Source of the DNA: Pseudaestuariivita rosea
GTDB lineage: Bacteria > Pseudomonadota > Alphaproteobacteria > Rhodobacterales > Rhodobacteraceae
Length of the DNA stretch: 64,000 bases
Direction of reading: 5' to 3'
Assembly (NCBI RefSeq): GCF_017592335.1
Contig: NZ_JACNMP010000002.1
Coordinates: 236,901 to 300,900 of the forward strand
A program made the translations under genes and the position numbers. The notes under the pieces were generated by a model. The model was given only the letters and a program-made list of their open reading frames with translations. It had not been told where the DNA came from and ran no database searches. Shown here one piece after another: positions 1-64,000 of this stretch. The first letter of the stretch is position 1, and each line of letters begins with the position of its first letter.

Positions 1-1161
1 CAGTCGGTGAAACGACGGATGAAGGGGCGCGACGTTGGCGCCATGCTCAGCGGCGGGCTGGATTCGTCATCAATCGCATGCCTTGCGCAGCGGTATCGCT
101 CGGATCTGCCCGTATTTTCGTTGATCTTCAACGATCCCGATCTGGACGAACGCCCGTATATCCAGCAAACGCTCGATCAATATGCGGTCCGGCCGCATAT
201 GGTCCAGCCAGGGCAGGGTGGGGCCTTTGCCGGGGGGGGGCGTCTTTTGGGCGAACAGGCTTATCCCTTTCTGGCGCCGGGGCATGTGACCTCACGCCCG
301 ATCTACGCTGCTGCGCGCCGGTCTGGTGTTCGGGTCTTGCTGGACGGCCACGGCGGGGATGAGGTCATCGGCCACGGCTTCGAACGCCTGTCTGAGCTGG
401 CCCGCGCCGGACATTGGCGAAAGCTGTGGGTTGAGGCCGCAGGCACCGCCGGGCTCGATGGTCTCAGCCCCTGGGCCGTCTTTTCAAGCGCCCTGATGAC
501 GCACACCCCGTTGTCGCGCGTCAGCGGATGGACCAGCCGTTTCCGCAGAACCACCGCCGCTGTTCCCGCCTGGCGTCGCCTGTTGCGGCAGGATTTCACC
601 CATGACAATGGCATCATCGACCGCCTGCAAGCCCGGCAAAAGGCCATCGGGTCCACGCCCTTTGACCGCTATCGCGCCACCCTGCAGGACCCGCTGATCC
701 CCCACGCGTTTGAGGTACTGAACACCTGCGCCGCGACCCACGGCGTTGAAACGCGGTTCCCTTTCTTTGATCTGGACCTGGTGGAATTCTGCGCCAGCCT
801 GCCAGCTTCGGACCGGTTGAACAACGGCTGGACCCGGTGGGTGTTGCGTCAGGCGATGACAGATATCCTGCCCCAAGCCGTGCAATGGCGCCGGTCCAAG
901 ACGGATTTTACGGCCCATATGCTGCGTCAGATGCTGGATCAGGATGGCGATATCCTGCGCGATATCGTGTTTTCTGACTGCACGCTGTTTAACTATGTCG
1001 AGGCCACGGCGCTGCGTCAGACCTATGACCGCGTGACCCGGAACCGCCACAAGGCGGACCGCAACGACATCTTCGGTCTGTGGCGCGCCACCTGGGTCGG
1101 GCTATGGTTGCGGCAGCTTGAAAGCCAAGCCGCAACGCCCAAACGACAGGTGCCCGCATGA
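1..1161 (+). CDS. Asparagine synthetase-like protein, probable lasso-peptide cyclase (5' partial)
   Basis: The reading frame is open from the first base of the window, so the gene begins upstream; a GTG at 7 is probably internal. The visible 380 or so residues are the C-terminal ATP-pyrophosphatase domain of asparagine synthetase B: PP-loop SGGLDSS near residue 15 (counted from position 7), LLDGHGGDE, and ETRFPFFDLDLVEF, the usual 'R-x-PFLD' block. The N-terminal glutaminase-like domain must lie off the edge. In lasso-peptide clusters such proteins adenylate the Asp/Glu side chain of the core peptide and close the macrolactam. The stop overlaps the next start by 4 bp (ATGA). The HPr-kinase-like and exporter genes that follow favour a lasso role over ordinary asparagine synthesis, but precursor and protease genes are not visible. 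A run of nine G lies at 232-240. Confidence 0.8.
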   Translation, partial: QSVKRRMKGRDVGAMLSGGLDSSSIACLAQRYRSDLPVFSLIFNDPDLDERPYIQQTLDQYAVRPHMVQPGQGGAFAGGGRLLGEQAYPFLAPGHVTSRPIYAAARRSGVRVLLDGHGGDEVIGHGFERLSELARAGHWRKLWVEAAGTAGLDGLSPWAVFSSALMTHTPLSRVSGWTSRFRRTTAAVPAWRRLLRQDFTHDNGIIDRLQARQKAIGSTPFDRYRATLQDPLIPHAFEVLNTCAATHGVETRFPFFDLDLVEFCASLPASDRLNNGWTRWVLRQAMTDILPQAVQWRRSKTDFTAHMLRQMLDQDGDILRDIVFSDCTLFNYVEATALRQTYDRVTRNRHKADRNDIFGLWRATWVGLWLRQLESQAATPKRQVPA

Positions 1162-2072
1162 CCCGGATCTATCGCGCCTTTGGTTTGACCCTATCGTCCG
1201 ACATCTTTCTGCCCGAACTCGTCCCGTCGCCCCAAGGCGCCATCGACCTGACCATTCGCCGCGGACCCGTCGCGGCAGATCACCTGACGGGTCAAAATTT
1301 TGCACAGGATTTTGGGGACGATCACGCGGTGCTTTACTGGAAAACCGTCGGGGCCTTCCATATCGATGCCCAAGGCAATATCACCGTCGATGCCTTTCCT
1401 AACCTGTCCGACGATCTGATCGCCTTTCCGCTTTTGGGCCCTGTGATGGCCATCGCGCTGCAATACCGCGGGGCCTTCGTGCTGCATGCCGGAGCTGTTT
1501 CTATCAATGATCAGGCCGTCGTCTTTATGGGGGACAAGATGGCGGGCAAATCGACAACCACAGCGGCCTTTGTCCGTGCCGGTCACAAGATGCTGTCCGA
1601 CGATCTGGCGCCGATCCGGTTCGACACCGCAGGCCAGCCCGTGATCGCGCCCGCCTTTGCGCAGGTCAAACTTTCGGACGACGCGCGCCAAGCCATCGCC
1701 TTGTCAGATGCTGTCGCACGACCGGACGTGCACGAGGTGATCGAGAAAAAGCGCCAGCTGCTGTCGTCGGCCTTTGAAAACCGCACAATGCCGCTGGCCG
1801 CGCTTTATGTGCTGGAACGCGGAACCCAGGCCCAGATCACAACGCTTCAGGGCCAGAATGCCCTGGCCATGCTGCTGCGCTTTGCCTATGCGCCGCGGTT
1901 CGGCACAGATTTCTTGTCGGGCCCGGTTGCAAAGCGTCATTTTGAAATGGCCGCCAGTCTGGCGCGGCAAGTGCCGGTTTGCATCCTGCAGGTCCCGACA
2001 GGTCTGGATAAACTGCACCAGGTGGTCGATCTGTTACAGACGCGGGTACCGAAACGGGGGCAGGTGGCATGA
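1158..2072 (+). CDS. HPr kinase-like protein (HprK C-terminal fold), possible RiPP tailoring kinase
   Basis: A 304-residue protein with an HPr(Ser) kinase-like C-terminal half. LHAGAV (near 109) is followed by a Walker A loop GDKMAGKST (125-133) and LSDDLAPI (146-153), where HprK has its conserved Asp pair. The N-terminal 100 residues show no motif I recognise. There is no HPr or PTS gene nearby. Proteins of this type occur in lasso-peptide clusters (the paeninodin kinase PadeK and relatives), where they phosphorylate the C-terminal residue of the precursor; HprK-related proteins also occur in some exopolysaccharide clusters. Coupling by ATGA overlaps to the cyclase-like gene upstream and the exporter downstream supports one pathway. 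Substrate and activity are inference. Confidence 0.72.
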   Translation: MTRIYRAFGLTLSSDIFLPELVPSPQGAIDLTIRRGPVAADHLTGQNFAQDFGDDHAVLYWKTVGAFHIDAQGNITVDAFPNLSDDLIAFPLLGPVMAIALQYRGAFVLHAGAVSINDQAVVFMGDKMAGKSTTTAAFVRAGHKMLSDDLAPIRFDTAGQPVIAPAFAQVKLSDDARQAIALSDAVARPDVHEVIEKKRQLLSSAFENRTMPLAALYVLERGTQAQITTLQGQNALAMLLRFAYAPRFGTDFLSGPVAKRHFEMAASLARQVPVCILQVPTGLDKLHQVVDLLQTRVPKRGQVA

Positions 2073-3820
2073 CTGGCACAACCGGTCAGATCATATCCTT
2101 TTCCCGCTACGTCCGGCAGGGGGGCGGGCGCCGCTGGTGGATCGCGCTGACCCTATTGTGCCTGGGCCAGCTGACCGAAGGTATATCGCTTTTGCTGCTT
2201 CTGCCGATCGTCGGCATGACCGTGGGTCAGGCGCTGGTGCTGGATCTGGGGCAGTTTCAGATCGCGGGTTGGACGCTGCCGGATGTTCAGATCAGTCTGG
2301 CGGTTTTGCTGATGTGCCTTGTCGGGCTGATCACGCTGCAGGCCTTATTCAATCGCTATAAATCGGTCTACCTTGGCACGCTGATAGCCGATTTTTCCAA
2401 TCGTGTCCAAAGTGACCTGTTCCGCCGCATTGGCGACAGCGACTGGAACGCCTTCGTGCGGCTGCGCGCATCAGATCTGGATCATGCCATGACGGATCAG
2501 GTGCAGCGGGTTCAGGCCGCCGGTTTTGCCTTGCTCAGCATTCTGCAAACCATCGTGATGCTGGTGATCTATGCGGGCATCTGCCTGATCGTATCGGTCC
2601 CGATGACGCTGTTTTCGCTTGGGTTCGGCATTCTGGCCTTTGTCCTGCTGTATCCCTTTCGCCGTCAGGCCACTCTGTTCGGCCAACAGATCATCGCCAA
2701 TCGCAAGGCGCAGTATCGCACCGTGGCCGAGTTGCTGGGCGCCTTGAAGCTGGCCAAATCGATGAACCTGGAACAGCAGTACTACGATCAGATGGATCAG
2801 GTGTTGCACAAGGGGCGCGGCGACGGCGTGCGTTATATCCGCCGCAGCACTTTGGGCACCGCGCTTTTGCAGATCGCGACGGCAGCCTGTGCGGCCGGGT
2901 TTGTCTATGTCGCGCTGGCCGTGCTGCAGGTGCCTTTCGCGGAACTTGTTGTGCTGATCCTGGTTCTTTTACGCGTCGCGCCGCGCTTTCTGAACCTGCA
3001 AATGCAGGCGCAACAGGTGCTGACGAACATCGGCGCCTTTACCGCGCTGCAACAGTTGAAATCCGACCTGAAGCCAACCGCGACACGCCCCGATCCTGAT
3101 CTGCCAGCCGTGCCGCGCCCGCAGGAAAGCATCGCGTTGCGTGATATCACCTTCGGGTATGACGACCGGCCGACGCTTGCCGATATAACACTGACCCTGC
3201 CGGTCGGGTCAATCACATCGCTGATCGGGCCTTCGGGTGCGGGCAAAAGCACGGCCGCGGATATCTTCATGGGGCTTTTGCGCCCCACAACGGGCCATCT
3301 GGCGCTGGACGACACGCCCCTGACCGACGCGCATATCAAAAGCTGGCGCGATCAGATCGCCTATGTCCCGCAAGACACATTTTTGTTCAACGACACAGTG
3401 CGGTTCAATGTCGCCCTGGGCCGCCCGCACGCGACGGACGCTGAAATATGGCACGCGCTTGACCGCGCGCAGGCCAGGGGATTCGTGCAAGACCTGCCAA
3501 AGGGGCTTGATACCGAAATCGGTGACCGCGGTGCCCTGCTGTCAGGGGGGGAACGGCAGCGGCTTGCCCTGGCGCGGGCGCTTTTGCGCAACCCGGCGTT
3601 CCTGATTTTGGACGAAGCCACCAGCGCGCTCGACCCGCAAAATCAGATGATCATTGGCGCCACGATCAAGGCATTGCGCGGCGAAACAACCGTGCTGATC
3701 ATCGCACATCAGATTTCGCTGGCACGCATCGCTGACCAGATGTTTGTGCTGGAAGACGGCGTGGTCCGCCGCGTTGAAAAACCCGAAGATGGGTCCGGAT
3801 TAAGGAGTGTAAATCTATGA
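2069..3820 (+). CDS. ABC exporter with fused membrane and ATPase domains
   Basis: A 583-residue half-transporter. The N-terminal half (to about 320) is hydrophobic with about six membrane segments; the ATPase follows. Walker A GPSGAGKST lies near 386-394, signature LLSGGERQRLALARA near 490-505 and Walker B FLILDEA near 510. There is no N-terminal C39 peptidase domain, so it should export an already processed substrate, as lasso transporters of the McjD/D-protein type do. It overlaps the kinase-like gene by 4 bp and is the last clear gene of the operon. Its stop overlaps the convergent gene's stop region by 6 bp. A lipid or polysaccharide flippase role is the main alternative. Confidence 0.82.
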   Translation: MTGTTGQIISFSRYVRQGGGRRWWIALTLLCLGQLTEGISLLLLLPIVGMTVGQALVLDLGQFQIAGWTLPDVQISLAVLLMCLVGLITLQALFNRYKSVYLGTLIADFSNRVQSDLFRRIGDSDWNAFVRLRASDLDHAMTDQVQRVQAAGFALLSILQTIVMLVIYAGICLIVSVPMTLFSLGFGILAFVLLYPFRRQATLFGQQIIANRKAQYRTVAELLGALKLAKSMNLEQQYYDQMDQVLHKGRGDGVRYIRRSTLGTALLQIATAACAAGFVYVALAVLQVPFAELVVLILVLLRVAPRFLNLQMQAQQVLTNIGAFTALQQLKSDLKPTATRPDPDLPAVPRPQESIALRDITFGYDDRPTLADITLTLPVGSITSLIGPSGAGKSTAADIFMGLLRPTTGHLALDDTPLTDAHIKSWRDQIAYVPQDTFLFNDTVRFNVALGRPHATDAEIWHALDRAQARGFVQDLPKGLDTEIGDRGALLSGGERQRLALARALLRNPAFLILDEATSALDPQNQMIIGATIKALRGETTVLIIAHQISLARIADQMFVLEDGVVRRVEKPEDGSGLRSVNL

Positions 3821-4072
3821 AACTTTAGTATTTTCCGAATTTCTGGCCGGGCCGGGAACCATTGTCGAAGGTCTGCGTTTTGGTTTTGCTTCGACCGACG
3901 TGCCGAACATCGACCACAGGATAATCAAGGCTAGATATCCAAACTGAAGGGCGACCAAAGTAATCAGGACCCGCGCCGTGACCACACCGACCGTGGCACC
4001 CGAGGATATGGACCATGCGCCAACGGCAATCACGCTGATAGCGAGTAAAAGCAAAAACGCCGTGATCCGCAT
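3815..4072 (-). CDS. Small two-helix membrane protein, ExoX-like exopolysaccharide repressor family
   Basis: An 85-residue protein from the ATG at 4072, preceded by a GGAGGAG ribosome site 10 nt upstream; an in-frame ATG at 4108 with GAGG upstream would add 12 residues. It has two hydrophobic stretches (about residues 4-24 and 31-55) and a basic, Pro-rich cytoplasmic tail (KPKRRPS). Size and topology match the small exopolysaccharide production repressors (ExoX-like) that damp polymer synthesis in alphaproteobacteria. It sits upstream, in the same strand sense reversed, of the BY-kinase gene's 3' end and beside exo-type glycosyltransferases, which supports that reading. Sequence identity to the family is not strong by eye. 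Confidence 0.55.
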   Translation of the reverse strand: MRITAFLLLLAISVIAVGAWSISSGATVGVVTARVLITLVALQFGYLALIILWSMFGTSVEAKPKRRPSTMVPGPARNSENTKVS

Positions 4073-4292
4073 TTCTCCGTACTCCTCCCTGGTCTCATTA
4101 TGTGTCATATGGCCCTCGGTTTTTTGTTATACCATCTGCGCCACGACTGAGATGTCGTCGACGTTATGCAACATTCTGCCATCAGGCAAGGACATTGCCA
4201 TGGTCAGACCTTGACTTTTCTGGGTCATTTGTTGGGCAGCTGTGATAATTTTAGCCGTTCAGACCAGTATTTCAGCAGATGATTAAAGCTTG

Positions 4293-6623
4293 CTAGGCTT
4301 TATGATAGTTCGCGTAGGTCGAAATATAGGCCTCGCCCGTATCTGAGGACACATAGCTTGGCAGCTGCTCCATATCGACTTTGTTCAACACCACGCCCAG
4401 GCTTTTCTGCCGAATCTTCGGATTCAGCCGCAACTGCTGACGCAAAACGGCGCGCGGGGTCTGCCCCCAGGCGGCCACCAGCAGGAATTTATGCACAAAG
4501 GGCTCAATGACTTTCGCGTCCACCACAGGGCTTAGCGGGGGCAGATCGATGATCACATAGCTGTATTTCTTCTGCGCGTCTGTCAGCAGTGTCGTCATCC
4601 GTTTCGACGTCAGCAATTCGGTATAATGAGACAGCCGTTCATTGGTGAAACAGGGTATGATATGCAGTTTTTCAACGTCATGGCCCAGTGTCACCTGATC
4701 GACCGTGGCATCACCGATCAGATAGCTTAGCAGCCCCTTTTCGGACGGAATTTTCAGCCCGCGCGTCAGGCCGGGGTTGCGGATATCACCGTCAATCAAC
4801 AACGTCTTGTGCCCCGACATCGCCAGCAGCAGCGCCAGGTTTGATGATACCGTCGATTTACCCTCGCCCGGCAGGGCCGAGGTCACGCCAAGCACCTTGC
4901 AACCACTGGTGTCATCACCCGACACCCCAAGCGCAAAGCGGATATTGCGCAGCGTTTCGGCAAAGGCCGACCGGGGTTCTTCCAGCACACGCGATGCCAT
5001 TTTGAAGGTCAGGGACGGCGGTGGAGCCTTTTTCAGGCTACGTCGCCGAAACATCTGCTTCAGCCCATCGAAACGGCCACGTTTTTGTGCGGGCAGGGGA
5101 AGATAGCCCAAAAAGTTCTGCTCGACCTCATCCTCAATCTCGTCGCCGGTGCGGAAAAACCGTTCACGGAATTCGCGCATAGCCACAATGCCCAACCCCA
5201 GCAAAAGGCCCAGAACAAGGCTGCTCATCAAAACGCTGGACTTGCGTGGCGCGGCCACATCGCGCGGCGGCACGGCATCGGCTAGAATGCGGGCATTGAT
5301 GCGGGGTGCGTTTTTCTGTTGCAGAAGGGCCTCATAGCGACTGCGCAGGTTTTCATAGCTGACCGACTGGGCCTCGGCATTCTTTTCCATGTTGATCAGT
5401 TCGACCTGCGCCTGCGACGCGGCATTCGTCTGGGACGTCGCCTGATCCACACTGTTGCGAATGGCATCGACGCGGGCCTGTTCGATGGCGGCCTGCGCGC
5501 TGACCTCATTGAAAATCCGGGCCAGTTCCTGGCGCAGTACATCAGACATTTCAGCCTGTTGTCGGGTCAATATCTGCGCCTGTGGATGATCTGCCCCGAA
5601 CTGTTCGATAACATCGTCCAAACGGTTTGAGATATTCAGATACCGTTCTTCCAACTCGGCTAGACGATTATCATCAGTGGTGTTGACCACAGCGCGGGGG
5701 TCGATCACGCCTTCATTCGCCTGTTCAATTAGGTTTTCATAACGGTTGGCCAGGGCCATGGCGCGCGCGGCATCGGCCTCGGCCAGGTTCAGCTGTGTAT
5801 TCAACTGATCCAGACGCTGTTCGCTGACCAACTGCCCCTGTGTGGCAGTCAGGTTGTTAGCTGATCGAAATCGTTCCACAGCCAGCGCGGCCTGTTGCGA
5901 ACTGACCGCCAGTTCCGCCAATTGATCCTGCATCCAGCTGATGGTGCGCTCGGTTGCTTCCAGGTTGGCGTTCAACTGATCATCCAGATAGGCCTGCGCA
6001 AAGGCGTTAGCGACATTGGCCGCCAGATTGGGGTCGTGCGACACATATCCGACGCTTAGAACATAACTCTGCCCAACCCGCCCGATGCGGATCGATTTGC
6101 GCAGATGTTGCGTGATCTTGTCGCTGACAAAGGCCTGTCTTTGAGCGTCGGAAAACTCGATCACAGGGCCCGAGGACGCCCGATCGGGGATCATCGCCCC
6201 AATCATCGACCGCAATCCGCCAATCGTTGATCCGATCGCTGAACTGGGCGGGTTCAGAAAAACCTGATCTTCATAAAGCGCCAGATCCGCAACGACCTGC
6301 CGCGCAATCGGGGCCGAGCGCATGATATGAATTTCGTTCTGAATGCCGGCATCATCGCGGATATCACCATCGCTGACGGCGGCCTGCTGGATGACCTCGT
6401 TCAGGCGATTGTTCACCAGAACCTGCGCTTCGGCGTAGTAAATCGGGGGGGTTGTCGCGATATAGAAAATACCCGCAAAGATACCCAGAATTGCGCAAAG
6501 TCCGATGACCTTTTTTTGCCGTTTAAGCCGGATCAGCAGGCGTTCAAAACTGATCGGCTCGGCCGCATCGCCGGGCTGGATCACGTTCGCACTTTCATTA
6601 AAGCGAAGGCCAATGCGGGTCAT
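4293..6623 (-). CDS. Exopolysaccharide chain-length/tyrosine autokinase (Wzz-Wzc, ExoP type)
   Basis: A 776-residue inner-membrane bacterial tyrosine kinase fused to its Wzz-type co-polymerase. The N-terminus has a Wzz domain with TM1 near 40-58, a long periplasmic coiled-coil region rich in Gln/Ala, and TM2 near 461-481. The cytoplasmic BY-kinase domain has Walker A GEGKST (about 586-591), Walker A' LLIDGD and Walker B VIIDLPP. The C-terminus has the Tyr cluster used for autophosphorylation (Tyr 757, 766, 770, 773). Such proteins set polymer length and drive export through a Wza-type channel. Wzx, Wzy, Wza and the cognate phosphatase are not in the window. It is transcribed away from the glycosyltransferases upstream on the same strand. 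Confidence 0.9.
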   Translation of the reverse strand: MTRIGLRFNESANVIQPGDAAEPISFERLLIRLKRQKKVIGLCAILGIFAGIFYIATTPPIYYAEAQVLVNNRLNEVIQQAAVSDGDIRDDAGIQNEIHIMRSAPIARQVVADLALYEDQVFLNPPSSAIGSTIGGLRSMIGAMIPDRASSGPVIEFSDAQRQAFVSDKITQHLRKSIRIGRVGQSYVLSVGYVSHDPNLAANVANAFAQAYLDDQLNANLEATERTISWMQDQLAELAVSSQQAALAVERFRSANNLTATQGQLVSEQRLDQLNTQLNLAEADAARAMALANRYENLIEQANEGVIDPRAVVNTTDDNRLAELEERYLNISNRLDDVIEQFGADHPQAQILTRQQAEMSDVLRQELARIFNEVSAQAAIEQARVDAIRNSVDQATSQTNAASQAQVELINMEKNAEAQSVSYENLRSRYEALLQQKNAPRINARILADAVPPRDVAAPRKSSVLMSSLVLGLLLGLGIVAMREFRERFFRTGDEIEDEVEQNFLGYLPLPAQKRGRFDGLKQMFRRRSLKKAPPPSLTFKMASRVLEEPRSAFAETLRNIRFALGVSGDDTSGCKVLGVTSALPGEGKSTVSSNLALLLAMSGHKTLLIDGDIRNPGLTRGLKIPSEKGLLSYLIGDATVDQVTLGHDVEKLHIIPCFTNERLSHYTELLTSKRMTTLLTDAQKKYSYVIIDLPPLSPVVDAKVIEPFVHKFLLVAAWGQTPRAVLRQQLRLNPKIRQKSLGVVLNKVDMEQLPSYVSSDTGEAYISTYANYHKA

Positions 6624-6784
6624 CTGTTCGGTCCACTCATCCTTGGCATGGGCAGATATGCCACTCTGGGTGCTATAGGTACAATTTTACATAGCAAAGG
6701 GGCAGAGGCCCCCCAACTTCAACGGGCATATCGCCGGATTTCCGCGCAGGTCTTGCGCATTTGCACAATTATTATGCGTCATCA

Positions 6785-7702
6785 TCAATTCGCAGTCGTA
6801 TCACTTAGCCCATAGGGCACAACGGTCTTCCCACCCAGCATCGCGCCTAGAACGCCAATATGCAACATCCCTCTGAGATACCACGCATTTTTCCGATGCG
6901 CGATGGGGTACATCAGCAACGCCCCAGCCATGCAAAAGCCCGCCTTGGCGACAGACAGAGCCATCGCCTTGATCCGTCCGGACAGTGGTCGGTCCATGTA
7001 ATAGACTGCCGCCTGCGTTTGCCCCATCCGTCTGCGCCGTTCAGCCAGCCAGGACAATTGCGCACGATGTTCGGGCACGACCTCGGTCACCAGCGCTTGC
7101 GCCGCATAGGCAAACGCCACACCGCGATCAAAAAGCGTGCTGAAGAAATCGGTGTCTTCACCACCGGTGCGGCCCTTGTTCAGATCAAACCTCAGCCCGT
7201 CAAAGGCAGCTTGGCCGCGATCCAGCAGCACGTTGCAGGTATAACCGGTTTTGATCTGGCCTTTGACCCAGACAGGGCGCGTGTTATGGAATGCCCCCCG
7301 CTTCATCCAGCCCGGCGCACTGTCCAGATAAGTGGCATCGACCGGGCCCAGCACGACCCCTGCGCCCGTGTCGCGATGGGTCTGCACCAGATGCACCAGC
7401 CAATCGCGCGTCACGACCTCGTCATCATCGATGAACGCCATCAGCGGCGCGTCGCTTTGGTCCAGTGCACCATTCCGCGCGATCGAGATATTACCAGCGG
7501 GCCGATGCAGATACACCACCGCAAAGGGCGCCGTTTCGGCATAGCTCTGTACCGCAGCTTTTGCCGTCGGTTCCGTATCATTATCCACGACGATCACGCG
7601 GACCTCATGCCCCTCGGGCACCTGCAAGGCATTCAGACTGGCCAGAGCATCCACCATATGCGGGCGGCGAAAGGTGCACATGCAGATATCGATCAGGGTC
7701 AT
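6785..7702 (-). CDS. Family 2 glycosyltransferase, succinoglycan ExoM-like
   Basis: A 305-residue GT-A fold transferase beginning IDICMCTFRRP, with the nucleotide-sugar binding DNDTEP block near 40 and metal-binding DDDE in MAFIDDDEVVTRDW near 90. The NISIARN and GGEDTDFF motifs are those of ExoM-type beta-glucosyltransferases. One or two C-terminal hydrophobic segments (near 250-290) suggest membrane association. The start overlaps the stop of the ExoA-like gene by 4 bp, so the two are coupled. It should add one sugar to a lipid-linked exopolysaccharide repeat; sugar and linkage cannot be read from sequence. Confidence 0.85.
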   Translation of the reverse strand: MTLIDICMCTFRRPHMVDALASLNALQVPEGHEVRVIVVDNDTEPTAKAAVQSYAETAPFAVVYLHRPAGNISIARNGALDQSDAPLMAFIDDDEVVTRDWLVHLVQTHRDTGAGVVLGPVDATYLDSAPGWMKRGAFHNTRPVWVKGQIKTGYTCNVLLDRGQAAFDGLRFDLNKGRTGGEDTDFFSTLFDRGVAFAYAAQALVTEVVPEHRAQLSWLAERRRRMGQTQAAVYYMDRPLSGRIKAMALSVAKAGFCMAGALLMYPIAHRKNAWYLRGMLHIGVLGAMLGGKTVVPYGLSDTTAN

Positions 7703-8691
7703 TGCGCGCCCACCGTCTGCACAGGGTCACAACCCGTCGCCGTTTGCAGCAACCGCCACCAGAAGCCCGCCGACCAGGCCGCATGCATCACCGCCGCCGA
7801 CACACCCGTCAGGATCAGCGCCGCCGATACATGTTGCACCGCAATGTAAACCCCGCCCAAAAGGCACGCCACCAGCCAGATCAGGGCGGGCAGGGCGGCT
7901 AGCATAGTGATCGGCGTCAACACCATCAGCAAAAGGCACGGCACCACCATCACCACGATCAACTGCCGGGCCTGGGGCTTCATGCGATGTTTCAACATCG
8001 TCCGTGCCCGTCCCTTGCCATAGTTGAAATACTGCCGCGCCAGGGCATCCATGCTTTTGCGCGGAAAATAGGTGACGAATGTCTTGTTCGTCAGCCAGAT
8101 CTGATGCCCCGCCTGAACCAGACGCCAGTCCAGCTCGGCGTCCTCGTTATGGCTGAAACGTTCATCATACCCGCCCACCTGGCGAAACGCGGCGATCTGC
8201 ATCAGCGCGTGATGACCATGAACCACATAGTCCCCCGTCGGACACGCACGATGCTTTGACCCGCCGGTCCCCAGGGGCGAATTTTGCACCGCGGCGTTGG
8301 CCCCCTGAACCAGGCCCGCGCCTTCGGCGACCATGCCAACAACGACACTGGCCGCACCCGTTGCCTTGGCCTCTTCCAGCAAAATGGCGCAGTAATCTTC
8401 GGGATAGGCGCTATGGGCATCGATGCGGATCAGCACATCATGATCAGCGCCAAACCGGTCCACGGCCAGATTGATGCCCGCACTTTGAATGCGCTTGGGG
8501 TTGTCCAACAGGATGATCTGTTCATGCTGTTCGGCCATCCCCGCCACAACATCCCGCGTGCCATCGGTGCTGCCGCCGTCGGCCACGACAATCTGCCCGC
8601 CGTTTTGCGTAACAAAGGGCAAAAGCTGCTGCAAAAGCGGCTTGATATGCGCGATTTCGTTCAGACAGGGAATAACGATCAACGCGCGCAT
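7699..8691 (-). CDS. Family 2 glycosyltransferase, succinoglycan ExoA-like
   Basis: A 330-residue protein with an N-terminal GT2 domain (VIPCLNE at 6-12, ADGGSTDGT near 38-46, RIDAHSAYP near 90-98) and C-terminal hydrophobic segments between about 240 and 315. The RIDAH/HS block and the later NEDAELDWRL block are typical of ExoA-type beta-1,3-glucosyltransferases. It lies between the ExoL-like gene (8 bp upstream) and the ExoM-like gene (4-bp overlap) and is part of the same minus-strand operon. The exact linkage is inferred only from family similarity. Confidence 0.85.
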   Translation of the reverse strand: MRALIVIPCLNEIAHIKPLLQQLLPFVTQNGGQIVVADGGSTDGTRDVVAGMAEQHEQIILLDNPKRIQSAGINLAVDRFGADHDVLIRIDAHSAYPEDYCAILLEEAKATGAASVVVGMVAEGAGLVQGANAAVQNSPLGTGGSKHRACPTGDYVVHGHHALMQIAAFRQVGGYDERFSHNEDAELDWRLVQAGHQIWLTNKTFVTYFPRKSMDALARQYFNYGKGRARTMLKHRMKPQARQLIVVMVVPCLLLMVLTPITMLAALPALIWLVACLLGGVYIAVQHVSAALILTGVSAAVMHAAWSAGFWWRLLQTATGCDPVQTVGAQ

Positions 8692-8698
8692 CGGGTTT

Positions 8699-9865
8699 TT
8701 AACCGTGTTGTTCGGCCAGTATCTGTGCCGAATGTTGGGCGTGATCCGGGATCAGACTGTACAGTTTGTCCACCAGATCCAATGAGTCTTCGTGCTGAAT
8801 AGTCCAGGCGCTGCGATGTTGCGATGCAACAGCGGAACGGACTGCCAGCACATCCTGTTCGGACATTTCCAGCAGCGCATCCCCAATGGTATCGGGGTGA
8901 AGATCGCCAACCACAATGCCCATATCTCGCGCTTCGACAAACCGGGCGACTTCGGTGCCCGCCCTTACGATGGGCACCGCGCCATGGGCACAGCCTTCGT
9001 AAAGCCGGTTCGGCAGTAACCAATCTGAGTTCTCGCCTTGCTGGTATAGATCGATCAGCCATGAAAACCGGACCTGCCCGTAAATCTCGGCCAAATCATC
9101 GGGATATCGATAAGGGCCGCCAAAACTCAGATAGTGATTGTCGGCAATCACATCGTCGAAATCGGGCATGACATCATAAGCAGGCTTGCCCCGCAGACTG
9201 ACTTTTATGCGCCCGTTCGCGTCGCGCGTCATCTGATCCAGCAAATGCAGCGATGCCTGACAGCGCAGAATACCGAACCATCCGATCCGGATGGTATCAT
9301 CCTGAATCCCGACACTGCGGTTGCTTGCAGGCGTATATAGCATCTTGTTTTCGATCACCATCGTTTCGGGCGCATTCTGGCCATAGGGTTCGAAATAGTT
9401 GCGGACAAACCCAGGCGAACTGGTGATCAGCAGGGCCGTCCGCCGCATCAACTGCCGTTCGATGCCCCGCAGTATTGCACCGATCGGGTTTTTGCGCAGC
9501 ATCAGCGCGTGGATATCCAGACATTCATAGACAATCGGTACTTTGCGCACCTTCAAGACGCGCCGTACCTTGGGTGCAAGCGCCAGCATTTCAAGATTAC
9601 GGGCAATGATCACATCGGGTTTGGGTGTCCCTTTCAGCAAATCCCGCAGGCTGATATAGCTTTGACACACAGCCCCGATCCGCTGACGAAACCCGCCATT
9701 GAAGGTCAGCCCGAAACACCGCATCGTGCGTGCAGGCCCTTTGATCGCGGGTTCCTTGCGGGAAAACCCCGCCAAGTGTACTTCGGCCCCACCAACTGAA
9801 AGCATTTCAACCCGACGCCAAATGGCGTCGTCCGACAAATCATGTGCAAGATAGAGTATACGCAA
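8699..9865 (-). CDS. Glycosyltransferase, ExoL-like (GT4-type fold)
   Basis: A 388-residue protein starting MRILYLAHDLSDDAIWRRV, with the N-terminal Rossmann-like half of GT-B enzymes and a C-terminal block (LPNRLYEGCAHGAVPIV near 295-312) equivalent to the E-x7-E/G-rich nucleotide-binding segment of GT4 enzymes. The overall sequence reads like succinoglycan ExoL. No membrane segments are evident, so it probably works at the cytoplasmic face on lipid-linked intermediates. It starts the tight ExoL-ExoA-ExoM run, preceded by about 280 bp of non-coding DNA that should hold its promoter. Confidence 0.8.
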   Translation of the reverse strand: MRILYLAHDLSDDAIWRRVEMLSVGGAEVHLAGFSRKEPAIKGPARTMRCFGLTFNGGFRQRIGAVCQSYISLRDLLKGTPKPDVIIARNLEMLALAPKVRRVLKVRKVPIVYECLDIHALMLRKNPIGAILRGIERQLMRRTALLITSSPGFVRNYFEPYGQNAPETMVIENKMLYTPASNRSVGIQDDTIRIGWFGILRCQASLHLLDQMTRDANGRIKVSLRGKPAYDVMPDFDDVIADNHYLSFGGPYRYPDDLAEIYGQVRFSWLIDLYQQGENSDWLLPNRLYEGCAHGAVPIVRAGTEVARFVEARDMGIVVGDLHPDTIGDALLEMSEQDVLAVRSAVASQHRSAWTIQHEDSLDLVDKLYSLIPDHAQHSAQILAEQHG

Positions 9866-10146
9866 GAAAACTCACCATAAAGTATCGACAAAACTATGTT
9901 CTGCCGTGTTGCTACCGCAGCCGTGCATAAAGATAAATGCGACGGATGTCTTATTTCCATTTCTCTGCTTTGTCCTTCGCGCAATCTATTGCCGGTTGAA
10001 GACATATAGTCGCCTATATCCGCCGATTTTGCCTGTTCGTTGGGCAGACTGTGAAAGCCCTGACGACAGAAATTGGGTTGTGTGTCGATTCTGCTGCAAC
10101 GCACAGAGAATACGTGGTGCACAGCCATGACAACGTTACGTTTTCC
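9866..10146. other. Intergenic region upstream of the ExoL-like gene
   Basis: This 281-bp gap separates two minus-strand genes. It is locally richer in A/T near 9870-9990 than the flanking genes, as expected for a promoter feeding the ExoL-ExoA-ExoM run. The open frames crossing it have no ribosome site or family resemblance. I see no clear repeat, operator or terminator. Confidence 0.4.
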
Positions 10147-11016
10147 TCAGAACCACTGCCCGGGTTCCATCAGGCCCAGGTTCATCAACTGCATGCTACT
10201 CCATTCAAATTGCACGGAATTATGCCATTTGAAGCTGCCGATCTCGTGCCGGGATCGCGGATTGCGCCGCAGCGCCTTGGCTGTTCGAAACGAACAGATC
10301 GCCGCGGTCAGATTATGGTGCCAGGGGCAGGCATAGGTATTGTATTCCTCATCATTGAATAAATGCCCCGGCAGCATTTTCAGCCCCGGTTTGCTTTTGA
10401 ATATCGCGATACGGTCGATACGCCTTTGTTTTTGCGGCACATGTTCTTCGAACCGCCACTTCAGTCCGCCGAAAAAATCATGTTGCCGATCCTTGGGCGC
10501 CCAGTCGTTTTCAGCATCTTCACGACCGATCGCATAGTACCCGGATTTATCCAGAAAGGGCGCTGTAACAGACACGGCGTTTGGGCAGGCCGCCAGATCT
10601 TCTGCATAAAGATCAATAACATAGCTCAGCATGGCCTCGCGCCGCTCTTCCGTATGAAAGGTCAGCATTTCGCCGATGCTGCGAGTTTCACAAAAGGGAA
10701 AGAAAAGATATTCGGCGTTGAAACAATAGTAAAACCAGACGCCCGGCGCGGCCGCGATCAGCTTGTTGATGATCTCTTCCCGCAGGCCCGGTTTCGTGAT
10801 CACTTCGGATATGCGCGTGACCTGATCCAACAGGGCAGGATCAATGGCGATACCGGGCGCGCCAATGGCGAGAACCTGTTGAAACCCCAGTGAAATATGG
10901 TGTCTAAGCGTCGACGCGACCTCGACATCATCTTCCAGAAAAATCAGCGCAATCGGCCCCTTACCAAGGACCGACCCCGGCTGTTTCAGAAACTGGTCAA
11001 AACTGTCGAACACCAT
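10147..11016 (-). CDS. Uncharacterised glycosyltransferase-like protein of the exopolysaccharide region
   Basis: A 289-residue protein with AGAGG six bases before its ATG. It has [24 protein letters not shown] (shown in parts), which resembles the start of GT-A enzymes that use an 'EDD' acidic cluster, and near the C-terminus [23 protein letters not shown]. There is no signal peptide or membrane helix. I do not recognise a named family with confidence; the gene neighbourhood and the acidic cluster suggest a glycosyltransferase 2-like or 92-like enzyme. It is divergent from miaB across a gap of about 100 bp and transcribed toward the exo genes. Confidence 0.5.
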
Positions 11017-11118
11017 CGCACGCCTCTTTCAAAACCCTATTGCCCGACGCGGTCCACACATTGCAAGCCCATCCTCTTTTCGGTAGAAGGGCGCACCGCC
11101 AAAATCCGGAACATATCC

Positions 11119-12459
11119 ATGTCAGACGAAAACGCGAAAAAGCTTTATATCAAGACCTATGGCTGTCAGATGAATGTCTATGACAGCGAACGCATGGCCG
11201 AAGCTTTGGGTGGTCAGGGGTATGTGGCGACCGACACGCCGGATGACGCGGATATGATTCTGCTAAACACCTGTCACATCAGGGAAAAAGCAGCTGAAAA
11301 GATCTATTCGGAACTGGGTCGGTATAAGGGTCTGAAGGCCGAAAAGCCTGATCTGAAGATTGGCGTTGCAGGCTGTGTCGCCCAGGCCGAAGGCGCCGAG
11401 ATCATGCGTCGCCAACCCATGGTCGATCTGGTCGTCGGCCCGCAAAGCTATCACCGCCTGCCCGATATGGAACAGCAGGTGGCCAAGGGGCAAAAGGCGC
11501 TCGACACCGATTTTCCCAAAGAAGACAAATTCGATCACCTCAAATCCCGCCCCAAGGCGCAACGCGGCCCAACCGCCTTTCTGACGGTGCAGGAAGGCTG
11601 CGATAAATTCTGCGCCTTCTGCGTCGTGCCCTATACCCGCGGGGCCGAAGTATCACGCCCCGTCGATCAGGTTCTGAGTGAGGCGCGCGATCTGGTGGAT
11701 CGCGGCGTGCGCGAAATTACCCTTTTGGGTCAGAATGTTAACGCCTATCACGGCATAGGCGCGAAGGGAGAAACTTCCCTGGCCGATCTGATCTGGCAAT
11801 TGAATGATATCGACGGGCTGGAACGCATCCGCTTTACCACATCCCACCCCAACGACATGGACGACGCGCTGATCGAAGCGCACGGAACCTGCGATAAACT
11901 CATGCCTTACCTGCACCTGCCCGTGCAATCCGGCAGTGACCGCATCCTCAAGGCGATGAACCGCAAGCACACGGCCGAGGACTATATTCGCCTGATCGAA
12001 CGCATCCGCGCCGCGCGCCCGGATATCCTGATGTCGGGTGATTTCATCGTGGGTTTCCCCGGCGAAACCGATCAGGATTTCGAAGACACCATGGCTCTGG
12101 TCCGCGCTGTAAACTATGGCCAGGCCTTTTCCTTCAAATACTCCACCCGCCCCGGCACCCCCGCAGCCGAACGCGCCCAGGTCGATCCGGATGTCGCCAG
12201 TGATCGCCTGCAGCGGCTGCAGGCCCTTCTGAACGAACAACAACGCAGCATACAGGACGCCATGGTCGGGCAAGAGGTCACTGTACTTTTTGAAAAACCA
12301 GGCCGCCTGGCCGGTCAAATGGTTGGAAAATCAGAATATTTGCACGCCGTTCATGTCCAGGCACCCAAATCCATGCGCGGCGAACTCGTCCGTGTCCGAA
12401 TCACCGAAAGCTCGACCAATTCGCTTGCCGGGGTCCTTGCCCAAGACGTTGCTGCGTGA
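11119..12459 (+). CDS. miaB: tRNA-2-methylthio-N6-dimethylallyladenosine synthase
   Basis: A 446-residue methylthiotransferase. The ATG at 11119 is chosen because homology starts there ([13 protein letters not shown]); the frame is open 74 codons further upstream but that stretch is not MiaB-like. The N-terminal UPF0004 domain carries Cys16, Cys52 and Cys86, and the radical SAM motif is C161-x3-C165-x2-C168 in [16 protein letters not shown], each set binding a 4Fe-4S cluster. A C-terminal TRAM domain follows (about 375-440). It methylthiolates i6A37 in tRNAs that read UNN codons. It stands alone on the plus strand. Confidence 0.97.
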
Positions 12460-12568
12460 CCGGTACCATTATTGTTCCAAAAATACTCGCGCCGCAGGCA
12501 TCCCGAAGGCCCACAGGGCCTGAGATAAAAGACGCGGCGCGTCAGCGCCTCAATTGGATCACAGCCCC

Positions 12569-13402
12569 ATGCGTCTGATCCTGCTGACCGCACTGACCAT
12601 GATCGCCTTTGCCGCCAATTCCGTCCTGAACCGCCTCGCACTCACCGATGGCACGATGGGCGCGTCCAGCTTTGCCGCCATCCGTATCCTGTCCGGCGCT
12701 GTTGTTCTGGTCGCTCTGGTCTGGCTAACCTCCCGTAAAGACCAACAAAAACTGCCTTTTTCTGCTGTTGGCACGCTGTCGCTCGCTCTCTACGTCCTTG
12801 GCTTTTCCTTCGCTTATATCACGCTTGATGCCGGTGTCGGGGCTTTGCTCCTGTTTGGTGGCGTGCAAGTCACGATGTTTCTGGGGGCGCTCATCCTGCG
12901 TGAACAGGTCCCGCTGGAACGGTGGATCGGCGCAGTGATCGCTTTTGCAGGACTGATCTATCTGATGTGGCCCGCGGGCGCTGATATTCCGCCGTTTTCA
13001 GGCAGTCTGTTGATGGCCGCCGCCGCCCTTGGGTGGGGCGTTTATTCGCTGGCAGGGCGGGGTGCCCAGGCGCCCCTTAACATGACCGCCGCCAATTTCC
13101 TTCTGGCTGTCCCACTGGGCGCGCTGGCTTTTCTGTTGGTTCCGTCCCAGGTGACGTTCAACGGAACAATCCTCGCCATTATATCGGGCGCGATCACCTC
13201 GGGACTGGGATATGCGTTGTGGTACAGCATCCTGCCCAACCTGGGCGCAACACGCGCTGCGGTTTCACAGCTAACCGTTCCGATCATCGCCGTGGCGGGG
13301 GGTATCGCATTTCTGGACGAAACGCTCACCACGCGGTTCGCTTTGGCCTCCGCCTTGGTGCTGGGTGGCGTTGCATTATCCCTAATAAAAACGGGGCGCT
13401 AG
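12569..13402 (+). CDS. DMT-superfamily (EamA) inner-membrane transporter
   Basis: A 277-residue protein of about ten hydrophobic helices arranged as two EamA repeats (about 3-140 and 150-275). The ATG at 12569 starts a clean first helix (MRLILLTALTMIAFAANSVLNR); a TTG five codons earlier is less likely. The FAANSVLNRLAL and ALWYSILPNLGA segments are typical of drug/metabolite exporters. The substrate is unknown. It ends one base before the convergent purK stop, with no terminator visible between them. Confidence 0.85.
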   Translation: MRLILLTALTMIAFAANSVLNRLALTDGTMGASSFAAIRILSGAVVLVALVWLTSRKDQQKLPFSAVGTLSLALYVLGFSFAYITLDAGVGALLLFGGVQVTMFLGALILREQVPLERWIGAVIAFAGLIYLMWPAGADIPPFSGSLLMAAAALGWGVYSLAGRGAQAPLNMTAANFLLAVPLGALAFLLVPSQVTFNGTILAIISGAITSGLGYALWYSILPNLGATRAAVSQLTVPIIAVAGGIAFLDETLTTRFALASALVLGGVALSLIKTGR

Positions 13403-13403
13403 G

Positions 13404-14474
13404 TCATCTGGGGCCAATCACCCTGTTGATATGCCCCATCTTCCGACCCGGCTTAATCTCTGCCTTACCATAAAGATGCAGCGCCGCGCCGTCTTGTGCC
13501 AGCGCAGGCACGCGGGTCATATCGTCACCGATCAGGTTTTCCATCACCACGTCCGAATGCCGCGTCCCATCACCCAGGGGCCATCCCGCGATGGCCCGGA
13601 TGTGCTGTTCAAACTGGTCAATCACGCATCCGTTTTGCGTCCAATGCCCCGAGTTATGGACCCGTGGCGCGATCTCATTCACGATCAGACCACCGGGCGT
13701 CACGAAAAGCTCAACCCCCATGACGCCAACATACTCCAGCTCATTCAAAATCCTGCCGGTCAACAAAACCGCATCCGCCCGCTGCGCGGCACTTAGCCGG
13801 GCGGGCACGGTCGTCGTGCGCAGAATGCCGTCGCGATGCAGGTTTTCGCCCGGATCAAAGCAGGCGACTTGTCCATCAAGCCCCCGTGCGCCGATCACCG
13901 AAACCTCATGGCTGAACGCGACAAAACCTTCCAGAATGGCAGGCGCGCCTTGTAGATCCGCGAAAGCATCCGCCAAATCGGATTGTTCGCTGATCCGCAC
14001 CTGTCCTTTGCCGTCATAGCCAAAACGACGGGTTTTCAGGACGGCGGGCGTCCCGATCTGACCCACTGCGGCGCGCAGATCATCCAGCGTATCCACCGCT
14101 GCATAGGGTGCGGTCGTCAGGCCAAGGCCGGTCAGAAAATACTTTTCGGTCAGCCGATCCTGACTAACAGACAGCGCCTGCCTGCCAGGTCGAATGGGGC
14201 ACCGGGGGTCAAGCATATCAAGCGCGGAAACGGGAATATTCTCAAACTCATAGGTGATGACATCAACCGCATCGGCAAAGGCCTGCAGCGCGGTTGTGTC
14301 ATTGTAAGACGCCGTTGTGACCTGATGGGCGACGTCCCCGGCGGGTGGCTCGGCGCCGGGCTCAAAGATATGGCACTTAAACCCTAGCCGCGACGCCGCA
14401 ACCGACAGCATCCGCCCCAACTGCCCACCGCCCAGAATACCGATGGTTGCCCCGACCGGCAGCGGCTTAGTCAT
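13404..14474 (-). CDS. purK: N5-carboxyaminoimidazole ribonucleotide synthase
   Basis: A 356-residue ATP-grasp enzyme that carboxylates AIR with ATP and bicarbonate in purine synthesis. The start at 14474 ([23 protein letters not shown]) is chosen because the nucleotide-binding GGGQLGRM should lie near the N-terminus; the frame reaches 14513. [19 protein letters not shown] and the [14 protein letters not shown] block near the C-terminus are diagnostic. The start overlaps the end of purE by 8 bp, so the two are coupled. Confidence 0.95.
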
Positions 14475-14946
14475 CCACAGGCTCCTCGGGGATTGAGGCC
14501 GAAAGCGCATCACGCCACCGATCCAGCCGTTCCGCCAGCGCGCTGTCCTGCAAGGCCAGAATACCAGCCGCCATTAATCCTGCATTGGCCGCCCCGGCGG
14601 CCCCGATTGCCATTGTCGCAACCGGAAATCCCTTGGGCATCTGCACGATGGAATACAGGCTGTCGACGCCTGACAACGCCCGCGTCTGAACAGGCACCCC
14701 GATCACCGGCACCCGCGTTTTCGACGCCATCATACCCGGCAAATGCGCAGCCCCGCCTGCGCCCGCGATGATCACATGCAAGCCCCGATCGACAGCCGTC
14801 TTGCCATAGTCCCACAGACGGTCGGGCGTGCGATGGGCCGAAACGATCCTGGCCTCATATCCCACACCGAGGTCATCCAGTATGTCCGCTGCTGCTTTCA
14901 TCGTCGGCCAGTCCGACTGACTGCCCATGATAATGCCGACTTTCAT
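14467..14946 (-). CDS. purE: N5-carboxyaminoimidazole ribonucleotide mutase
   Basis: A 159-residue class I PurE that converts N5-CAIR to [16 protein letters not shown] (8-19) binds phosphate, and SAHRTPDRL contains the catalytic His38. [12 protein letters not shown] and the GVPVQT segment complete the active site. Length matches the family. It is the first gene of the purE-purK pair; its C-terminus overlaps purK. Confidence 0.97.
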
Positions 14947-14992
14947 TCACCGCCTCCTTCAAGCGAAGCGGCACTATACGCAGGAAAAGCGT

Positions 14993-15211
14993 TTACGCAA
15001 TGATATCCGGGGTTAAGCGGTCTTCGATCTGGGCAATTTTGTCTTTCAAAGCCAGCTTCTGACGCTTGAGCCGCTGCAAGGTCAACTGATCGCCCGTGCC
15101 CTTTTCATGCAGGGCGGCAATCGCTTCGTCCAGATCGCGGTGTTCGCGTCGAAATACCTCAAGCTCAATCCGAAGAACTTCCTCGGTTTTCATCTCGCCC
15201 GGTGCATTCAT
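14993..15211 (-). CDS. YdcH-like DUF465 protein
   Basis: A 72-residue, highly charged helical protein. Residues 14-65 carry the DUF465 pattern (RREHRDLDEAI, LKRQKLALKDKIAQIED) and probably form an antiparallel helical hairpin or coiled coil. There is no signal peptide. The function of the family is unknown; such genes are very common near purE or stand alone in alphaproteobacteria. It lies 46 bp upstream of purE and may share its transcript. Confidence 0.85.
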   Translation of the reverse strand: MNAPGEMKTEEVLRIELEVFRREHRDLDEAIAALHEKGTGDQLTLQRLKRQKLALKDKIAQIEDRLTPDIIA

Positions 15212-15278
15212 CCATGTAAATCCCTTGCCAAGGCCCCTTACATAGCAATTTGAATGCCTTTCGCAAAGACCCTTGCCC

Positions 15279-15307
15279 CTTGCGCAGGGCTATTTTGCGC
15301 CCCATAT
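15279..15307 (+). promoter_or_regulatory. Heat-shock sigma-32-type promoter of hsp20
   Basis: CTTGCGC at 15279-15285 and CCCCATAT at 15300-15307, 14 bp apart, fit the RpoH consensus (CTTGAA, 11-15 bp, CCCCATNT), with the -10 element matching especially well. The gene start is about 60 bp downstream. The 5' leader is short; a weak hairpin (CGTC/GACG) near the ribosome site at about 15344-15361 could matter but is too short to call a thermometer. Confidence 0.65.
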
Positions 15308-15369
15308 TTGACAAAACTGGTCGCCAGAAAGGGGCCATTCACGAACGTCGCTTTTGAAGGACGATAGGA

Positions 15370-15783
15370 ATGACAAAACTGACTTTGGGGTCACACCCCT
15401 TTCTTCTGGGGTTTGAACAGCTTGAGCGTCTGGTTGAACGCACGGCGAAATCCGGGAACGACGGATACCCCCCCTACAACATCGAGCAGACGTCTGAGAC
15501 CTCTTACAGGATCACACTGGCCGTTGCCGGTTTCAGTGAAGGTGACCTGTCCATCACGGTCGAGGATCGGCAACTTGTCGTGCGCGGCAGACAGACGGAC
15601 GACGATACGGATCGTATGTTCCTGCATCGTGGTATCGCGGCCCGTCAGTTTCAGCGGTCGTTCGTTTTGGCCGATGGCGTCGATGTCGGTGAAGCGACGA
15701 TGGAAAACGGATTGCTGCACGTCGATCTGAACCGATCGGTGCCAGACAGTATTGTGCAGACAATCCAGATAAAGAAGGGGTAA
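15370..15783 (+). CDS. Small heat-shock protein, Hsp20/alpha-crystallin family
   Basis: A 137-residue ATP-independent chaperone that holds unfolding proteins. The alpha-crystallin domain spans about 35-128: PPYNIEQTSETSYRIT begins it, and EGDLSITVEDRQLVVRG and FQRSFVLADGVDV are its core strands. ENGLLHVDLNR near 116 corresponds to the usual A-x-x-x-n-GvL motif. GGACG precedes the ATG. It is followed by the DUF1150 gene with a 3-bp gap, a pairing common in alphaproteobacteria, and is preceded by a sigma-32-type promoter. Confidence 0.93.
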   Translation: MTKLTLGSHPFLLGFEQLERLVERTAKSGNDGYPPYNIEQTSETSYRITLAVAGFSEGDLSITVEDRQLVVRGRQTDDDTDRMFLHRGIAARQFQRSFVLADGVDVGEATMENGLLHVDLNRSVPDSIVQTIQIKKG

Positions 15784-15786
15784 GTT

Positions 15787-16014
15787 ATGAATACACGTTA
15801 TGATCTGGCCTCGGTTTTGGGCGAGCGGACTGTTTACGTAAAACCCATCGCAGTGGCTGATTTGCCTGAGCAGCTTCAGGAACAGGCCGATGGTCTGGAA
15901 ACGCTTTACGCTGTCCACACAGCCGAGGGCGAGCAGCTGGCTTTGGTTGCCGACCGCAGTCTGGCCTTTGTACTGGCCCGTCAGAACGACTTCAGTCCGG
16001 TGACTGTGCACTGA
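15787..16014 (+). CDS. DUF1150 family protein
   Basis: A 75-residue protein. YVKPIAVADLPEQLQ and LYAVHTAEGEQLALVADRSLAFVLARQND (given in parts) match the DUF1150 pattern seen directly downstream of hsp20 genes in Rhodobacterales and Rhizobiales. Its function is unknown; co-transcription with the chaperone suggests a stress-related role. Its 3' end overlaps the convergent lysE-type gene by 23 bp. Confidence 0.85.
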   Translation: MNTRYDLASVLGERTVYVKPIAVADLPEQLQEQADGLETLYAVHTAEGEQLALVADRSLAFVLARQNDFSPVTVH

Positions 16015-16645
16015 TTTCCGGTGCGGCGGCGGCCTGACCGGCCGAACCCTGGCCAAGCAGGATAGGATAAAGCGACGCCACCAGCAGCAGGGCCATTGTG
16101 ATATTGAAAGCACGCAAGCGACCCGGCGTTGATAGAAATCGGGTCATTTGCTGACCAAGCACGATCCATGTGCTGTTGGTGACAGATGACACCATGATGA
16201 ATACGATGGCCAGAATGGCCATGGCCAACCATCCGCTGCCGACCGAATAGAGAGTCACCGCAGTGGCGCACATCGCCCAGGCCTTTGGATTGACCCACTG
16301 AAACGCTGCGGCTTGCAGCAGTGTCATAGGCGTACCTGTTGCGTCGCCGCCTTCAACGGGTGCTGCACGGGCAATTTTCCATGCCAGCCACAGCATGTAC
16401 CCGGTTGCTGCAACCTTCAGAATGATCTCGGCCACCGGATATCTGTCGAACAGCTCGCCCAGGCCTGTCGACATAATCAGCAGCATTGACACCAACCCGG
16501 TCCAGATACCGACCATATGCGGAACAGTGCGGCGGTATCCGAAATTCGCACCCGAGGTCAGCAGCATAATGTTGTTTGGGCCCGGCGTACCGGTTGACGC
16601 AAAGGCGAACAGAACAAGGGGCAGGATCAGCGCAGGGTCTATCAT
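15992..16645 (-). CDS. LysE/RhtB-family amino acid exporter
   Basis: A 217-residue inner-membrane protein with about six hydrophobic helices. The ATG at 16645 is chosen because the family starts right there (MIDPALILPLVLFAFASTGTPGPN); the frame reaches 16786 but would overlap the divergent regulator. The TPGPNN motif near residue 20 is the LysE-family hallmark. It exports amino acids or related compounds. The divergent Lrp-type gene 73 bp away is the probable regulator, and an inverted repeat lies between them. Confidence 0.9.
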   Translation of the reverse strand: MIDPALILPLVLFAFASTGTPGPNNIMLLTSGANFGYRRTVPHMVGIWTGLVSMLLIMSTGLGELFDRYPVAEIILKVAATGYMLWLAWKIARAAPVEGGDATGTPMTLLQAAAFQWVNPKAWAMCATAVTLYSVGSGWLAMAILAIVFIMVSSVTNSTWIVLGQQMTRFLSTPGRLRAFNITMALLLVASLYPILLGQGSAGQAAAAPEISAQSPD

Positions 16646-16679
16646 ACACAAATATCTATCGCCCTTTGTGTCGCAAATC

Positions 16680-16716
16680 ATTGCAAAACAATCGCCTGAC
16701 TGCTTTATTTTGCAAT
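16680..16716. promoter_or_regulatory. Inverted repeat in the lysE/lrp divergent promoter region
   Basis: ATTGCAAAA at 16680-16688 and TTTTGCAAT at 16708-16716 are perfect 9-bp inverted copies whose centres are 28 bp apart, ending two bases before the lrp start. The position suggests an operator through which the Lrp-type protein represses itself and activates the exporter gene. This is inference from position and symmetry. Confidence 0.5.
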
Positions 16717-16718
16717 AA

Positions 16719-17171
16719 ATGATGGAACTAGACCAAATAGACCGCAAAATATTGCGTGTTCTGGCCACCGATGGGCGGATCAGCAATACCGGCCTGGCCG
16801 AACAGGTCGGGCTGTCGCCTTCGGCTTGTTTGCGACGTGTTCAGGAACTGGAACGCAGGCGTGTGATCAGCGGGTACAAGGCTGTGATCAATCCACAGGC
16901 CATCGGGATCGGATTTATTGCCTATGTCGCCGTTGGGCTGTCTGTTCATACCAGGGATGCCCAGGCCGCGTTTGAACAGGCGATGGCGGCTGCGCCCGAG
17001 GTTCGCGAATGCCACAACATCACCGGCATGGTCGAATATATCCTGCGGGTCGAGGTATCAGATCTGACCGCCTACAAACATTTCCATACCGAGGTGCTGG
17101 GCACCTTGCCCCATGTCAGCGCGATCACCTCCTATGTCGTCATGGCCTCACCCAAAGATGATCGCGCTTGA
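16719..17171 (+). CDS. Lrp/AsnC-family transcriptional regulator
   Basis: A 150-residue regulator. The N-terminal helix-turn-helix (about 5-60; LDQIDRKILRVLATDGRISN, GLSPSACLRRVQELE) is followed by a RAM/AsnC ligand-binding domain (about 70-145; ECHNITGMVEYILRVEV). ATG codons at 16719 and 16722 are both possible. It is divergent from the LysE-type exporter and presumably senses an amino acid that the exporter removes. Confidence 0.93.
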   Translation: MMELDQIDRKILRVLATDGRISNTGLAEQVGLSPSACLRRVQELERRRVISGYKAVINPQAIGIGFIAYVAVGLSVHTRDAQAAFEQAMAAAPEVRECHNITGMVEYILRVEVSDLTAYKHFHTEVLGTLPHVSAITSYVVMASPKDDRA

Positions 17172-17245
17172 ACTCATAAAATTCTTTTACCTTGGCGTCC
17201 CGCAGTGCTTAATATCGGACCGGGTGAGTAAGTGGGGCTGTTTGA

Positions 17246-18535
17246 GTGAGCTATCTTTATGTGAACGACACGCCGGGTCAGTATCCGGACAGTTGGTACG
17301 CGGAAACGGCCACAATGCTTGCGCCGCAGCCTGCGTTGAAAGGCGAAAAAAGCGCTGATCTTTGTGTGGTTGGCGCGGGCTATACGGGGTTATCGGCTGC
17401 CCTGCACGCGGCCAAAGCCGGCCAAAGTGTCATCGTGCTTGAGGCGCAGCGGATTGGATTCGGTGCTTCAGGCCGGAACGGCGGTCAGATCGGATCGGGG
17501 TTCAACAAGGATGTTCACTGGCTGGCGGACCATCTTGGGCGGGATCGTGCCAAGGCGCTGTGGGCGCTGGCTGGACAAGGCAAAACGCTGGTGCGGACCC
17601 TGATCGCCGACCATGCGCCCGATGCTGACTACAGACCCGGTATCATTCACGCGGCCCTGACCCAGGGCGAAGTGGCCGAGCATCATTCCGAGGCCGATCA
17701 TCTGTCGTTCAACTACGATTACCGCAGCCTGACGAAACTGGACGCCGATCAACTGGCGATGCTGATCGGTTCTAACGTCTTCAAAGGCGGTGTGCTGGAC
17801 GAAGGTGCGGGGTATTGCCACCCTTTGAACCTGGTCCTGGGTCTGGCGCGCGCCGCACAGGCCGCTGGTGTCGAAATTCATGAACGATCCGAGGTGCATA
17901 AGGTTGAACCGGGCAGGGTGCAGACCAATGGCGGCGTGGTGCGGGCCAAGAACATCCTTTTGGCCTGTAACGGTTATGGAACGCATCTGAACCGCAAGAC
18001 GGCGTCTCATGTCCTGCCGATCAATAACTATCTGGCTGTGACCGAACCCCTGGGTGATCGTGCCCCGATGATCCGCCCCGTGGCTGTCGCCGACAGCCGG
18101 TTTGTCGTGAATTACTGGTGGCAAACGCGGGACGGGCGGTTGGTCTACGGGGGCGGCGAAAGCTATGGGCGCAAGTACCCCAAGGATATTCGGGCCAAGG
18201 TCCGCGCCAATCTGGCCCGTGTTTATCCGGAACTGAAAGACGTCAATCTGACCCATGCCTGGGGCGGAACGCTGGCCGTCACATCCACCCGTTTGCCCTA
18301 TCTGGCCGAGGTTGAACCGGGTCTTTTCGCAGCCGCCGGTTATTCGGGTCATGGCGTAGCGCTGTCGATCCTGTGCGGAAAACTGGTGGCGGATGCAATT
18401 GCAGGTGATCGGTCTGATTTTGATCTGATCGCAAATCTGCCGACACCCGCATTGCCCGCGGGGCGGATATTCGGACCCGCCATGACCAGTGCTGCAATGT
18501 TCGCCTTTAGCCTACGCGACCGGTTCGGGGTTTAG
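17246..18535 (+). CDS. FAD-dependent amine oxidase, PuuB-like
   Basis: A 429-residue DAO-fold flavoenzyme. The dinucleotide-binding loop VVGAGYTGLSAALHAA is near 40-55, followed by VLEAQRIGFGASGRNGGQIG, which closely follows gamma-glutamylputrescine oxidase PuuB. The C-terminal YSGHGVALS block binds FAD. It uses a GTG start. By family it oxidises a primary amine or gamma-glutamyl amine to an aldehyde with H2O2. PuuA-like ligases and a PuuD-like amidotransferase are 19 kb away (36457-39871), so a shared pathway is possible but not shown. Confidence 0.85.
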   Translation: MSYLYVNDTPGQYPDSWYAETATMLAPQPALKGEKSADLCVVGAGYTGLSAALHAAKAGQSVIVLEAQRIGFGASGRNGGQIGSGFNKDVHWLADHLGRDRAKALWALAGQGKTLVRTLIADHAPDADYRPGIIHAALTQGEVAEHHSEADHLSFNYDYRSLTKLDADQLAMLIGSNVFKGGVLDEGAGYCHPLNLVLGLARAAQAAGVEIHERSEVHKVEPGRVQTNGGVVRAKNILLACNGYGTHLNRKTASHVLPINNYLAVTEPLGDRAPMIRPVAVADSRFVVNYWWQTRDGRLVYGGGESYGRKYPKDIRAKVRANLARVYPELKDVNLTHAWGGTLAVTSTRLPYLAEVEPGLFAAAGYSGHGVALSILCGKLVADAIAGDRSDFDLIANLPTPALPAGRIFGPAMTSAAMFAFSLRDRFGV

Positions 18536-18616
18536 GGCATCCTCACGATATTCTTATTGGGGTTTTGCGAAAAAAGGCTCACATTGGTCGGAAACGCGCA
18601 ACAACACTGATCCGCC

Positions 18617-19621
18617 ATGCCCACACGTCGTTCCGTTTTGTTTTCCACTGCCGCTGCGGCTTCGATGCCCACAGCGCTGTTTTCCCAGGCTGCCAACAAA
18701 TGGGCGCCTGCAATGGATCTGGCGCGCAGTTATGATCAGATGCACACGCTGGTGATTTCTCAGGCCGGGCAAATCAGACTGGGCGAGGTGTTGCGCGGCC
18801 CATCGCTGGAACGTGCGGTGAATGTCAAATCGGTGTCCAAGACGGTTGTCGCCGCACTGATGGGCGCAGCCATTGACCGGGATGAGGTATTGGGCGTCGA
18901 CGCAACGCTCGGGCAGATCGTGCCTGATCTGATCCCCGCCAGCGCCGACCCACGGGTTGCCGATATCACCCTGGCCGATCTGGTCACGATGCAGGCGGGG
19001 CTTGAGCGGACATCAGGGGCGAATTACGGCGATTGGGTGTCCAGCCCGAATTGGGTGGCCTATGCCCTCAGCCGCCCGATGATCCGCGAACCGGGTGAGG
19101 GCATGCTGTATTCCACGGGCAGTTTTCACATTCTAGGCGTTGCCCTGGCCCGCGCGACGGGCCGCAGTCTGTTGTCTCAGGCCCGTCAGCGGTTGGGTAA
19201 CCCGCTTGGTATCCGGATCAGTGCCTGGGCGCAGGATCCGCAGGGTAACTATCTGGGCGGCAACGAAATGGCGCTGTCACCCCTGTCCATGATCCGGTTC
19301 GGCGAGATGTACCGCCTGGGTGGAATTTGGCAGGATCAACAGGTGCTTAGCAATACATGGGTCGAAACATCCTTTGTGCCCCGAACGCGTTCTTTCTTTT
19401 CCGGGCTTGCCTATGGCTATGGCTGGTTTCTTGGGCGCACCCAGGGTCATAACTTTGCCCTGGCACGCGGATATGGCGGTCAGTTGATCTGCATTTTGCC
19501 TGATCTTGAACTGACAATTGCCATCACATCGGACCCGACGCGCCCGGCGCGCAGTGCGGGATATTTTGGTGCCCTGATGCGCTTGATTGGCGACATCGTG
19601 CCTATTGCCAAGACGACCTGA
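18617..19621 (+). CDS. Serine hydrolase, class C beta-lactamase-like fold
   Basis: A 334-residue exported protein. The N-terminus (MPTRRSVLFSTAAAASMPTA) looks like a twin-arginine-type or ordinary signal, with cleavage near 25. The catalytic SxxK is S72-V-S-K75; YSTGS near 168 replaces the YxN motif, and GYGGQ near 286 takes the place of the third box. These fit the esterase/D-aminopeptidase branch more than true AmpC. The substrate is unknown. It follows the PuuB-like gene by 81 bp and may share its transcript. Confidence 0.82.
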   Translation: MPTRRSVLFSTAAAASMPTALFSQAANKWAPAMDLARSYDQMHTLVISQAGQIRLGEVLRGPSLERAVNVKSVSKTVVAALMGAAIDRDEVLGVDATLGQIVPDLIPASADPRVADITLADLVTMQAGLERTSGANYGDWVSSPNWVAYALSRPMIREPGEGMLYSTGSFHILGVALARATGRSLLSQARQRLGNPLGIRISAWAQDPQGNYLGGNEMALSPLSMIRFGEMYRLGGIWQDQQVLSNTWVETSFVPRTRSFFSGLAYGYGWFLGRTQGHNFALARGYGGQLICILPDLELTIAITSDPTRPARSAGYFGALMRLIGDIVPIAKTT

Positions 19622-19729
19622 GCCGAAAAAACCCTTCAATTCAATGGGTTGCCGCTTTCGTTCAAAGGGGGTAGCGCGGTTTATTCTTTTTGTTTAGTAT
19701 AACCAAAAATAACTTTCGGGATATCTGAA

Positions 19730-20923
19730 ATGACTGTCGCCCCTAATGTCTACGATGCCGAACCCATTCCTGACGCAGCACGTGCGGAAATTGACCGCTT
19801 GCTGAAATCCGGTGATCTGTTTCGCTACACGGCCCCATCGGACGCGCCGGTGGCCTTGCTGGAAAAAGAATTCGCGGAACTGATGGGCACGGATTACGCG
19901 CTGGCGGTGTCGTCCTGTTCGGCGGCTTTGTTCTTATCTTTGAAGGCTTTAGGGTTGTCGCGGGACGCACGGGTTCTGATCCCGGGCTTCACATTTGCGG
20001 CGGTGCCGTCGTCGGTGGTGCATGCGGAATGTAAACCTGTCCTGTGTGAGGTCGGCGAGAATTATCGCATTGATATCAATGATTTCGAGCGCAAGCTGGA
20101 TCAGGATATCAGCGCCGTGATCATCAGCCACATGCGCGGGCACACCTCGGACATGGATGCGATCATGCGCCTTTGCGATGCGCGCGATATTCCTGTGATC
20201 GAAGATGCCGCCCATTCCCTTGGCACCACGTGGCACGGCAAAAACATTGGGACGATAGGGCGCGTTGGCTGTTTTTCGTTTCAATCCTATAAGTTAGTCA
20301 ATGCGGGCGAAGGCGGGATCATGGTGACCAATGATCCCGATCTGGTTGCACGGGCGGTGATCATGTCGGGCGCCTATGAGCATAACTGGAAAAAGCATCC
20401 TGTGCTTCATGACAATTTTTCCAAGTGGCAGAACAAGTTACCGCTTTATAACCTGCGGCTGCAAAACCTGTCGGCGGCGGTGATCCGGCCGCAGTTGAGT
20501 GAGGTGGCGCGGCGGGTGCGGGATGGGCGGGCCAATCATGATTATGTGGCGGGGGAGTTGAACAGGTCGGATTGGTTGTCGGTGCCGGATAAACTGAGCG
20601 CGGAGGAGCGGGCGCCGGACTCGATCCAGTTCAATCTGGTTGGGATGAGCGACCGGCAAACCCTTGATTTTGCGGCGGAATCCAAGGCGCGGGGTGTCAG
20701 TGTGCAGGTCTTTGGGCTAAGCGATGACAATGCGCGGGCGTTCTGGAACTGGCAATTTATCGACGACCTGCCCGAGCTGCCGCAAACGCGCGCGATGCTG
20801 ATGCGGGCCTGCGATGTGCGGCTGCCCGCACGCCTGAAAAAACCTGATTTAGACTTTATTATCAATGCCTTGACGGGCGCGGCTGAGCAGGTGATGGGGC
20901 CAAAAACAGCCCTGGCCAGTTAG
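19730..20923 (+). CDS. DegT/DnrJ/EryC1/StrS-family PLP aminotransferase
   Basis: A 397-residue fold-type I enzyme. SSCSAALFLSLKALG (61-75) binds the cofactor phosphate, EDAAHSLG (158-165) stacks on PLP, and Lys188 in SYKLVNAGEGG is the Schiff-base lysine. Relatives transaminate keto-sugars for surface polysaccharides or antibiotics. No sugar-nucleotide genes adjoin it, so its substrate is open. Third-position G becomes denser after about 20440, a mild change of style inside the gene. Confidence 0.88.
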   Translation: MTVAPNVYDAEPIPDAARAEIDRLLKSGDLFRYTAPSDAPVALLEKEFAELMGTDYALAVSSCSAALFLSLKALGLSRDARVLIPGFTFAAVPSSVVHAECKPVLCEVGENYRIDINDFERKLDQDISAVIISHMRGHTSDMDAIMRLCDARDIPVIEDAAHSLGTTWHGKNIGTIGRVGCFSFQSYKLVNAGEGGIMVTNDPDLVARAVIMSGAYEHNWKKHPVLHDNFSKWQNKLPLYNLRLQNLSAAVIRPQLSEVARRVRDGRANHDYVAGELNRSDWLSVPDKLSAEERAPDSIQFNLVGMSDRQTLDFAAESKARGVSVQVFGLSDDNARAFWNWQFIDDLPELPQTRAMLMRACDVRLPARLKKPDLDFIINALTGAAEQVMGPKTALAS

Positions 20924-21573
20924 AGGTTTCGCCCGCGGGTCAAGACGCAACGTCATCAAAGTTAACCCGCCGTTCTATGATGTTTTTGAATGTGCAATTT
21001 GCACATTTTCCACAAAACCGGGCAATTCAGATGTGCAATTTACACATTTTTCGCGGGATTTGCCGTGATTTCCTGATTCCCGCAGATTTTTCACGAAATC
21101 GCCCTGTGGATAAGTTTGATGTCAACGCGCGCGGTCCCGTCAGACATCTTTAACAAACTGCCCGAATTAACCATTTCCGCGGGTCATTAACGCATCATAA
21201 ATCGCACCGCACGGTGCCAAACTTTGCAACTTTACAAAAATCGAATCAAAAACTTTGCAAAGTTTGCAGTGTTAAGGTTTGGGTAAGAAAGTTGAGATGT
21301 CGGCTATGAGCCCACAATCACGGTTACTGCACTCGGACCGAATGTCAGCGATGCGTAGGAAGCGGACTTTGCATAGTCAAGCGTATGGCCTATTCCAGCT
21401 ATTCATTCACCGATCAACATGCTCCAGTGCATCGATTCGTCGAACGCCTACGGTAGGTTTCGCCAACTTGCTAAAACGAGCAATGCGGTGTTAGGCTCTA
21501 TCATGAGTTGAATTGACCTAAATCGGCTTTCAGATCGTTAGTTGGGGACAATTTCGTTTTGTATTTTTGAACG
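20924..21573. other. Gene-poor 650-bp region with paired palindromes
   Basis: No convincing gene lies here. It holds two copies of the ATGTGYAAWTYRCACATTT palindrome (20990 and 21031), a lone DnaA-box match TGTGGATAA at 21105-21113, several TTAA half sites (near 21167 and 21187) and an AACTTTGCAA-type repeat near 21222-21268. From about 21280 the base composition falls toward that of the DUF4365 gene. A 71-codon frame at 21279-21494 has no ribosome site and no family resemblance. Confidence 0.5.
20990..21050. promoter_or_regulatory. Paired 20-bp palindromic sites, 41 bp apart
   Basis: Copies at 20990-21009 and 21031-21050 share ATGTGCAATTTRCACATTTT. The core TGTGCAATTTGCACA is nearly perfect dyad symmetry. 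The start-to-start distance is 41 bp, about four helical turns, which suggests two dimers bound on one face of the DNA. The same pair with identical spacing recurs at 63787. The binding protein is unknown. Confidence 0.6.
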
Positions 21574-23118
21574 GTGAAAAAATTGGATCAACGAAAAGGA
21601 CGACCAGCCGAAAAGTATTTCAGCCTGTTGTGTTCCAAAGCAAACATCACTTGCAATAAGTCGGAAGAGGACGACCATGGATGGGATTTCCTTGTTGAAG
21701 TGCCGATGCCGACAGCCGAGGGGCGATCAGCCGACTTAGTTGGCGAAATCCGAAAATGTGAGGTTCAAGTCAAGGCATTAGAAAAGGGAAAGCCCGTGGT
21801 GAAGCTTAGCTTGAGCAATGCGCGCGCCTTTGCCAAAAGCCATCTACCTTGCTTTATCGTCGCTATCTTGGATCAAGACTCTCCTCATCCACGCGTCTTT
21901 ATCCGACACTTTTGGGAAAATGAGATTGAGCGGTCTCTCAAACGAGTGCGAGAGGCTGGAAATCAAGGTAAACCGCTGAACAAAACGTACACGCAATTCA
22001 CTTTGTCGGAAACCGAAGATAGGTCGTCGGATCCTATTGGCTGGCTCGTAAAGGAGATACAGAGCCTGTCACAGGACTACATCGGTGAAAAGCGGAGGAT
22101 AGAGAAATCAGTCGGATATGATGAGGGAAGTTGGAAAGGCGAGGTGAAATTTGGACCATTAGAAGGAATAGAAGAGCTTGTGGATCATCAGCTCGGTCTA
22201 ACTGACAATATACCGGTGGAGTTTGTTAGCATGACCGAGACTCGATTCAATATCCCATCGTCGCCGGCCATTTTTGCGGGAAAACCGAGTTTTGCAAGAA
22301 TGCGCTCTCAGGCAACGAAAGCATGCCAACTTGTCCTTCGTTCAGAAGGAGGCGCGTCCATGACCGTAGACGCAACGCTTACAGCACCAACAATCCCCGA
22401 CTTACCACCTGAGGCCATGAAGGTACGCATCGATACATGGTTTTCCAGTTTTGTGGTGTCAAATGGCAAGAAAATTCATTTTGACCTGAGTCTCGACTTT
22501 GATGCGATACTTACTCTCCGGCAGCTGAGCCAGTTTTTTCAGTTACTATCTTGGTCGGAAATGGGCCCAATTTCGTTCAGCATAATCGGTGACGGATTTC
22601 CAATTGCGGAGGGCCAAATGAAACTGGGCCAAGGGCAAGACGATATCTCTTATGTTAAGCCCTCGAATATGATTTCGAAGCTGCTTGATATAACGCATCG
22701 GTCGGGTGTAGAAATGCCGTCTTTGTCTCCCGCGTCGCTAGGGAGAAATTGGGCAAAATGCGCTCAATTCTACAATTACCTGATGACCGATGGCGCAGAG
22801 CTAAAGGTGACCTTGGATCGAGTCATCTCGCCAGATTTATCGCCTCAGTGCATGGTGGGGTTCATTGAATTGGACCTTGAGACTGCTGCTTTTCTGGCGG
22901 TTCTGGAGTTCCCAGTGAAGTCCGAAGAACGCAGTGGAAATGATATGAGCTTTTCTTTAGCTGCACCTTTAATTCGAGATTGCTACGTGGGCTCAAGCGC
23001 TAAAACCGTGCGTAAACTTGGTGAAAGGCAAAGTGCCGAGTTTGGGGGACGGACCGGAAAAACAATAATTAAGGTCGGAAGTTTGTTCGATCACCCTACT
23101 GACATTCTTCAGCGGTAG
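21574..23118 (+). CDS. DUF4365-like protein of unknown function in a low-GC island
   Basis: A 514-residue protein with a GTG start one codon after an in-frame stop and no clear ribosome site. The first 150 residues (GRPAEKYFSLLCSKANI, DDHGWDFLVEV, CEVQVKAL, AFAKSHLPCFIVAI) follow the DUF4365 pattern, a PD-(D/E)xK nuclease-like fold: E/D, then D in the WDF strand, then Q-x-K. The remaining 360 residues are not recognisable and have no helices that look membrane-bound. Its GC content and codon use are clearly lower than the neighbours, which suggests transfer. DUF4365 domains occur in defence and mobile contexts, but no partner gene is visible. Confidence 0.6.
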   Translation: MKKLDQRKGRPAEKYFSLLCSKANITCNKSEEDDHGWDFLVEVPMPTAEGRSADLVGEIRKCEVQVKALEKGKPVVKLSLSNARAFAKSHLPCFIVAILDQDSPHPRVFIRHFWENEIERSLKRVREAGNQGKPLNKTYTQFTLSETEDRSSDPIGWLVKEIQSLSQDYIGEKRRIEKSVGYDEGSWKGEVKFGPLEGIEELVDHQLGLTDNIPVEFVSMTETRFNIPSSPAIFAGKPSFARMRSQATKACQLVLRSEGGASMTVDATLTAPTIPDLPPEAMKVRIDTWFSSFVVSNGKKIHFDLSLDFDAILTLRQLSQFFQLLSWSEMGPISFSIIGDGFPIAEGQMKLGQGQDDISYVKPSNMISKLLDITHRSGVEMPSLSPASLGRNWAKCAQFYNYLMTDGAELKVTLDRVISPDLSPQCMVGFIELDLETAAFLAVLEFPVKSEERSGNDMSFSLAAPLIRDCYVGSSAKTVRKLGERQSAEFGGRTGKTIIKVGSLFDHPTDILQR

Positions 23119-23149
23119 AGTACGATGTTTTGGCCCGCCAGCGGCCAGA

Positions 23150-23303
23150 AAATCTGAAACATAAACGCTATGAGCCAGAGGGCAGCGGCCGACCTCGGGT
23201 GGGCGAGAAGCGCCCTCCCGTGGGGGAGGTCGGGCGCTGCCCGGTGGTCCCACCGGGCGGGAGTGGTTGGGCGGAGCGGTTCTGGTTTTCTGGACGACGC
23301 TTT
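23150..23303. repeat. GC-rich intergenic repeat, copy A
   Basis: About 155 bp that aligns nearly base for base with 58311-58463. The core reads GAGGGCAGCG...GGGTGGGCGAGAAGCGCCC...CGCTGCCCGGTG...CACCGGGCGGG and can fold into long hairpins. It lies between the convergent ends of the DUF4365 gene and murD, where it may act as a two-way terminator. Confidence 0.75.
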
Positions 23304-23312
23304 TGAACGGGC

Positions 23313-24710
23313 TTAGAGCAGTTTTTCGACGCAGCGGATGAAATCCTCGCCTCGTTTTTCGAAGTTGGGGTATTGGTCAAAGGACGCGGCGGCGGGGGCG
23401 AGGAGGATGGTGTCTTTGGGCCCCGCATCGTGGTGGGCGGCGGTGACGGCTCGGTCGATGGTTTCGCAGATCTCATGCGGGGTGTCGCCCAGTTGCAGGG
23501 CGAAATCGCGGGCGGAGTGGCCGATCAGATAGGCTTTGGTGACGGTGCTGAGGTAGGGCGTCAGGGCCTCGATCCCGCCGTCTTTGCCGAGGCCGCCGAC
23601 AATCCAGCGGATGTTTGTGAAGGCCTGCAGGGCCTTGGCGGCGCTGTCGACATTGGTGGCTTTGCTGTCGTTGACGTAGCGGACGCCGTTTTTTTCGGCG
23701 ACGATCTGGCTGCGGTGGGGCAGGCCGCGGAAGCTGTGCAGGGCCTGTTCGATGGGGCGCGGGCCAAGGCCCAGGGCGCGGCAGGCGGCGTAGGCGGCGC
23801 AGGCGTTCTGGTGGTTGTGGGCGCCGGGCAGGGCGGCGATGTCGCGCAGATCGATGCTGGCCACCTGTTTGCCTTTGCGGGTTTCAGACAGGAAGCCTTT
23901 GCGGGCGAAGATGTTCCAGCCGTCGCCTTTCAGCTTTTCGGCGACGGACAGGCGGATGACACGGTCGTCGGTTGGCCCCTCGGCCAGTTGGTTGGCCAGG
24001 TAGCGGCCTTCGTTTTCATCGACGCCGATGATCGCGCGGTCGGGGCCGCCTTCGGCGAAGAGGCGGCGTTTGGCGGCGAAGTATCCCCCCATGCCGCCGT
24101 GCCGGTCCAGGTGATCGGGGCTGAGGTTGGTGAAGACCGCGATATCGGGGGTCAGGGCGCGGGCGAGGTCGGTTTGGTAGGAGCTGAGTTCGAGCACTAC
24201 GACTTCGCCATCGTGGGCGGGGTCCAGGTCAAGCACGCCGCGGCCGATGTTGCCGGCCAGTTGGGTGGGGCGATTGTTGTGATGCAGGATATGGTGGATC
24301 AGGGCGGCGGTGGTGGATTTGCCGTTTGATCCGGTGACCGCGATGATGCGCGGGGTGGTGTCGTAGGCGTCCCAGTCGGGTGTGGCGAAGGACCGGAAGA
24401 AGAGGCCAATGTCGTTATCCACAGGCACGCCCGCGGCCCAGGCGGCAGCGATGATGCGGTTTGGGTCGGGGTAAAGATGCGGGATGCCGGGGGACACGAT
24501 CAGCGCGGCGATGTCGGTCCATGCCGTTTGGCGGGTCAGGTCATGCAGGGTCAGGCCCTGGGTTTCGGCTTTTTCCCGGGCCTCGGGGCTGTCGTCCCAG
24601 ACCAATGCTGTGGCGCCACCGGCCTGCAACGCCTGTGCTGTGGCCAGGCCCGAGCGGCCGAGGCCCAGTACAGCGACCTTTCGGCCTTCATATCCGCGGA
24701 CGGGGATCAT
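23313..24710 (-). CDS. murD: UDP-N-acetylmuramoyl-L-alanine--D-glutamate ligase
   Basis: A 465-residue Mur ligase that adds D-Glu to UDP-MurNAc-L-Ala. The N-terminal Rossmann domain has [15 protein letters not shown] (14-28), the ATP loop is [14 protein letters not shown] (near 127-140), and the C-terminal domain carries YVNDSKATN (near 345), a MurD signature. Length matches. It is the last gene of the visible dcw run; ftsW, murG and murC, its usual followers, are not here. A 148-bp gap separates it from mraY. Confidence 0.96.
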
Positions 24711-24858
24711 AAGTCGTTCTTACGTAAACAGGAATTGATTGTCAGCCGGTATTTTATGCACGGGGTCACCCGACTTTGAGGTCCCGGAGTAAATCCGGGA
24801 CTGCGCAGGTGCGAGCCGGCGATGGCCCGGCGCCTTCGGCTTGATTCCGGGCCAGGGT
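24711..24858. other. mraY-murD intergenic spacer
   Basis: The 148-bp spacer breaks the otherwise tight dcw run. It contains a hairpin with arms TCCCGG/CCGGGA around 24781-24797 and further GC-rich inverted segments. It could be a processing or attenuation site or a decayed repeat. No gene fits. Confidence 0.4.
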
Positions 24859-25941
24859 TCACCGCACCTTCAGCGTTGCCAGGCCGATCATGGCCAGGAT
24901 CAGGGCGATGATCCAGAAGCGGATAACGATTTGGGGTTCGGCCCAGCCTTTCTTTTCGTAGTGGTGGTGGATCGGGGCCATCAGAAAGACGCGTTTGCCG
25001 GTGCGTTTGAAGTAAAGCACCTGGATGATGACGCTCAGCGCCTCGACCACGAAAATCCCACCAACAATGGCCAGAACGATTTCGTGTTTGGTGGCCACAG
25101 CGATGGCGCCCAGGGCACCGCCAAGCGCCAGCGATCCGGTGTCGCCCATAAAGACGGCGGCGGGGGGCGCGTTGTACCACAAAAAGCCCAGGCCCCCGCC
25201 AAAGAGCCCCGCGCAGAAGATCAGGATTTCACCCGTACCGGGCACGTAGTGCACGTCGAGGTATTCGGTGAAATCCACGCGGCCCACGGCGTAGGCGATG
25301 ATGCCAAGCGTTCCGGCGGCGATCATTACGGGCATGATGGCCAGCCCATCCAGTCCGTCGGTCAGGTTCACAGCGTTGGCAGCGCCTACGATGACGATCA
25401 TGGCAAAGGGGATAAACAGATAGCCAAGGTTCAGAAGCGTATCCTTGAAAACAGGGAAGGCCAGTTGATTTGTCAGCTCATCAGGGTGATATATCGCGGC
25501 CCAATAGGCTGCAAAGCCCGCAATGATGAAACCAAGCAAAAGCCGTATTTTGCCCGGCACGCCAGCGGTATTCTGCTTTGAAACTTTCGCATAATCATCG
25601 GCAAATCCGATAAAGGCGAAGGCCAGGGTGACAAACAATACCATCCAGACAAAGGGGTTATCCAGCCGCGCCCACATCAGGGTCGAGGTCAGCAGCGCGC
25701 CGACGATCAGCAGGCCGCCCATCGTGGGGGTGCCTGCTTTGGAAAAATGGCTTTCGGGACCGTCATCGCGGATCGGCTGGCCCTTGCCCTGACGTTTGCG
25801 CAGCACATTGATCAGCGGTTTGCCGAACAAAAACCCAAAGACCAGCGCCGTCAGAAACGCGCCGCCTGCGCGAAAGGTGATGTATCTGAAAAGGTTAAAA
25901 AAATCACCGCCGTCTGAAAGGGCGGTCAGCCAATATAGCAT
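24859..25941 (-). CDS. mraY: Phospho-N-acetylmuramoyl-pentapeptide transferase
   Basis: A 360-residue polytopic membrane enzyme (about ten helices) that makes lipid I from UDP-MurNAc-pentapeptide and undecaprenyl phosphate. FADDYAKV (near 115) is the Asp-rich substrate loop, [11 protein letters not shown] (near 192) the second, and HHHYEKKGW (near 327) the His-rich loop. It starts directly after the murF stop, in the same operon. Confidence 0.97.
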
Positions 25942-27384
25942 CTACTCTGTCCCGTTTTCTGTTATATCTTTGGGATGACCTAGCCGCTGTAACGCTTCAA
26001 CGACAAGGCTGACCTTACTGCCTTTTGATCCCTTCACCAGAATGACATCACCCGGATCGGCCAATCGGTGGGCTTTCTGGGCCAGATCTGTTGCGTTTTC
26101 GACCCATTCGCCGCGCTTTTCCGGGGGCAAGGCATCCCACAGGTGCCGCATCAGGGCGCCAACGCAGTGCACCCGCGTGATAAGTTCCATGGACGGATCG
26201 TCGGCGATTGCGCGGTGCATGTCGGGGCCATCGTCACCCAGTTCAAGCATGTCGCCCAGAATGGCGATGCGGCGCCCCTTGGCGATGCGTCCGACGTTGT
26301 GGATAGGTTGGGCTGCGGCCAGAACCTCAAGCGCTGCGGTCAGAGAGGTCGGGTTGGCGTTATAGGCGTCGTCGATCAGGTCAACGATCGCGCCTTCATC
26401 TATATCATCCAGCACCAGCCGTTGACGCATGCCGCGTCCTGCGGGTGGGCGCCACAGACCGATATCGATGGCCGCGCGGGCCAGGTCGGCGCCAAGGGCC
26501 TCGGTCGCGGCCAGAACCGCCAGCGCGTTCATCGCAAAGTGACGACCGGTCGAGGACAGCTTGAACAGCGTCGCCTCGCCATGGATATCGGCCTGAATAA
26601 CGGTCGCGTTTTCCGCCAGTTTGACGTTCAGCAGCCGGAAATCCGCGCCCATATGGCCGAACAGCATCTGTTTGGCCTCTTTTTTGGCGGCCTTTGATTG
26701 CAGAATACCCGCCGTATCAATGTCGGCGTTCAGTATGGCTGTGCCGCCCGAAACAAGGCCGTCGATGATCGAGGCCTTTTCGCGCGCGATGCCTTCGATA
26801 CTATCAAAGGCTTCCAGATGGGCGGCGGCCACGGTGGTGATGACTGCCACATGGGGTCGGGCCATGCGGGACAGCGGCGCGATTTCACCTGGTGCATTCA
26901 TGCCGATTTCGATGACGGCATAGTCGGTGTCAGTGGGTATACGGGCCAGGGTCAGGGGCACGCCCCAGTGGTTGTTATAGCTGGCCTCGGCCGCATGGGT
27001 TTTGCCCTGCATCGACAGGACAACGCGCATCATTTCCTTGGTTGAGGTCTTGCCCACTGATCCGGTGATGCCCACCACCCGCGCTGCGGTGCGGGTGCGG
27101 GCGGCGATGCCCAATGCGGTCAGGCCGGTCAATACGTCTTCCACGATCAGTAGAGGCGCGTCGTCCGGCACATTGTCAGGGCGTCGACTGACCAGGGCCG
27201 CCGCTGCCCCTTTTTCAAAGGCCTGGGCTACAAAATCATGCCCGTCACGGATGTCTTTCAGGGCCACAAACAAATCGCCGGGCTGAAGCGTGCGGGTGTC
27301 GATTGAGACACCTGTCGCCCGCCAGTCCGCTGTGGTGGTGCCGCCGGTTGCCGCTGCGGCCTCGGCCGAGGTCCAAAGTGCCAT
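25942..27384 (-). CDS. murF: UDP-N-acetylmuramoyl-tripeptide--D-alanyl-D-alanine ligase
   Basis: A 480-residue Mur ligase. The start at 27384 (MALWTSAEAAAATGG) lies one base after the murE stop and fits the family; the frame runs on to 27495 inside murE. The ATP loop is GSVGKTSTKEM (near 107-117), with YNNHWGVPLTL and DAYNANPTSL downstream. It adds D-Ala-D-Ala to complete the pentapeptide. Confidence 0.95.
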   Translation of the reverse strand: MALWTSAEAAAATGGTTTADWRATGVSIDTRTLQPGDLFVALKDIRDGHDFVAQAFEKGAAAALVSRRPDNVPDDAPLLIVEDVLTGLTALGIAARTRTAARVVGITGSVGKTSTKEMMRVVLSMQGKTHAAEASYNNHWGVPLTLARIPTDTDYAVIEIGMNAPGEIAPLSRMARPHVAVITTVAAAHLEAFDSIEGIAREKASIIDGLVSGGTAILNADIDTAGILQSKAAKKEAKQMLFGHMGADFRLLNVKLAENATVIQADIHGEATLFKLSSTGRHFAMNALAVLAATEALGADLARAAIDIGLWRPPAGRGMRQRLVLDDIDEGAIVDLIDDAYNANPTSLTAALEVLAAAQPIHNVGRIAKGRRIAILGDMLELGDDGPDMHRAIADDPSMELITRVHCVGALMRHLWDALPPEKRGEWVENATDLAQKAHRLADPGDVILVKGSKGSKVSLVVEALQRLGHPKDITENGTE

Positions 27385-27385
27385 G

Positions 27386-28882
27386 CTAAATCCCCCCGTC
27401 CAGGGCCGCGACGGCGACGCTGGCTTGTTCGGCGTCGTCAAAGGGGAAGACGTCATCGCCAATGGTCTGGCCCGTTTCGTGCCCCTTGCCCGCAATCAGC
27501 AGCGTATCGCCGGGGCCCAGGGCGTCGACGGCGCGTAGGATGGCTTCGGTGCGGTCGCCGATTTCGGTTGCATTGGGGGCGCCCATCATGACCGCCTGAC
27601 GGATGACGGCGGGGTCTTCGCTGCGGGGGTTGTCATCGGTGACAAAGACGACGTCGGCGTTTTCGGCGGCGGCCTGGCCCATAAGGGGGCGTTTTGTGGG
27701 GTCACGATCGCCGCCCGCGCCAATGACGACGATAAGCCGCCCCATCACGTGGGGGCGCATGGCCGTCAGGGCCGTGGCAACCGCATCGGGTGTGTGGGCG
27801 TAGTCGACAAAGATCGCAGCGCCATTCTGGCGTGTGGCAGCCAGTTGCATGCGTCCGCGCACGGTGACCAGATGGGGCAGGGTGTCAAAGACATCAGCCG
27901 CATCGCCACCCGTTGCGATGACAAGGCCCGCCGCGACAAGAACATTTTCGGCCTGAAAACCGCCGATCAGATTCAGGCGTTTCTGAAAGGATTTGCCCTT
28001 CCAGTCAAACAGCAGGTCCTGGCCGGTGCTGTCGAACCGCTGATTGCGCAGATGCAGGTCCGCGCCGTCCTCATGGCCGACTGTCAACAGTTTTTGCCCC
28101 CGGTCGCGCGCGATATCTGCCATATCACGGCCCTTGGGGTCATCGATATTGATCACCGCTGTGCCGTCATCGGGCAATACCCGTGTGAAAAGCGCGGCCT
28201 TGGCATCGAAATAGGCCTCAAACGTCTTGTGATAATCCAGATGATCCTGACTGAAATTCGTGAACCCGGCAGCCATCAGGCGCACGCCGTCCATGCGGCG
28301 CTGGTCCAAGCCGTGGGATGAGGCCTCCATCGCGGCGTGGGTCACGCCGGCCTGGGCCGCGTCGCACAGGGCGCGGTGCAGGGTGACCGGGTCAGGTGTG
28401 GTGGGAGGCCCCCCTAGTTTGGCGGTCCAGGCGCCCTCGACGCCTGTTGTACCAAGATTGACAGCGGGCACGCCCATTTCGATCCATATCTGGCGGGTAA
28501 AGTTGGCCACAGATGTCTTGCCATTGGTGCCGGTCACGGCGACCATTGTGTCGGGCTGCCTGCCAAACCAGAGTGCTGCCGCATAGGCCAGGGTTTCGCG
28601 AGGGTCTTCGGCGATGATCAGGGCCGTATCTGACCCGGCCAGTTCATTGGCTGCAATGCGCGCGCCCTGCGCGTCGGTCAGAATGGCCGCGGCGTCCATC
28701 CGCAACGCATATTGGATGAATTCACCCCCATGCACGCGGGTGCCCGGCAGGGCGGCGAACAGATAGCCCGGCTTGACCTGTCGACTGTCGATCGCAATGC
28801 CGGTGATCCGCGCCTCTTGTCCGCCCTGTGCGGTCAGGCCAAGGGCCGCCAGTGATTTCGTTTGATTCTCAGCAGCGCCCAT
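27386..28882 (-). CDS. murE: UDP-N-acetylmuramoyl-L-alanyl-D-glutamate--2,6-diaminopimelate ligase
   Basis: A 498-residue Mur ligase. GTNGKTSVANF (near 117-127) binds ATP; YAHTPDAVATAL and GAGGDRDPTKRPLMG (near 350-400) are C-terminal signatures, and DDNPRSEDP (near 415) matches the D-x-x-R motif of meso-diaminopimelate-specific enzymes. It sits 16 bp after ftsI and is followed at once by murF. Confidence 0.96.
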   Translation of the reverse strand: MGAAENQTKSLAALGLTAQGGQEARITGIAIDSRQVKPGYLFAALPGTRVHGGEFIQYALRMDAAAILTDAQGARIAANELAGSDTALIIAEDPRETLAYAAALWFGRQPDTMVAVTGTNGKTSVANFTRQIWIEMGVPAVNLGTTGVEGAWTAKLGGPPTTPDPVTLHRALCDAAQAGVTHAAMEASSHGLDQRRMDGVRLMAAGFTNFSQDHLDYHKTFEAYFDAKAALFTRVLPDDGTAVINIDDPKGRDMADIARDRGQKLLTVGHEDGADLHLRNQRFDSTGQDLLFDWKGKSFQKRLNLIGGFQAENVLVAAGLVIATGGDAADVFDTLPHLVTVRGRMQLAATRQNGAAIFVDYAHTPDAVATALTAMRPHVMGRLIVVIGAGGDRDPTKRPLMGQAAAENADVVFVTDDNPRSEDPAVIRQAVMMGAPNATEIGDRTEAILRAVDALGPGDTLLIAGKGHETGQTIGDDVFPFDDAEQASVAVAALDGGI

Positions 28883-28898
28883 TTTTTGCCTTCCGCCC

Positions 28899-30683
28899 TT
28901 AATTTGCGGTCAGTGTTACACCGGTTATGGGGCCGGGTTCAACTTGTGGTCTGAGGCCCAGCAAGGGGGCCGTGCGCCGAATGATCTCGGCGGCAACGGG
29001 TACCGCCGTCCAACCCGCCGTGCGCCGGGGTTCTTCGCCCGATGTTTCAACGGGTTCGTCCAGACTGACCACCAGAACATACTTCGGATCATGGGCCGGA
29101 AAGATACTGGCAAAGGTCGCAATCACCCGGTCATCATAATATCCGCCGCCGTTCGTACGGGGTTTGTCTGCGGTGCCGGTTTTGCCCGCTACGTGATAGC
29201 CTGGCACTTCACCAAAGGTGGCCGACCCATCTGTGACCACTTTGCGCAGCATGGTGCGCGCCTGGGCCGAGGTGCGTTCTGAAATCACGCGCGGGCCGTT
29301 TTGCGGGCCATCCTGTTTCAGCAGGGTCGGCGTGACCTTGGTGCCGCCATTTAACAGCGACGCATAGGCGCCGGCCAGATGCAGCGGGCTGGTCGATACG
29401 CCGTGGCCATAGGAAATCGTCATGACTGAAATTTCGGACCAGTTACGGGGATAAAGCGGATTGACGGTGTGCGCCTCGATCATCTCGAAAGGTAGCGGTT
29501 CGGTCACACCAAGGGTCTGCAGAAAGCTTTTCTGACGATCTGACCCGATATCAAGTGCAATGCGGGCGGTTCCGATATTTGACGATTTTGCAATGACATC
29601 CGTTACGGAAAGCTGTGTGCCGTGATCGCGGAAATCACGAATGGTGAAACGGCCCCATTGCAAAGGCCCTTTGATGTCGATGATTGTCTCGGGCTGGACC
29701 AGCCCCAGTTCCAGGGCCTGAGCGGCCGTGAAAATCTTGAAGGTTGAGCCAAGCTCATAGACACCCTGAACGGCGCGGTTGAACAGGGGGCTGTCGGACT
29801 GGTCGCCCTGTGTCAGGGGACGGGGGCGATTGTTGGGGTCGAAATCGGGCAGGCTGGCGATGGCCAGAACCTCGCCCGTATGAATGTCCATCATGATCGC
29901 TGCGGCACCCTTGGCATTCATCAGGCGCATGCCCCCGGCCAGGACTTCCTCGGTCGCGGCCTGAAGGGTCAGATCCAGCGACAATTGCAAGGGTGCCGTG
30001 CTGTTGGCCGGGTCGCGCAGATAGCGGTCGAACTGCTTTTCGACGCCCGCAATGCCGATAACCTCGGCCGAGGACACGCCTTCGCGCCCGAAGCCTGCGC
30101 CGCCCAGAACATGTGATGCGACAGGGCCATTGGGATAAAGTCGCATTTCGCGTGGGCCGAATTGCAGCCCGGGATCACCGATATCGTGGACGGCCTGTTT
30201 CTGTTCGGGGCTGATCCGCCGCTTGATCCAGATAAATTTGCGATTGCCGGTGAACTGCTTGATCAGCTGATCCTGCTGCAGATCGGGAAAGATTTTAACC
30301 AGCTCACGCGCGGCATGTTCCTTGTCGATCATCACCGGGGGCTGGGCGTAAAGCGAAAAGGTCTGCAGGTTCGTGGCCAGAATGCGACCGTTACGATCCA
30401 CGATATCGGCGCGCTGGTTGACGATGGCGGCACCGGCTGCGGCCATGCGCGGCTCGGACGGTTCGCTTGCGGCCAGAACGGCCATACGCATGCCGACCGC
30501 CAGGAAGGCGCACAGGAAAAAGATACCCAGTACCAGCAACCGGCCTTCAGCGCGGTCACGGGATTTATCGCGCATTTCCTCATGGCGCAGGCGCAGGTTT
30601 TCACGCTCAATCGCATCCGGATTTTCGCCGTGTTCCCGGGCACTTAGGATACGGGGCAGGGGGCGCAGCGGTGTTCTGGTCAT
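28899..30683 (-). CDS. ftsI: Division-specific peptidoglycan transpeptidase, PBP3
   Basis: A 594-residue class B penicillin-binding protein. A basic cytoplasmic tail precedes one membrane helix (about 48-68), then a dimerisation domain, then the transpeptidase. The active-site S313-T-F-K316, SSN near 367 and KTG near 500 are in order. It cross-links septal peptidoglycan with FtsW. The start overlaps ftsL by 4 bp. Confidence 0.96.
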   Translation of the reverse strand: MTRTPLRPLPRILSAREHGENPDAIERENLRLRHEEMRDKSRDRAEGRLLVLGIFFLCAFLAVGMRMAVLAASEPSEPRMAAAGAAIVNQRADIVDRNGRILATNLQTFSLYAQPPVMIDKEHAARELVKIFPDLQQDQLIKQFTGNRKFIWIKRRISPEQKQAVHDIGDPGLQFGPREMRLYPNGPVASHVLGGAGFGREGVSSAEVIGIAGVEKQFDRYLRDPANSTAPLQLSLDLTLQAATEEVLAGGMRLMNAKGAAAIMMDIHTGEVLAIASLPDFDPNNRPRPLTQGDQSDSPLFNRAVQGVYELGSTFKIFTAAQALELGLVQPETIIDIKGPLQWGRFTIRDFRDHGTQLSVTDVIAKSSNIGTARIALDIGSDRQKSFLQTLGVTEPLPFEMIEAHTVNPLYPRNWSEISVMTISYGHGVSTSPLHLAGAYASLLNGGTKVTPTLLKQDGPQNGPRVISERTSAQARTMLRKVVTDGSATFGEVPGYHVAGKTGTADKPRTNGGGYYDDRVIATFASIFPAHDPKYVLVVSLDEPVETSGEEPRRTAGWTAVPVAAEIIRRTAPLLGLRPQVEPGPITGVTLTAN

Positions 30684-31036
30684 TCGCCTTGATCCTGCAG
30701 GTCACGGCTTGCAAAGGTTTCGACCGGCGTGGTGATCGGTAGCGGCGGATCTTCGGGGAAGGTCACCTGATCAACCTGACCGAACTGATCGGGCGTCATG
30801 GGCAGCAGGCCCAGGCGATCAAAGTTCAGATCCGCCAGATCGCGCAGCCGGTCGGGGCGGTTCAGAAAGGCCCATTCCGCACGCAGGACCGACAGGCGTT
30901 CACGCGCACTGCCGATGTCGCGCTGCAATTGCCGAACCTCGGACAGGGCTTGCTGGGTCTTATAGTTTTGCTGATACGCCCAGAAGGCAAGGCCCATGAC
31001 CGCAAGCGCAGATGTGATAAAAAGAAATGTCCGCAT
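30680..31036 (-). CDS. ftsL: Cell division protein FtsL
   Basis: A 118-residue bitopic protein: membrane helix FLFITSALAVMGLAFWAY (4-21), then a periplasmic coiled coil (about 30-65; EVRQLQRDIGSARERLSVLRAEW in parts). Its place between rsmH and ftsI and its overlaps with both (1 and 4 bp) identify it. It works with FtsB and FtsQ to activate septal synthesis. Confidence 0.9.
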   Translation of the reverse strand: MRTFLFITSALAVMGLAFWAYQQNYKTQQALSEVRQLQRDIGSARERLSVLRAEWAFLNRPDRLRDLADLNFDRLGLLPMTPDQFGQVDQVTFPEDPPLPITTPVETFASRDLQDQGE

Positions 31037-32028
31037 CAGTTTTTCCCCCTTAGTCGCGGCATTCCGATGTCTTTTGCGTCAATATCGCCAGGTGGTGCGT
31101 CGGTGCGTTCGGCCACACGCAGTTTGGCGGAGCGGGATCGCGGATTTTCGGCCAGTTCCTGATCGTCCGGGCCGATGGCCTTGCGCGACAGCAGTCTGAA
31201 TTGCGCGGGCGTTTCCTGGGTTTCTGGCGCATAGCGGTTGGCGCGGCCCAACTGGCCCGAGCGTTGCTGCAAAAAGCGTTTGACCATCCGGTCTTCGGTC
31301 GAGTGGAAGGTCACGACGGCCAGTTTTCCGCCGGACCTTAGCGCGCGTTCGGCTGCCATAAGCCCCTGATAAAGCTCTTCATATTCTGTGTTTACGGCGA
31401 TGCGCAGCGCCTGAAAGGACCGGGTGGCAGGGTGGCTTTGACCCGGTTTGGCGCGGGGCAGGCAGCCCTCGATTATTTGGGCCAGGGCAAGGGTGCGCGT
31501 GATCGGCGCCTGATCGCGTGCTTTGACAATGGCCCGCGCAATCCGTCGCGACGCCCGTTCTTCGCCAAAAAGATAAAGGATATCAGCCAGTTCTGCTTCG
31601 CTGGCACTATTCACAATATCAGCGGCCGTTTGTCCGGTGTCGCCCATGCGCATGTCCAGCGGGCCGTCTTTCATGAAAGAAAAACCGCGTTCGGCCTGAT
31701 CCAGCTGCATGGAACTGACGCCAAGATCCAGCACAATACCGTCCAGCGCCTCGCCATAGGCGTCCAGCCGCGAAAACGTGCCTTGCACCATGCGCAGGCG
31801 GTCACCGTATTGGGCCGCCCAGGACTGCGCCATGACAAAAACGGTTGGGTCACGATCAATCGCGATCACCTGACCTGCGCCTGCGTCCAGCAGCGCGCGT
31901 GTATATCCGCCCGCGCCAAAGGTGCCGTCCAGCCAGATGCCGGACACTGGTTCAACCGCCCGCATCAAAGGGCGCAACAGGACCGGGATATGGGGGGCAT
32001 CATCAGGGATTTGCGCGGCAGCCGCCAT
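31036..32028 (-). CDS. rsmH: 16S rRNA (cytosine(1402)-N(4))-methyltransferase
   Basis: A 330-residue SAM-dependent methyltransferase. [13 protein letters not shown] (13-25) and [16 protein letters not shown] (33-48) carry the SAM loop; [19 protein letters not shown] (about 98-116) and [15 protein letters not shown] (about 245-259) are RsmH blocks. It methylates C1402 of 16S rRNA near the P site. It follows mraZ by 3 bp. Confidence 0.96.
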
Positions 32029-32031
32029 GCC

Positions 32032-32535
32032 TTAATCCCCTTTCTTCTGATCCAGCAGGATAAGGGGATCGAAGTCTTCGGGCTGATTGTCCAGCCAGGC
32101 TTCGGTGTCGGTCTTTTCCTCGGCCTCATAGGTGTCGGGGTTCCAGATTTGGAAATGGTCGCCGGCCGAGATAAAAAATGCCTCGGACGTCAGGCCGATC
32201 TTTTCGCGCTGCTTGATCGGCAGAACCAGACGCCCGTCGCGGTCGACTTCTGTGGTCAGGGATGGCCCCAGCATCGTCTGGGTAAGGATCTTACGTTCCA
32301 TCGACCCGCGCGGCAGGGACATGATTTCGTCTTCAATTTCGTAGAAGGCTTCCATTGTATAGCAATCCAATCGCTTTTTGCGATGATCGCCGTAGACAAT
32401 AACAAGCTGAGGCTGTCGGCCTTCGACCCATTCGGGGTCACCGGCCTGCAGGACACGGCGAAAAAGGGCTGGGATAGACACCCGCCCTTTACTGTCCACC
32501 TTATGGTGGCTTTCACCTCTGAACCTGCGAACCAC
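32032..32535 (-). CDS. mraZ: Transcriptional regulator MraZ
   Basis: A 167-residue protein with two AbrB/SpoVT-like half domains: HKVDSKGRVSIPALFR near 10-25 and TEVDRDGRLVLPIKQRE near 93-109. The GTG at 32535 is preferred because it begins MVRRFRGESHHKVD, as the family does; the open frame upstream (to 32673) is low-complexity and basic. MraZ binds TGGGN repeats with 10-bp period and controls the dcw operon that it heads; such repeats lie about 315-450 bp upstream. Confidence 0.92.
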   Translation of the reverse strand: MVRRFRGESHHKVDSKGRVSIPALFRRVLQAGDPEWVEGRQPQLVIVYGDHRKKRLDCYTMEAFYEIEDEIMSLPRGSMERKILTQTMLGPSLTTEVDRDGRLVLPIKQREKIGLTSEAFFISAGDHFQIWNPDTYEAEEKTDTEAWLDNQPEDFDPLILLDQKKGD

Positions 32536-32848
32536 TGTCCTGCGGCCCCTTTTTGTCCTGCCCCCGGATTTTCTTTTTGTTTTACCGCCGGCCCTGGAAG
32601 GAAAACGGCGGACTGAGCTGCTGCCACTGCCCAATCCGCCGCCAAGTCCCTCGCGGGTTGTCCAACTGCGCATGCCACCTGGGGGGATGTCTGCTCGCTC
32701 ACGCGTCGGATCTGTCTTGCGATGAAAGCGGGTGCCTGTATGAAACCTGACTTGGTGCTCTTATGGGGTTCTTTAGTTGCCCCGTTAGCCCGTCCCTCAT
32801 CTGTGGGTATAGGGATGACATGGGATTTCATGGTAATCAACAAAAAAA

Positions 32849-32873
32849 TGGGACTTTGTGGGAATGGGCGGGA
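32849..32873 (+). promoter_or_regulatory. MraZ-box-like triple repeat
   Basis: TGGGA at 32849, TGGGA at 32859 and CGGGA at 32869 repeat with an exact 10-bp period, the arrangement MraZ recognises (TGGGN, 5-bp spacers). They read on the plus strand, opposite to mraZ transcription. A shorter pair, TGGGA 32821 and TGGTA 32831, has the same period. Confidence 0.5.
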
Positions 32874-32969
32874 AACTGTATTTTGGACGATATATAGATT
32901 TTACCTAAAATACACCTCAATTAGCGCATAATTCATATATGTATACTATATGTGGTGCTGTATACCCGT

Positions 32970-32984
32970 TCCCACGAATTCCCT
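32970..32984 (-). promoter_or_regulatory. MraZ-box-like double repeat on the coding strand
   Basis: On the minus strand AGGGA (32984-32980) and TGGGA (32974-32970) are 10 bp apart, in the sense expected for an MraZ box and about 25 bp downstream of a candidate -10 element. Together with the plus-strand cluster they flank the A/T-rich segment. Confidence 0.45.
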
Positions 32985-33148
32985 TAAGTGCAAATTTTTT
33001 TGCTTGAAGCGTAGCCCGTACCTTAACAGTCAGGTCAAAACAGTACGATTTTTCTGAGAATCATCGGAATTTCAACGCATGATTCGGCGTGGATTCGGGT
33101 TTGGACCCGTCATTTTCTTAATAGATAGATATGAGTGCCATGAAATCC

Positions 33149-34222
33149 CTAGGCCATCCCGCCAGCTACCAGGCGCGTAGCCAGTTGGGCATAGGCCTCG
33201 GCTTGGGGGCTGTCGCCCGTGGCGATGGGCAGGCCTGCGTCCCCGGCCAGACGGACATCCAAATGTAGCGGCAGAGCACCCAGAAACGGCACGCCGATCC
33301 GTTCGGCTTCAGCCGCAACGCCGCCGTGACCAAACAGATGCGCCTCGTGACCGCATTCAGGGCATATATAAGAAGACATGTTTTCGATCAGGCCCAGAAC
33401 CGGTGTTTTCAGCGTGGCAAACATATCCAATGCCTTGCGTGCATCCAGCAGCGCAACATCCTGCGGGGTGCTGACAACGATGGCGCCGGTCAGGTGGGTG
33501 CGTTGGCAGAGCGTCAGTTGCACATCACCCGTGCCCGGCGGCAGATCGACGATCAGCACATCCAACTGACCCCATTGAACCTGGCCCAACATCTGTTGAA
33601 GTGCGCCCATCAACATCGGACCGCGCCAGACAACTGCTTTTTGTTCGTCGACCATGAAGCCGATCGACATCAGCGTGACGCCATGGGCCTGCAGTGGAAT
33701 GATGGTTTTGCCATCGGGGGAGGCGGGGCGTTTGTTGATGCCCATCATGCGGGGCTGCGAGGGGCCATAGATATCGGCATCCAGCAAACCGACCTTGCGG
33801 CCCTGCCTGGCCAGCGCCACGGCAAGGTTTGAAGACACCGTCGATTTGCCTACACCCCCCTTGCCCGAGCCGATGGCAAGGATTCGGTCAACCCCTGTGA
33901 CCTGCATTGGGCCTTTCTGTCCGTCCGGATGCCGCCCAATCTTTAGGCTTGGCGCCGCAGTTTTGGGCTGTGCCGCCGGACCATGCGCCGTCAGAACAGC
34001 GGAAACCTGCGACACGCCGTCCAAATCCATCACGATTTTTTCAGCGGCTTGGCGGATCTGTTCCATTTTTGCCGCGATTTCGGGGGAGGGCGCTTCAATC
34101 ACAAAGCGAACGGCGCCGTCCTGAACGGAAAGCGCCCGAACCATGTCACGGGATATCAATGTACCGCCGTCGGGCAGGGTCAGTTGGTCAAGTGCCTGTA
34201 ATACAGTCTGTTTTGTTGTCAT
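33149..34222 (-). CDS. mrp: Mrp/ApbC-family iron-sulfur cluster carrier ATPase
   Basis: A 357-residue protein with an N-terminal MIP18/DUF59-like domain (about 5-80) and a P-loop NTPase. The deviant Walker A KGGVGKST is at 121-128, [14 protein letters not shown] near 152, and the CPEC pair that binds a bridging 4Fe-4S cluster near 286. It delivers Fe-S clusters to apoproteins. It is a single gene between the dcw promoter region and the DUF1127 gene. Confidence 0.94.
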
Positions 34223-34440
34223 TTGGCGCCCCCGGTATCCGTCAGTCTTAAATGTTCACTTTTCGCCGCGGGACAACCCCTGAATTCAGGCGCCTAATCA
34301 ATAAGCTTAATGCCGTTCGTTTGGGCGCCTGCGAATTGCATTTTCTGCATGGCAGCATTGTTTGTGCGGCTATTGTGCACACGCAGCAATGCGTTATTTA
34401 CAGATCCAAGGCAGTAACGCAAAATTAAACGAGTAGAGCT

Positions 34441-34656
34441 ATGGCACATATGAGTGAAGTTCGCGCCGCACGGGGCGGTGTGTTTGAAAATACAAAAGCC
34501 GGTTTGGCTGGTCTGGTACAGCGTTATGCGCGCTACAAACTGTATAAGACCACACTGGCGGAGCTGAAGTCGCTGACGAACCGAGAGCTGAGCGACCTTG
34601 GCCTGAACCGCACCATGCTGCGTCGCGTAGCATATGAGGCGGTTTACGATCGATAG
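34441..34656 (+). CDS. DUF1127 protein (CcaF1/YjiS-like) upstream of a CcsR-type sRNA
   Basis: A 71-residue basic protein. The last 40 residues (YKTTLAELKSLTNRELSDLGLNRTMLRRVAYEA in parts) are a DUF1127 domain. In Rhodobacter sphaeroides a DUF1127 gene (ccaF1) heads the CcsR1-4 sRNAs, and its product is an RNA-binding protein linked to RNA maturation and stress. Here too a CCTCCTCCC double hairpin starts within about 15 bases of the stop, so the mRNA probably continues into the sRNA. Confidence 0.9.
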   Translation: MAHMSEVRAARGGVFENTKAGLAGLVQRYARYKLYKTTLAELKSLTNRELSDLGLNRTMLRRVAYEAVYDR

Positions 34657-34662
34657 GAATTT

Positions 34663-34750
34663 ACGGTTCAGGAAACCCTCTCCTCCTCCCTGGGTTTTCT
34701 GTTAATCTGCGGCGGCACCTTCCTCCTCCCTGGTGTCGCCGCTTTTTTTA
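34663..34750 (+). ncRNA. CcsR/cuckoo-type small RNA with two anti-Shine-Dalgarno loops
   Basis: Two consecutive hairpins: 34669-34701 (10-bp stem CAGGAAACCC/GGGTTTTCTG, one G-U pair) and 34709-34742 (11-bp stem GCGGCGGCACC/GGTGTCGCCGC, one G-U pair). Both loops contain CTCCTCCC, a perfect anti-Shine-Dalgarno. This is the layout of the CcsR sRNAs of Rhodobacter, made by processing of the DUF1127 transcript. No separate promoter is needed. There is one sRNA unit here, where R. sphaeroides has four. Confidence 0.85.
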
Positions 34751-35850
34751 TGCGCATTGGCCAGCGCCGACGGCAGCGCATTCGCAAAAACAGCGTTATC
34801 GGCGAATGTTCCGCAGCTGATCCGAATGCAGCGGTCCTGCGGCGCCACAAACGGCATGCGGGCAAAGACGCCTTCTTCAATCAAACCGGATAGAACGGCG
34901 CGGGCAAAGCGGCCATCGCGACCGCAATCGATTGTCACAAAATTCGTGGCCGATGGCAGGGCCGTCAGGCGGTTTTGCCGTGCGATATCTGTGATCTGGT
35001 CCCGCGAGGCTTTGATCCACGCGATGACATCGGACAGATGGGCCTGATCCCGCAGCGCCGCCATGGCCGCAGCTTGCGCCAGGCGGCCAACGCCAAAGTG
35101 GTTGCGGATTTTGTTGAAGGCAGTGATCAGCGCCGCTGGACCAATCGCATAGCCCACACGCAGACCGGCCAGTCCGTAAGCCTTAGAAAAGGTGCGCATC
35201 CGGATGACCGATGGATTTGCGACATCCAGCGCGGGCGCGGTTCCAGCCGGGGCGCAGTCGATATAGGCCTCATCCAGCACCAAGACACATCCGTCGGGAA
35301 CAGATTCGATCATTCTTTCAATGGCTGCCGCCCCATGCCAGGTGCCCATCGGATTATCGGGATTGGCCAGATAGATCAGCTTGGCGCGGGTGCCTGTTGC
35401 GGCATCGATCAGTGCGGCGGGGTCTTCGTGATCATCACGATAGGGTACCTTGTGCAACACACCTCCATAGCCCTGCACGTGATAGTTGAAGGTCGGATAG
35501 GCCCCGTCCGAGGTCACGACCACGTCGCCCGGGCCGACAAACAGCCGGACCAGATAGCCCAGAAGCCCGTCGATGCCTTCGCCCACCACGATATTTGCTG
35601 CATCGACGCCATGATGGGCCGCCAGAGCCTGCCGCAGGTCGTGAGTTTCCGGATCGCCGTACATCCAGACATCCCCACCTGCGTCGCATATGGCTTTTTG
35701 CGCGGCCGGAGATGGGCCAAAGACGCTTTCGTTGGCGCCAAGGCGGGCCGCAAAGGGCTGTTGTCTTTGACGTTCCTGCGTTTCCGGTCCGACAAATGGA
35801 ACCGATGCAGGCAAAGCGTCGACGATTTCAGTAAAGCGGTATTTTGACAT
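34702..35850 (-). CDS. Histidinol-phosphate aminotransferase-like PLP enzyme
   Basis: A 382-residue fold-type I aminotransferase. LGANESVFGPSP (38-49) and VVGEGIDGLLGYL are N-terminal signatures; YLANPDNPMGTW near 154, VLDEAYIDC near 187 and TFSKAYGLAGLRVGYAIG near 223 (Schiff-base Lys) are cofactor motifs. HisC acts in histidine synthesis, but this branch also includes aromatic and other aminotransferases, and there is no his gene nearby. The last dozen residues (GDTREEEGAAAD) are read from the antisense of the sRNA terminator. Confidence 0.8.
   Translation of the reverse strand: MSKYRFTEIVDALPASVPFVGPETQERQRQQPFAARLGANESVFGPSPAAQKAICDAGGDVWMYGDPETHDLRQALAAHHGVDAANIVVGEGIDGLLGYLVRLFVGPGDVVVTSDGAYPTFNYHVQGYGGVLHKVPYRDDHEDPAALIDAATGTRAKLIYLANPDNPMGTWHGAAAIERMIESVPDGCVLVLDEAYIDCAPAGTAPALDVANPSVIRMRTFSKAYGLAGLRVGYAIGPAALITAFNKIRNHFGVGRLAQAAAMAALRDQAHLSDVIAWIKASRDQITDIARQNRLTALPSATNFVTIDCGRDGRFARAVLSGLIEEGVFARMPFVAPQDRCIRISCGTFADNAVFANALPSALANAHKKSGDTREEEGAAAD
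34709..34749 (+). terminator. Rho-independent terminator of the DUF1127-sRNA transcript
   Basis: The second hairpin (11-bp GC-rich stem) is followed directly by seven T at 34743-34749. The same DNA encodes the C-terminal residues of the convergent hisC-like gene on the minus strand. Confidence 0.88.
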
Positions 35851-35892
35851 GCGCGGCAGATAATCTGATCAGATCACCCGCCGCAAGGCCCC

Positions 35893-36288
35893 CTATGACA
35901 TAAGCTGCGGCTGATCGTGCGCAACGCAGTGTTCGCCGACGGCCAGCAATTCGCTGATATCGACGGGTTTGCGCAGGACCGACGCGATGGCCGGGTCCAT
36001 ATCAAAAAGTTCGCCGCGGGGGAAAACGGTGCTGCCTGTGACAACGATGACCTTACAGTTGGGGTTCTTGTAGGTTGCCAGTGTCGCAACGGACAAACCA
36101 GTGTCTGATCCAAGGTACAGATCCAGCACAACCAGATCGAAGGATGTTGTCATCAGCGTTTTCCGTGCGTCTTCAGGCGATGCGGCCTCGAAACAGACGT
36201 GCTGCGCGCCCTCGAATACCTCGCACCACAGATGCGACAGGGCTGCATCATCCTCGACGACTAGAACTTTCAACGTATTCTCCAACAT
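35893..36288 (-). CDS. Single-domain response regulator (CheY-like receiver)
   Basis: A 131-residue receiver without output domain. Asp13 and Asp14 bind metal, Asp56 in LVVLDLY is the phosphorylation site, Thr84 and Lys107 complete the active site. There is no kinase gene adjacent, so the partner is elsewhere. It may regulate by protein contact or act in a phosphorelay. Confidence 0.9.
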   Translation of the reverse strand: MLENTLKVLVVEDDAALSHLWCEVFEGAQHVCFEAASPEDARKTLMTTSFDLVVLDLYLGSDTGLSVATLATYKNPNCKVIVVTGSTVFPRGELFDMDPAIASVLRKPVDISELLAVGEHCVAHDQPQLMS

Positions 36289-36456
36289 TCGTTAAAGCTG
36301 GACTTAAAACATTAACAATCTTTTAACCATCACCTCAAAATAGTGAATCAGCGTCAATGATCCGAACCAGTGCGGCTTTAATCTGCTATTGGTTGTATAA
36401 AGTCCAAGGCTTTCTTGTCATATCTGAGTCATCGGCACCAAAACGCTTTGCGCCGG

Positions 36457-37812
36457 TCAAACATTCAGCAACAGATGTTCCCGTTCCCACGGGCTGATGA
36501 CCTGAAGAAATTCGTCATACTCGGCCTTTTTGACGATCGAATAAACCCGGCAGAACTCGGGTCCTAGCAGTTCGTGTATCCGGGTTTCGGCGTCAAAGAG
36601 GTCCATCGCGGCATAAAGGCCACGCGGGATGTCTTCGTCGGCGTCATAGGCATCACCCCGAAAGACTTCAGAAGGCGTTTCCTGATTGATCAGTCCCAGA
36701 TATCCGCAGGCCAGCGACGCGGCGATGCCCAGATAGGGGTTGCAATCCATCCCCGCCAGACGGTTTTCGATGCGACGGCTTTCCGGGGGCGAGATGGGAA
36801 TGCGAATGCCCGTTGTGCGATTGTCCCGCCCCCATTGCAGATTGATGGGTGCTGCGTGATCTTTGACGTAGCGGCGATAGCTGTTCACATAGGGCGCCAG
36901 CAGCGCGATGACGCTTGGAAGATATTTCTGCAGTCCGCCGATAAAATGCTGAAATGCGGGGGTTTCGCTGCCGTCTGCATCTGAGAAGATGTTCTGCCCG
37001 TCCTGATCGGCCACAGAATGATGAATATGCATCGCACTGCCAGGTTCGCCTGCGATTGGTTTGGCCATGAAGGTGGCGAAACAATCGTGGCGCAGGGCCG
37101 CTTCGCGGATCAGTCGCTTGAAATAGAAGATCTCATCGGCCAGCCGCACGGGGTTGCCGTGGCGCAGATTGATCTCTACCTGACCGGCGCCGCCTTCCTG
37201 AGTGATCCCGTCGATCTCAAACCCCTGGGCTTCGGCAAAATCATAGATGTCGTCGATGACGGGTCCGTATTCATCAACCGCACTCATGGAATAGGCCTGA
37301 CGGGCGGCGGCGGGACGGCCGGTGCGGCCCATCATGGGTTCAATCGCCTTGGCCGGATCGATGTTGCGGGCGACCAGAAAGAACTCCATCTCGGGCGCGA
37401 CAATCGGGGTCAATCCGCGGTCGTTGTAGAATTTCACAACGCGTTTCAACACGTTGCGCGGGGCCATTTCGACGGGGTTGCCTTTCGTGTCAAAAGCGTC
37501 ATGGATGACTTGTAATGTGCAATCAGCGGTCCAGGGCGCTGCTGTCGCGGTTGTCATATCGGGTTTGAGGATCATGTCGGGTTCGACAAAGCCTTCTGGT
37601 CCCGCCGCTTCGCCCCAGCCCCCGGTGATCGTTTGGAAAAAAATCGAGTTGGGCAGGAAGAAAGACCCTTGTTTGGCGAATTTCGTGGCCGGAACAGCCT
37701 TGCCGCGCGCGATGCCGGGCAGGTCGGGAATGACGCATTCCACTTCGTCCACGCGTTGCCCGTCGATATAGGCCTTGGCCGTAGGGGGCAGATTTTCGAT
37801 CCAATCGGTCAT
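36457..37812 (-). CDS. Glutamine synthetase-family ligase, PuuA-like (gene 1)
   Basis: A 451-residue GS-fold enzyme. HIHHSVADQDGQNIF near 268 and the NSYRRY, NLQWGRDNRTTGIR and ENRLAGMDCNPYL blocks (about 310-370) are those of gamma-glutamylpolyamine synthetases rather than GlnA. It would join glutamate to an amine. The start overlaps the amidotransferase gene by 4 bp. It is the last gene of the module with a second paralogue upstream. Confidence 0.88.
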   Translation of the reverse strand: MTDWIENLPPTAKAYIDGQRVDEVECVIPDLPGIARGKAVPATKFAKQGSFFLPNSIFFQTITGGWGEAAGPEGFVEPDMILKPDMTTATAAPWTADCTLQVIHDAFDTKGNPVEMAPRNVLKRVVKFYNDRGLTPIVAPEMEFFLVARNIDPAKAIEPMMGRTGRPAAARQAYSMSAVDEYGPVIDDIYDFAEAQGFEIDGITQEGGAGQVEINLRHGNPVRLADEIFYFKRLIREAALRHDCFATFMAKPIAGEPGSAMHIHHSVADQDGQNIFSDADGSETPAFQHFIGGLQKYLPSVIALLAPYVNSYRRYVKDHAAPINLQWGRDNRTTGIRIPISPPESRRIENRLAGMDCNPYLGIAASLACGYLGLINQETPSEVFRGDAYDADEDIPRGLYAAMDLFDAETRIHELLGPEFCRVYSIVKKAEYDEFLQVISPWEREHLLLNV

Positions 37813-38501
37813 TGTGGCCTCTGATCACGTTTCAGGAATGCGGCAAGCTGGTCTGCCAATATAGCCGCATCATTTGGAGTCTGTACTTCAGCTTCGGCCC
37901 GATCCATCAAGGCATCCGGATATGTGCCGGTGCCACGGCGGGCCTTGATGTAATCTGCGATCACGGGGTTTGTCAGTTCGGGGTGCGGCTGAACCGTCAG
38001 AATCCGATTATCATAGACCAGCGCCGCGTTGGCACAATGTGCGCTTGAGCCAATGACCCGCGCGCCCGCAGGCAGATCCACCACCTGATCCTGATGCCAG
38101 GCGTTGGCGGCAACAGACCCAAGACCGTCAAATTCATAAAGATGCCTGCCAATGGCCCAACCACCGCTGAATTTTTCGACCCGGCCCCCAAGCGCCTGGG
38201 CGATGATCTGATGGCCGAAACAGATGCCGACCATGGGGCGCCCGTCGGCATAGATATCGCGGATCAATGTCTCAAGCGGAGGAATAAAGGGATGGTTTTC
38301 ATAGGCTCCGTGGGCCGATCCGGTCAAAAGCCACCCGTCGGCGTGATCTACGGTGCCGGGAAACTGCATGTCGACAACATTCCAAGTCTGAAACGCAAAC
38401 CCGTGGCCCTCCAGCATGTTTTCGAACAAAGTGGAAAAATCGCCAAAGCAGGCCCGAATTTCATCGGGCGTATGACCGCATTGCAGAATGCCGATTTTCA
38501 T
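37809..38501 (-). CDS. Class I glutamine amidotransferase-like hydrolase, PuuD-like
   Basis: A 230-residue protein with triad Cys94 (GICFGHQ), His173 and Glu175 (QPHPE). In amine catabolism PuuD-type enzymes of this fold hydrolyse the gamma-glutamyl bond to release glutamate. A position between two PuuA-like ligases supports that. Its end overlaps gene 1 and it starts 71 bp after gene 2. Confidence 0.82.
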   Translation of the reverse strand: MKIGILQCGHTPDEIRACFGDFSTLFENMLEGHGFAFQTWNVVDMQFPGTVDHADGWLLTGSAHGAYENHPFIPPLETLIRDIYADGRPMVGICFGHQIIAQALGGRVEKFSGGWAIGRHLYEFDGLGSVAANAWHQDQVVDLPAGARVIGSSAHCANAALVYDNRILTVQPHPELTNPVIADYIKARRGTGTYPDALMDRAEAEVQTPNDAAILADQLAAFLKRDQRPQ

Positions 38502-38572
38502 GGGTGCCCCGTTTTCGCCCGTCTTTCGATAAAATACTCAATCCTTTGAAAAAGTGGAAGCGAAATAAGATG

Positions 38573-39871
38573 TTAGACAGCTTCGACGACGGCCAGCAGT
38601 CGGTCCTGGGCCGAAAGATCGGCGAATTTACGGACCTCTTGCAGCTTGGTGCGGTGCAGGTTGTCCAGCAGTTGTTGGGGAAAGATGCGGGCCAGAAACT
38701 GGTCTTCCAGCGCCCTGATCGCGCTTTGCCAGTCGGTGTGCAGGCCCGGCAGGTCCTGAGCGTAGGCGTTGCCGGTGATAGGCGCGGGCGGATCAGTGCG
38801 ATCTTCGATCCCGATAAATGCAGCCCCCAGAATGGCGGCCAGCATCAGATAGGGGTTCACATCGCCACCCGCGACGCGGTGTTCGATCCGGCGCGCGTTG
38901 GGTGGACCAGCGGGGATGCGCAGGGCCACTGTGCGGTTGTCATAGCCCCAACAGGCGGCGGTGGGCGCGTGTGAGGCATCGACAAACCTGTCGTAGGAAT
39001 TCTGGTGTGGTGCAAAGAACAAGGTTGACGGCGCCATGGCCTGCAGGCACCCGCCAATCGCGTGTTTTAAAAGGTTATTTCCCATGGCACTTCCATCGTC
39101 AAAGATGTTTTCGCCGCTCTGATTAAGGACGGAAAAATGCACATGCAGACCGTTGCCCGCATCCTGTTCAAAGGGCTTGGCCATGAAGGTGGCGATCAGC
39201 CCGTGTTTGCGGGCTAGACCTTTGGCTAGGGTCTTGAATAATAATGTATTATCGGCGGTTTGCATGGCGTCGCGGTGGATCAGATTGACCTCAAACTGGC
39301 CAGTCCCGCATTCCGACATCGCGGCCTGGGCGGGGATGTCCATTGCCTGACAACCACTGTATAAGTCGTTGAAAAAACTTTCAAAATGATCTAGCTCGGC
39401 TAGCGACAGGATGTTGTCCGACGGATAAAGCGCGGCACTTGCGGGTGCTGAAAGCTGGATGTCGCGGGCCAGATAGAACTCAAGCTCGGTCGCTGCCTGG
39501 ACTGTCCAACCTTTTTGTTCATATTTATCAAGGATTTGTGCCAGGCAATGCCGCGAATCTCCGGCAAAGGGCTGACCATCTTCGCGATACATCCATTGCG
39601 GGATCAAGTGGCCGGGTTGGTCCAGCCAGGGCATGGGAACAGGGCCGCGGTCGGTGGGGTGCAACACGCCGTCTCGGTCGCCGGTGGCGAAGAGGAGCGG
39701 GCTGTTTTCGATGTCAGCGCCGAAGATGTCGACGTTCAGAGCCGACAGCGGCATCCTGTTGGTTTTATTGGCGAATTCCTGCGGCAGACGCTTGCCTCGC
39801 CACTGACCGTTCAGGTCAACGACACCGATGCGCAGGGGGGCGGGCTGATTGGACATGGGGCTTTGTGGCAT
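38573..39871 (-). CDS. Glutamine synthetase-family ligase, PuuA-like (gene 2)
   Basis: A 432-residue GS-fold enzyme from the ATG at 39871 (MPQSPMSNQPAPLRIG); an ATG at 39856 is an alternative and neither has a strong ribosome site. LHVHFSVLNQSGENIF, HQNSYDRFVD and CWGYDNRTVALRIPAG (about 245-340) match the gamma-glutamyl-amine ligase group. It is clearly a paralogue of gene 1 but well diverged, so the two may use different amines. A palindromic site lies 140 bp upstream. Confidence 0.87.
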   Translation of the reverse strand: MPQSPMSNQPAPLRIGVVDLNGQWRGKRLPQEFANKTNRMPLSALNVDIFGADIENSPLLFATGDRDGVLHPTDRGPVPMPWLDQPGHLIPQWMYREDGQPFAGDSRHCLAQILDKYEQKGWTVQAATELEFYLARDIQLSAPASAALYPSDNILSLAELDHFESFFNDLYSGCQAMDIPAQAAMSECGTGQFEVNLIHRDAMQTADNTLLFKTLAKGLARKHGLIATFMAKPFEQDAGNGLHVHFSVLNQSGENIFDDGSAMGNNLLKHAIGGCLQAMAPSTLFFAPHQNSYDRFVDASHAPTAACWGYDNRTVALRIPAGPPNARRIEHRVAGGDVNPYLMLAAILGAAFIGIEDRTDPPAPITGNAYAQDLPGLHTDWQSAIRALEDQFLARIFPQQLLDNLHRTKLQEVRKFADLSAQDRLLAVVEAV

Positions 39872-40010
39872 AAGATTGAGGTCGCGGAAATACCCTGAAA
39901 ACAACGGCTTGGCGCGTATTGTGTGTTTTGCCACAGGTGCGGGGTGGGGGCTGTGAATGAAACAAACGCAACGTCGTGAAAGTAAAGACACCGTGCGGTG
40001 GCCATATCGC

Positions 40011-40030
40011 ATGTGCAAATCGCACATTTT
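40011..40030. promoter_or_regulatory. Single copy of the palindromic site
   Basis: ATGTGCAAATCGCACATTTT matches the paired sites at 20990 and 63787 over 20 bases. No second copy lies 41 bp to either side. It is 140 bp upstream of the PuuA-like gene 2 start and 15 bp from repeat copy B. Confidence 0.55.
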
Positions 40031-40044
40031 TGGGGTTTTCAGAG

Positions 40045-40090
40045 GTGGCCCGCGGCGCGTTTGCGCCACCCTCGGGCCGGCGCTGCCCTC
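40045..40090. repeat. GC-rich intergenic repeat, copy B (partial, inverted)
   Basis: About 46 bp whose reverse complement contains GAGGGCAGCG and CGAGGGTGG, the left part of copies A and D. It has its own small hairpin (GGCGCGTTTGCGCC). It lies just downstream of the 3' end of the permease gene ending at 40139. Confidence 0.5.
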
Positions 40091-40138
40091 AGCTTTCTCT
40101 TACATCTGTTGTAACTACTACAGAAAGGGGCCCTAGTT

Positions 40139-40945
40139 CTAACGAATGATCTGCGGTCTGATCCGCAGTTTCGGGCGCTTTTGTTGGGGTAGGTGGCGGT
40201 TGAGGCGTGTGTTGATCAGGCTGAAGACGCCTATGATCGCCAGGGTCATCAGGATAAAGAAGACCGCTAGAATGGGATAGGGGACAAAGGGGTTGAAGGT
40301 CTTGTCCGCGAAATAGTTCGCATAATAAAGCGCATCGCCGCGCTGTTGCTGTGCGGGGAAGCCTGTGAAAAAAACCAGGGCTGTGGCGTGGAAAAGAAAG
40401 ATCGCCTCGTTCGTATAGGCAGGCCAGCCCAGGCGCAGCATGGTGGGAAAGACGACGCGGCGAAACCGTTTCCAGCCGGACAGGCCATAGGCGTCGGCGG
40501 CCTCGACCTCGCCCTTTGGAATGGATTGCAGGGCGCCATAGAAAATCTCGGCCGAATAGGCGGCGGTGTTCAGAAACAGCACAACCAGCGCGCCTGCCCA
40601 GGCGTTTGTCAGCCAGCCCAGGCCGACGTCGGCCTGACGGAAGGACAGGAACAGGAAGTAGGCAAAGAAGAACTGAATGAACAGCGGCGAGCCACGGAAA
40701 ATAAACACGAACCACTCGGACGGTTTGCGGACCCAGAACAGCGGCGATGCCTTGCCCAGGGCCACCAGCACGGCCAGGAAAAACCCGCTGATGAGGGCAA
40801 AAAGGCCGAAATAGATATTCCAGATCATGCCGGACCCGATCAGCGTGACCTGTTCGCATAGGGTAAAGTCACTGCGCGGCAGCAGGCGTTCGCCGTAGCC
40901 CAGGGACCGAAAGGCGTAGTCCTGAACGGTTTGCCAACAGCTCAT
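40139..40945 (-). CDS. Polar amino acid/amine ABC transporter permease (HisM/GlnP type)
   Basis: A 268-residue inner-membrane protein with about five or six helices. The EAA loop is ADAYGLSGWKRFRRVVFP near 155-172. It pairs with the other permease, whose gene it overlaps by 4 bp. It forms the transport channel of the four-gene importer; the neighbouring ligases suggest an amine or amino acid substrate. Confidence 0.9.
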   Translation of the reverse strand: MSCWQTVQDYAFRSLGYGERLLPRSDFTLCEQVTLIGSGMIWNIYFGLFALISGFFLAVLVALGKASPLFWVRKPSEWFVFIFRGSPLFIQFFFAYFLFLSFRQADVGLGWLTNAWAGALVVLFLNTAAYSAEIFYGALQSIPKGEVEAADAYGLSGWKRFRRVVFPTMLRLGWPAYTNEAIFLFHATALVFFTGFPAQQQRGDALYYANYFADKTFNPFVPYPILAVFFILMTLAIIGVFSLINTRLNRHLPQQKRPKLRIRPQIIR

Positions 40946-41826
40946 GCGGCGGCCCTTCGCAGTTTTTCCCCACCGCTGGTCGCCTGACCGTGGTTCAGTC
41001 GGCGTGTCAGTCGATCAAGTACAATTTCCGATATCTTGGTAAAGGCCAGATAGAAGACCAGCAGCCCCAGAAAATACCACATGCGCCAATCGCCATGGGG
41101 GTAATCGGTGAACCGCGACGTCTTGGTGCCGCCCAGTTCGCGCGCCCAATAGACAATATCTTCGACGCCCAGAAGGAACAGAAGCGGCGTGGATTTGATC
41201 AGAACCATCCACAGGTTGCTGAGGCCGGGCAGGGCATAGACCCACATCTGCGGCACCAGAATGCGCCAGAAGCTTTGGCGGGTGCTCATGCCATAGGCGG
41301 CTGCGGTTTCCATTTGGGCCAGTGGCACCGCCCGCATGGCGCCGAACAGCACGTTCGCGGAAAAGGCACCAAAGACGATGGCAAAGGTCAGGACGGCCAG
41401 GAAGAACCCATAGCCTTCGTGCATCCATTGGGGCGCCGTATTGAGGGGTAGTTTGGCTGCGGCACAGACCACGAAATCATTGCCCTGTCGGATCGGCTGA
41501 TCCCAGTCGGGGCAAAGCGCCTGATGTCTGATCCATTCAAAAAACTGATCAAGCGCGATGACGAAGAACAGAAAAAACGCGATGTCGGGTACGCCGCGGA
41601 CAATGGCGATGTAGGATTTGCCAAACCAGCGCAAAGGCAGGAGTGCCGACCGCGCCGCTGCAGCCCCTGCAAAGCCAAAGGCCAGTGCCAAGGGGGCCGT
41701 CACTGCAAGCAACAGTAAAACCGTTCCAAAGCTGGCGTAAAAGGCCATGTGCTTCCCCGTTGTCAGGTAGCAGGCCATCCATTGCCAGTCAGCTAGCGTT
41801 GTGGGGTCGGTGCAAAATGAAAACAT
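40942..41826 (-). CDS. Polar amino acid/amine ABC transporter permease (HisQ/GlnP type)
   Basis: A 294-residue inner-membrane protein. The EAA loop is TAAAYGMSTRQSFWRILVPQM near 182-202. A periplasmic insert (about 90-135, with two Cys) separates the first helices. It is 44 bp after the binding-protein gene and overlaps the second permease. Confidence 0.9.
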   Translation of the reverse strand: MFSFCTDPTTLADWQWMACYLTTGKHMAFYASFGTVLLLLAVTAPLALAFGFAGAAAARSALLPLRWFGKSYIAIVRGVPDIAFFLFFVIALDQFFEWIRHQALCPDWDQPIRQGNDFVVCAAAKLPLNTAPQWMHEGYGFFLAVLTFAIVFGAFSANVLFGAMRAVPLAQMETAAAYGMSTRQSFWRILVPQMWVYALPGLSNLWMVLIKSTPLLFLLGVEDIVYWARELGGTKTSRFTDYPHGDWRMWYFLGLLVFYLAFTKISEIVLDRLTRRLNHGQATSGGEKLRRAAA

Positions 41827-41870
41827 AAACCAAGTCAGGGTGAGGCCCGATCAGGGCCCCACCGTTCAGA

Positions 41871-42605
41871 TTAGTAGATGGGTGCGCCTTCACCGAACCA
41901 TTTGACGATCAATTCGTTCAGCGTACCATCTTCTTTCATCGAGGTGATGGCTGCGTCAAGCTTTGCTTTGAGTTCTGTGTCAGATTCACGCAAACCGATC
42001 CCGATGCCGTCGCCAAGTGGAACATCATCACCGATGAACATCAGCTCTCCGCCGCTTTCTTCAACGATGGGGGCCAGGAAGTCTTTGTCGGCGAAAACCG
42101 CGTCGGCTTCGCCATTGCGGACGGCAGCGATGGTTTCATCGGGGGTCGCGAATTCCAGCAATGTCGCACCGCTTTCGGCAACATGGCCCGCCTGGATCGT
42201 TGTGGCCTGCGCCGCAACCACGCCACCTGTGATATCAACGCTGTCGCTGGTCGCGACATAGGCCGAGGCCGCAGGTGGATAGTAGTTTTGGGTGAAATCG
42301 ATAACCTCATCCCGTTCGTCGGTGATCGACATGCCCGCCATGATGGTGTCGTAGTTAGATGACACAAGGTTTGGGATGATCGAGTCCCAGTCGTTCATGA
42401 CCCATTCGCAGGTCAGTTCAGCGCGGGCGCAAAGTTCGTCACCCACTTCGCGTTCGAACCCGTCCAGTTCACCGTTATCGTTGATGAAGTTATAGGGGGG
42501 GTAGGCGCCCTCGGTGCCCATGCGGACAGTGGTGCCGTGACCCGCGGCAAAGGTCATGCTGGCGGTCAGCGCCAGGGCGGCGGTTGAAAGAATTATTTTT
42601 TTCAT
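41871..42605 (-). CDS. Periplasmic amino acid/amine-binding protein (SBP family 3)
   Basis: A 244-residue protein with a signal peptide (MKKIILSTAALALTASMTFAAG, cut near 21). GTEGAYPPYNFINDNGELDGFEREVGDEL (seen near 30-58) and DWDSIIPNLVSSNYDTIMAGMSI are family 3 hallmarks. Two Cys near 60 and 66 may form a disulfide. It delivers substrate to the HisQ/HisM-type permeases. The ligand, perhaps an amine or basic amino acid, cannot be read. Confidence 0.92.
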   Translation of the reverse strand: MKKIILSTAALALTASMTFAAGHGTTVRMGTEGAYPPYNFINDNGELDGFEREVGDELCARAELTCEWVMNDWDSIIPNLVSSNYDTIMAGMSITDERDEVIDFTQNYYPPAASAYVATSDSVDITGGVVAAQATTIQAGHVAESGATLLEFATPDETIAAVRNGEADAVFADKDFLAPIVEESGGELMFIGDDVPLGDGIGIGLRESDTELKAKLDAAITSMKEDGTLNELIVKWFGEGAPIY

Positions 42606-42636
42606 TTGGTTTGACTCTCCTGTTGGCTTTTTTGTT

Positions 42637-43422
42637 TTAGGCCGCTTTGCCGGCAGACAGAAATTGCTGCAGGCGGGGGGATTGCGGCGTGTCGAAAACG
42701 GCGTCTGGTGCGCCTTCCTCTTCGATCAGGCCCTGATGCAGAAAAACGACGTGGTCGCTGACATCACGGGCGAGATTCATGTCATGGGTGACGATGATCA
42801 TTGTGCGTCCCTCGGCCGCCAGGGCCTTGATCACGCGGATCACTTCCTGTTCCAGTTCGGGGTCCAGGGCCGAGGTGGGTTCGTCGAAAAGCAGCGCCTT
42901 GGGTTCCATCGCAAGGGCACGGGCAATGGCGGCGCGCTGCTGCTGGCCGCCCGACAATTGCGCGGGATAGACATCGCATTTATCGCCGATGCCGACCTTG
43001 TCCAGATACATCCGCGCGGCCTCTTCAACCTCGGCCTTGTCGCGGCGCAGGACGGTCACCGGTGCCTCCATCACATTTTGCAGGATGGTCATATGGGCCC
43101 ACAGGTTGAACTGCTGAAACACCATCGACAGGTTGGTCCGGATGCGGATCATCTGCGCGCGGTCCGCGGGGTGCCGTGACAGCCCCTGACCTTTCCAGTG
43201 AACGGCTTCGCCTTCGAACAAAATCTCACCCTGCTGGCTGTTTTCCAACAGATTGGCACAGCGCAGAAGCGTCGATTTGCCTGACCCCGACGATCCGATC
43301 AAACATACGACATCGCCCCGTTTTGCAGTGATATCGACGCCCTTGAGAACCTCAAGTTCATCGTAGCATTTGTGCAAATCACGAATCTCTATGACGGGGT
43401 TGTCTGACACATGCGTTCCCAT
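42637..43422 (-). CDS. ABC transporter ATPase (HisP/GlnQ type)
   Basis: A 261-residue ATPase from the ATG at 43422 (MGTHVSDNPVIEIRDLHKCY); the frame runs to 43476. Walker A GSSGSGKST near 44, signature LSGGQQQRAAIARAL near 150, Walker B LLFDEPTSALDP near 173 and the switch His in VTHD near 208. It heads the transporter operon, which runs into the glutamylation genes. Confidence 0.93.
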   Translation of the reverse strand: MGTHVSDNPVIEIRDLHKCYDELEVLKGVDITAKRGDVVCLIGSSGSGKSTLLRCANLLENSQQGEILFEGEAVHWKGQGLSRHPADRAQMIRIRTNLSMVFQQFNLWAHMTILQNVMEAPVTVLRRDKAEVEEAARMYLDKVGIGDKCDVYPAQLSGGQQQRAAIARALAMEPKALLFDEPTSALDPELEQEVIRVIKALAAEGRTMIIVTHDMNLARDVSDHVVFLHQGLIEEEGAPDAVFDTPQSPRLQQFLSAGKAA

Positions 43423-43732
43423 GTTAATGAGGACTAATAGTAGGGCGCAGTTTTCCGTCAAATGCAATGCTTTCATTCCGCTTGACGCAGCGAAAACCGG
43501 AAAAAATCGTTAAATATCGTGCGGAATGTTCGGGCGTTGCATGTTGATTGGGCAGGAATGAATGGGGTGAATTGATCACGTGGACTGATAACTTTTCCCT
43601 TTGGTGGGATTTTGTAGAAGGTGAAGCAATGTCAAATATCGAAACTGATCGGTCAGTGGCTTCGTTGAAATGTTATCCACAAGGCTTAAACCAGACTTTT
43701 GATGCCAGCTGATTATGATCTTAACCTGATCA
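43423..43732. other. Promoter region of the transporter operon
   Basis: This 310-bp gap precedes the ATPase gene. It has an inverted pair CATTCCGC (43474-43481) and GCGGAATG (43521-43528) with 39 bp between, a possible operator, and one perfect DnaA box TTATCCACA at 43673-43681. No gene fits. Confidence 0.4.
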
Positions 43733-44173
43733 TTAAATGTTTTCGATGACTTGCCAAAACGCTGCCCATGTCTTTCTTTGTTCTTCGGGCATATCGCGAT
43801 CGTTATCCTCATTCATGAGTTGCTGTGGGGTGGCCCAAACGATACTAAGCGGGCGTGCGGCATTGCAGAGTTGTTCCGATTGTTCGTCTGTTATTCTATT
43901 TCCAAGTATTTGCACCAAGCCTGCCTGACCAACGGGCACCTGCAGCATGTCATCAATATAACCTTGCAAATCGGCCCGTTTGGCGTCCTCGGGAAATGCG
44001 GAAATAAGCGCTTTTAATGCAGTCAAATCCTGATCCCGTGCACCTCCGCAGGCCCATTTTACGGTGATGGGCGCCAAAATGAAGTCAAAGCCAAAAAAGA
44101 CGTTTATGTTGCGATCAGTTTGCGCTGATGCAACACAAGCCATCATGATAAGGTAAAAAGTGAACTGTTTCAT
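43733..44173 (-). CDS. Secreted hypothetical protein
   Basis: A 146-residue protein from the ATG at 44173 (AAGG five bases before it); the frame reaches 44248. The N-terminus MKQFTFYLIMMACVASA is a signal peptide. The mature part is acidic, with three Cys and AARPLSIVWATPQQLMNE near the C-terminus. I recognise no family. It lies alone after the PhnD-like gene on the same strand. Confidence 0.6.
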   Translation of the reverse strand: MKQFTFYLIMMACVASAQTDRNINVFFGFDFILAPITVKWACGGARDQDLTALKALISAFPEDAKRADLQGYIDDMLQVPVGQAGLVQILGNRITDEQSEQLCNAARPLSIVWATPQQLMNEDNDRDMPEEQRKTWAAFWQVIENI

Positions 44174-44279
44174 CGCCTTTAACATTACGCGATCAATCAG
44201 GATAACGCTGTAACAGTCAAGTTGCAGTGGGTTCCCTGAATGTACCATGTGGCGGATTATCTATAACCGTTGTCGGCCC

Positions 44280-44996
44280 TTAGGCCACAAGATATGCGTC
44301 TGCTGAAATATCTATCAGACCGGCGATCCCAAGCGTTGTGCGGTCGTGATCGGGTAGATCGGTGATTGATTGGTGGACCGCGTCGAACAGGGCCTGTCTG
44401 TCGTGGCCAGGGCTTGTGATCAGGGGCAGTCCGGGGGTGGGCTGGGTTCGGGCCAGTTCTGTCAGGCCGTCGGTCTGGTCCCATTTGCAGATCATGCGCC
44501 AGGTGTGGGCGTCGATGAAGGCCAGGTCGGCCTGGCCGTTCAATACAGCAGTGACTGAATTGGCGTGTGCGCCGGTTTCTAATGTTGCCGAAAACGTAAT
44601 GCCGTGGTGTCGCGCGAAGCTTTTGGCGGCGAACCAACCGGACTGCGACAGCGGGTCATTGTAGGCCAGGCGGGGTCTATCGAAAGGGTCTGCGTCGCCC
44701 GACTGACGTGCGATGACGACGCTGTTGTAGTACCCAGGGGGGCAACCGGGCAGGGCGTAGTCGGGCGTGCCGACCAGCGTGACCGTGGGGTGCAGTTTTT
44801 CCCGGTAAGGGCCGCCGCAGGTCTGGGCCAGAACCAGATCGGGGGCTATCCAGATATCCCACAACGGGCGGTCGCGGGTCAGTTCAGGCGGGGATGGAAT
44901 GCCCAGATCCGTCAGATGCCCATGCACCAGGGCCCATAACCGGTCATTCGCATCCTGCGTCTGGGGCCGATCATACATGGGCAGGGCTGCGATCAT
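44280..44996 (-). CDS. PhnD-like periplasmic-binding-fold protein lacking a signal peptide
   Basis: A 238-residue protein resembling phosphate/phosphonate-binding PhnD proteins: SQSGWFAAKSFARHHGI near 138, GAHANSVTAVLNGQADLAFID near 165 and PLITSP near 208. No signal peptide or lipobox precedes MYDRPQTQDAND. No ABC permease adjoins it. It overlaps the TerB-like gene by 4 bp. A cytosolic ligand-binding role is possible; a missed upstream start is not, because the overlap fixes the frame. Confidence 0.7.
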   Translation of the reverse strand: MIAALPMYDRPQTQDANDRLWALVHGHLTDLGIPSPPELTRDRPLWDIWIAPDLVLAQTCGGPYREKLHPTVTLVGTPDYALPGCPPGYYNSVVIARQSGDADPFDRPRLAYNDPLSQSGWFAAKSFARHHGITFSATLETGAHANSVTAVLNGQADLAFIDAHTWRMICKWDQTDGLTELARTQPTPGLPLITSPGHDRQALFDAVHQSITDLPDHDRTTLGIAGLIDISADAYLVA

Positions 44997-45436
44997 TGAT
45001 GGCGGGCTTCGACCCTTTGCCGTGCCAAGGCCGAATCGCGGTCACTGACCCCCAGCAAATTGGCGACCAGCCGCAAGAGGGCGTCTTCGGCATCGTCGCG
45101 TACGCCATCGGCCAGCGCCACATCCCAAAGCGCCTCAACCACGCCCGCGCGTTCGTCATAGACGACGGCGTCCTTGATGGCGCGGGTAAAGCGGACAGTG
45201 TCGGGCGCTTCGCTTTCCAGTGTTTCGGCATCGCCACGCAGTTCGGTCGCGCCCACCGGTGTCAGGCCATAGCGGGCCGAGGTGATCCGTTCGATCCGCT
45301 CTTTTTCCGAGGCTTCATATAAACCATCCGACTTGGCCACGCGCACCAGCAGTGCCGTCAGGGCCAGCCTGGCATCCAGATCATTCAGGGGTTCGGGGTC
45401 GGTCGCCAAAAGGCGTTTCAGGAAATCTGCAAACAT
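44993..45436 (-). CDS. TerB-domain protein (tellurite resistance family)
   Basis: A 147-residue all-helical protein. RLALTALLVRVAKSDGLYEASEKERIERI (about 22-50) and LWDVALADGVRDDAEDALLRLVANLLGV (about 102-129) are the two halves of a TerB/DUF533-like domain, each with an acidic metal-binding stretch. No other ter gene is nearby. It heads a coupled pair with the PhnD-like gene. In this family the tellurite link is historic and the real role is mostly unknown. Confidence 0.82.
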   Translation of the reverse strand: MFADFLKRLLATDPEPLNDLDARLALTALLVRVAKSDGLYEASEKERIERITSARYGLTPVGATELRGDAETLESEAPDTVRFTRAIKDAVVYDERAGVVEALWDVALADGVRDDAEDALLRLVANLLGVSDRDSALARQRVEARHQ

Positions 45437-45595
45437 GATGTTGATATATGTGGCATTTTTCCGGGGGCCAAGTCATTTGCGGAAATAACGGGCAATCCGG
45501 CTCAGTTGACCTGATCGTGAGCACATAATGCATTTGGGTGTGTTGCTGTTTGAACGAATGCCCTAAGTTCAATTTGAAAGTGGATGAGGTGGGCA

Positions 45596-46738
45596 ATGCA
45601 ACTGAGTCTTTCCAATATGTCGCGCATCGCCGTGATCACCCTGGCAGCGGTGTCTCTTAATGCGACGCCCGCGCTGGCGCAGGGCGGCCCGTCAGTTGTC
45701 GGTGTTGAAACGGTCGAGGTGCGAGAGCTGTCTGAAACCGTGCCGGTTTTCGGTGAAATTGTTGCGTCGCGCGAAAGTGATGTGGCGGCCCAGGTCAGTG
45801 GTTTGATTGCGACCGTTGATGTGCTGACGGGCGACAATATTCAGCAAGGCCAGCTTTTGGCGCAGCTGGATACGGATTTGCTGCAGATCGAACTGGATCA
45901 GGCCCAGGCGGCTTTGGCTGAGGCCCAGGCAGGTATCGCCGTGGCCCGCGCCCGCGTTCAGCGCCGCAGCAGTGATTTTTCGCGGATCGATTCCCTGCGC
46001 GGGACCTCGGCCTTTTCCGAGGGGCGCTTTGACGAGGCAACCGGTGATCTGGCCGAAGCGCGCGGACAACTGGCCGAAGCCGAGGCACGTCTGCTGAATG
46101 CTCAGGCGTCACTGGCGCAGGCGCGCTACAATCTGGACCGGGCCAGCATCACCGCCCCGTTTTCTGGTGTTGTTCTGTCGGTCAGTGCCGATCCGGGGCA
46201 GTTCATTCAGGTGGGCGCATCGGTGGCGCGGCTGTTGGACGTGGGCGCGCTTGAGGTCGAGGCCAATGTGCCATCGCGGTACATCGCTGCGCTGACGCCT
46301 GATCTGATCGTCTTGGCCCAGACCGAGGACGGGTATGAGGTCGACCTGAGCGTTCGCGCGATCCTGCCCACCGAATTTGCAGCGACGCGGACGCGGCCGG
46401 TGCGGTTCAACGCAATCTTTCCGGAAAATGGGCGCCCTGTGGCAGTTGGTCAGTCGATCACGGTTTCGATCCCTGTCGATACCCCGCGCGAAGTGCTGTC
46501 GGTCCCCAAGGACGCTTTGGTCCAGGGGCGCGGCGGCTGGACGGTTTTTGTGAATGACAATGGTACGGCCCAACCGCGGTCGGTCACAGTGGGTGTCGCG
46601 ATGGGCGACCGGTTCGAATTGCTTAGCGGTCTGGACGAAGGCGATCAGGTTGTCGTGCGCGGCAATGAACGCCTGCGGCCCGGCCAGCCCATCCAGCCCG
46701 CGGATATGGCCGCGGCACAGAACAGCAGCGCAAACTAA
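45596..46738 (+). CDS. RND efflux periplasmic adaptor (membrane fusion protein)
   Basis: A 380-residue HlyD/AcrA-type adaptor. The ATG at 45596 follows GAGGTGGG; an ATG four codons earlier is also in frame. The signal peptide (SNMSRIAVITLAAVSLNATPALA) is followed by barrel-sandwich, coiled-coil hairpin (Ala/Gln-rich, about 85-160) and beta-barrel domains. It links the RND pump to an outer-membrane channel, which is not encoded here. It is followed by the pump gene after 13 bp. Confidence 0.92.
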   Translation: MQLSLSNMSRIAVITLAAVSLNATPALAQGGPSVVGVETVEVRELSETVPVFGEIVASRESDVAAQVSGLIATVDVLTGDNIQQGQLLAQLDTDLLQIELDQAQAALAEAQAGIAVARARVQRRSSDFSRIDSLRGTSAFSEGRFDEATGDLAEARGQLAEAEARLLNAQASLAQARYNLDRASITAPFSGVVLSVSADPGQFIQVGASVARLLDVGALEVEANVPSRYIAALTPDLIVLAQTEDGYEVDLSVRAILPTEFAATRTRPVRFNAIFPENGRPVAVGQSITVSIPVDTPREVLSVPKDALVQGRGGWTVFVNDNGTAQPRSVTVGVAMGDRFELLSGLDEGDQVVVRGNERLRPGQPIQPADMAAAQNSSAN

Positions 46739-46751
46739 GAGGCACGACGCC

Positions 46752-49700
46752 ATGGACCCCATCCGCTTTGCCATCGAACGCCCCGTCGCCGTTATCGCGG
46801 CGGTTGTCATGGCCATTCTGTTCGGGGCCATCGCGCTGACCCGCATCCCGATCCAGCTGGCCCCAGACGTGCGCAATCCCATTGTCGTGATATCGACAGA
46901 TTGGCCCGGCGCCGCCCCGATCGAGATTGAGCGTGAAATCGTCAATCCTCAGGAAGAGGCCCTGCGCGGGCTTGAGGGGCTGGATATCATGACCTCAAGC
47001 TCGCAAACGGGCGAGGCCGAGATTACGCTGGAATTCGCTATCGGCACCGATATGACCGAGACATTGTTGCTGGTGTCGAACCGATTGGACCGGGTCGGCA
47101 ATTACCCCGATGAGGCCAGCGAACCGACGCTGAATACCTCGGGCGATGATGACAGCCCGATTGCCTGGGTGCTGGTCACAGCGGGCGAAGGCAACACAAG
47201 GCCTATGGCAACCTATGGCGATTTTGTCGAAGACGTCGTGAAAGACCGGCTGGAACGGGTCGAAGGTGTATCGGCGGTCAATGTCTTTGGTGGTGTGACC
47301 CGCGAACTGCAGATCGTTGTCGATCCGCGCCGTCTGGCCCGTTTTGGTCTAACGGTGCCCGAGGTCGTGAACCGGTTGCGGGCCGAAAACATCTCGATCT
47401 CGGCAGGGGATATCGAAGAGGGCAAGCGTCGTTATGTTGTCCGGGCCGAGGGCAGCCTGGATACGGTCGAGGCCATCGAAAGTGTGGTTTTACGGTCCGA
47501 AGCGGGCACCGGCGCCCTGGGCCGTGTTCGCGTGGCTGATGTGGCTGATGTGGGTTTTGCCTTTTCCGAACCCACCGCGCGCCTGCGGTTCCGCGGCGAA
47601 CCGGGACTTGCCTTTAACATCGTGCGCGAACAGGGCGCCAATGTGATCGAGACGATGGAGGAAGTGCGCCGTGTGATCGACGAACTGGCCGTTGGCCCGG
47701 TGGCCGAACAGAACCTGCGGCTTCAGCAGGTCTATGATGAAACGATCTATATCGAGGGCGCGATTGATTTGGTCACGCAAAACATCTGGATCGGCGGGCT
47801 TCTGGCGGCGACCATCCTTTTGTTGTTCCTGCGCAGCCCACGCGCGACGCTGGTCGTGTCGCTGGCGATCCCGGTTTCCATTGTGGCGACTTTTGTGGCG
47901 ATGGCGGCGACGGGCCGCACGCTGAACGTAATCTCGCTGGCTGGGATTGCCTTTGCCGTCGGCATGATTGTGGACGCGGCAATTGTGGTGCTGGAAAACA
48001 TCTATCGATTACGCGAACAGGGCTTAAGCCGACGCGAGGCCGCCTATCGCGGTGCAAAACAGGTCTGGGGCGCCATCCTGGTGTCGGCCCTGACCACGGT
48101 TCTGGTCTTTGTGCCGATTCTGATCATGCAGCTTGAGGCCGGGCAGCTGTTCCGGGATATCGCCGTTGCGATCTCAGTCTCGGTCCTGTTGTCGCTGGTT
48201 GTCGCGGTCACGGTGATCCCCGCGCTGTCCAGCCGTTTGCTGAAAAAGGGCGAACAGGTCACTTTGAAGCTGCCCGGAATTGACCATCTTGCACGCGGGT
48301 TCAAGGCGCTGGTCATGATGTATATACGCGCCACGGTTCGTATCAGAACCCTTGGTATTTTTATGGTCGTCTTGATCGGTGGCACGGCTGCTATCGCAAC
48401 TTATGTATTTTTGCCCCGTCTTGAATATCTGCCCGAAGGCAACCGCAATCTGGTCTTCGGTCTGATCATTCCGCCCCCCGGATACAATCTGGATACGACC
48501 GAAACCATTGCCGAACGCATCGAACGCACCGCCCAACCCTTGTGGGAGGCATCACCGGCCCTGGCACTGGAAGACGGCACGCCAACGGTCGACAACTTCT
48601 TCTTTGTCGCCACGCCCGGCAACAGCTTTGTCGGGGCTACAGCGGTTGATGGTACGCGCGTATCGGAACTGATCCCGATCTTGTCGGGGCCGATCTTTGC
48701 CGAACCGGGCACCTTTGGGTTCATGACGCAGCCGTCGCTGTTTGGTCGCGGTGTCGGCGGGGGCCGTACGATTGAGCTGAATGTGTCGGGTCAGGATTTG
48801 GAACAGATATTGGGTGTGGCCGGGCAGGCGGCGGGGATCGTCTCGGGCCTGCTGCCCCGGTCCGAAGGTCACCAGTTCCGTCCGATCCCCGGCCTTGAGC
48901 TGGGCGCGCCCGAGGTGCGATTGATCCCCGACCGGCTGCGCTTGGCCGATGCGGGGCTGGACGCGGGCGCGCTATCCATAACAGTCGATGCCTATAACGA
49001 CGGTGTCCGCGTGGCCGAGATTACCGAAGGCGCCGACCGTCTGAACCTGGTGCTGATGGGCGACCGGTCGATGTTGTCGGACCTGCGCACGCAAGATATC
49101 GGGTCATTCCCGGTTGTGACGCCATCGGGCCAGATCGTGCCGGTATCAGCACTGGCCGAAGTCCGGGTGACGGCGGGCCCCACCGAAATTCGCCACCGCG
49201 ACCGGCTGCGGACGGTCACGCTGGAAATCCGGCCGTCGGACGCGTTGCCGCTGGAGGCCGCGGTTGAGCTGTTGCAGGCCGAAGTCATAGACCCCTTGCA
49301 GGAACAGGGGCTGCCGCCCGGCATTCGGCTAAGCGTGTCCGGCACTGCCGACCAACTGAGCCAGACCTGGGAGGCCATTCAGATCAACCTGATCGTTGCG
49401 CTGATCATCGTGTTCCTGGTCATGGCGATCCTGTTTGAAAGCTTCGTTCTGCCGCTGGTCATCATGATCTCGGTTCCTGTGGCGGCGGCGGGCGGCGTTG
49501 GGGGGCTGGCGCTGCTGAACACGTTCCAGACGCAGCCGCTTGATATGCTGACCCTGCTTGGGTTCATCATTCTGATCGGGATCGTGGTGAACAACGCCAT
49601 TCTGATCGTCCACCAGGCGCTGTATCATCTGCGCGACGAAGGGATGGACCCGATCGATGCGATTGAGGAAGCGACGGAAAACCGGATACGGCCGATTTTC

Positions 49701-49916
49701 ATGTCCACGCTGACCAGCATCATGGGGATGCTGCCGCTGGTGGTTTTTCCTGGCGAAGGATCCGAGCTGTATCGCGGTCTGGGCGCCGTGGTTGTGGGCG
49801 GTTTATCGATGTCAGCCTTCCTAACGCTGCTGACGGTTCCACCATTGCTGCGGCTCTGTCTGGTCGCCCCGTCCGAGGATGAAGAGGCCTTGGCCAAACC
49901 TGCCCCCGCCGATTAG
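46752..49916 (+). CDS. RND-family efflux permease (AcrB/HAE1 type)
   Basis: A 1054-residue pump from the ATG at 46752 (MDPIRFAIERPVAVIAAVVM); the frame extends upstream but inside the adaptor gene. Twelve helices and two large periplasmic loops follow the usual pattern. In TM4 the relay motif reads GMIVDAAIVVLEN, so only the first of the usual two Asp is present, a variant known in some branches. Substrates are unknown; drugs, detergents or lipids are typical. Confidence 0.94.
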   Translation: MDPIRFAIERPVAVIAAVVMAILFGAIALTRIPIQLAPDVRNPIVVISTDWPGAAPIEIEREIVNPQEEALRGLEGLDIMTSSSQTGEAEITLEFAIGTDMTETLLLVSNRLDRVGNYPDEASEPTLNTSGDDDSPIAWVLVTAGEGNTRPMATYGDFVEDVVKDRLERVEGVSAVNVFGGVTRELQIVVDPRRLARFGLTVPEVVNRLRAENISISAGDIEEGKRRYVVRAEGSLDTVEAIESVVLRSEAGTGALGRVRVADVADVGFAFSEPTARLRFRGEPGLAFNIVREQGANVIETMEEVRRVIDELAVGPVAEQNLRLQQVYDETIYIEGAIDLVTQNIWIGGLLAATILLLFLRSPRATLVVSLAIPVSIVATFVAMAATGRTLNVISLAGIAFAVGMIVDAAIVVLENIYRLREQGLSRREAAYRGAKQVWGAILVSALTTVLVFVPILIMQLEAGQLFRDIAVAISVSVLLSLVVAVTVIPALSSRLLKKGEQVTLKLPGIDHLARGFKALVMMYIRATVRIRTLGIFMVVLIGGTAAIATYVFLPRLEYLPEGNRNLVFGLIIPPPGYNLDTTETIAERIERTAQPLWEASPALALEDGTPTVDNFFFVATPGNSFVGATAVDGTRVSELIPILSGPIFAEPGTFGFMTQPSLFGRGVGGGRTIELNVSGQDLEQILGVAGQAAGIVSGLLPRSEGHQFRPIPGLELGAPEVRLIPDRLRLADAGLDAGALSITVDAYNDGVRVAEITEGADRLNLVLMGDRSMLSDLRTQDIGSFPVVTPSGQIVPVSALAEVRVTAGPTEIRHRDRLRTVTLEIRPSDALPLEAAVELLQAEVIDPLQEQGLPPGIRLSVSGTADQLSQTWEAIQINLIVALIIVFLVMAILFESFVLPLVIMISVPVAAAGGVGGLALLNTFQTQPLDMLTLLGFIILIGIVVNNAILIVHQALYHLRDEGMDPIDAIEEATENRIRPIFMSTLTSIMGMLPLVVFPGEGSELYRGLGAVVVGGLSMSAFLTLLTVPPLLRLCLVAPSEDEEALAKPAPAD

Positions 49917-49963
49917 AGCTGCGCGCTTGACTTCACAGGCGGCTGACGCCAACCCTGCGCATA

Positions 49964-51409
49964 ATGTTTGATCTGCGCCCTGTTGGATATGTTATCGGAT
50001 TGCTCGTCACCGCCCTTGGTCTGACGATGCTGGCCCCCATGGCGATGGATCTTCTCATTGGTGATCCGCATTGGGCGGTCTTTTTGGAAAGTGCAATCAT
50101 TACAATTGTTTCCGGGGGGCTGATCGCTGTGGCCTGTGCCAATGGCGTGAAACAGGGGCTGACGATCCAGCAGACCTTTCTGCTGACCACATCAGTTTGG
50201 CTGGCGTTGCCGTTTTTCGGGGCTTTGCCGTTTCTTCTGGGCGCGACTGAGGCGCGGTTTGTAGATGCGTTTTTCGAAGCGATGTCAGGGCTGACAACCA
50301 CCGGATCGACGGTTTTTTCGGGCCTTGATGATCTGCCCCAGGGCCTGATCCTGTGGCGTGCGATCATGCAGTGGCTGGGTGGGATCGGCATCATCGTTGT
50401 AGCGATGGTGTTTCTGCCCGAACTACGGGTAGGCGGTATGCAGATTTTCCGGTCCGAAGGGTTTGATACCTTTGGTAAAATCCTGCCACGCGCGACCGAG
50501 ATTTCATCAAGAATATCAGTGATCTACATCGCGATTACAATCGCCTGCACCTTTGCCTATCTGGCCTGCGGCATGCGGATGTTCGATGCGGTGGTTCACG
50601 CTATGACGACCGTCGCAACGGGCGGATTTTCCAGCTATGATGCATCCTTCGGCGCGTTGCCTGCGGCGGCTGAATATGTGGCGGTGATTTTCATGGTGCT
50701 GGCTGCATTGCCCTTTGTGCGGTACGTTCAGATGATTTCCGGCAGCCCAACGGCGGTCTTTCACGACAGCCAGATCCGGGTGTTTCTGACCGTCACGCTG
50801 GTTTTGGCAACTATCCTGACGCTTTATCTTTGGATGCGGGCCGGTCTGTCGGAAGAAAGCCTGCGCAAGGCGTTGTTCAACGTCACGTCGATCCTGACGG
50901 GGACGGGGTACGCCAGCGAAGACTATATGACCTGGGGCAGCTTTCCTGTGGTGATGTTGTTTTTTGTTGGTCTGATTGGGGGGTGTGCTGGCTCAACCTC
51001 TTGTTCTATAAAGATTTTCCGCTATCAGCTTTTGTTTACATCGATCAAGGCGCAGATCCAGAAATTGCATTCGCCGCACGGCATTTTCACCCCGCGCTAT
51101 GATGGCCGCACCGTGGGTGAGGATATTCTGAATTCGGTCATGGCCTTTTTCATGCTGTTTATCCTGACCCTGGGCGTGTTTTCGGTGCTGTTGGGGATGA
51201 CGGGGCTGGATTTCATCACCTCTGTTTCCGGCGCCTCGGCCGCGCTGGCGAACATCGGTCCCGGCTTGGGGGAACAGATCGGCCCGGCGGGGAACTTCGG
51301 TGACCTGAACGATGCCGCGAAATGGATATTGTCGGCCGCGATGTTGATCGGACGGCTTGAGCTGATGGCCGTCTATGCGATCCTTACGATCCAGTTCTGG
51401 CGGACTTAA
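49964..51409 (+). CDS. trkH: TrkH-family potassium uptake protein
   Basis: A 481-residue membrane protein with four M1-P-M2 repeats. Selectivity-loop Gly lie in TTTGSTV, VATGGFSS, TGTGYAS and ANIGPG. It needs a TrkA-type regulatory subunit, which is not adjacent. It is convergent with a KefB-type antiporter, so K+ uptake and efflux genes face each other across repeat copy C. Confidence 0.92.
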   Translation: MFDLRPVGYVIGLLVTALGLTMLAPMAMDLLIGDPHWAVFLESAIITIVSGGLIAVACANGVKQGLTIQQTFLLTTSVWLALPFFGALPFLLGATEARFVDAFFEAMSGLTTTGSTVFSGLDDLPQGLILWRAIMQWLGGIGIIVVAMVFLPELRVGGMQIFRSEGFDTFGKILPRATEISSRISVIYIAITIACTFAYLACGMRMFDAVVHAMTTVATGGFSSYDASFGALPAAAEYVAVIFMVLAALPFVRYVQMISGSPTAVFHDSQIRVFLTVTLVLATILTLYLWMRAGLSEESLRKALFNVTSILTGTGYASEDYMTWGSFPVVMLFFVGLIGGCAGSTSCSIKIFRYQLLFTSIKAQIQKLHSPHGIFTPRYDGRTVGEDILNSVMAFFMLFILTLGVFSVLLGMTGLDFITSVSGASAALANIGPGLGEQIGPAGNFGDLNDAAKWILSAAMLIGRLELMAVYAILTIQFWRT

Positions 51410-51437
51410 GGGGTGTGTCAGGACTTGATATAACTTT

Positions 51438-51553
51438 CCCGCCCGGTGGGCACCACCGGGCAGCGCCCGACCCGCCCCCGTCACGCCAAAGGCGTGCTTT
51501 AAGCACGACGGCGGGCGCTTCTCGCCCACCCTCGGGCCGGTCGCTGCCCTCAG
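51438..51553. repeat. GC-rich intergenic repeat, copy C (inverted)
   Basis: The reverse complement reads GAGGGCAGCG, GAGGGTGGGCGAGAAGCGCCC, then a short insertion with the hairpin CACGCCTTTGGCGTG, then CGCTGCCCGGTG and CACCGGGCGGG. It is an inverted relative of copies A and D between the convergent trkH and kefB-like genes. Confidence 0.7.
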
Positions 51554-51579
51554 CACGTTCATACTGACTTCGCAGGCGC

Positions 51580-53463
51580 TTAAGCCTCTTTCTGTTCCTT
51601 CTTTTCATCCAGTTCGGTGACTAGTGCCGTTTCAAGCTCTTTACGCAGCTTGTGGGCCAGTTCCATATATTCGGGGTTGTCGGCGACGGGCACGCCGGGT
51701 TTCCAGACGTCGGCCAGTTCGCGCAGCGAATGGCGGTCGACTTTATAGAAATTCGTTTCGGCATCAGCGGCTTCGAATTCAGATAGCCCCATATTTTCAA
51801 GCACATATCGTGCGGCGCGCAGGCTGGAATCAAACAGTTCCCGCACAATGTCATCCGCACCCGCGCGGTAAAGTTCATAGACGTGAATCCGATCCCGCGC
51901 GCGCGCGATGATGTGCAGATCGGGCCGTTCGCGACGGGCATTTTCGACGATGCGGGTGCAGGCCTTGGGGTCGTCCATCGCGACTACCAGAACCTTTGCC
52001 TGTGCCAGCCCTGCGGCGTGCAAAAGCTCGGGCCGGCTTGGGTCGCCGAAAAAGCCCTTGAAGCCGAATTTTCGCATCAGTTCAATCGTCGACAGATCGT
52101 TGTCCAGCACCGTTGTCTTGAACCCCGACATTTGGACCATGCGGTTGACGACCTGACCAAAGCGCCCGATGCCCGCGATGATAATTTCGCTTTGTTCATC
52201 AATCGTGTCGGCAGGCTGTTCCTGGGTGCCCGTATCGGTCATCCGACCGCTGAGGAATTCGTAGAACATGAACAAAAGCGGCGTGATCAGCATCGACAGT
52301 GCAATGATCAGCAGCAGTTGCTGCGACACCATCGGGTCGATGACGTTTTGCTGCACCGAAAAGGACAGTAGTACAAAGCCGAACTCACCCGCCTGCGCCA
52401 AGGATAGGGCAAACAGCCAGCGATCCCGCCCTTTCAGTCCGAACATACGTCCTATGACGAACAGAACGCCCCCCTTGATCAGGATCAGCAGTAATGTCAG
52501 CGCGATGATCGTGGCGGGATTTGCAAAGAGAACCTGAAAATTGATGCCCGCCCCGACGGTGATAAAGAACAGGCCAAGCAGCAGCCCCTTAAAGGGTTCG
52601 ATGTCGGCCTCAAGCTCATGCCGGAATTCCGAGTTTGCCAGAACGACGCCCGCCAGAAATGCACCTAGGGCGGGGGATAGCCCCACCAGGATCATGGCTT
52701 CAGCAATGCCCACAACAATAAGCAGCGCAAAGGCTGTATACATTTCCCGAAGGCGCGCCAGGTGGATAAAACGGAACAAGGGCCGCGTCAGATAGATGCC
52801 GGCGAAAATGATCGTGGCGACGACGCCAAGGGTCACCAGTGTTACGCCCCAGCCCGGCAGTCCTTCGACCAGCGACATGGTTGCATGGCCATGATCATCG
52901 GTACTATGTCCCAGATCGACCGATCCGTCGGGCGCCAAATGCATGTCGGCGCCCGTGGCCAGCAGGGGCAACAGCGCCAGCATGGGGATGACCGCGATAT
53001 CCTGGCTGAGCAAGACCGAAAAGCTGCTGCGCCCACCGTTGGTTTGCATCAGCCCCTTTTCCGACAGGGTTTGCAGGACGATGGCCGTCGAACTTAGTGC
53101 GAAAGTCAACCCGATCGCCAGCGCCGGTTGCCAGTCAAAGCCAAGCGTCAGACAGGCCCCCATGATCAGAACGGTCGTCAGCCCGATCTGCAGACCGCCG
53201 AGCCCAATCAACCGGTCCCGCATGTTCCACAGCGCGCGCGGGTCCAGTTCCAGGCCGATCAGGAACAGCATCATGACGACGCCGAATTCCGCGAAGTGCT
53301 GCAGGTCTTGCGTTTCTGATCCGACCCAGCCCAGGACCGGGCCGATCATGATACCGGCCAGCAGGTATCCCAGCACCGATCCCAACCCAAGGCGTGAGGC
53401 TATCGGCACCGCCACCACTGCTGCGCCAAGGTAAATCGTTGCCTGAAGCAGAAAACCTTCCAT
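51580..53463 (-). CDS. KefB/KefC-type CPA2 cation/proton antiporter with TrkA-N domain
   Basis: A 627-residue protein: about twelve membrane helices (to about 385), then a Rossmann TrkA-N domain (IIIAGIGRFGQVVNRMVQMSG near 425-445) and an acidic/basic tail. LGLGSVLGYLLAGI and LIGLELDPRALW are N-terminal signatures. It exports K+ (or Na+) in exchange for H+ under nucleotide or glutathione control. The lone Lrp gene upstream is unrelated in sense. Confidence 0.9.
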   Translation of the reverse strand: MEGFLLQATIYLGAAVVAVPIASRLGLGSVLGYLLAGIMIGPVLGWVGSETQDLQHFAEFGVVMMLFLIGLELDPRALWNMRDRLIGLGGLQIGLTTVLIMGACLTLGFDWQPALAIGLTFALSSTAIVLQTLSEKGLMQTNGGRSSFSVLLSQDIAVIPMLALLPLLATGADMHLAPDGSVDLGHSTDDHGHATMSLVEGLPGWGVTLVTLGVVATIIFAGIYLTRPLFRFIHLARLREMYTAFALLIVVGIAEAMILVGLSPALGAFLAGVVLANSEFRHELEADIEPFKGLLLGLFFITVGAGINFQVLFANPATIIALTLLLILIKGGVLFVIGRMFGLKGRDRWLFALSLAQAGEFGFVLLSFSVQQNVIDPMVSQQLLLIIALSMLITPLLFMFYEFLSGRMTDTGTQEQPADTIDEQSEIIIAGIGRFGQVVNRMVQMSGFKTTVLDNDLSTIELMRKFGFKGFFGDPSRPELLHAAGLAQAKVLVVAMDDPKACTRIVENARRERPDLHIIARARDRIHVYELYRAGADDIVRELFDSSLRAARYVLENMGLSEFEAADAETNFYKVDRHSLRELADVWKPGVPVADNPEYMELAHKLRKELETALVTELDEKKEQKEA

Positions 53464-53472
53464 GTCTTATCC

Positions 53473-53946
53473 CTACACTGGCAAAGGCGCGTCGGCCTTA
53501 AGTTGGTCCATCACGATCTGGCTTTGCACGCGCGCCACAGCCGGATGTGGCAGCAGCACGTCGTGGATGACACTGTTCAGCGCCGATAGATCTTCGGCAT
53601 AGACGCGCAGCAGATAGTCAGCCTCGCCCGTCAGGGCCCAGGCACCCGTGATTTCGGGTCGGCTGTCGATCAGCCGTGCGAAGGATTTGGCATTTTCAGG
53701 GCCATGGGCCTTAAGCGCCACCTGAACAAAGGCCTGAACCGTCAGGCCCAGCTTATGTGCATTCAGGCGCGCTGCGTAGTGTCGGATGATGCCTTCGGCC
53801 TCAAGCCTTTGGCGGCGGCGTCCGATCTGGCTGGCAGACAGATGCAGCATTTCGCCCAGTTCCTGCGACGTCAGATGGGCATCTTTTTGCAGTGCGGCCA
53901 GAAGCCGTTGATCAATCGAATCCAATGTCATGCGTTTATCGTGCAC
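53473..53946 (-). CDS. Lrp/AsnC-family regulator, probable regulator of hpd
   Basis: A 157-residue regulator. HTH near 8-60 (LDSIDQRLLAALQKDAHLTS, LHLSASQIGRRRQRLE) and AsnC ligand domain near 75-150 (GAWALTGEADYLLRVYA). An ATG at 53934 (MTLDSIDQ) is an alternative start. It is divergent from hpd, a typical place for a tyrosine/phenylalanine-responsive Lrp protein. It lies 9 bp before the antiporter gene on the same strand. Confidence 0.92.
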   Translation of the reverse strand: MHDKRMTLDSIDQRLLAALQKDAHLTSQELGEMLHLSASQIGRRRQRLEAEGIIRHYAARLNAHKLGLTVQAFVQVALKAHGPENAKSFARLIDSRPEITGAWALTGEADYLLRVYAEDLSALNSVIHDVLLPHPAVARVQSQIVMDQLKADAPLPV

Positions 53947-53967
53947 TCTTTGCGGTATTGAAGCGCG

Positions 53968-54011
53968 TTTTGCGCATTATTCGTAAAAACCATATGGCAG
54001 AATGCGCAGAA
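53968..54011. promoter_or_regulatory. Inverted repeat between the Lrp gene and hpd
   Basis: TTTTGCGCAT at 53968-53977 and ATGCGCAGAA at 54002-54011 are inverted copies with one mismatch, centres 34 bp apart, in the divergent promoter region. They are a candidate operator for the adjacent Lrp protein. Confidence 0.45.
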
Positions 54012-54064
54012 ATCACAGGCTAGATGACATATCTCTTCACTGTGACCATTTGAAAGGATAAAAA

Positions 54065-55165
54065 ATGGGCCCTTTTCCGCATGATGCGCCAAAATCTGAA
54101 ATCACCGATCAGAACCCGGCCGGGACCGATGGGTTCGAATTTGTGGAATTTGCGCACCCCGACCCCGATCAGCTGCGCGACCTGTTTACCAAGATGGGCT
54201 ACATCCACACGGCGACGCACAAGACCAAGGCGATTGAGCTGTGGCAACAGGGCGACATCACCTATGTGCTGAACAATGAACCGGGCAGTCATGCCCATTC
54301 CTTTGTGCAGGAACACGGGCCCTGCGCGCCGTCGATGGCCTGGCGTGTGGTGGATGCGCAGCATGCCTTCGATCATGCAGTTGCAAAAGGCGCGAAACCC
54401 TATGACGGCGCGGGCAAGACGATGAATGTTCCGGCAATTGTGGGCATCGGCGGATCGCTGATTTACTTTATCGATCAGTATTATGAAACGAACCCTTATA
54501 ACGATGAATTTGACTGGTGCGATAAGGCGCATCCACAGGGCGTGGGGTTCTATTACCTCGATCACCTGACGCATAATGTCCATCAGGGCAATATGGATGT
54601 CTGGTTCAAGTTCTATGGTGATCTGTTCAATTTCCGCGAAATCCGTTTCTTTGATATCGAGGGCAAATATACAGCGCTTTATTCCCGCGCGCTGACCTCG
54701 CCCTGTGGGCGCATCCGTATTCCCATCAACGAAGATCGCAGCGAAAACGGCCAGATTGTCGAATACCTGCGGCGGTACAACGGTGAGGGCATTCAGCATA
54801 TCGCTGTGGGGGCTAGGGACATTTATGCGGCGACTGATGCGATTGCGGATCGTGGGTTGAAATTCATGCCGAAACCGCCCGAGGCGTATTATCACCAAAG
54901 TCATGACCGGGTGAAAGGGCATGACGAGCCGATCGAAAAGATGATGAAACATGGCATTCTGATCGATGGTGAAGGTGTCGTGGGCGGCGGCGAGACCCGT
55001 ATTTTGTTGCAAATCTTCTCAAAAACCGTGATCGGGCCGATTTTCTTCGAGTTCATTCAAAGAAAGGGTGACGACGGCTTTGGCGAGGGTAACTTCAAAG
55101 CGCTGTTCGAGTCGATCGAGCAAGACCAGATCGAACGCGGTGTTTTGGGAACGGCGGCAGAATAG
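54065..55165 (+). CDS. hpd: 4-hydroxyphenylpyruvate dioxygenase
   Basis: A 366-residue Fe(II) enzyme that makes homogentisate in tyrosine breakdown. The metal ligands lie in YLDHLTHNV (His near 175), GIQHIAVGA (His near 247) and FFEFIQRKG (Glu near 333). FGEGNFKALFESIE near the C-terminus is the family block. AAAGGATAAAA precedes the ATG. It is monocistronic and divergent from an Lrp gene. No hmgA or fah is nearby. Confidence 0.96.
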   Translation: MGPFPHDAPKSEITDQNPAGTDGFEFVEFAHPDPDQLRDLFTKMGYIHTATHKTKAIELWQQGDITYVLNNEPGSHAHSFVQEHGPCAPSMAWRVVDAQHAFDHAVAKGAKPYDGAGKTMNVPAIVGIGGSLIYFIDQYYETNPYNDEFDWCDKAHPQGVGFYYLDHLTHNVHQGNMDVWFKFYGDLFNFREIRFFDIEGKYTALYSRALTSPCGRIRIPINEDRSENGQIVEYLRRYNGEGIQHIAVGARDIYAATDAIADRGLKFMPKPPEAYYHQSHDRVKGHDEPIEKMMKHGILIDGEGVVGGGETRILLQIFSKTVIGPIFFEFIQRKGDDGFGEGNFKALFESIEQDQIERGVLGTAAE

Positions 55166-55171
55166 CCGTCG

Positions 55172-57442
<2,271 letters not shown>

Positions 57443-57607
57443 ACGATAGGCCGTCCGCTGACCTTTTGAAAATGCAGTCTCATCTTCGACCAAAAACTGA
57501 TTAAATAAGTCTTATAGCAGGTTTCCGCCGTGCGAAAGGCACAGCCCAAGAAATCGGCGGTATGGCGCGTCATAAGGGTGTCGAGACAGATATAGGAGAA
57601 ACAGGAT

Positions 57608-58297
57608 ATGCGGTTACTTTTGATATTATCGTTTATTGCATTGGCAATTCCGGCTGTGGCCGAGACCGAGCGGACGATTACAGTGCAGGGCCAGGCCGAG
57701 GTTTCGGTGACGCCCGACATGGCCACCCTTCAGTTGGGTGTCATCAGTGATGGGGCGACGGCGAGCGCGGCGTTGACGGAAAACTCGGAAACGGTGGCGC
57801 AGATGCTGTCGCTGTTGCAGGAAAACGGAGTGGCCGCCGAAGACATTCAGACATCAAATCTGAACCTGAACCCGCTTTATGTGCGCAATAGTGCCAGGCA
57901 GGATCAGCCCCCGCAGATTTCAGGGTATCGTGTGTCGAATACCGTCAGTGTTCAGGTCAAGGACCTTGATCGTCTGGGGGATATCATCGGGATCGTGACG
58001 GAAAACGGTGTGAACCAGTTTTATGGGTTGAATTTTGGACTGCGAGACAGTGATGTGGCGATGAACCAGGCGCGGCAGGAAGCCGTGGCCGATGCCCGCG
58101 CCAGGGCCGAACTTTATGTGCAGGCCGCGGGTGCGGCTGTTGGTCCCGTGATGTCGATCAGCGAATTTATTCAGCAGCCCGTTGGACCAGGCCCGACGAT
58201 GCAGATGCAGTCCATGGAACGCGCCGCGGTGCCTATTGCAGAAGGTCAGATGGACATTCGGGCGACAGTGACGGTCGTCTATTCATTGGCCAATTAG
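57608..58297 (+). CDS. SIMPL-domain (DUF541) periplasmic protein
   Basis: A 229-residue protein with signal peptide MRLLLILSFIALAIPAVA. The SIMPL fold spans about 22-225: ITVQGQAEVSVTPDMATLQLGV, QTSNLNLNPLY, ISGYRVSNTVSVQVKDLDRLGDIIG and AVADARARAELYVQAAG (in parts). The role is poorly defined, possibly in envelope stress. It starts 165 bp from the divergent Glu-Pro protein gene and ends at repeat copy D. Confidence 0.9.
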   Translation: MRLLLILSFIALAIPAVAETERTITVQGQAEVSVTPDMATLQLGVISDGATASAALTENSETVAQMLSLLQENGVAAEDIQTSNLNLNPLYVRNSARQDQPPQISGYRVSNTVSVQVKDLDRLGDIIGIVTENGVNQFYGLNFGLRDSDVAMNQARQEAVADARARAELYVQAAGAAVGPVMSISEFIQQPVGPGPTMQMQSMERAAVPIAEGQMDIRATVTVVYSLAN

Positions 58298-58310
58298 AGC
58301 ACCGCCACAC

Positions 58311-58463
58311 AAATCAGAAACATAAATGCTGTGATACAGAGGGCAGCGACCGTCCGCGGGTGGGCGTGAAGCGCCCGCCCATGGGGGCGGACGGTCGCTG
58401 CCCGGTGTTTCACACCGGGCGGGTGGCTTAAAGCCGCGCGTTCTAGTTTTGAAGACGATGCCT
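58311..58463. repeat. GC-rich intergenic repeat, copy D
   Basis: It matches copy A (23150-23303) along its length, starting AAATCNGAAACATAAA and including GAGGGCAGCG, GGGTGGGCG, GAAGCGCCC, CGCTGCCCGGTG and CACCGGGCGGG. Differences often fall in pairs that keep stems intact. It lies between convergent gene ends. Confidence 0.78.
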
Positions 58464-58496
58464 TAGAAGGGGCGGGGCCGAAGGCCCCATCCTGAC

Positions 58497-59132
58497 CTAC
58501 TTGCTGGCGAAGTTCTGCGTCGCGTAATAGGCGCCGCAATTCTTGTGCCGTGGATCGAACTGAACGGCGGTGCCGATATGTTTGACATCGCGGTCCATGA
58601 TGTTGCGACGGTGTGATGGCGAATCCACCCAAAGTTTGACGGTCCATTGCGCCAATGACCGGTAGCTGTGTGGTGGAATGCGGTCACGGCGACCGTTTTC
58701 AAAATGACACTCGGCCAGGTTCTTGGTGTAGAACGTCCGCCCGTTGTCCAGCCAATACCGCTGAACGGTGGCTATATTTTCGGACGCCCGAGAGAAATTA
58801 CCGTAGTTGCGGCTGATCCGGTCGGCGACGGTGCGATGACCGCGCCGGGTCGATTTATGGGACAGATTACGTGCCTTGGCCATCCACGCGCTGTGACCGC
58901 TGGCCGCTTTGACCAGATTGCCGTTATTACGCAACGGGCGCAGCCCCGCGCGGCATCGTTGATAATTCACCTCAACCAGCACCGCTTTGCTGAACAGATT
59001 TTGATTGATGTTTGATGTCGGGATCGTCCGATCAGCCCCACGGGGCATATTCGCCTTGCGGCAGGCTTCGGCCGCACTGGCCCCCAGAACTGCAAAACCC
59101 AAAATCAGGCTAACCAGAAAAGCACGTAACAT
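58497..59132 (-). CDS. CAP/SCP-domain secreted protein
   Basis: A 211-residue protein from the ATG at 59132, with signal peptide MLRAFLVSLILGFAVLGASAAEA. The CAP domain (about 45-200) shows GHSAWMAKARNLSHKS, ASENIATVQRY, WVDSPSHRRNIMDRDVKHIG and GAYYATQNF (in parts), with the usual His and Glu. Bacterial CAP proteins are secreted or periplasmic with unclear function. It stands alone. Confidence 0.88.
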   Translation of the reverse strand: MLRAFLVSLILGFAVLGASAAEACRKANMPRGADRTIPTSNINQNLFSKAVLVEVNYQRCRAGLRPLRNNGNLVKAASGHSAWMAKARNLSHKSTRRGHRTVADRISRNYGNFSRASENIATVQRYWLDNGRTFYTKNLAECHFENGRRDRIPPHSYRSLAQWTVKLWVDSPSHRRNIMDRDVKHIGTAVQFDPRHKNCGAYYATQNFASK

Positions 59133-59224
59133 CCTGCACTCCGAACTCATGTTGGTCACATAAAGCTGATGTACTTAAGAAAGTGTCAAAAAAGCGGAAA
59201 CAGTCTGGGAATTTGTGGCAATCG

Positions 59225-59977
59225 TTAAAGACTGGCCTCTAACGCTGCGATAATTGGCGAAAAGTCGCTGGATTTCAGCGATGCGCCGCCGACCAAAGCA
59301 CCGTCCACGTTCGAAACATCAAAAATCTCGGCCGCATTCGACGGTTTGACTGACCCGCCATAAAGCAGCCTGACAGATCGCCCGACACCACTGCCAAAGC
59401 GGCGTTCCAGCCGGGCGCGGATGAAGTCGTGAACCTCGCCAATCTGGTCCAGCGTCGGAATTTTGCCGGTACCAATAGCCCAGACCGGTTCATAGGCAAC
59501 CACCAGATTGTGCCCCGTCGCATTATCGGGGATCGATCCCGCCAGTTGGCCGATGATGATATCGAGGGTGTTCGAGGCCTCTCGCTGTTCCAGCGTTTCG
59601 CCGACACAGATGATCGCTGTCAGGCCCTGATCCCACACGGCGCGGGCCTTGGCGCGGACATCATCGTTGCTTTCGCCATGATCGGCGCGGCATTCTGAAT
59701 GCCCGACAATCACGTGGGACGCCCCCGCATCGGCCAGCATCCCGGCCGAGATATCGCCGGTGTGGGCGCCGGACTGTTCGATGTGGCAATCCTGACCGCC
59801 CACATGGATGGCCCCATCGCCGATACGCGTCTTCATCGGGCTGATCAGGGTCGCGGGCGGGCAGATCAGGATATCGACAGACGGATCACTGTGGCTGGAC
59901 ATAAGGGCGTCGATTTCACCCAAATCACCGGCGGTCCCATTCATCTTCCAGTTTCCGGCGGCCATTTTCTTGCGCAT
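59225..59977 (-). CDS. tpiA: Triosephosphate isomerase
   Basis: A 250-residue TIM barrel that interconverts DHAP and glyceraldehyde 3-phosphate. Catalytic Lys in AAGNWKMNG (6-14), His in VIVGHSECR (near 93) and Glu in VAYEPVWAIGTG (near 165); the phosphate loop is LLYGGSVKPSNA near 208. GHSECR replaces the commoner GHSERR. It starts with MRKKMAAGNWKMN; the second Met could also serve. Confidence 0.96.
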   Translation of the reverse strand: MRKKMAAGNWKMNGTAGDLGEIDALMSSHSDPSVDILICPPATLISPMKTRIGDGAIHVGGQDCHIEQSGAHTGDISAGMLADAGASHVIVGHSECRADHGESNDDVRAKARAVWDQGLTAIICVGETLEQREASNTLDIIIGQLAGSIPDNATGHNLVVAYEPVWAIGTGKIPTLDQIGEVHDFIRARLERRFGSGVGRSVRLLYGGSVKPSNAAEIFDVSNVDGALVGGASLKSSDFSPIIAALEASL

Positions 59978-60055
59978 CTGACATTCCCCTCTGTCCCTGA
60001 TACCGGCATGGCAAGCACAGGGGCAGAGGTCAAGTCTTTCGGTAGTCCTGCGCGG

Positions 60056-61633
60056 TTACTTGATCCAGATTTCCACGCGGCGGTTCCTGCGCTGCCCGTC
60101 GGTGGTATCGTTGCAGGCCACCGGTGCCAGTTCACTGTAACCCACCGACCGCACACGCATATTCCGCAATTCACCCGCATCTGGGTGGTTCAGCAGCGTC
60201 TGCAGCGCAACAAAGGCGCGGCTTTCCGACAGGCGGGCGTTGGCATCGAACTTGCCGAAATCATCGGTATAGCCTGCGACGATCACCTCGCGATTTTGCA
60301 TCTGTGGCTGGCTCAGATAATCGACAACGCGCTTCACATCACGAAGCGATTTGTTGTCCAGCCGGGCCGAGCCTGTTTCGAACCGGAATGTCGTGGACAG
60401 ACGTTGTGCACCGTTCAGGTCGTTTAGCATTCTGCGCAGCGCTTCCAGTGACTGCGTTTCGTTGCTTTCCAACGCAGATTGCATCAGCATGTTCGTATCT
60501 AACGGATCCGAGCTGACTTTGATGCCCAAATCGATAAAGCCCGCCTTCTGGATCAGTGCGTCAGCCTGGGACGAAATCGCAAAGTCCAGCAATCCCCGCT
60601 CATGCTCGGTCCGTGGCCCATTATCCACAAACAGGCGCAGGCGACGTTCCAGCAGATATTCTTCGGTTTTGGCCGAGAAATCCGTGGCCTTCATCCGCAG
60701 GCCACAGCTGGCAATCAAATCGACGGGCTTCGTGCCGCGCTTTGATGCAAATCCAACATATCCTATCCCGCCACGATCCCTGGTCACAGCTTCGGCGATT
60801 TCTTCATTCGATCCCAGAACGACGGCATTGGGTGACATGACGAAATTGACCGGTTCAAGGATTTTCTCCTCAAACACTCCGCGCGTACCCGATGTGGCCG
60901 GGCGGGTGTAAACGGTGACTGGCATGTTTGGGCCGCCAACCTCGGACCAGTTGCGAATACGCCCCGAGAATATCTCGGCCACCTGTTGGACCGACAGCTC
61001 ATTGACGAAATTATCCGGCGAAATGACCGTCAAAATACTATCGACCGCAATCACGTATTCCTGGCTGATATTCAGTATGTTGCCACGACCCTGCTGAGCG
61101 ACGGCCTCAACTTCCGACGGGCGTGCAGGGCGCGATGACATCGCGATATCTGCCTGGTTTTCGATCAGTGCGCGCAACCCGGTGCTGGAGCCTGCGGCCT
61201 GAACCTCGGTCACCAGAACAGGTTCTCTCGAGCTGAACATATTCGTGACCTCAAGACTGGTTGTGTCAGCGCCTACCTTCGTGCTGCGCCCGATGGATCC
61301 ATCCAGCTGATTTGCATAGCCCTCGATCAGCAATGGCATCAGCTCTTCGCCGACCGTGTCCGAGCCGCGAATGACCAGATCCGCCTGCGGTTTTTCAATT
61401 GTCGGACATCCCGCGCCAGTGCAGTTCACTTTATTGCGTGAAATGCGAATACTTCCGGCCCCGGTTTGCAGAACATATTCAGTGTCGTTCAAAGCGATCA
61501 GTTCGCCTTCAAACCGAACCGTTCCGTCCGGCGCTTCCAATAGCACGCGATCGGCGTGGCTGACTGGTGCTGTTAGTGAAAATACGCTGATGGCCAGCAG
61601 AGCCATACGTGATCGACCCATAAAACTCTTCAT
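60056..61633 (-). CDS. PstS-like binding domain fused to OmpA-type peptidoglycan-binding domain
   Basis: A 525-residue exported protein with a signal peptide cut near 27. After a short beta-rich segment (to about 80; two Cys), a PstS-type domain spans about 85-370 (IRGSDTVGEELMPLLIEGYANQL, SRPARPSEVEA, RPATSGTRGVFEE in parts). The C-terminal 120 residues are OmpA-like (VIVAGYTDDFGKFDANARLSESRA, GQRRNRRVEIWIK in parts). It may hold a phosphate- or oxyanion-binding domain at the cell wall. No pst transport genes adjoin it. Confidence 0.82.
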   Translation of the reverse strand: MKSFMGRSRMALLAISVFSLTAPVSHADRVLLEAPDGTVRFEGELIALNDTEYVLQTGAGSIRISRNKVNCTGAGCPTIEKPQADLVIRGSDTVGEELMPLLIEGYANQLDGSIGRSTKVGADTTSLEVTNMFSSREPVLVTEVQAAGSSTGLRALIENQADIAMSSRPARPSEVEAVAQQGRGNILNISQEYVIAVDSILTVISPDNFVNELSVQQVAEIFSGRIRNWSEVGGPNMPVTVYTRPATSGTRGVFEEKILEPVNFVMSPNAVVLGSNEEIAEAVTRDRGGIGYVGFASKRGTKPVDLIASCGLRMKATDFSAKTEEYLLERRLRLFVDNGPRTEHERGLLDFAISSQADALIQKAGFIDLGIKVSSDPLDTNMLMQSALESNETQSLEALRRMLNDLNGAQRLSTTFRFETGSARLDNKSLRDVKRVVDYLSQPQMQNREVIVAGYTDDFGKFDANARLSESRAFVALQTLLNHPDAGELRNMRVRSVGYSELAPVACNDTTDGQRRNRRVEIWIK

Positions 61634-61824
61634 GGCAAATCCCTTCCTCGTTACGCAGCCCTTTCAGGCTGTTACCTTCGTCCCCGTCCCATGGTATGAC
61701 GTAAGGTAAGATAACGTTAGGAATATGTCATAAAACTGTTACAAAATTACTCAGGCCATTTAAAAACAGGCAAATTCCAACCCTAGATGGATTTGTTCTG
61801 GGCTGAATAAACCCACAGGCATGT

Positions 61825-62205
61825 TTAGCTTACTTTTGCCGAGACTGAGGCGTTGGCCGTGTCTTTAAATTTGATGGATTCGCCACAGCCACAAGCATCG
61901 ACCACATTGGGATTTCGGAATTTGAAACCGGATTCCAGTAGTGAGACCTCATAGTCGATCTCAGTGCCGAACAGGAACATTTGCGCCATCGGCGCGATCA
62001 TGACACGGGCGTCATCCTGTTCGATGACCTCATCATGGGGATCGATTTCCGTGACATAATCCATGGTATATTCCATACCTGCACAGCCGCCTTTCTTGAC
62101 ACCGATGCGCAGCCCCATATGGCCGTCTTTCTGCATCAGTTTCGCGATCTGCCGTGCGGCGGCAGGTGTTATGGTAACGGCTTGCTTGCCCGGGATCGAA
62201 AACAT
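61825..62205 (-). CDS. IscA/ErpA/SufA-type A-type iron-sulfur carrier
   Basis: A 126-residue HesB-fold protein. The three conserved Cys are in KKGGCAGMEY (near 41) and DACGCGES (near 105). An N-terminal segment of about 15 residues (MFSIPGKQAVTITP) is slightly long for IscA. It carries a Fe-S cluster or iron to targets. It sits near sufT (63353) but is separated by a LysR gene, and the suf operon itself is absent. Confidence 0.93.
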   Translation of the reverse strand: MFSIPGKQAVTITPAAARQIAKLMQKDGHMGLRIGVKKGGCAGMEYTMDYVTEIDPHDEVIEQDDARVMIAPMAQMFLFGTEIDYEVSLLESGFKFRNPNVVDACGCGESIKFKDTANASVSAKVS

Positions 62206-62227
62206 GCTGAACTCCTTCAGTTACAAT

Positions 62228-63103
62228 CTAGGCAAGTGTTGCCTCAGTCACAAGGGGATCGTTGTCCAAATGACTGGTGCGGCTGCCTAAGAAGCTCAAT
62301 AATGCTGTCAGGGCTTGTCGGACAGGGCGTTCGTGACGGCCTTCATGGTGGCTGACCAGCCATTCTTCTGATCGTAAGTCCTTGATTGAACTGGATAATC
62401 GAACAAGATTGCTGTAGTATTCACCGACAAACACAGGCAAAACGACGCGTCCGACGCCAGAGGCAGCCATCGCCATCGCCAGCCGTGGGTCGTTGACTGT
62501 CGTTGTGATGTCATCGCCGTGATGTTCCATCACCCACCGGGCTGATGGCGTTGCGGCTGCGTCGTGACTGGTTCCGATCCAACCTTTCACATCTGTATCA
62601 CGAGCATAAACGGCGAAATCGACGTACCCGACCCGTTGCCCGGCCAGCCAAGGTTGATCAGGGCGCCGGTTGCGGATGCCGATGTCTATTTCGCGCCGAG
62701 CGATGTCCATATCAAGGTTGCAGTGCAGAAATTCTGGCACCCAGTCACAGTCAGGGCGCCAGAATTCTATAAGATTATCAGCAAGTTGCATTGATGTCCA
62801 CGTCCCGGCTGAAATCCGGATACGGGCCGGGCCCGCGCGCTGCTTCTGCCACTGCGAAATGTCGGCTGCAGCTGTTTCCATCCGCTCGGCCTGAGCCAAC
62901 AGCGCGCGTCCGTCGGCGGTGATGGTATAGCCGGCCGCGCCATGGTGAAACAGGCGACGGCCCATCTGATTTTCAAGGGCGGTCATGCGGCGGCTGAGGG
63001 TCGCGGGACTGGTCCCGGTCGTTTTGGCTGCCGGAACAAGACCGCCCGCGCGCGCGACCGCTGCGAACAGGGCCAAGTCATCCCATGAGAGTTTTGTTTT
63101 CAT
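62228..63103 (-). CDS. LysR-family transcriptional regulator
   Basis: A 291-residue protein from the ATG at 63103 (MKTKLSWDDLALFAAVAR). The winged HTH spans about 5-65 (AKTTGTSPATLSRRMTALENQMG in parts), then a periplasmic-binding-type effector domain. It is divergent from a 54-codon gene, with an inverted repeat between. The effector and targets are unknown. Confidence 0.9.
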   Translation of the reverse strand: MKTKLSWDDLALFAAVARAGGLVPAAKTTGTSPATLSRRMTALENQMGRRLFHHGAAGYTITADGRALLAQAERMETAAADISQWQKQRAGPARIRISAGTWTSMQLADNLIEFWRPDCDWVPEFLHCNLDMDIARREIDIGIRNRRPDQPWLAGQRVGYVDFAVYARDTDVKGWIGTSHDAAATPSARWVMEHHGDDITTTVNDPRLAMAMAASGVGRVVLPVFVGEYYSNLVRLSSSIKDLRSEEWLVSHHEGRHERPVRQALTALLSFLGSRTSHLDNDPLVTEATLA

Positions 63104-63115
63104 AAATGAAAATCT

Positions 63116-63141
63116 ACTTGCTGTTATCGCTGTAGGCAAGT
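63116..63141. promoter_or_regulatory. LysR-type inverted repeat
   Basis: ACTTGC (63116-63121) and GCAAGT (63136-63141) are perfect inverted arms 14 bp apart, midway between the LysR start (63103) and the small gene start (63184), as for a LysR operator that also controls the divergent gene. Confidence 0.5.
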
Positions 63142-63183
63142 GCGTCGGCTGTTCGATATTCTTTAGGCATAAAGGAGATCACG

Positions 63184-63348
63184 ATGGATCATATCAAAAC
63201 AAAACTTCCAATCCAGCCCTGCCAAGCTTTAAGCGAATACGAAAAAGAACAAGAGTATTTTGCAAAAATGAAAATGAAGCTAGACAGAAAACGACGTCTT
63301 GATCGCAGGCGCGCCCTGCGTGCACGCATTTTTTCCCTTTGGTATTAA
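63184..63348 (+). CDS. Small basic protein (54 aa) divergent from a LysR gene
   Basis: A 54-codon frame begins ATG at 63184, preceded by AAAGGAGATCACG, a near-perfect ribosome site. The product starts MDHIKTKLPIQPCQALSEYE and ends in a strongly basic helix (KLDRKRRLDRRRALRAR in residues 32-48), with a final aromatic SLWY. I recognise no family; size and charge resemble small RNA-binding or DUF1127-like proteins, but the DUF1127 pattern is not evident. It ends 4 bp from the convergent sufT end. Confidence 0.7.
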   Translation: MDHIKTKLPIQPCQALSEYEKEQEYFAKMKMKLDRKRRLDRRRALRARIFSLWY

Positions 63349-63352
63349 AAGG

Positions 63353-63715
63353 TTACATGAAGCCCAGTTCAAGTCGGGCTTCGTCAGACATCATATCCAT
63401 GCCCCATGGGGGTTCCCATGTCAGTTGCACATCGACCTGTTTGACACCTGCCAGGGGTTCGATCGCCTCGGCCAGCCATCCGGGCATTTCACCGGCCACA
63501 GGGCAGCCGGGGGCGGTCAGGGTCATTGTGACGCCCACCTCATTTTCATCATTGATTTCAATGGTATAGACAAGCCCCAAGTCATATATATTGACCGGGA
63601 TTTCGGGATCATAGACGGTCCGACAGGCCTCAACCACGCTGTCATAAAGTGCGTGGTCTGTGCTGGACGGTTTGATAAGCGGTTCGCCTTCCAGGGGCGG
63701 AGTTGCCTGGGTCAT
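63353..63715 (-). CDS. sufT: SufT-like DUF59/MIP18 iron-sulfur assembly protein
   Basis: A 120-residue protein. VYDPEIPVNIYDLGLVYTIEI (near 34-54, in parts) contains the D-P-E-I-P motif, and MTLTAPGCPVAGEMP (near 64-78) the conserved Cys of the MIP18 family; WEPPWGMDMMSDEARLELGFM ends it. SufT helps mature Fe-S proteins. Two palindromic sites lie 72-130 bp upstream of its start. Confidence 0.88.
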   Translation of the reverse strand: MTQATPPLEGEPLIKPSSTDHALYDSVVEACRTVYDPEIPVNIYDLGLVYTIEINDENEVGVTMTLTAPGCPVAGEMPGWLAEAIEPLAGVKQVDVQLTWEPPWGMDMMSDEARLELGFM

Positions 63716-63786
63716 CGGGTGCCTCTGCTATTTCTTGATTAAAGATATAAGGAATAGAACCGGCCACGTCCAGAGGGGCAAACCGG

Positions 63787-63847
63787 ATGTGTAAATTACA
63801 CATTTCTATATACAAGAGCAAAATTAAATGTGTAAATTGCACATTTT
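63787..63847. promoter_or_regulatory. Paired palindromic sites upstream of sufT
   Basis: ATGTGTAAATTACACATTTC at 63787-63806 and ATGTGTAAATTGCACATTTT at 63828-63847 have the same 41-bp start-to-start spacing as the pair at 20990. The nearest site is 72 bp before the sufT start codon, in a normal position for a regulator of that gene. Confidence 0.6.
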
Positions 63848-63880
63848 ACAACTCGAGACACCCCCTAGAGCAAGATGAGA

Positions 63881-64000
63881 TCAGGTTGAAGCGTATCCTG
63901 AGTTGACAAGGTAATTCGCACATTCCTGCGGGGTGAAGCGGTCGAGCAGCTTACCGATCCTGCGCCATGTTGCCTCTATCGTGCGTTCGGCGGCGTCTCG
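63881..64000 (-). mobile_element. IS630-family transposase, 3' end (cut by window edge)
   Basis: The minus frame is open from the window edge to a TGA at 63883-63881 and reads ...TWRRIGKLLDRFTPQECANY, then LVNSGYAST, the C-terminus typical of IS630-family DDE transposases. The element end is probably just past 63868, after a CTAG (TA at 63866-63867), because IS630 elements insert at TA. The rest lies beyond the window. Confidence 0.75.

Follow-up and report, generated by a model that had tools for sequence, protein, structure and literature searches.

The Iron-Rhodo-box, the IscR site of the Rhodobacteraceae, has been reported in all 12 genomes of this family available at the time (PMC4618611). 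REP sequences favour the spaces between convergent genes (PMC1525189), and GapR of Caulobacter is associated with gene 3' ends (PMC8510090). Here, we describe a family of palindromes in Pseudaestuariivita rosea.

The Iron-Rhodo-box had been suggested as a candidate identity for these palindromes, and a 19-bp palindrome in the right family, with one pair (63787/63828) upstream of an iron-sulphur assembly gene, would be in keeping with this or another known iron-regulator site. However, a strict 17-mer defined from the P. rosea genome alone is present in just 12 of 394 genomes of the family (40 copies in P. rosea, two in its sister species, and one or two elsewhere), and a relaxed form in 19 of 394 (46 exact matches in P. 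rosea, four in the sister species, and at most two elsewhere). Moreover, most of the spread sites lie behind genes without a visible role in iron metabolism (by eye). Neither these neighbouring genes nor a distribution of 12/394 or 19/394, as opposed to all 12 genomes in PMC4618611, fits the Iron-Rhodo-box, which we set apart by distribution; an iron-regulator site is scarcely credible. The same counts document that the sites have multiplied in P. rosea, with 46 matches vs at most four in the 393 other genomes of the family.

Palindromes in the window and across the P. rosea genome

The P. rosea genome (3,893,358 bases) is divided among 87 contigs. The window, i.e. the whole stretch of DNA analysed, covers 64 kb (C22:236901-300900) and reaches the end of its contig. 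All five 19-mers reported in the initial annotation were found at their positions (20990, 21031, 40011, 63787 and 63828; Table 1), and both pairs (20990/21031 and 63787/63828) are spaced by exactly 41 bp. With up to three mismatches, and counting both strands of this near-palindrome, the window holds 10 matches, whereas 100 dinucleotide shuffles averaged 0.14 matches and never exceeded 2.

Table 1. Positions of palindromes, elements and genes in the window
Position	Strand	Feature	Basis
19730..20923	+	Gene with DegT/DnrJ/EryC1 aminotransferase domain, 3' end toward the element	ORF, Pfam
20944..21313	-	Type A intergenic element holding the 20990 pair	Ends by eye from alignment
20990..21008	+	Palindrome 1 of first pair, core TGTGCAATTTGCACA	Sequence match
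21031..21049	+	Palindrome 2 of first pair, core TGTGCAATTTACACA, 41 bp on	Sequence match
21105..21113	-	DnaA-box-like TTATCCACA in the window type A element	Alignment of copies
21120..21125	-	TTGACA hexamer, conserved across type A copies	Alignment of copies
21574..23118	+	Following open frame; resembles DUF4365 weakly, under the Pfam cut-off	ORF, Pfam
38573..40069	-	Glutamine synthetase-like frame	ORF, Pfam
39966..40034	-	Truncated element (palindrome and end module common to types A and B)	By eye, type B remnant
40011..40029	+	Single palindrome, core TGTGCAAATCGCACA	Sequence match
63353..63715	-	Iron-sulphur cluster assembly protein (PF01883)	ORF, Pfam
63787..63805	+	Palindrome 1 of second pair, core TGTGTAAATTACACA	Sequence match
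63828..63846	+	Palindrome 2 of second pair, 41 bp on; flanks unlike types A and B	Sequence match

Genome-wide, when up to two mismatches were allowed, the 15-mer core gave 88 forward matches vs 14 for the reversed control. The inspected set amounts to at least 31 loci with at least 55 sites (at most one mismatch to TGTGYAAWTTRCACA), i.e. 30 spread loci and the native locus of a DUF6502 gene; 19 of these loci hold multiple sites. The genome scan called for in the initial annotation thus revealed a real family that is larger than it had stated, and the inspected copies are intergenic and regularly spaced, not scattered inside genes without a preferred spacing. One further element (L169, C46:83600-85600), a hybrid of the two element types described below, has a degenerate site in which the palindrome has decayed to two mismatches, and is left out of the 31 loci.

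Among the matches listed, 24 distances between neighbours were 41 bp (20), 51 bp (2) or 52 bp (2), and no other value occurred. Eleven of the 41-bp spacings are non-independent, as they come from ten homologous type A elements. The other nine spacers have a mean identity of 0.32 over the inner 18 bases vs 0.27 for shuffled sequences, with a highest value of 0.61; three are from loci at which the element flanks are incomplete or have diverged (L022, L028 and L032) and six from loci without a flank match (L027 twice, L033 twice, L029 and window 63787). The 41-bp spacing therefore recurs beyond simple copying; some of the nine may be of distant common origin. With a helical repeat of 10.5 bp, these spacings of 41, 51 and 52 bp correspond to about 3.9, 4.9 and 5.0 turns. 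The earlier idea that the spacing reflects selection on helical phase is therefore retained in part: the spacings would place the sites on one face of the helix, as expected for cooperating dimers, but this argument is limited to P. rosea and the single element copy of its sister species, because native spacing elsewhere is about 4.5 turns.

In a CRP-type site, TGTGA-N6-TCACA, TGTG and CACA are separated by eight bases. In the exact sites listed they are separated by seven, and a CRP-type site was rejected.

An unannotated RNA or short gene had been proposed as the target at 20990, an assignment that we abandon: the pair sits in a repeated intergenic element that starts about 20 bp past the stop codon of the DegT-type aminotransferase gene. 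The flank of the site at 40011 matches an element with 80% identity over 35 bases (E 2.8e-4); by inspection, the glutamine synthetase-like frame probably has its true start near 39856, which would put this site upstream of the gene. The 63787/63828 pair, which has no element flanks, is located 72 bp upstream of the start of the PF01883 gene. A search of six loci against Rfam placed no family on the elements. It returned two hits, a bacterial small SRP RNA at L023 954-1050, close to the gene for DUF6502, and a miRNA family that overlapped the native sites but scored far short of its gathering threshold.

Intergenic elements that hold the palindromes

In 450-bp flanks with the palindromes masked, 26 of the 30 spread loci match one of two element types, A or B, at E <=0.001; two of the 26 matches are weak (L032, E 8e-5, and window 40011). 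The other four spread loci (L027, L029, L033 and window 63787) gave no such match, nor did the masked flanks of the native DUF6502 locus. Type A is about 380 bp long, and the window copy matches others in the genome over their full length with 82-88% identity; a diverged copy (L022) has 69% identity. The layout of type A runs from TTACCCAAACCTTAAC through TTGACA and TTATCCACA; the palindrome pair follows, and the end lies close to GTTAACTTT-ATGACGTTGCGTC. TTATCCACA, which we take to be the DnaA-box consensus, is kept in 10/10 type A copies, and GANTC sites lie nearby; type A elements could titrate DnaA.

Type B elements are about 200 bp long, have TTGAC and the end module in common with type A, and carry GTAC-rich motifs, with GAATCGTA in 12/12 copies, hybrids included. 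The palindrome of type B is single. Two hybrids (L025 and L034) join the left part of A to the right part of B, and in one of these (L025) a second palindrome follows 52 bp on. Since type B elements hold one site (two in this one hybrid), pairing is unnecessary in type B. Among the partial elements, L028 retains a piece of the left end of A and L032 the shared end module.

In type B, conservation is highest in the palindrome columns, at 0.949 vs 0.627 outside and 0.919 for the best outside window. In type A, conservation is 0.969 in the palindrome vs 0.815 outside, and the best 16-column window outside reaches 0.976, i.e. other islands are conserved as well as the palindromes. The ends of the window type A copy have no terminal inverted repeats, and the inverted repeats found there are internal; this check was computed for the window copy and made by eye for the other type A copies. 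By eye, a second, G+C-rich intergenic repeat (CCCGGTGG...CACCGGGCAGCGCCCGACCCGCC) adjoins several elements (the left flanks of L001, L012, L017 and L024, and about 40045-40090 in the window). Transposase-like genes adjoin two elements (L016 and L025, by eye).

Based on the ORF table and inspection by eye, the GACGTTGCGTC end faces a gene 3' end in 23 of 26 orientable elements; the exceptions are L006, L022 and window 40011, and L028 and L032 are partial elements. Among 25 spread loci at which both flanks are callable (with uncertain calls at L003, L019 and L031), 17 lie between convergent genes, eight between tandem genes and none between divergent genes; L014, L026, L028 and window 63787 (contig ends), window 40011 and the native locus are left out of this count. 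The genes beside elements include those for methylmalonyl-CoA mutase and DegT (Pfam) as well as ClpP, PurD, AlaS, CtaA, GcrA and others (by eye). Because the spread copies are mostly behind genes, not between divergent genes at any of the callable loci, and next to genes without a visible common function, they are probably not promoter switches. On the same two counts, the lack of a visible common function and 0/25 divergent loci, we rejected an ordinary regulon.

This position behind convergent genes, together with A and T tracts on both sides, would also suit palindromes that act as RNA, either as bidirectional terminators or as 3' hairpins of the flanking genes. A single site (L018) folds at -8.9 kcal/mol, and values from -17.6 to -35.8 kcal/mol were obtained for five multi-site loci, partly by site-to-site pairing. 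However, of 47 sites read in the mRNA direction of the gene facing the element, 30 have perfect arms, seven have G-U pairs only, nine have a C-A mismatch and one is of another kind, i.e. there is no preference for the RNA-pairing strand. Moreover, a terminator scan of window 20700-21600 did not report the palindromes, and palindrome pairs are also present at divergent DUF6502 promoters. A function as RNA is, on this evidence, very improbable.

In the genome of the sister species, no palindrome (up to two mismatches, within 450 bp past the stop codon) follows 23 of 24 matching genes, and it is present after one. For this comparison, 27 gene pieces were searched and 24 used (dropped were L006, a 5' piece, L009, a 41% match, and L012, without a match); genes were paired by best match with 49-97% identity, so that some pairs may be non-orthologous, and the test is weak for L027, at which the P. 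rosea sites start 438 bp after the stop codon. Flanks in the sister species had diverged so much that no clean empty-site joint, as needed to recognise a target-site duplication, could be read. BLAST of the window type A element against the sister genome gave one full element and a short match at the native DUF6502 promoter. The shared element lies behind the methylmalonyl-CoA mutase gene (L011, from C11:207397; sister C4:63924 onward). Element and mutase gene are 91-98% identical between the species over about 2.4 kb, dropping to 65% and 63-92% beyond; on the left side of the element, the compared stretches share no more than a 62-bp match. For 10 of 11 other gene pairs of the two species identity is 70-80%, with one at 92%. 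We therefore rejected the sister copy as an inherited founder. Judged by these identities, exchange of the shared element between the lineages is likelier than inheritance; against exchange, two later windows of the shared block are likewise 90-92% identical. Separately, C56 (L028) and L175 share 92% identity across 1.7 kb.

Palindrome pairs at DUF6502 promoters

The gene beside the native sites encodes a DUF6502 protein (39.3 bits in Pfam vs a cut-off of 27), and this locus has three sites, spaced by 52 and 51 bp. DUF6502 (PF20112) is found in 43 of 394 genomes of the family. In 11 of the 12 genomes with the strict 17-mer, DUF6502 is present and the site is located just upstream of its gene. 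Sites away from DUF6502, or in genomes without it, were found at an argS-like CDS (sister C55 and G101), a nadD-like CDS (G362), a MarR promoter (G239) and one intergenic position (G090), with genes named by eye.

Among 46 DUF6502 loci outside the P. rosea genome, 27 have at least one upstream site with up to two mismatches, compared to a mean of 0.4 and a maximum of 3 in shuffles; the relaxed pattern used here was written after the upstream regions had been viewed. A pair of sites, in all cases 46-49 bp apart, is present upstream at 20/46 loci and in none of the shuffles, and is absent from 26/46. Two or more palindromes of the TGTGYAWWWTRCACA type thus stand at the DUF6502 promoter at these 20 loci as well as at the native P. 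rosea locus. The 20 pair-bearing loci represent 20 genomes in 20 genera, the sister species included. In a maximum-likelihood tree of 47 DUF6502 proteins, all 21 that are pair-bearing fall within a branch of 22 (support 100/99), the sole member of which without an upstream site is L151. By eye, the frame across the pair starts in a lipoprotein-like manner at 19/20 loci, with L159 as the exception, and at most of the 20 loci a TTGAC-type motif for the lipoprotein-like gene and a CTTGC-type motif for DUF6502 lie between the two sites. The native spacing of 46-49 bp in relatives (47 bp in the sister species) corresponds to about 4.5 turns. Judged from sequence conservation, the palindrome is likely the operator of DUF6502.

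A world-wide scan for ATGTGCAAATTGCACAT, which may omit records of the P. rosea genome, gave 79 loci, nine of which are from Rhodobacterales. At five of the nine (L045, L067, L081, L108 and L116), a second site is present beside a DUF6502 gene (assigned by Pfam for L067 and L116, and by eye for L045, L081 and L108); the other four are from the sister species (L050), a MarR promoter (L076), the inside of a gene (L057) and an intergenic position (L068). Among the 70 loci outside Rhodobacterales, a degenerate second site within 150 bp was found at three (L056, L059 and L070).

Since two promoters of MarR-type genes, named by eye, bear similar pairs spaced by 47 bp (Paracoccus alkanivorans L076, 4584/4631, and G239, L205 931/978), the motif is not exclusive to DUF6502, and a MarR-type regulator could in principle bind the palindromes of P. 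rosea. However, these two cases stand against 20 DUF6502 loci, and the DUF6502 locus of P. rosea itself holds three sites. We consider binding by a MarR-type regulator improbable.

The predicted structure of the DUF6502 protein has helix-turn-helix and winged-helix-like parts (model pTM 0.53). The model gave no Foldseek match at E <=0.001, and its VIA Z lies within the range that the tool calls common, i.e. a weak structural match; a search with the DUF6502 profile found no solved structure (best E 0.13). From the model, we predict that DUF6502 is a DNA-binding protein. Pfam gives no function for the family, and in the papers searched we found neither the name DUF6502 nor the palindrome forms searched, nor a precedent for them. 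In total, we propose as new here a candidate operator for DUF6502 and its predicted DNA-binding fold.

Proposed docking sites, possible selfish repeats and known systems

Altogether, we lean towards the reading that the palindromes are likely operators of DUF6502 and that, at 30 further loci of P. rosea, they would act as docking sites and not as promoter switches. DUF6502 would bind the palindromes as dimers, and at the native locus dimers on the pair would repress DUF6502 itself as well as the divergent lipoprotein-like gene. In relatives, a spacing of about 4.5 turns would fit back-to-back promoters. In P. rosea, the native operator (52 and 51 bp) is in phase with the spread 41-bp pairs, and both spacings would set two dimers on one face of the helix and allow them to cooperate. 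The repeat elements likely carried the palindrome to new sites, where the copies may titrate DUF6502 or organise DNA at the ends of transcription. A topological role is conceivable by analogy, because GapR is found at gene 3' ends and REP between convergent genes (PMC8510090 and PMC1525189).

The main rival is a selfish or passive non-autonomous repeat, REP- or MITE-like, in which the spreading process and not binding by DUF6502 keeps the palindrome. Several observations would suit such a repeat: type A copies align over up to about 380 bp, mostly with 80-88% identity (one with 69%), element flanks are present at 26/30 spread loci, like REP, the copies occur past the ends of genes and in the gaps of convergent gene pairs (PMC1525189), and the palindrome is missing within 450 bp after 23/24 matching genes of the sister species. 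By contrast, the window copy is without terminal inverted repeats, four loci without element flanks (L027, L029, L033 and window 63787) bear 41-bp pairs, and palindrome pairs are present at DUF6502 promoters in 20 genera. In addition, the RAYT-type transposase PF01797 had 0 matches in the P. rosea genome and was positive in 5/14 control genomes; its absence led us to reject a RAYT-driven REP. Genomes that bear REP are not all known to have a RAYT transposase. We regard a selfish or passive repeat as unlikely, if still the most serious competitor, and favour docking or titration, under which the palindrome would be maintained by selection.

A more far-reaching version is that an operator for self-control of DUF6502, as a HetR-like regulator, was made, with an origin in one lineage, into a genome-wide network of helically phased sites behind genes with a sequence-specific chromosome-organising or titration role, with type A coupled to a perfect DnaA box and the native operator re-spaced from 47 to 51/52 bp, in phase with the spread pairs. 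This combination may apply, and we hold it to be doubtful.

For DUF6502, a family of unknown function, these results provide a predicted role as a DNA-binding regulator together with a concrete candidate binding sequence, natural variants of which are available from 20 genera. They also offer a case in which the likely operator of a regulator multiplies within a repeat family, at positions unsuited to an ordinary promoter switch, and make both the origin of new binding networks or nucleoid sites and the titration of regulators by repeats accessible to testing.

Among known systems, the Iron-Rhodo-box is likewise a palindrome, comparable in length and known from the Rhodobacteraceae. HetR, the heterocyst regulator, is the closest solved structure to the DUF6502 model, by a weak match, and binds palindromic DNA according to the entry titles, but was not recovered by sequence with the DUF6502 profile. 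Unlike a MITE, the window type A copy ends without terminal inverted repeats. REP and BIME resemble the present family as extragenic palindromes that occur in many copies near gene 3' ends and between convergent genes, in one species among those searched; by contrast, the palindrome described here is A+T-rich, is likely the operator of a regulator, and has fixed direct pairing at 41 bp within larger modular elements. The closest link is to DUF6502 (PF20112), the gene for which adjoins the native sites in P. rosea and is accompanied by the pair at 20 of the 46 loci elsewhere.
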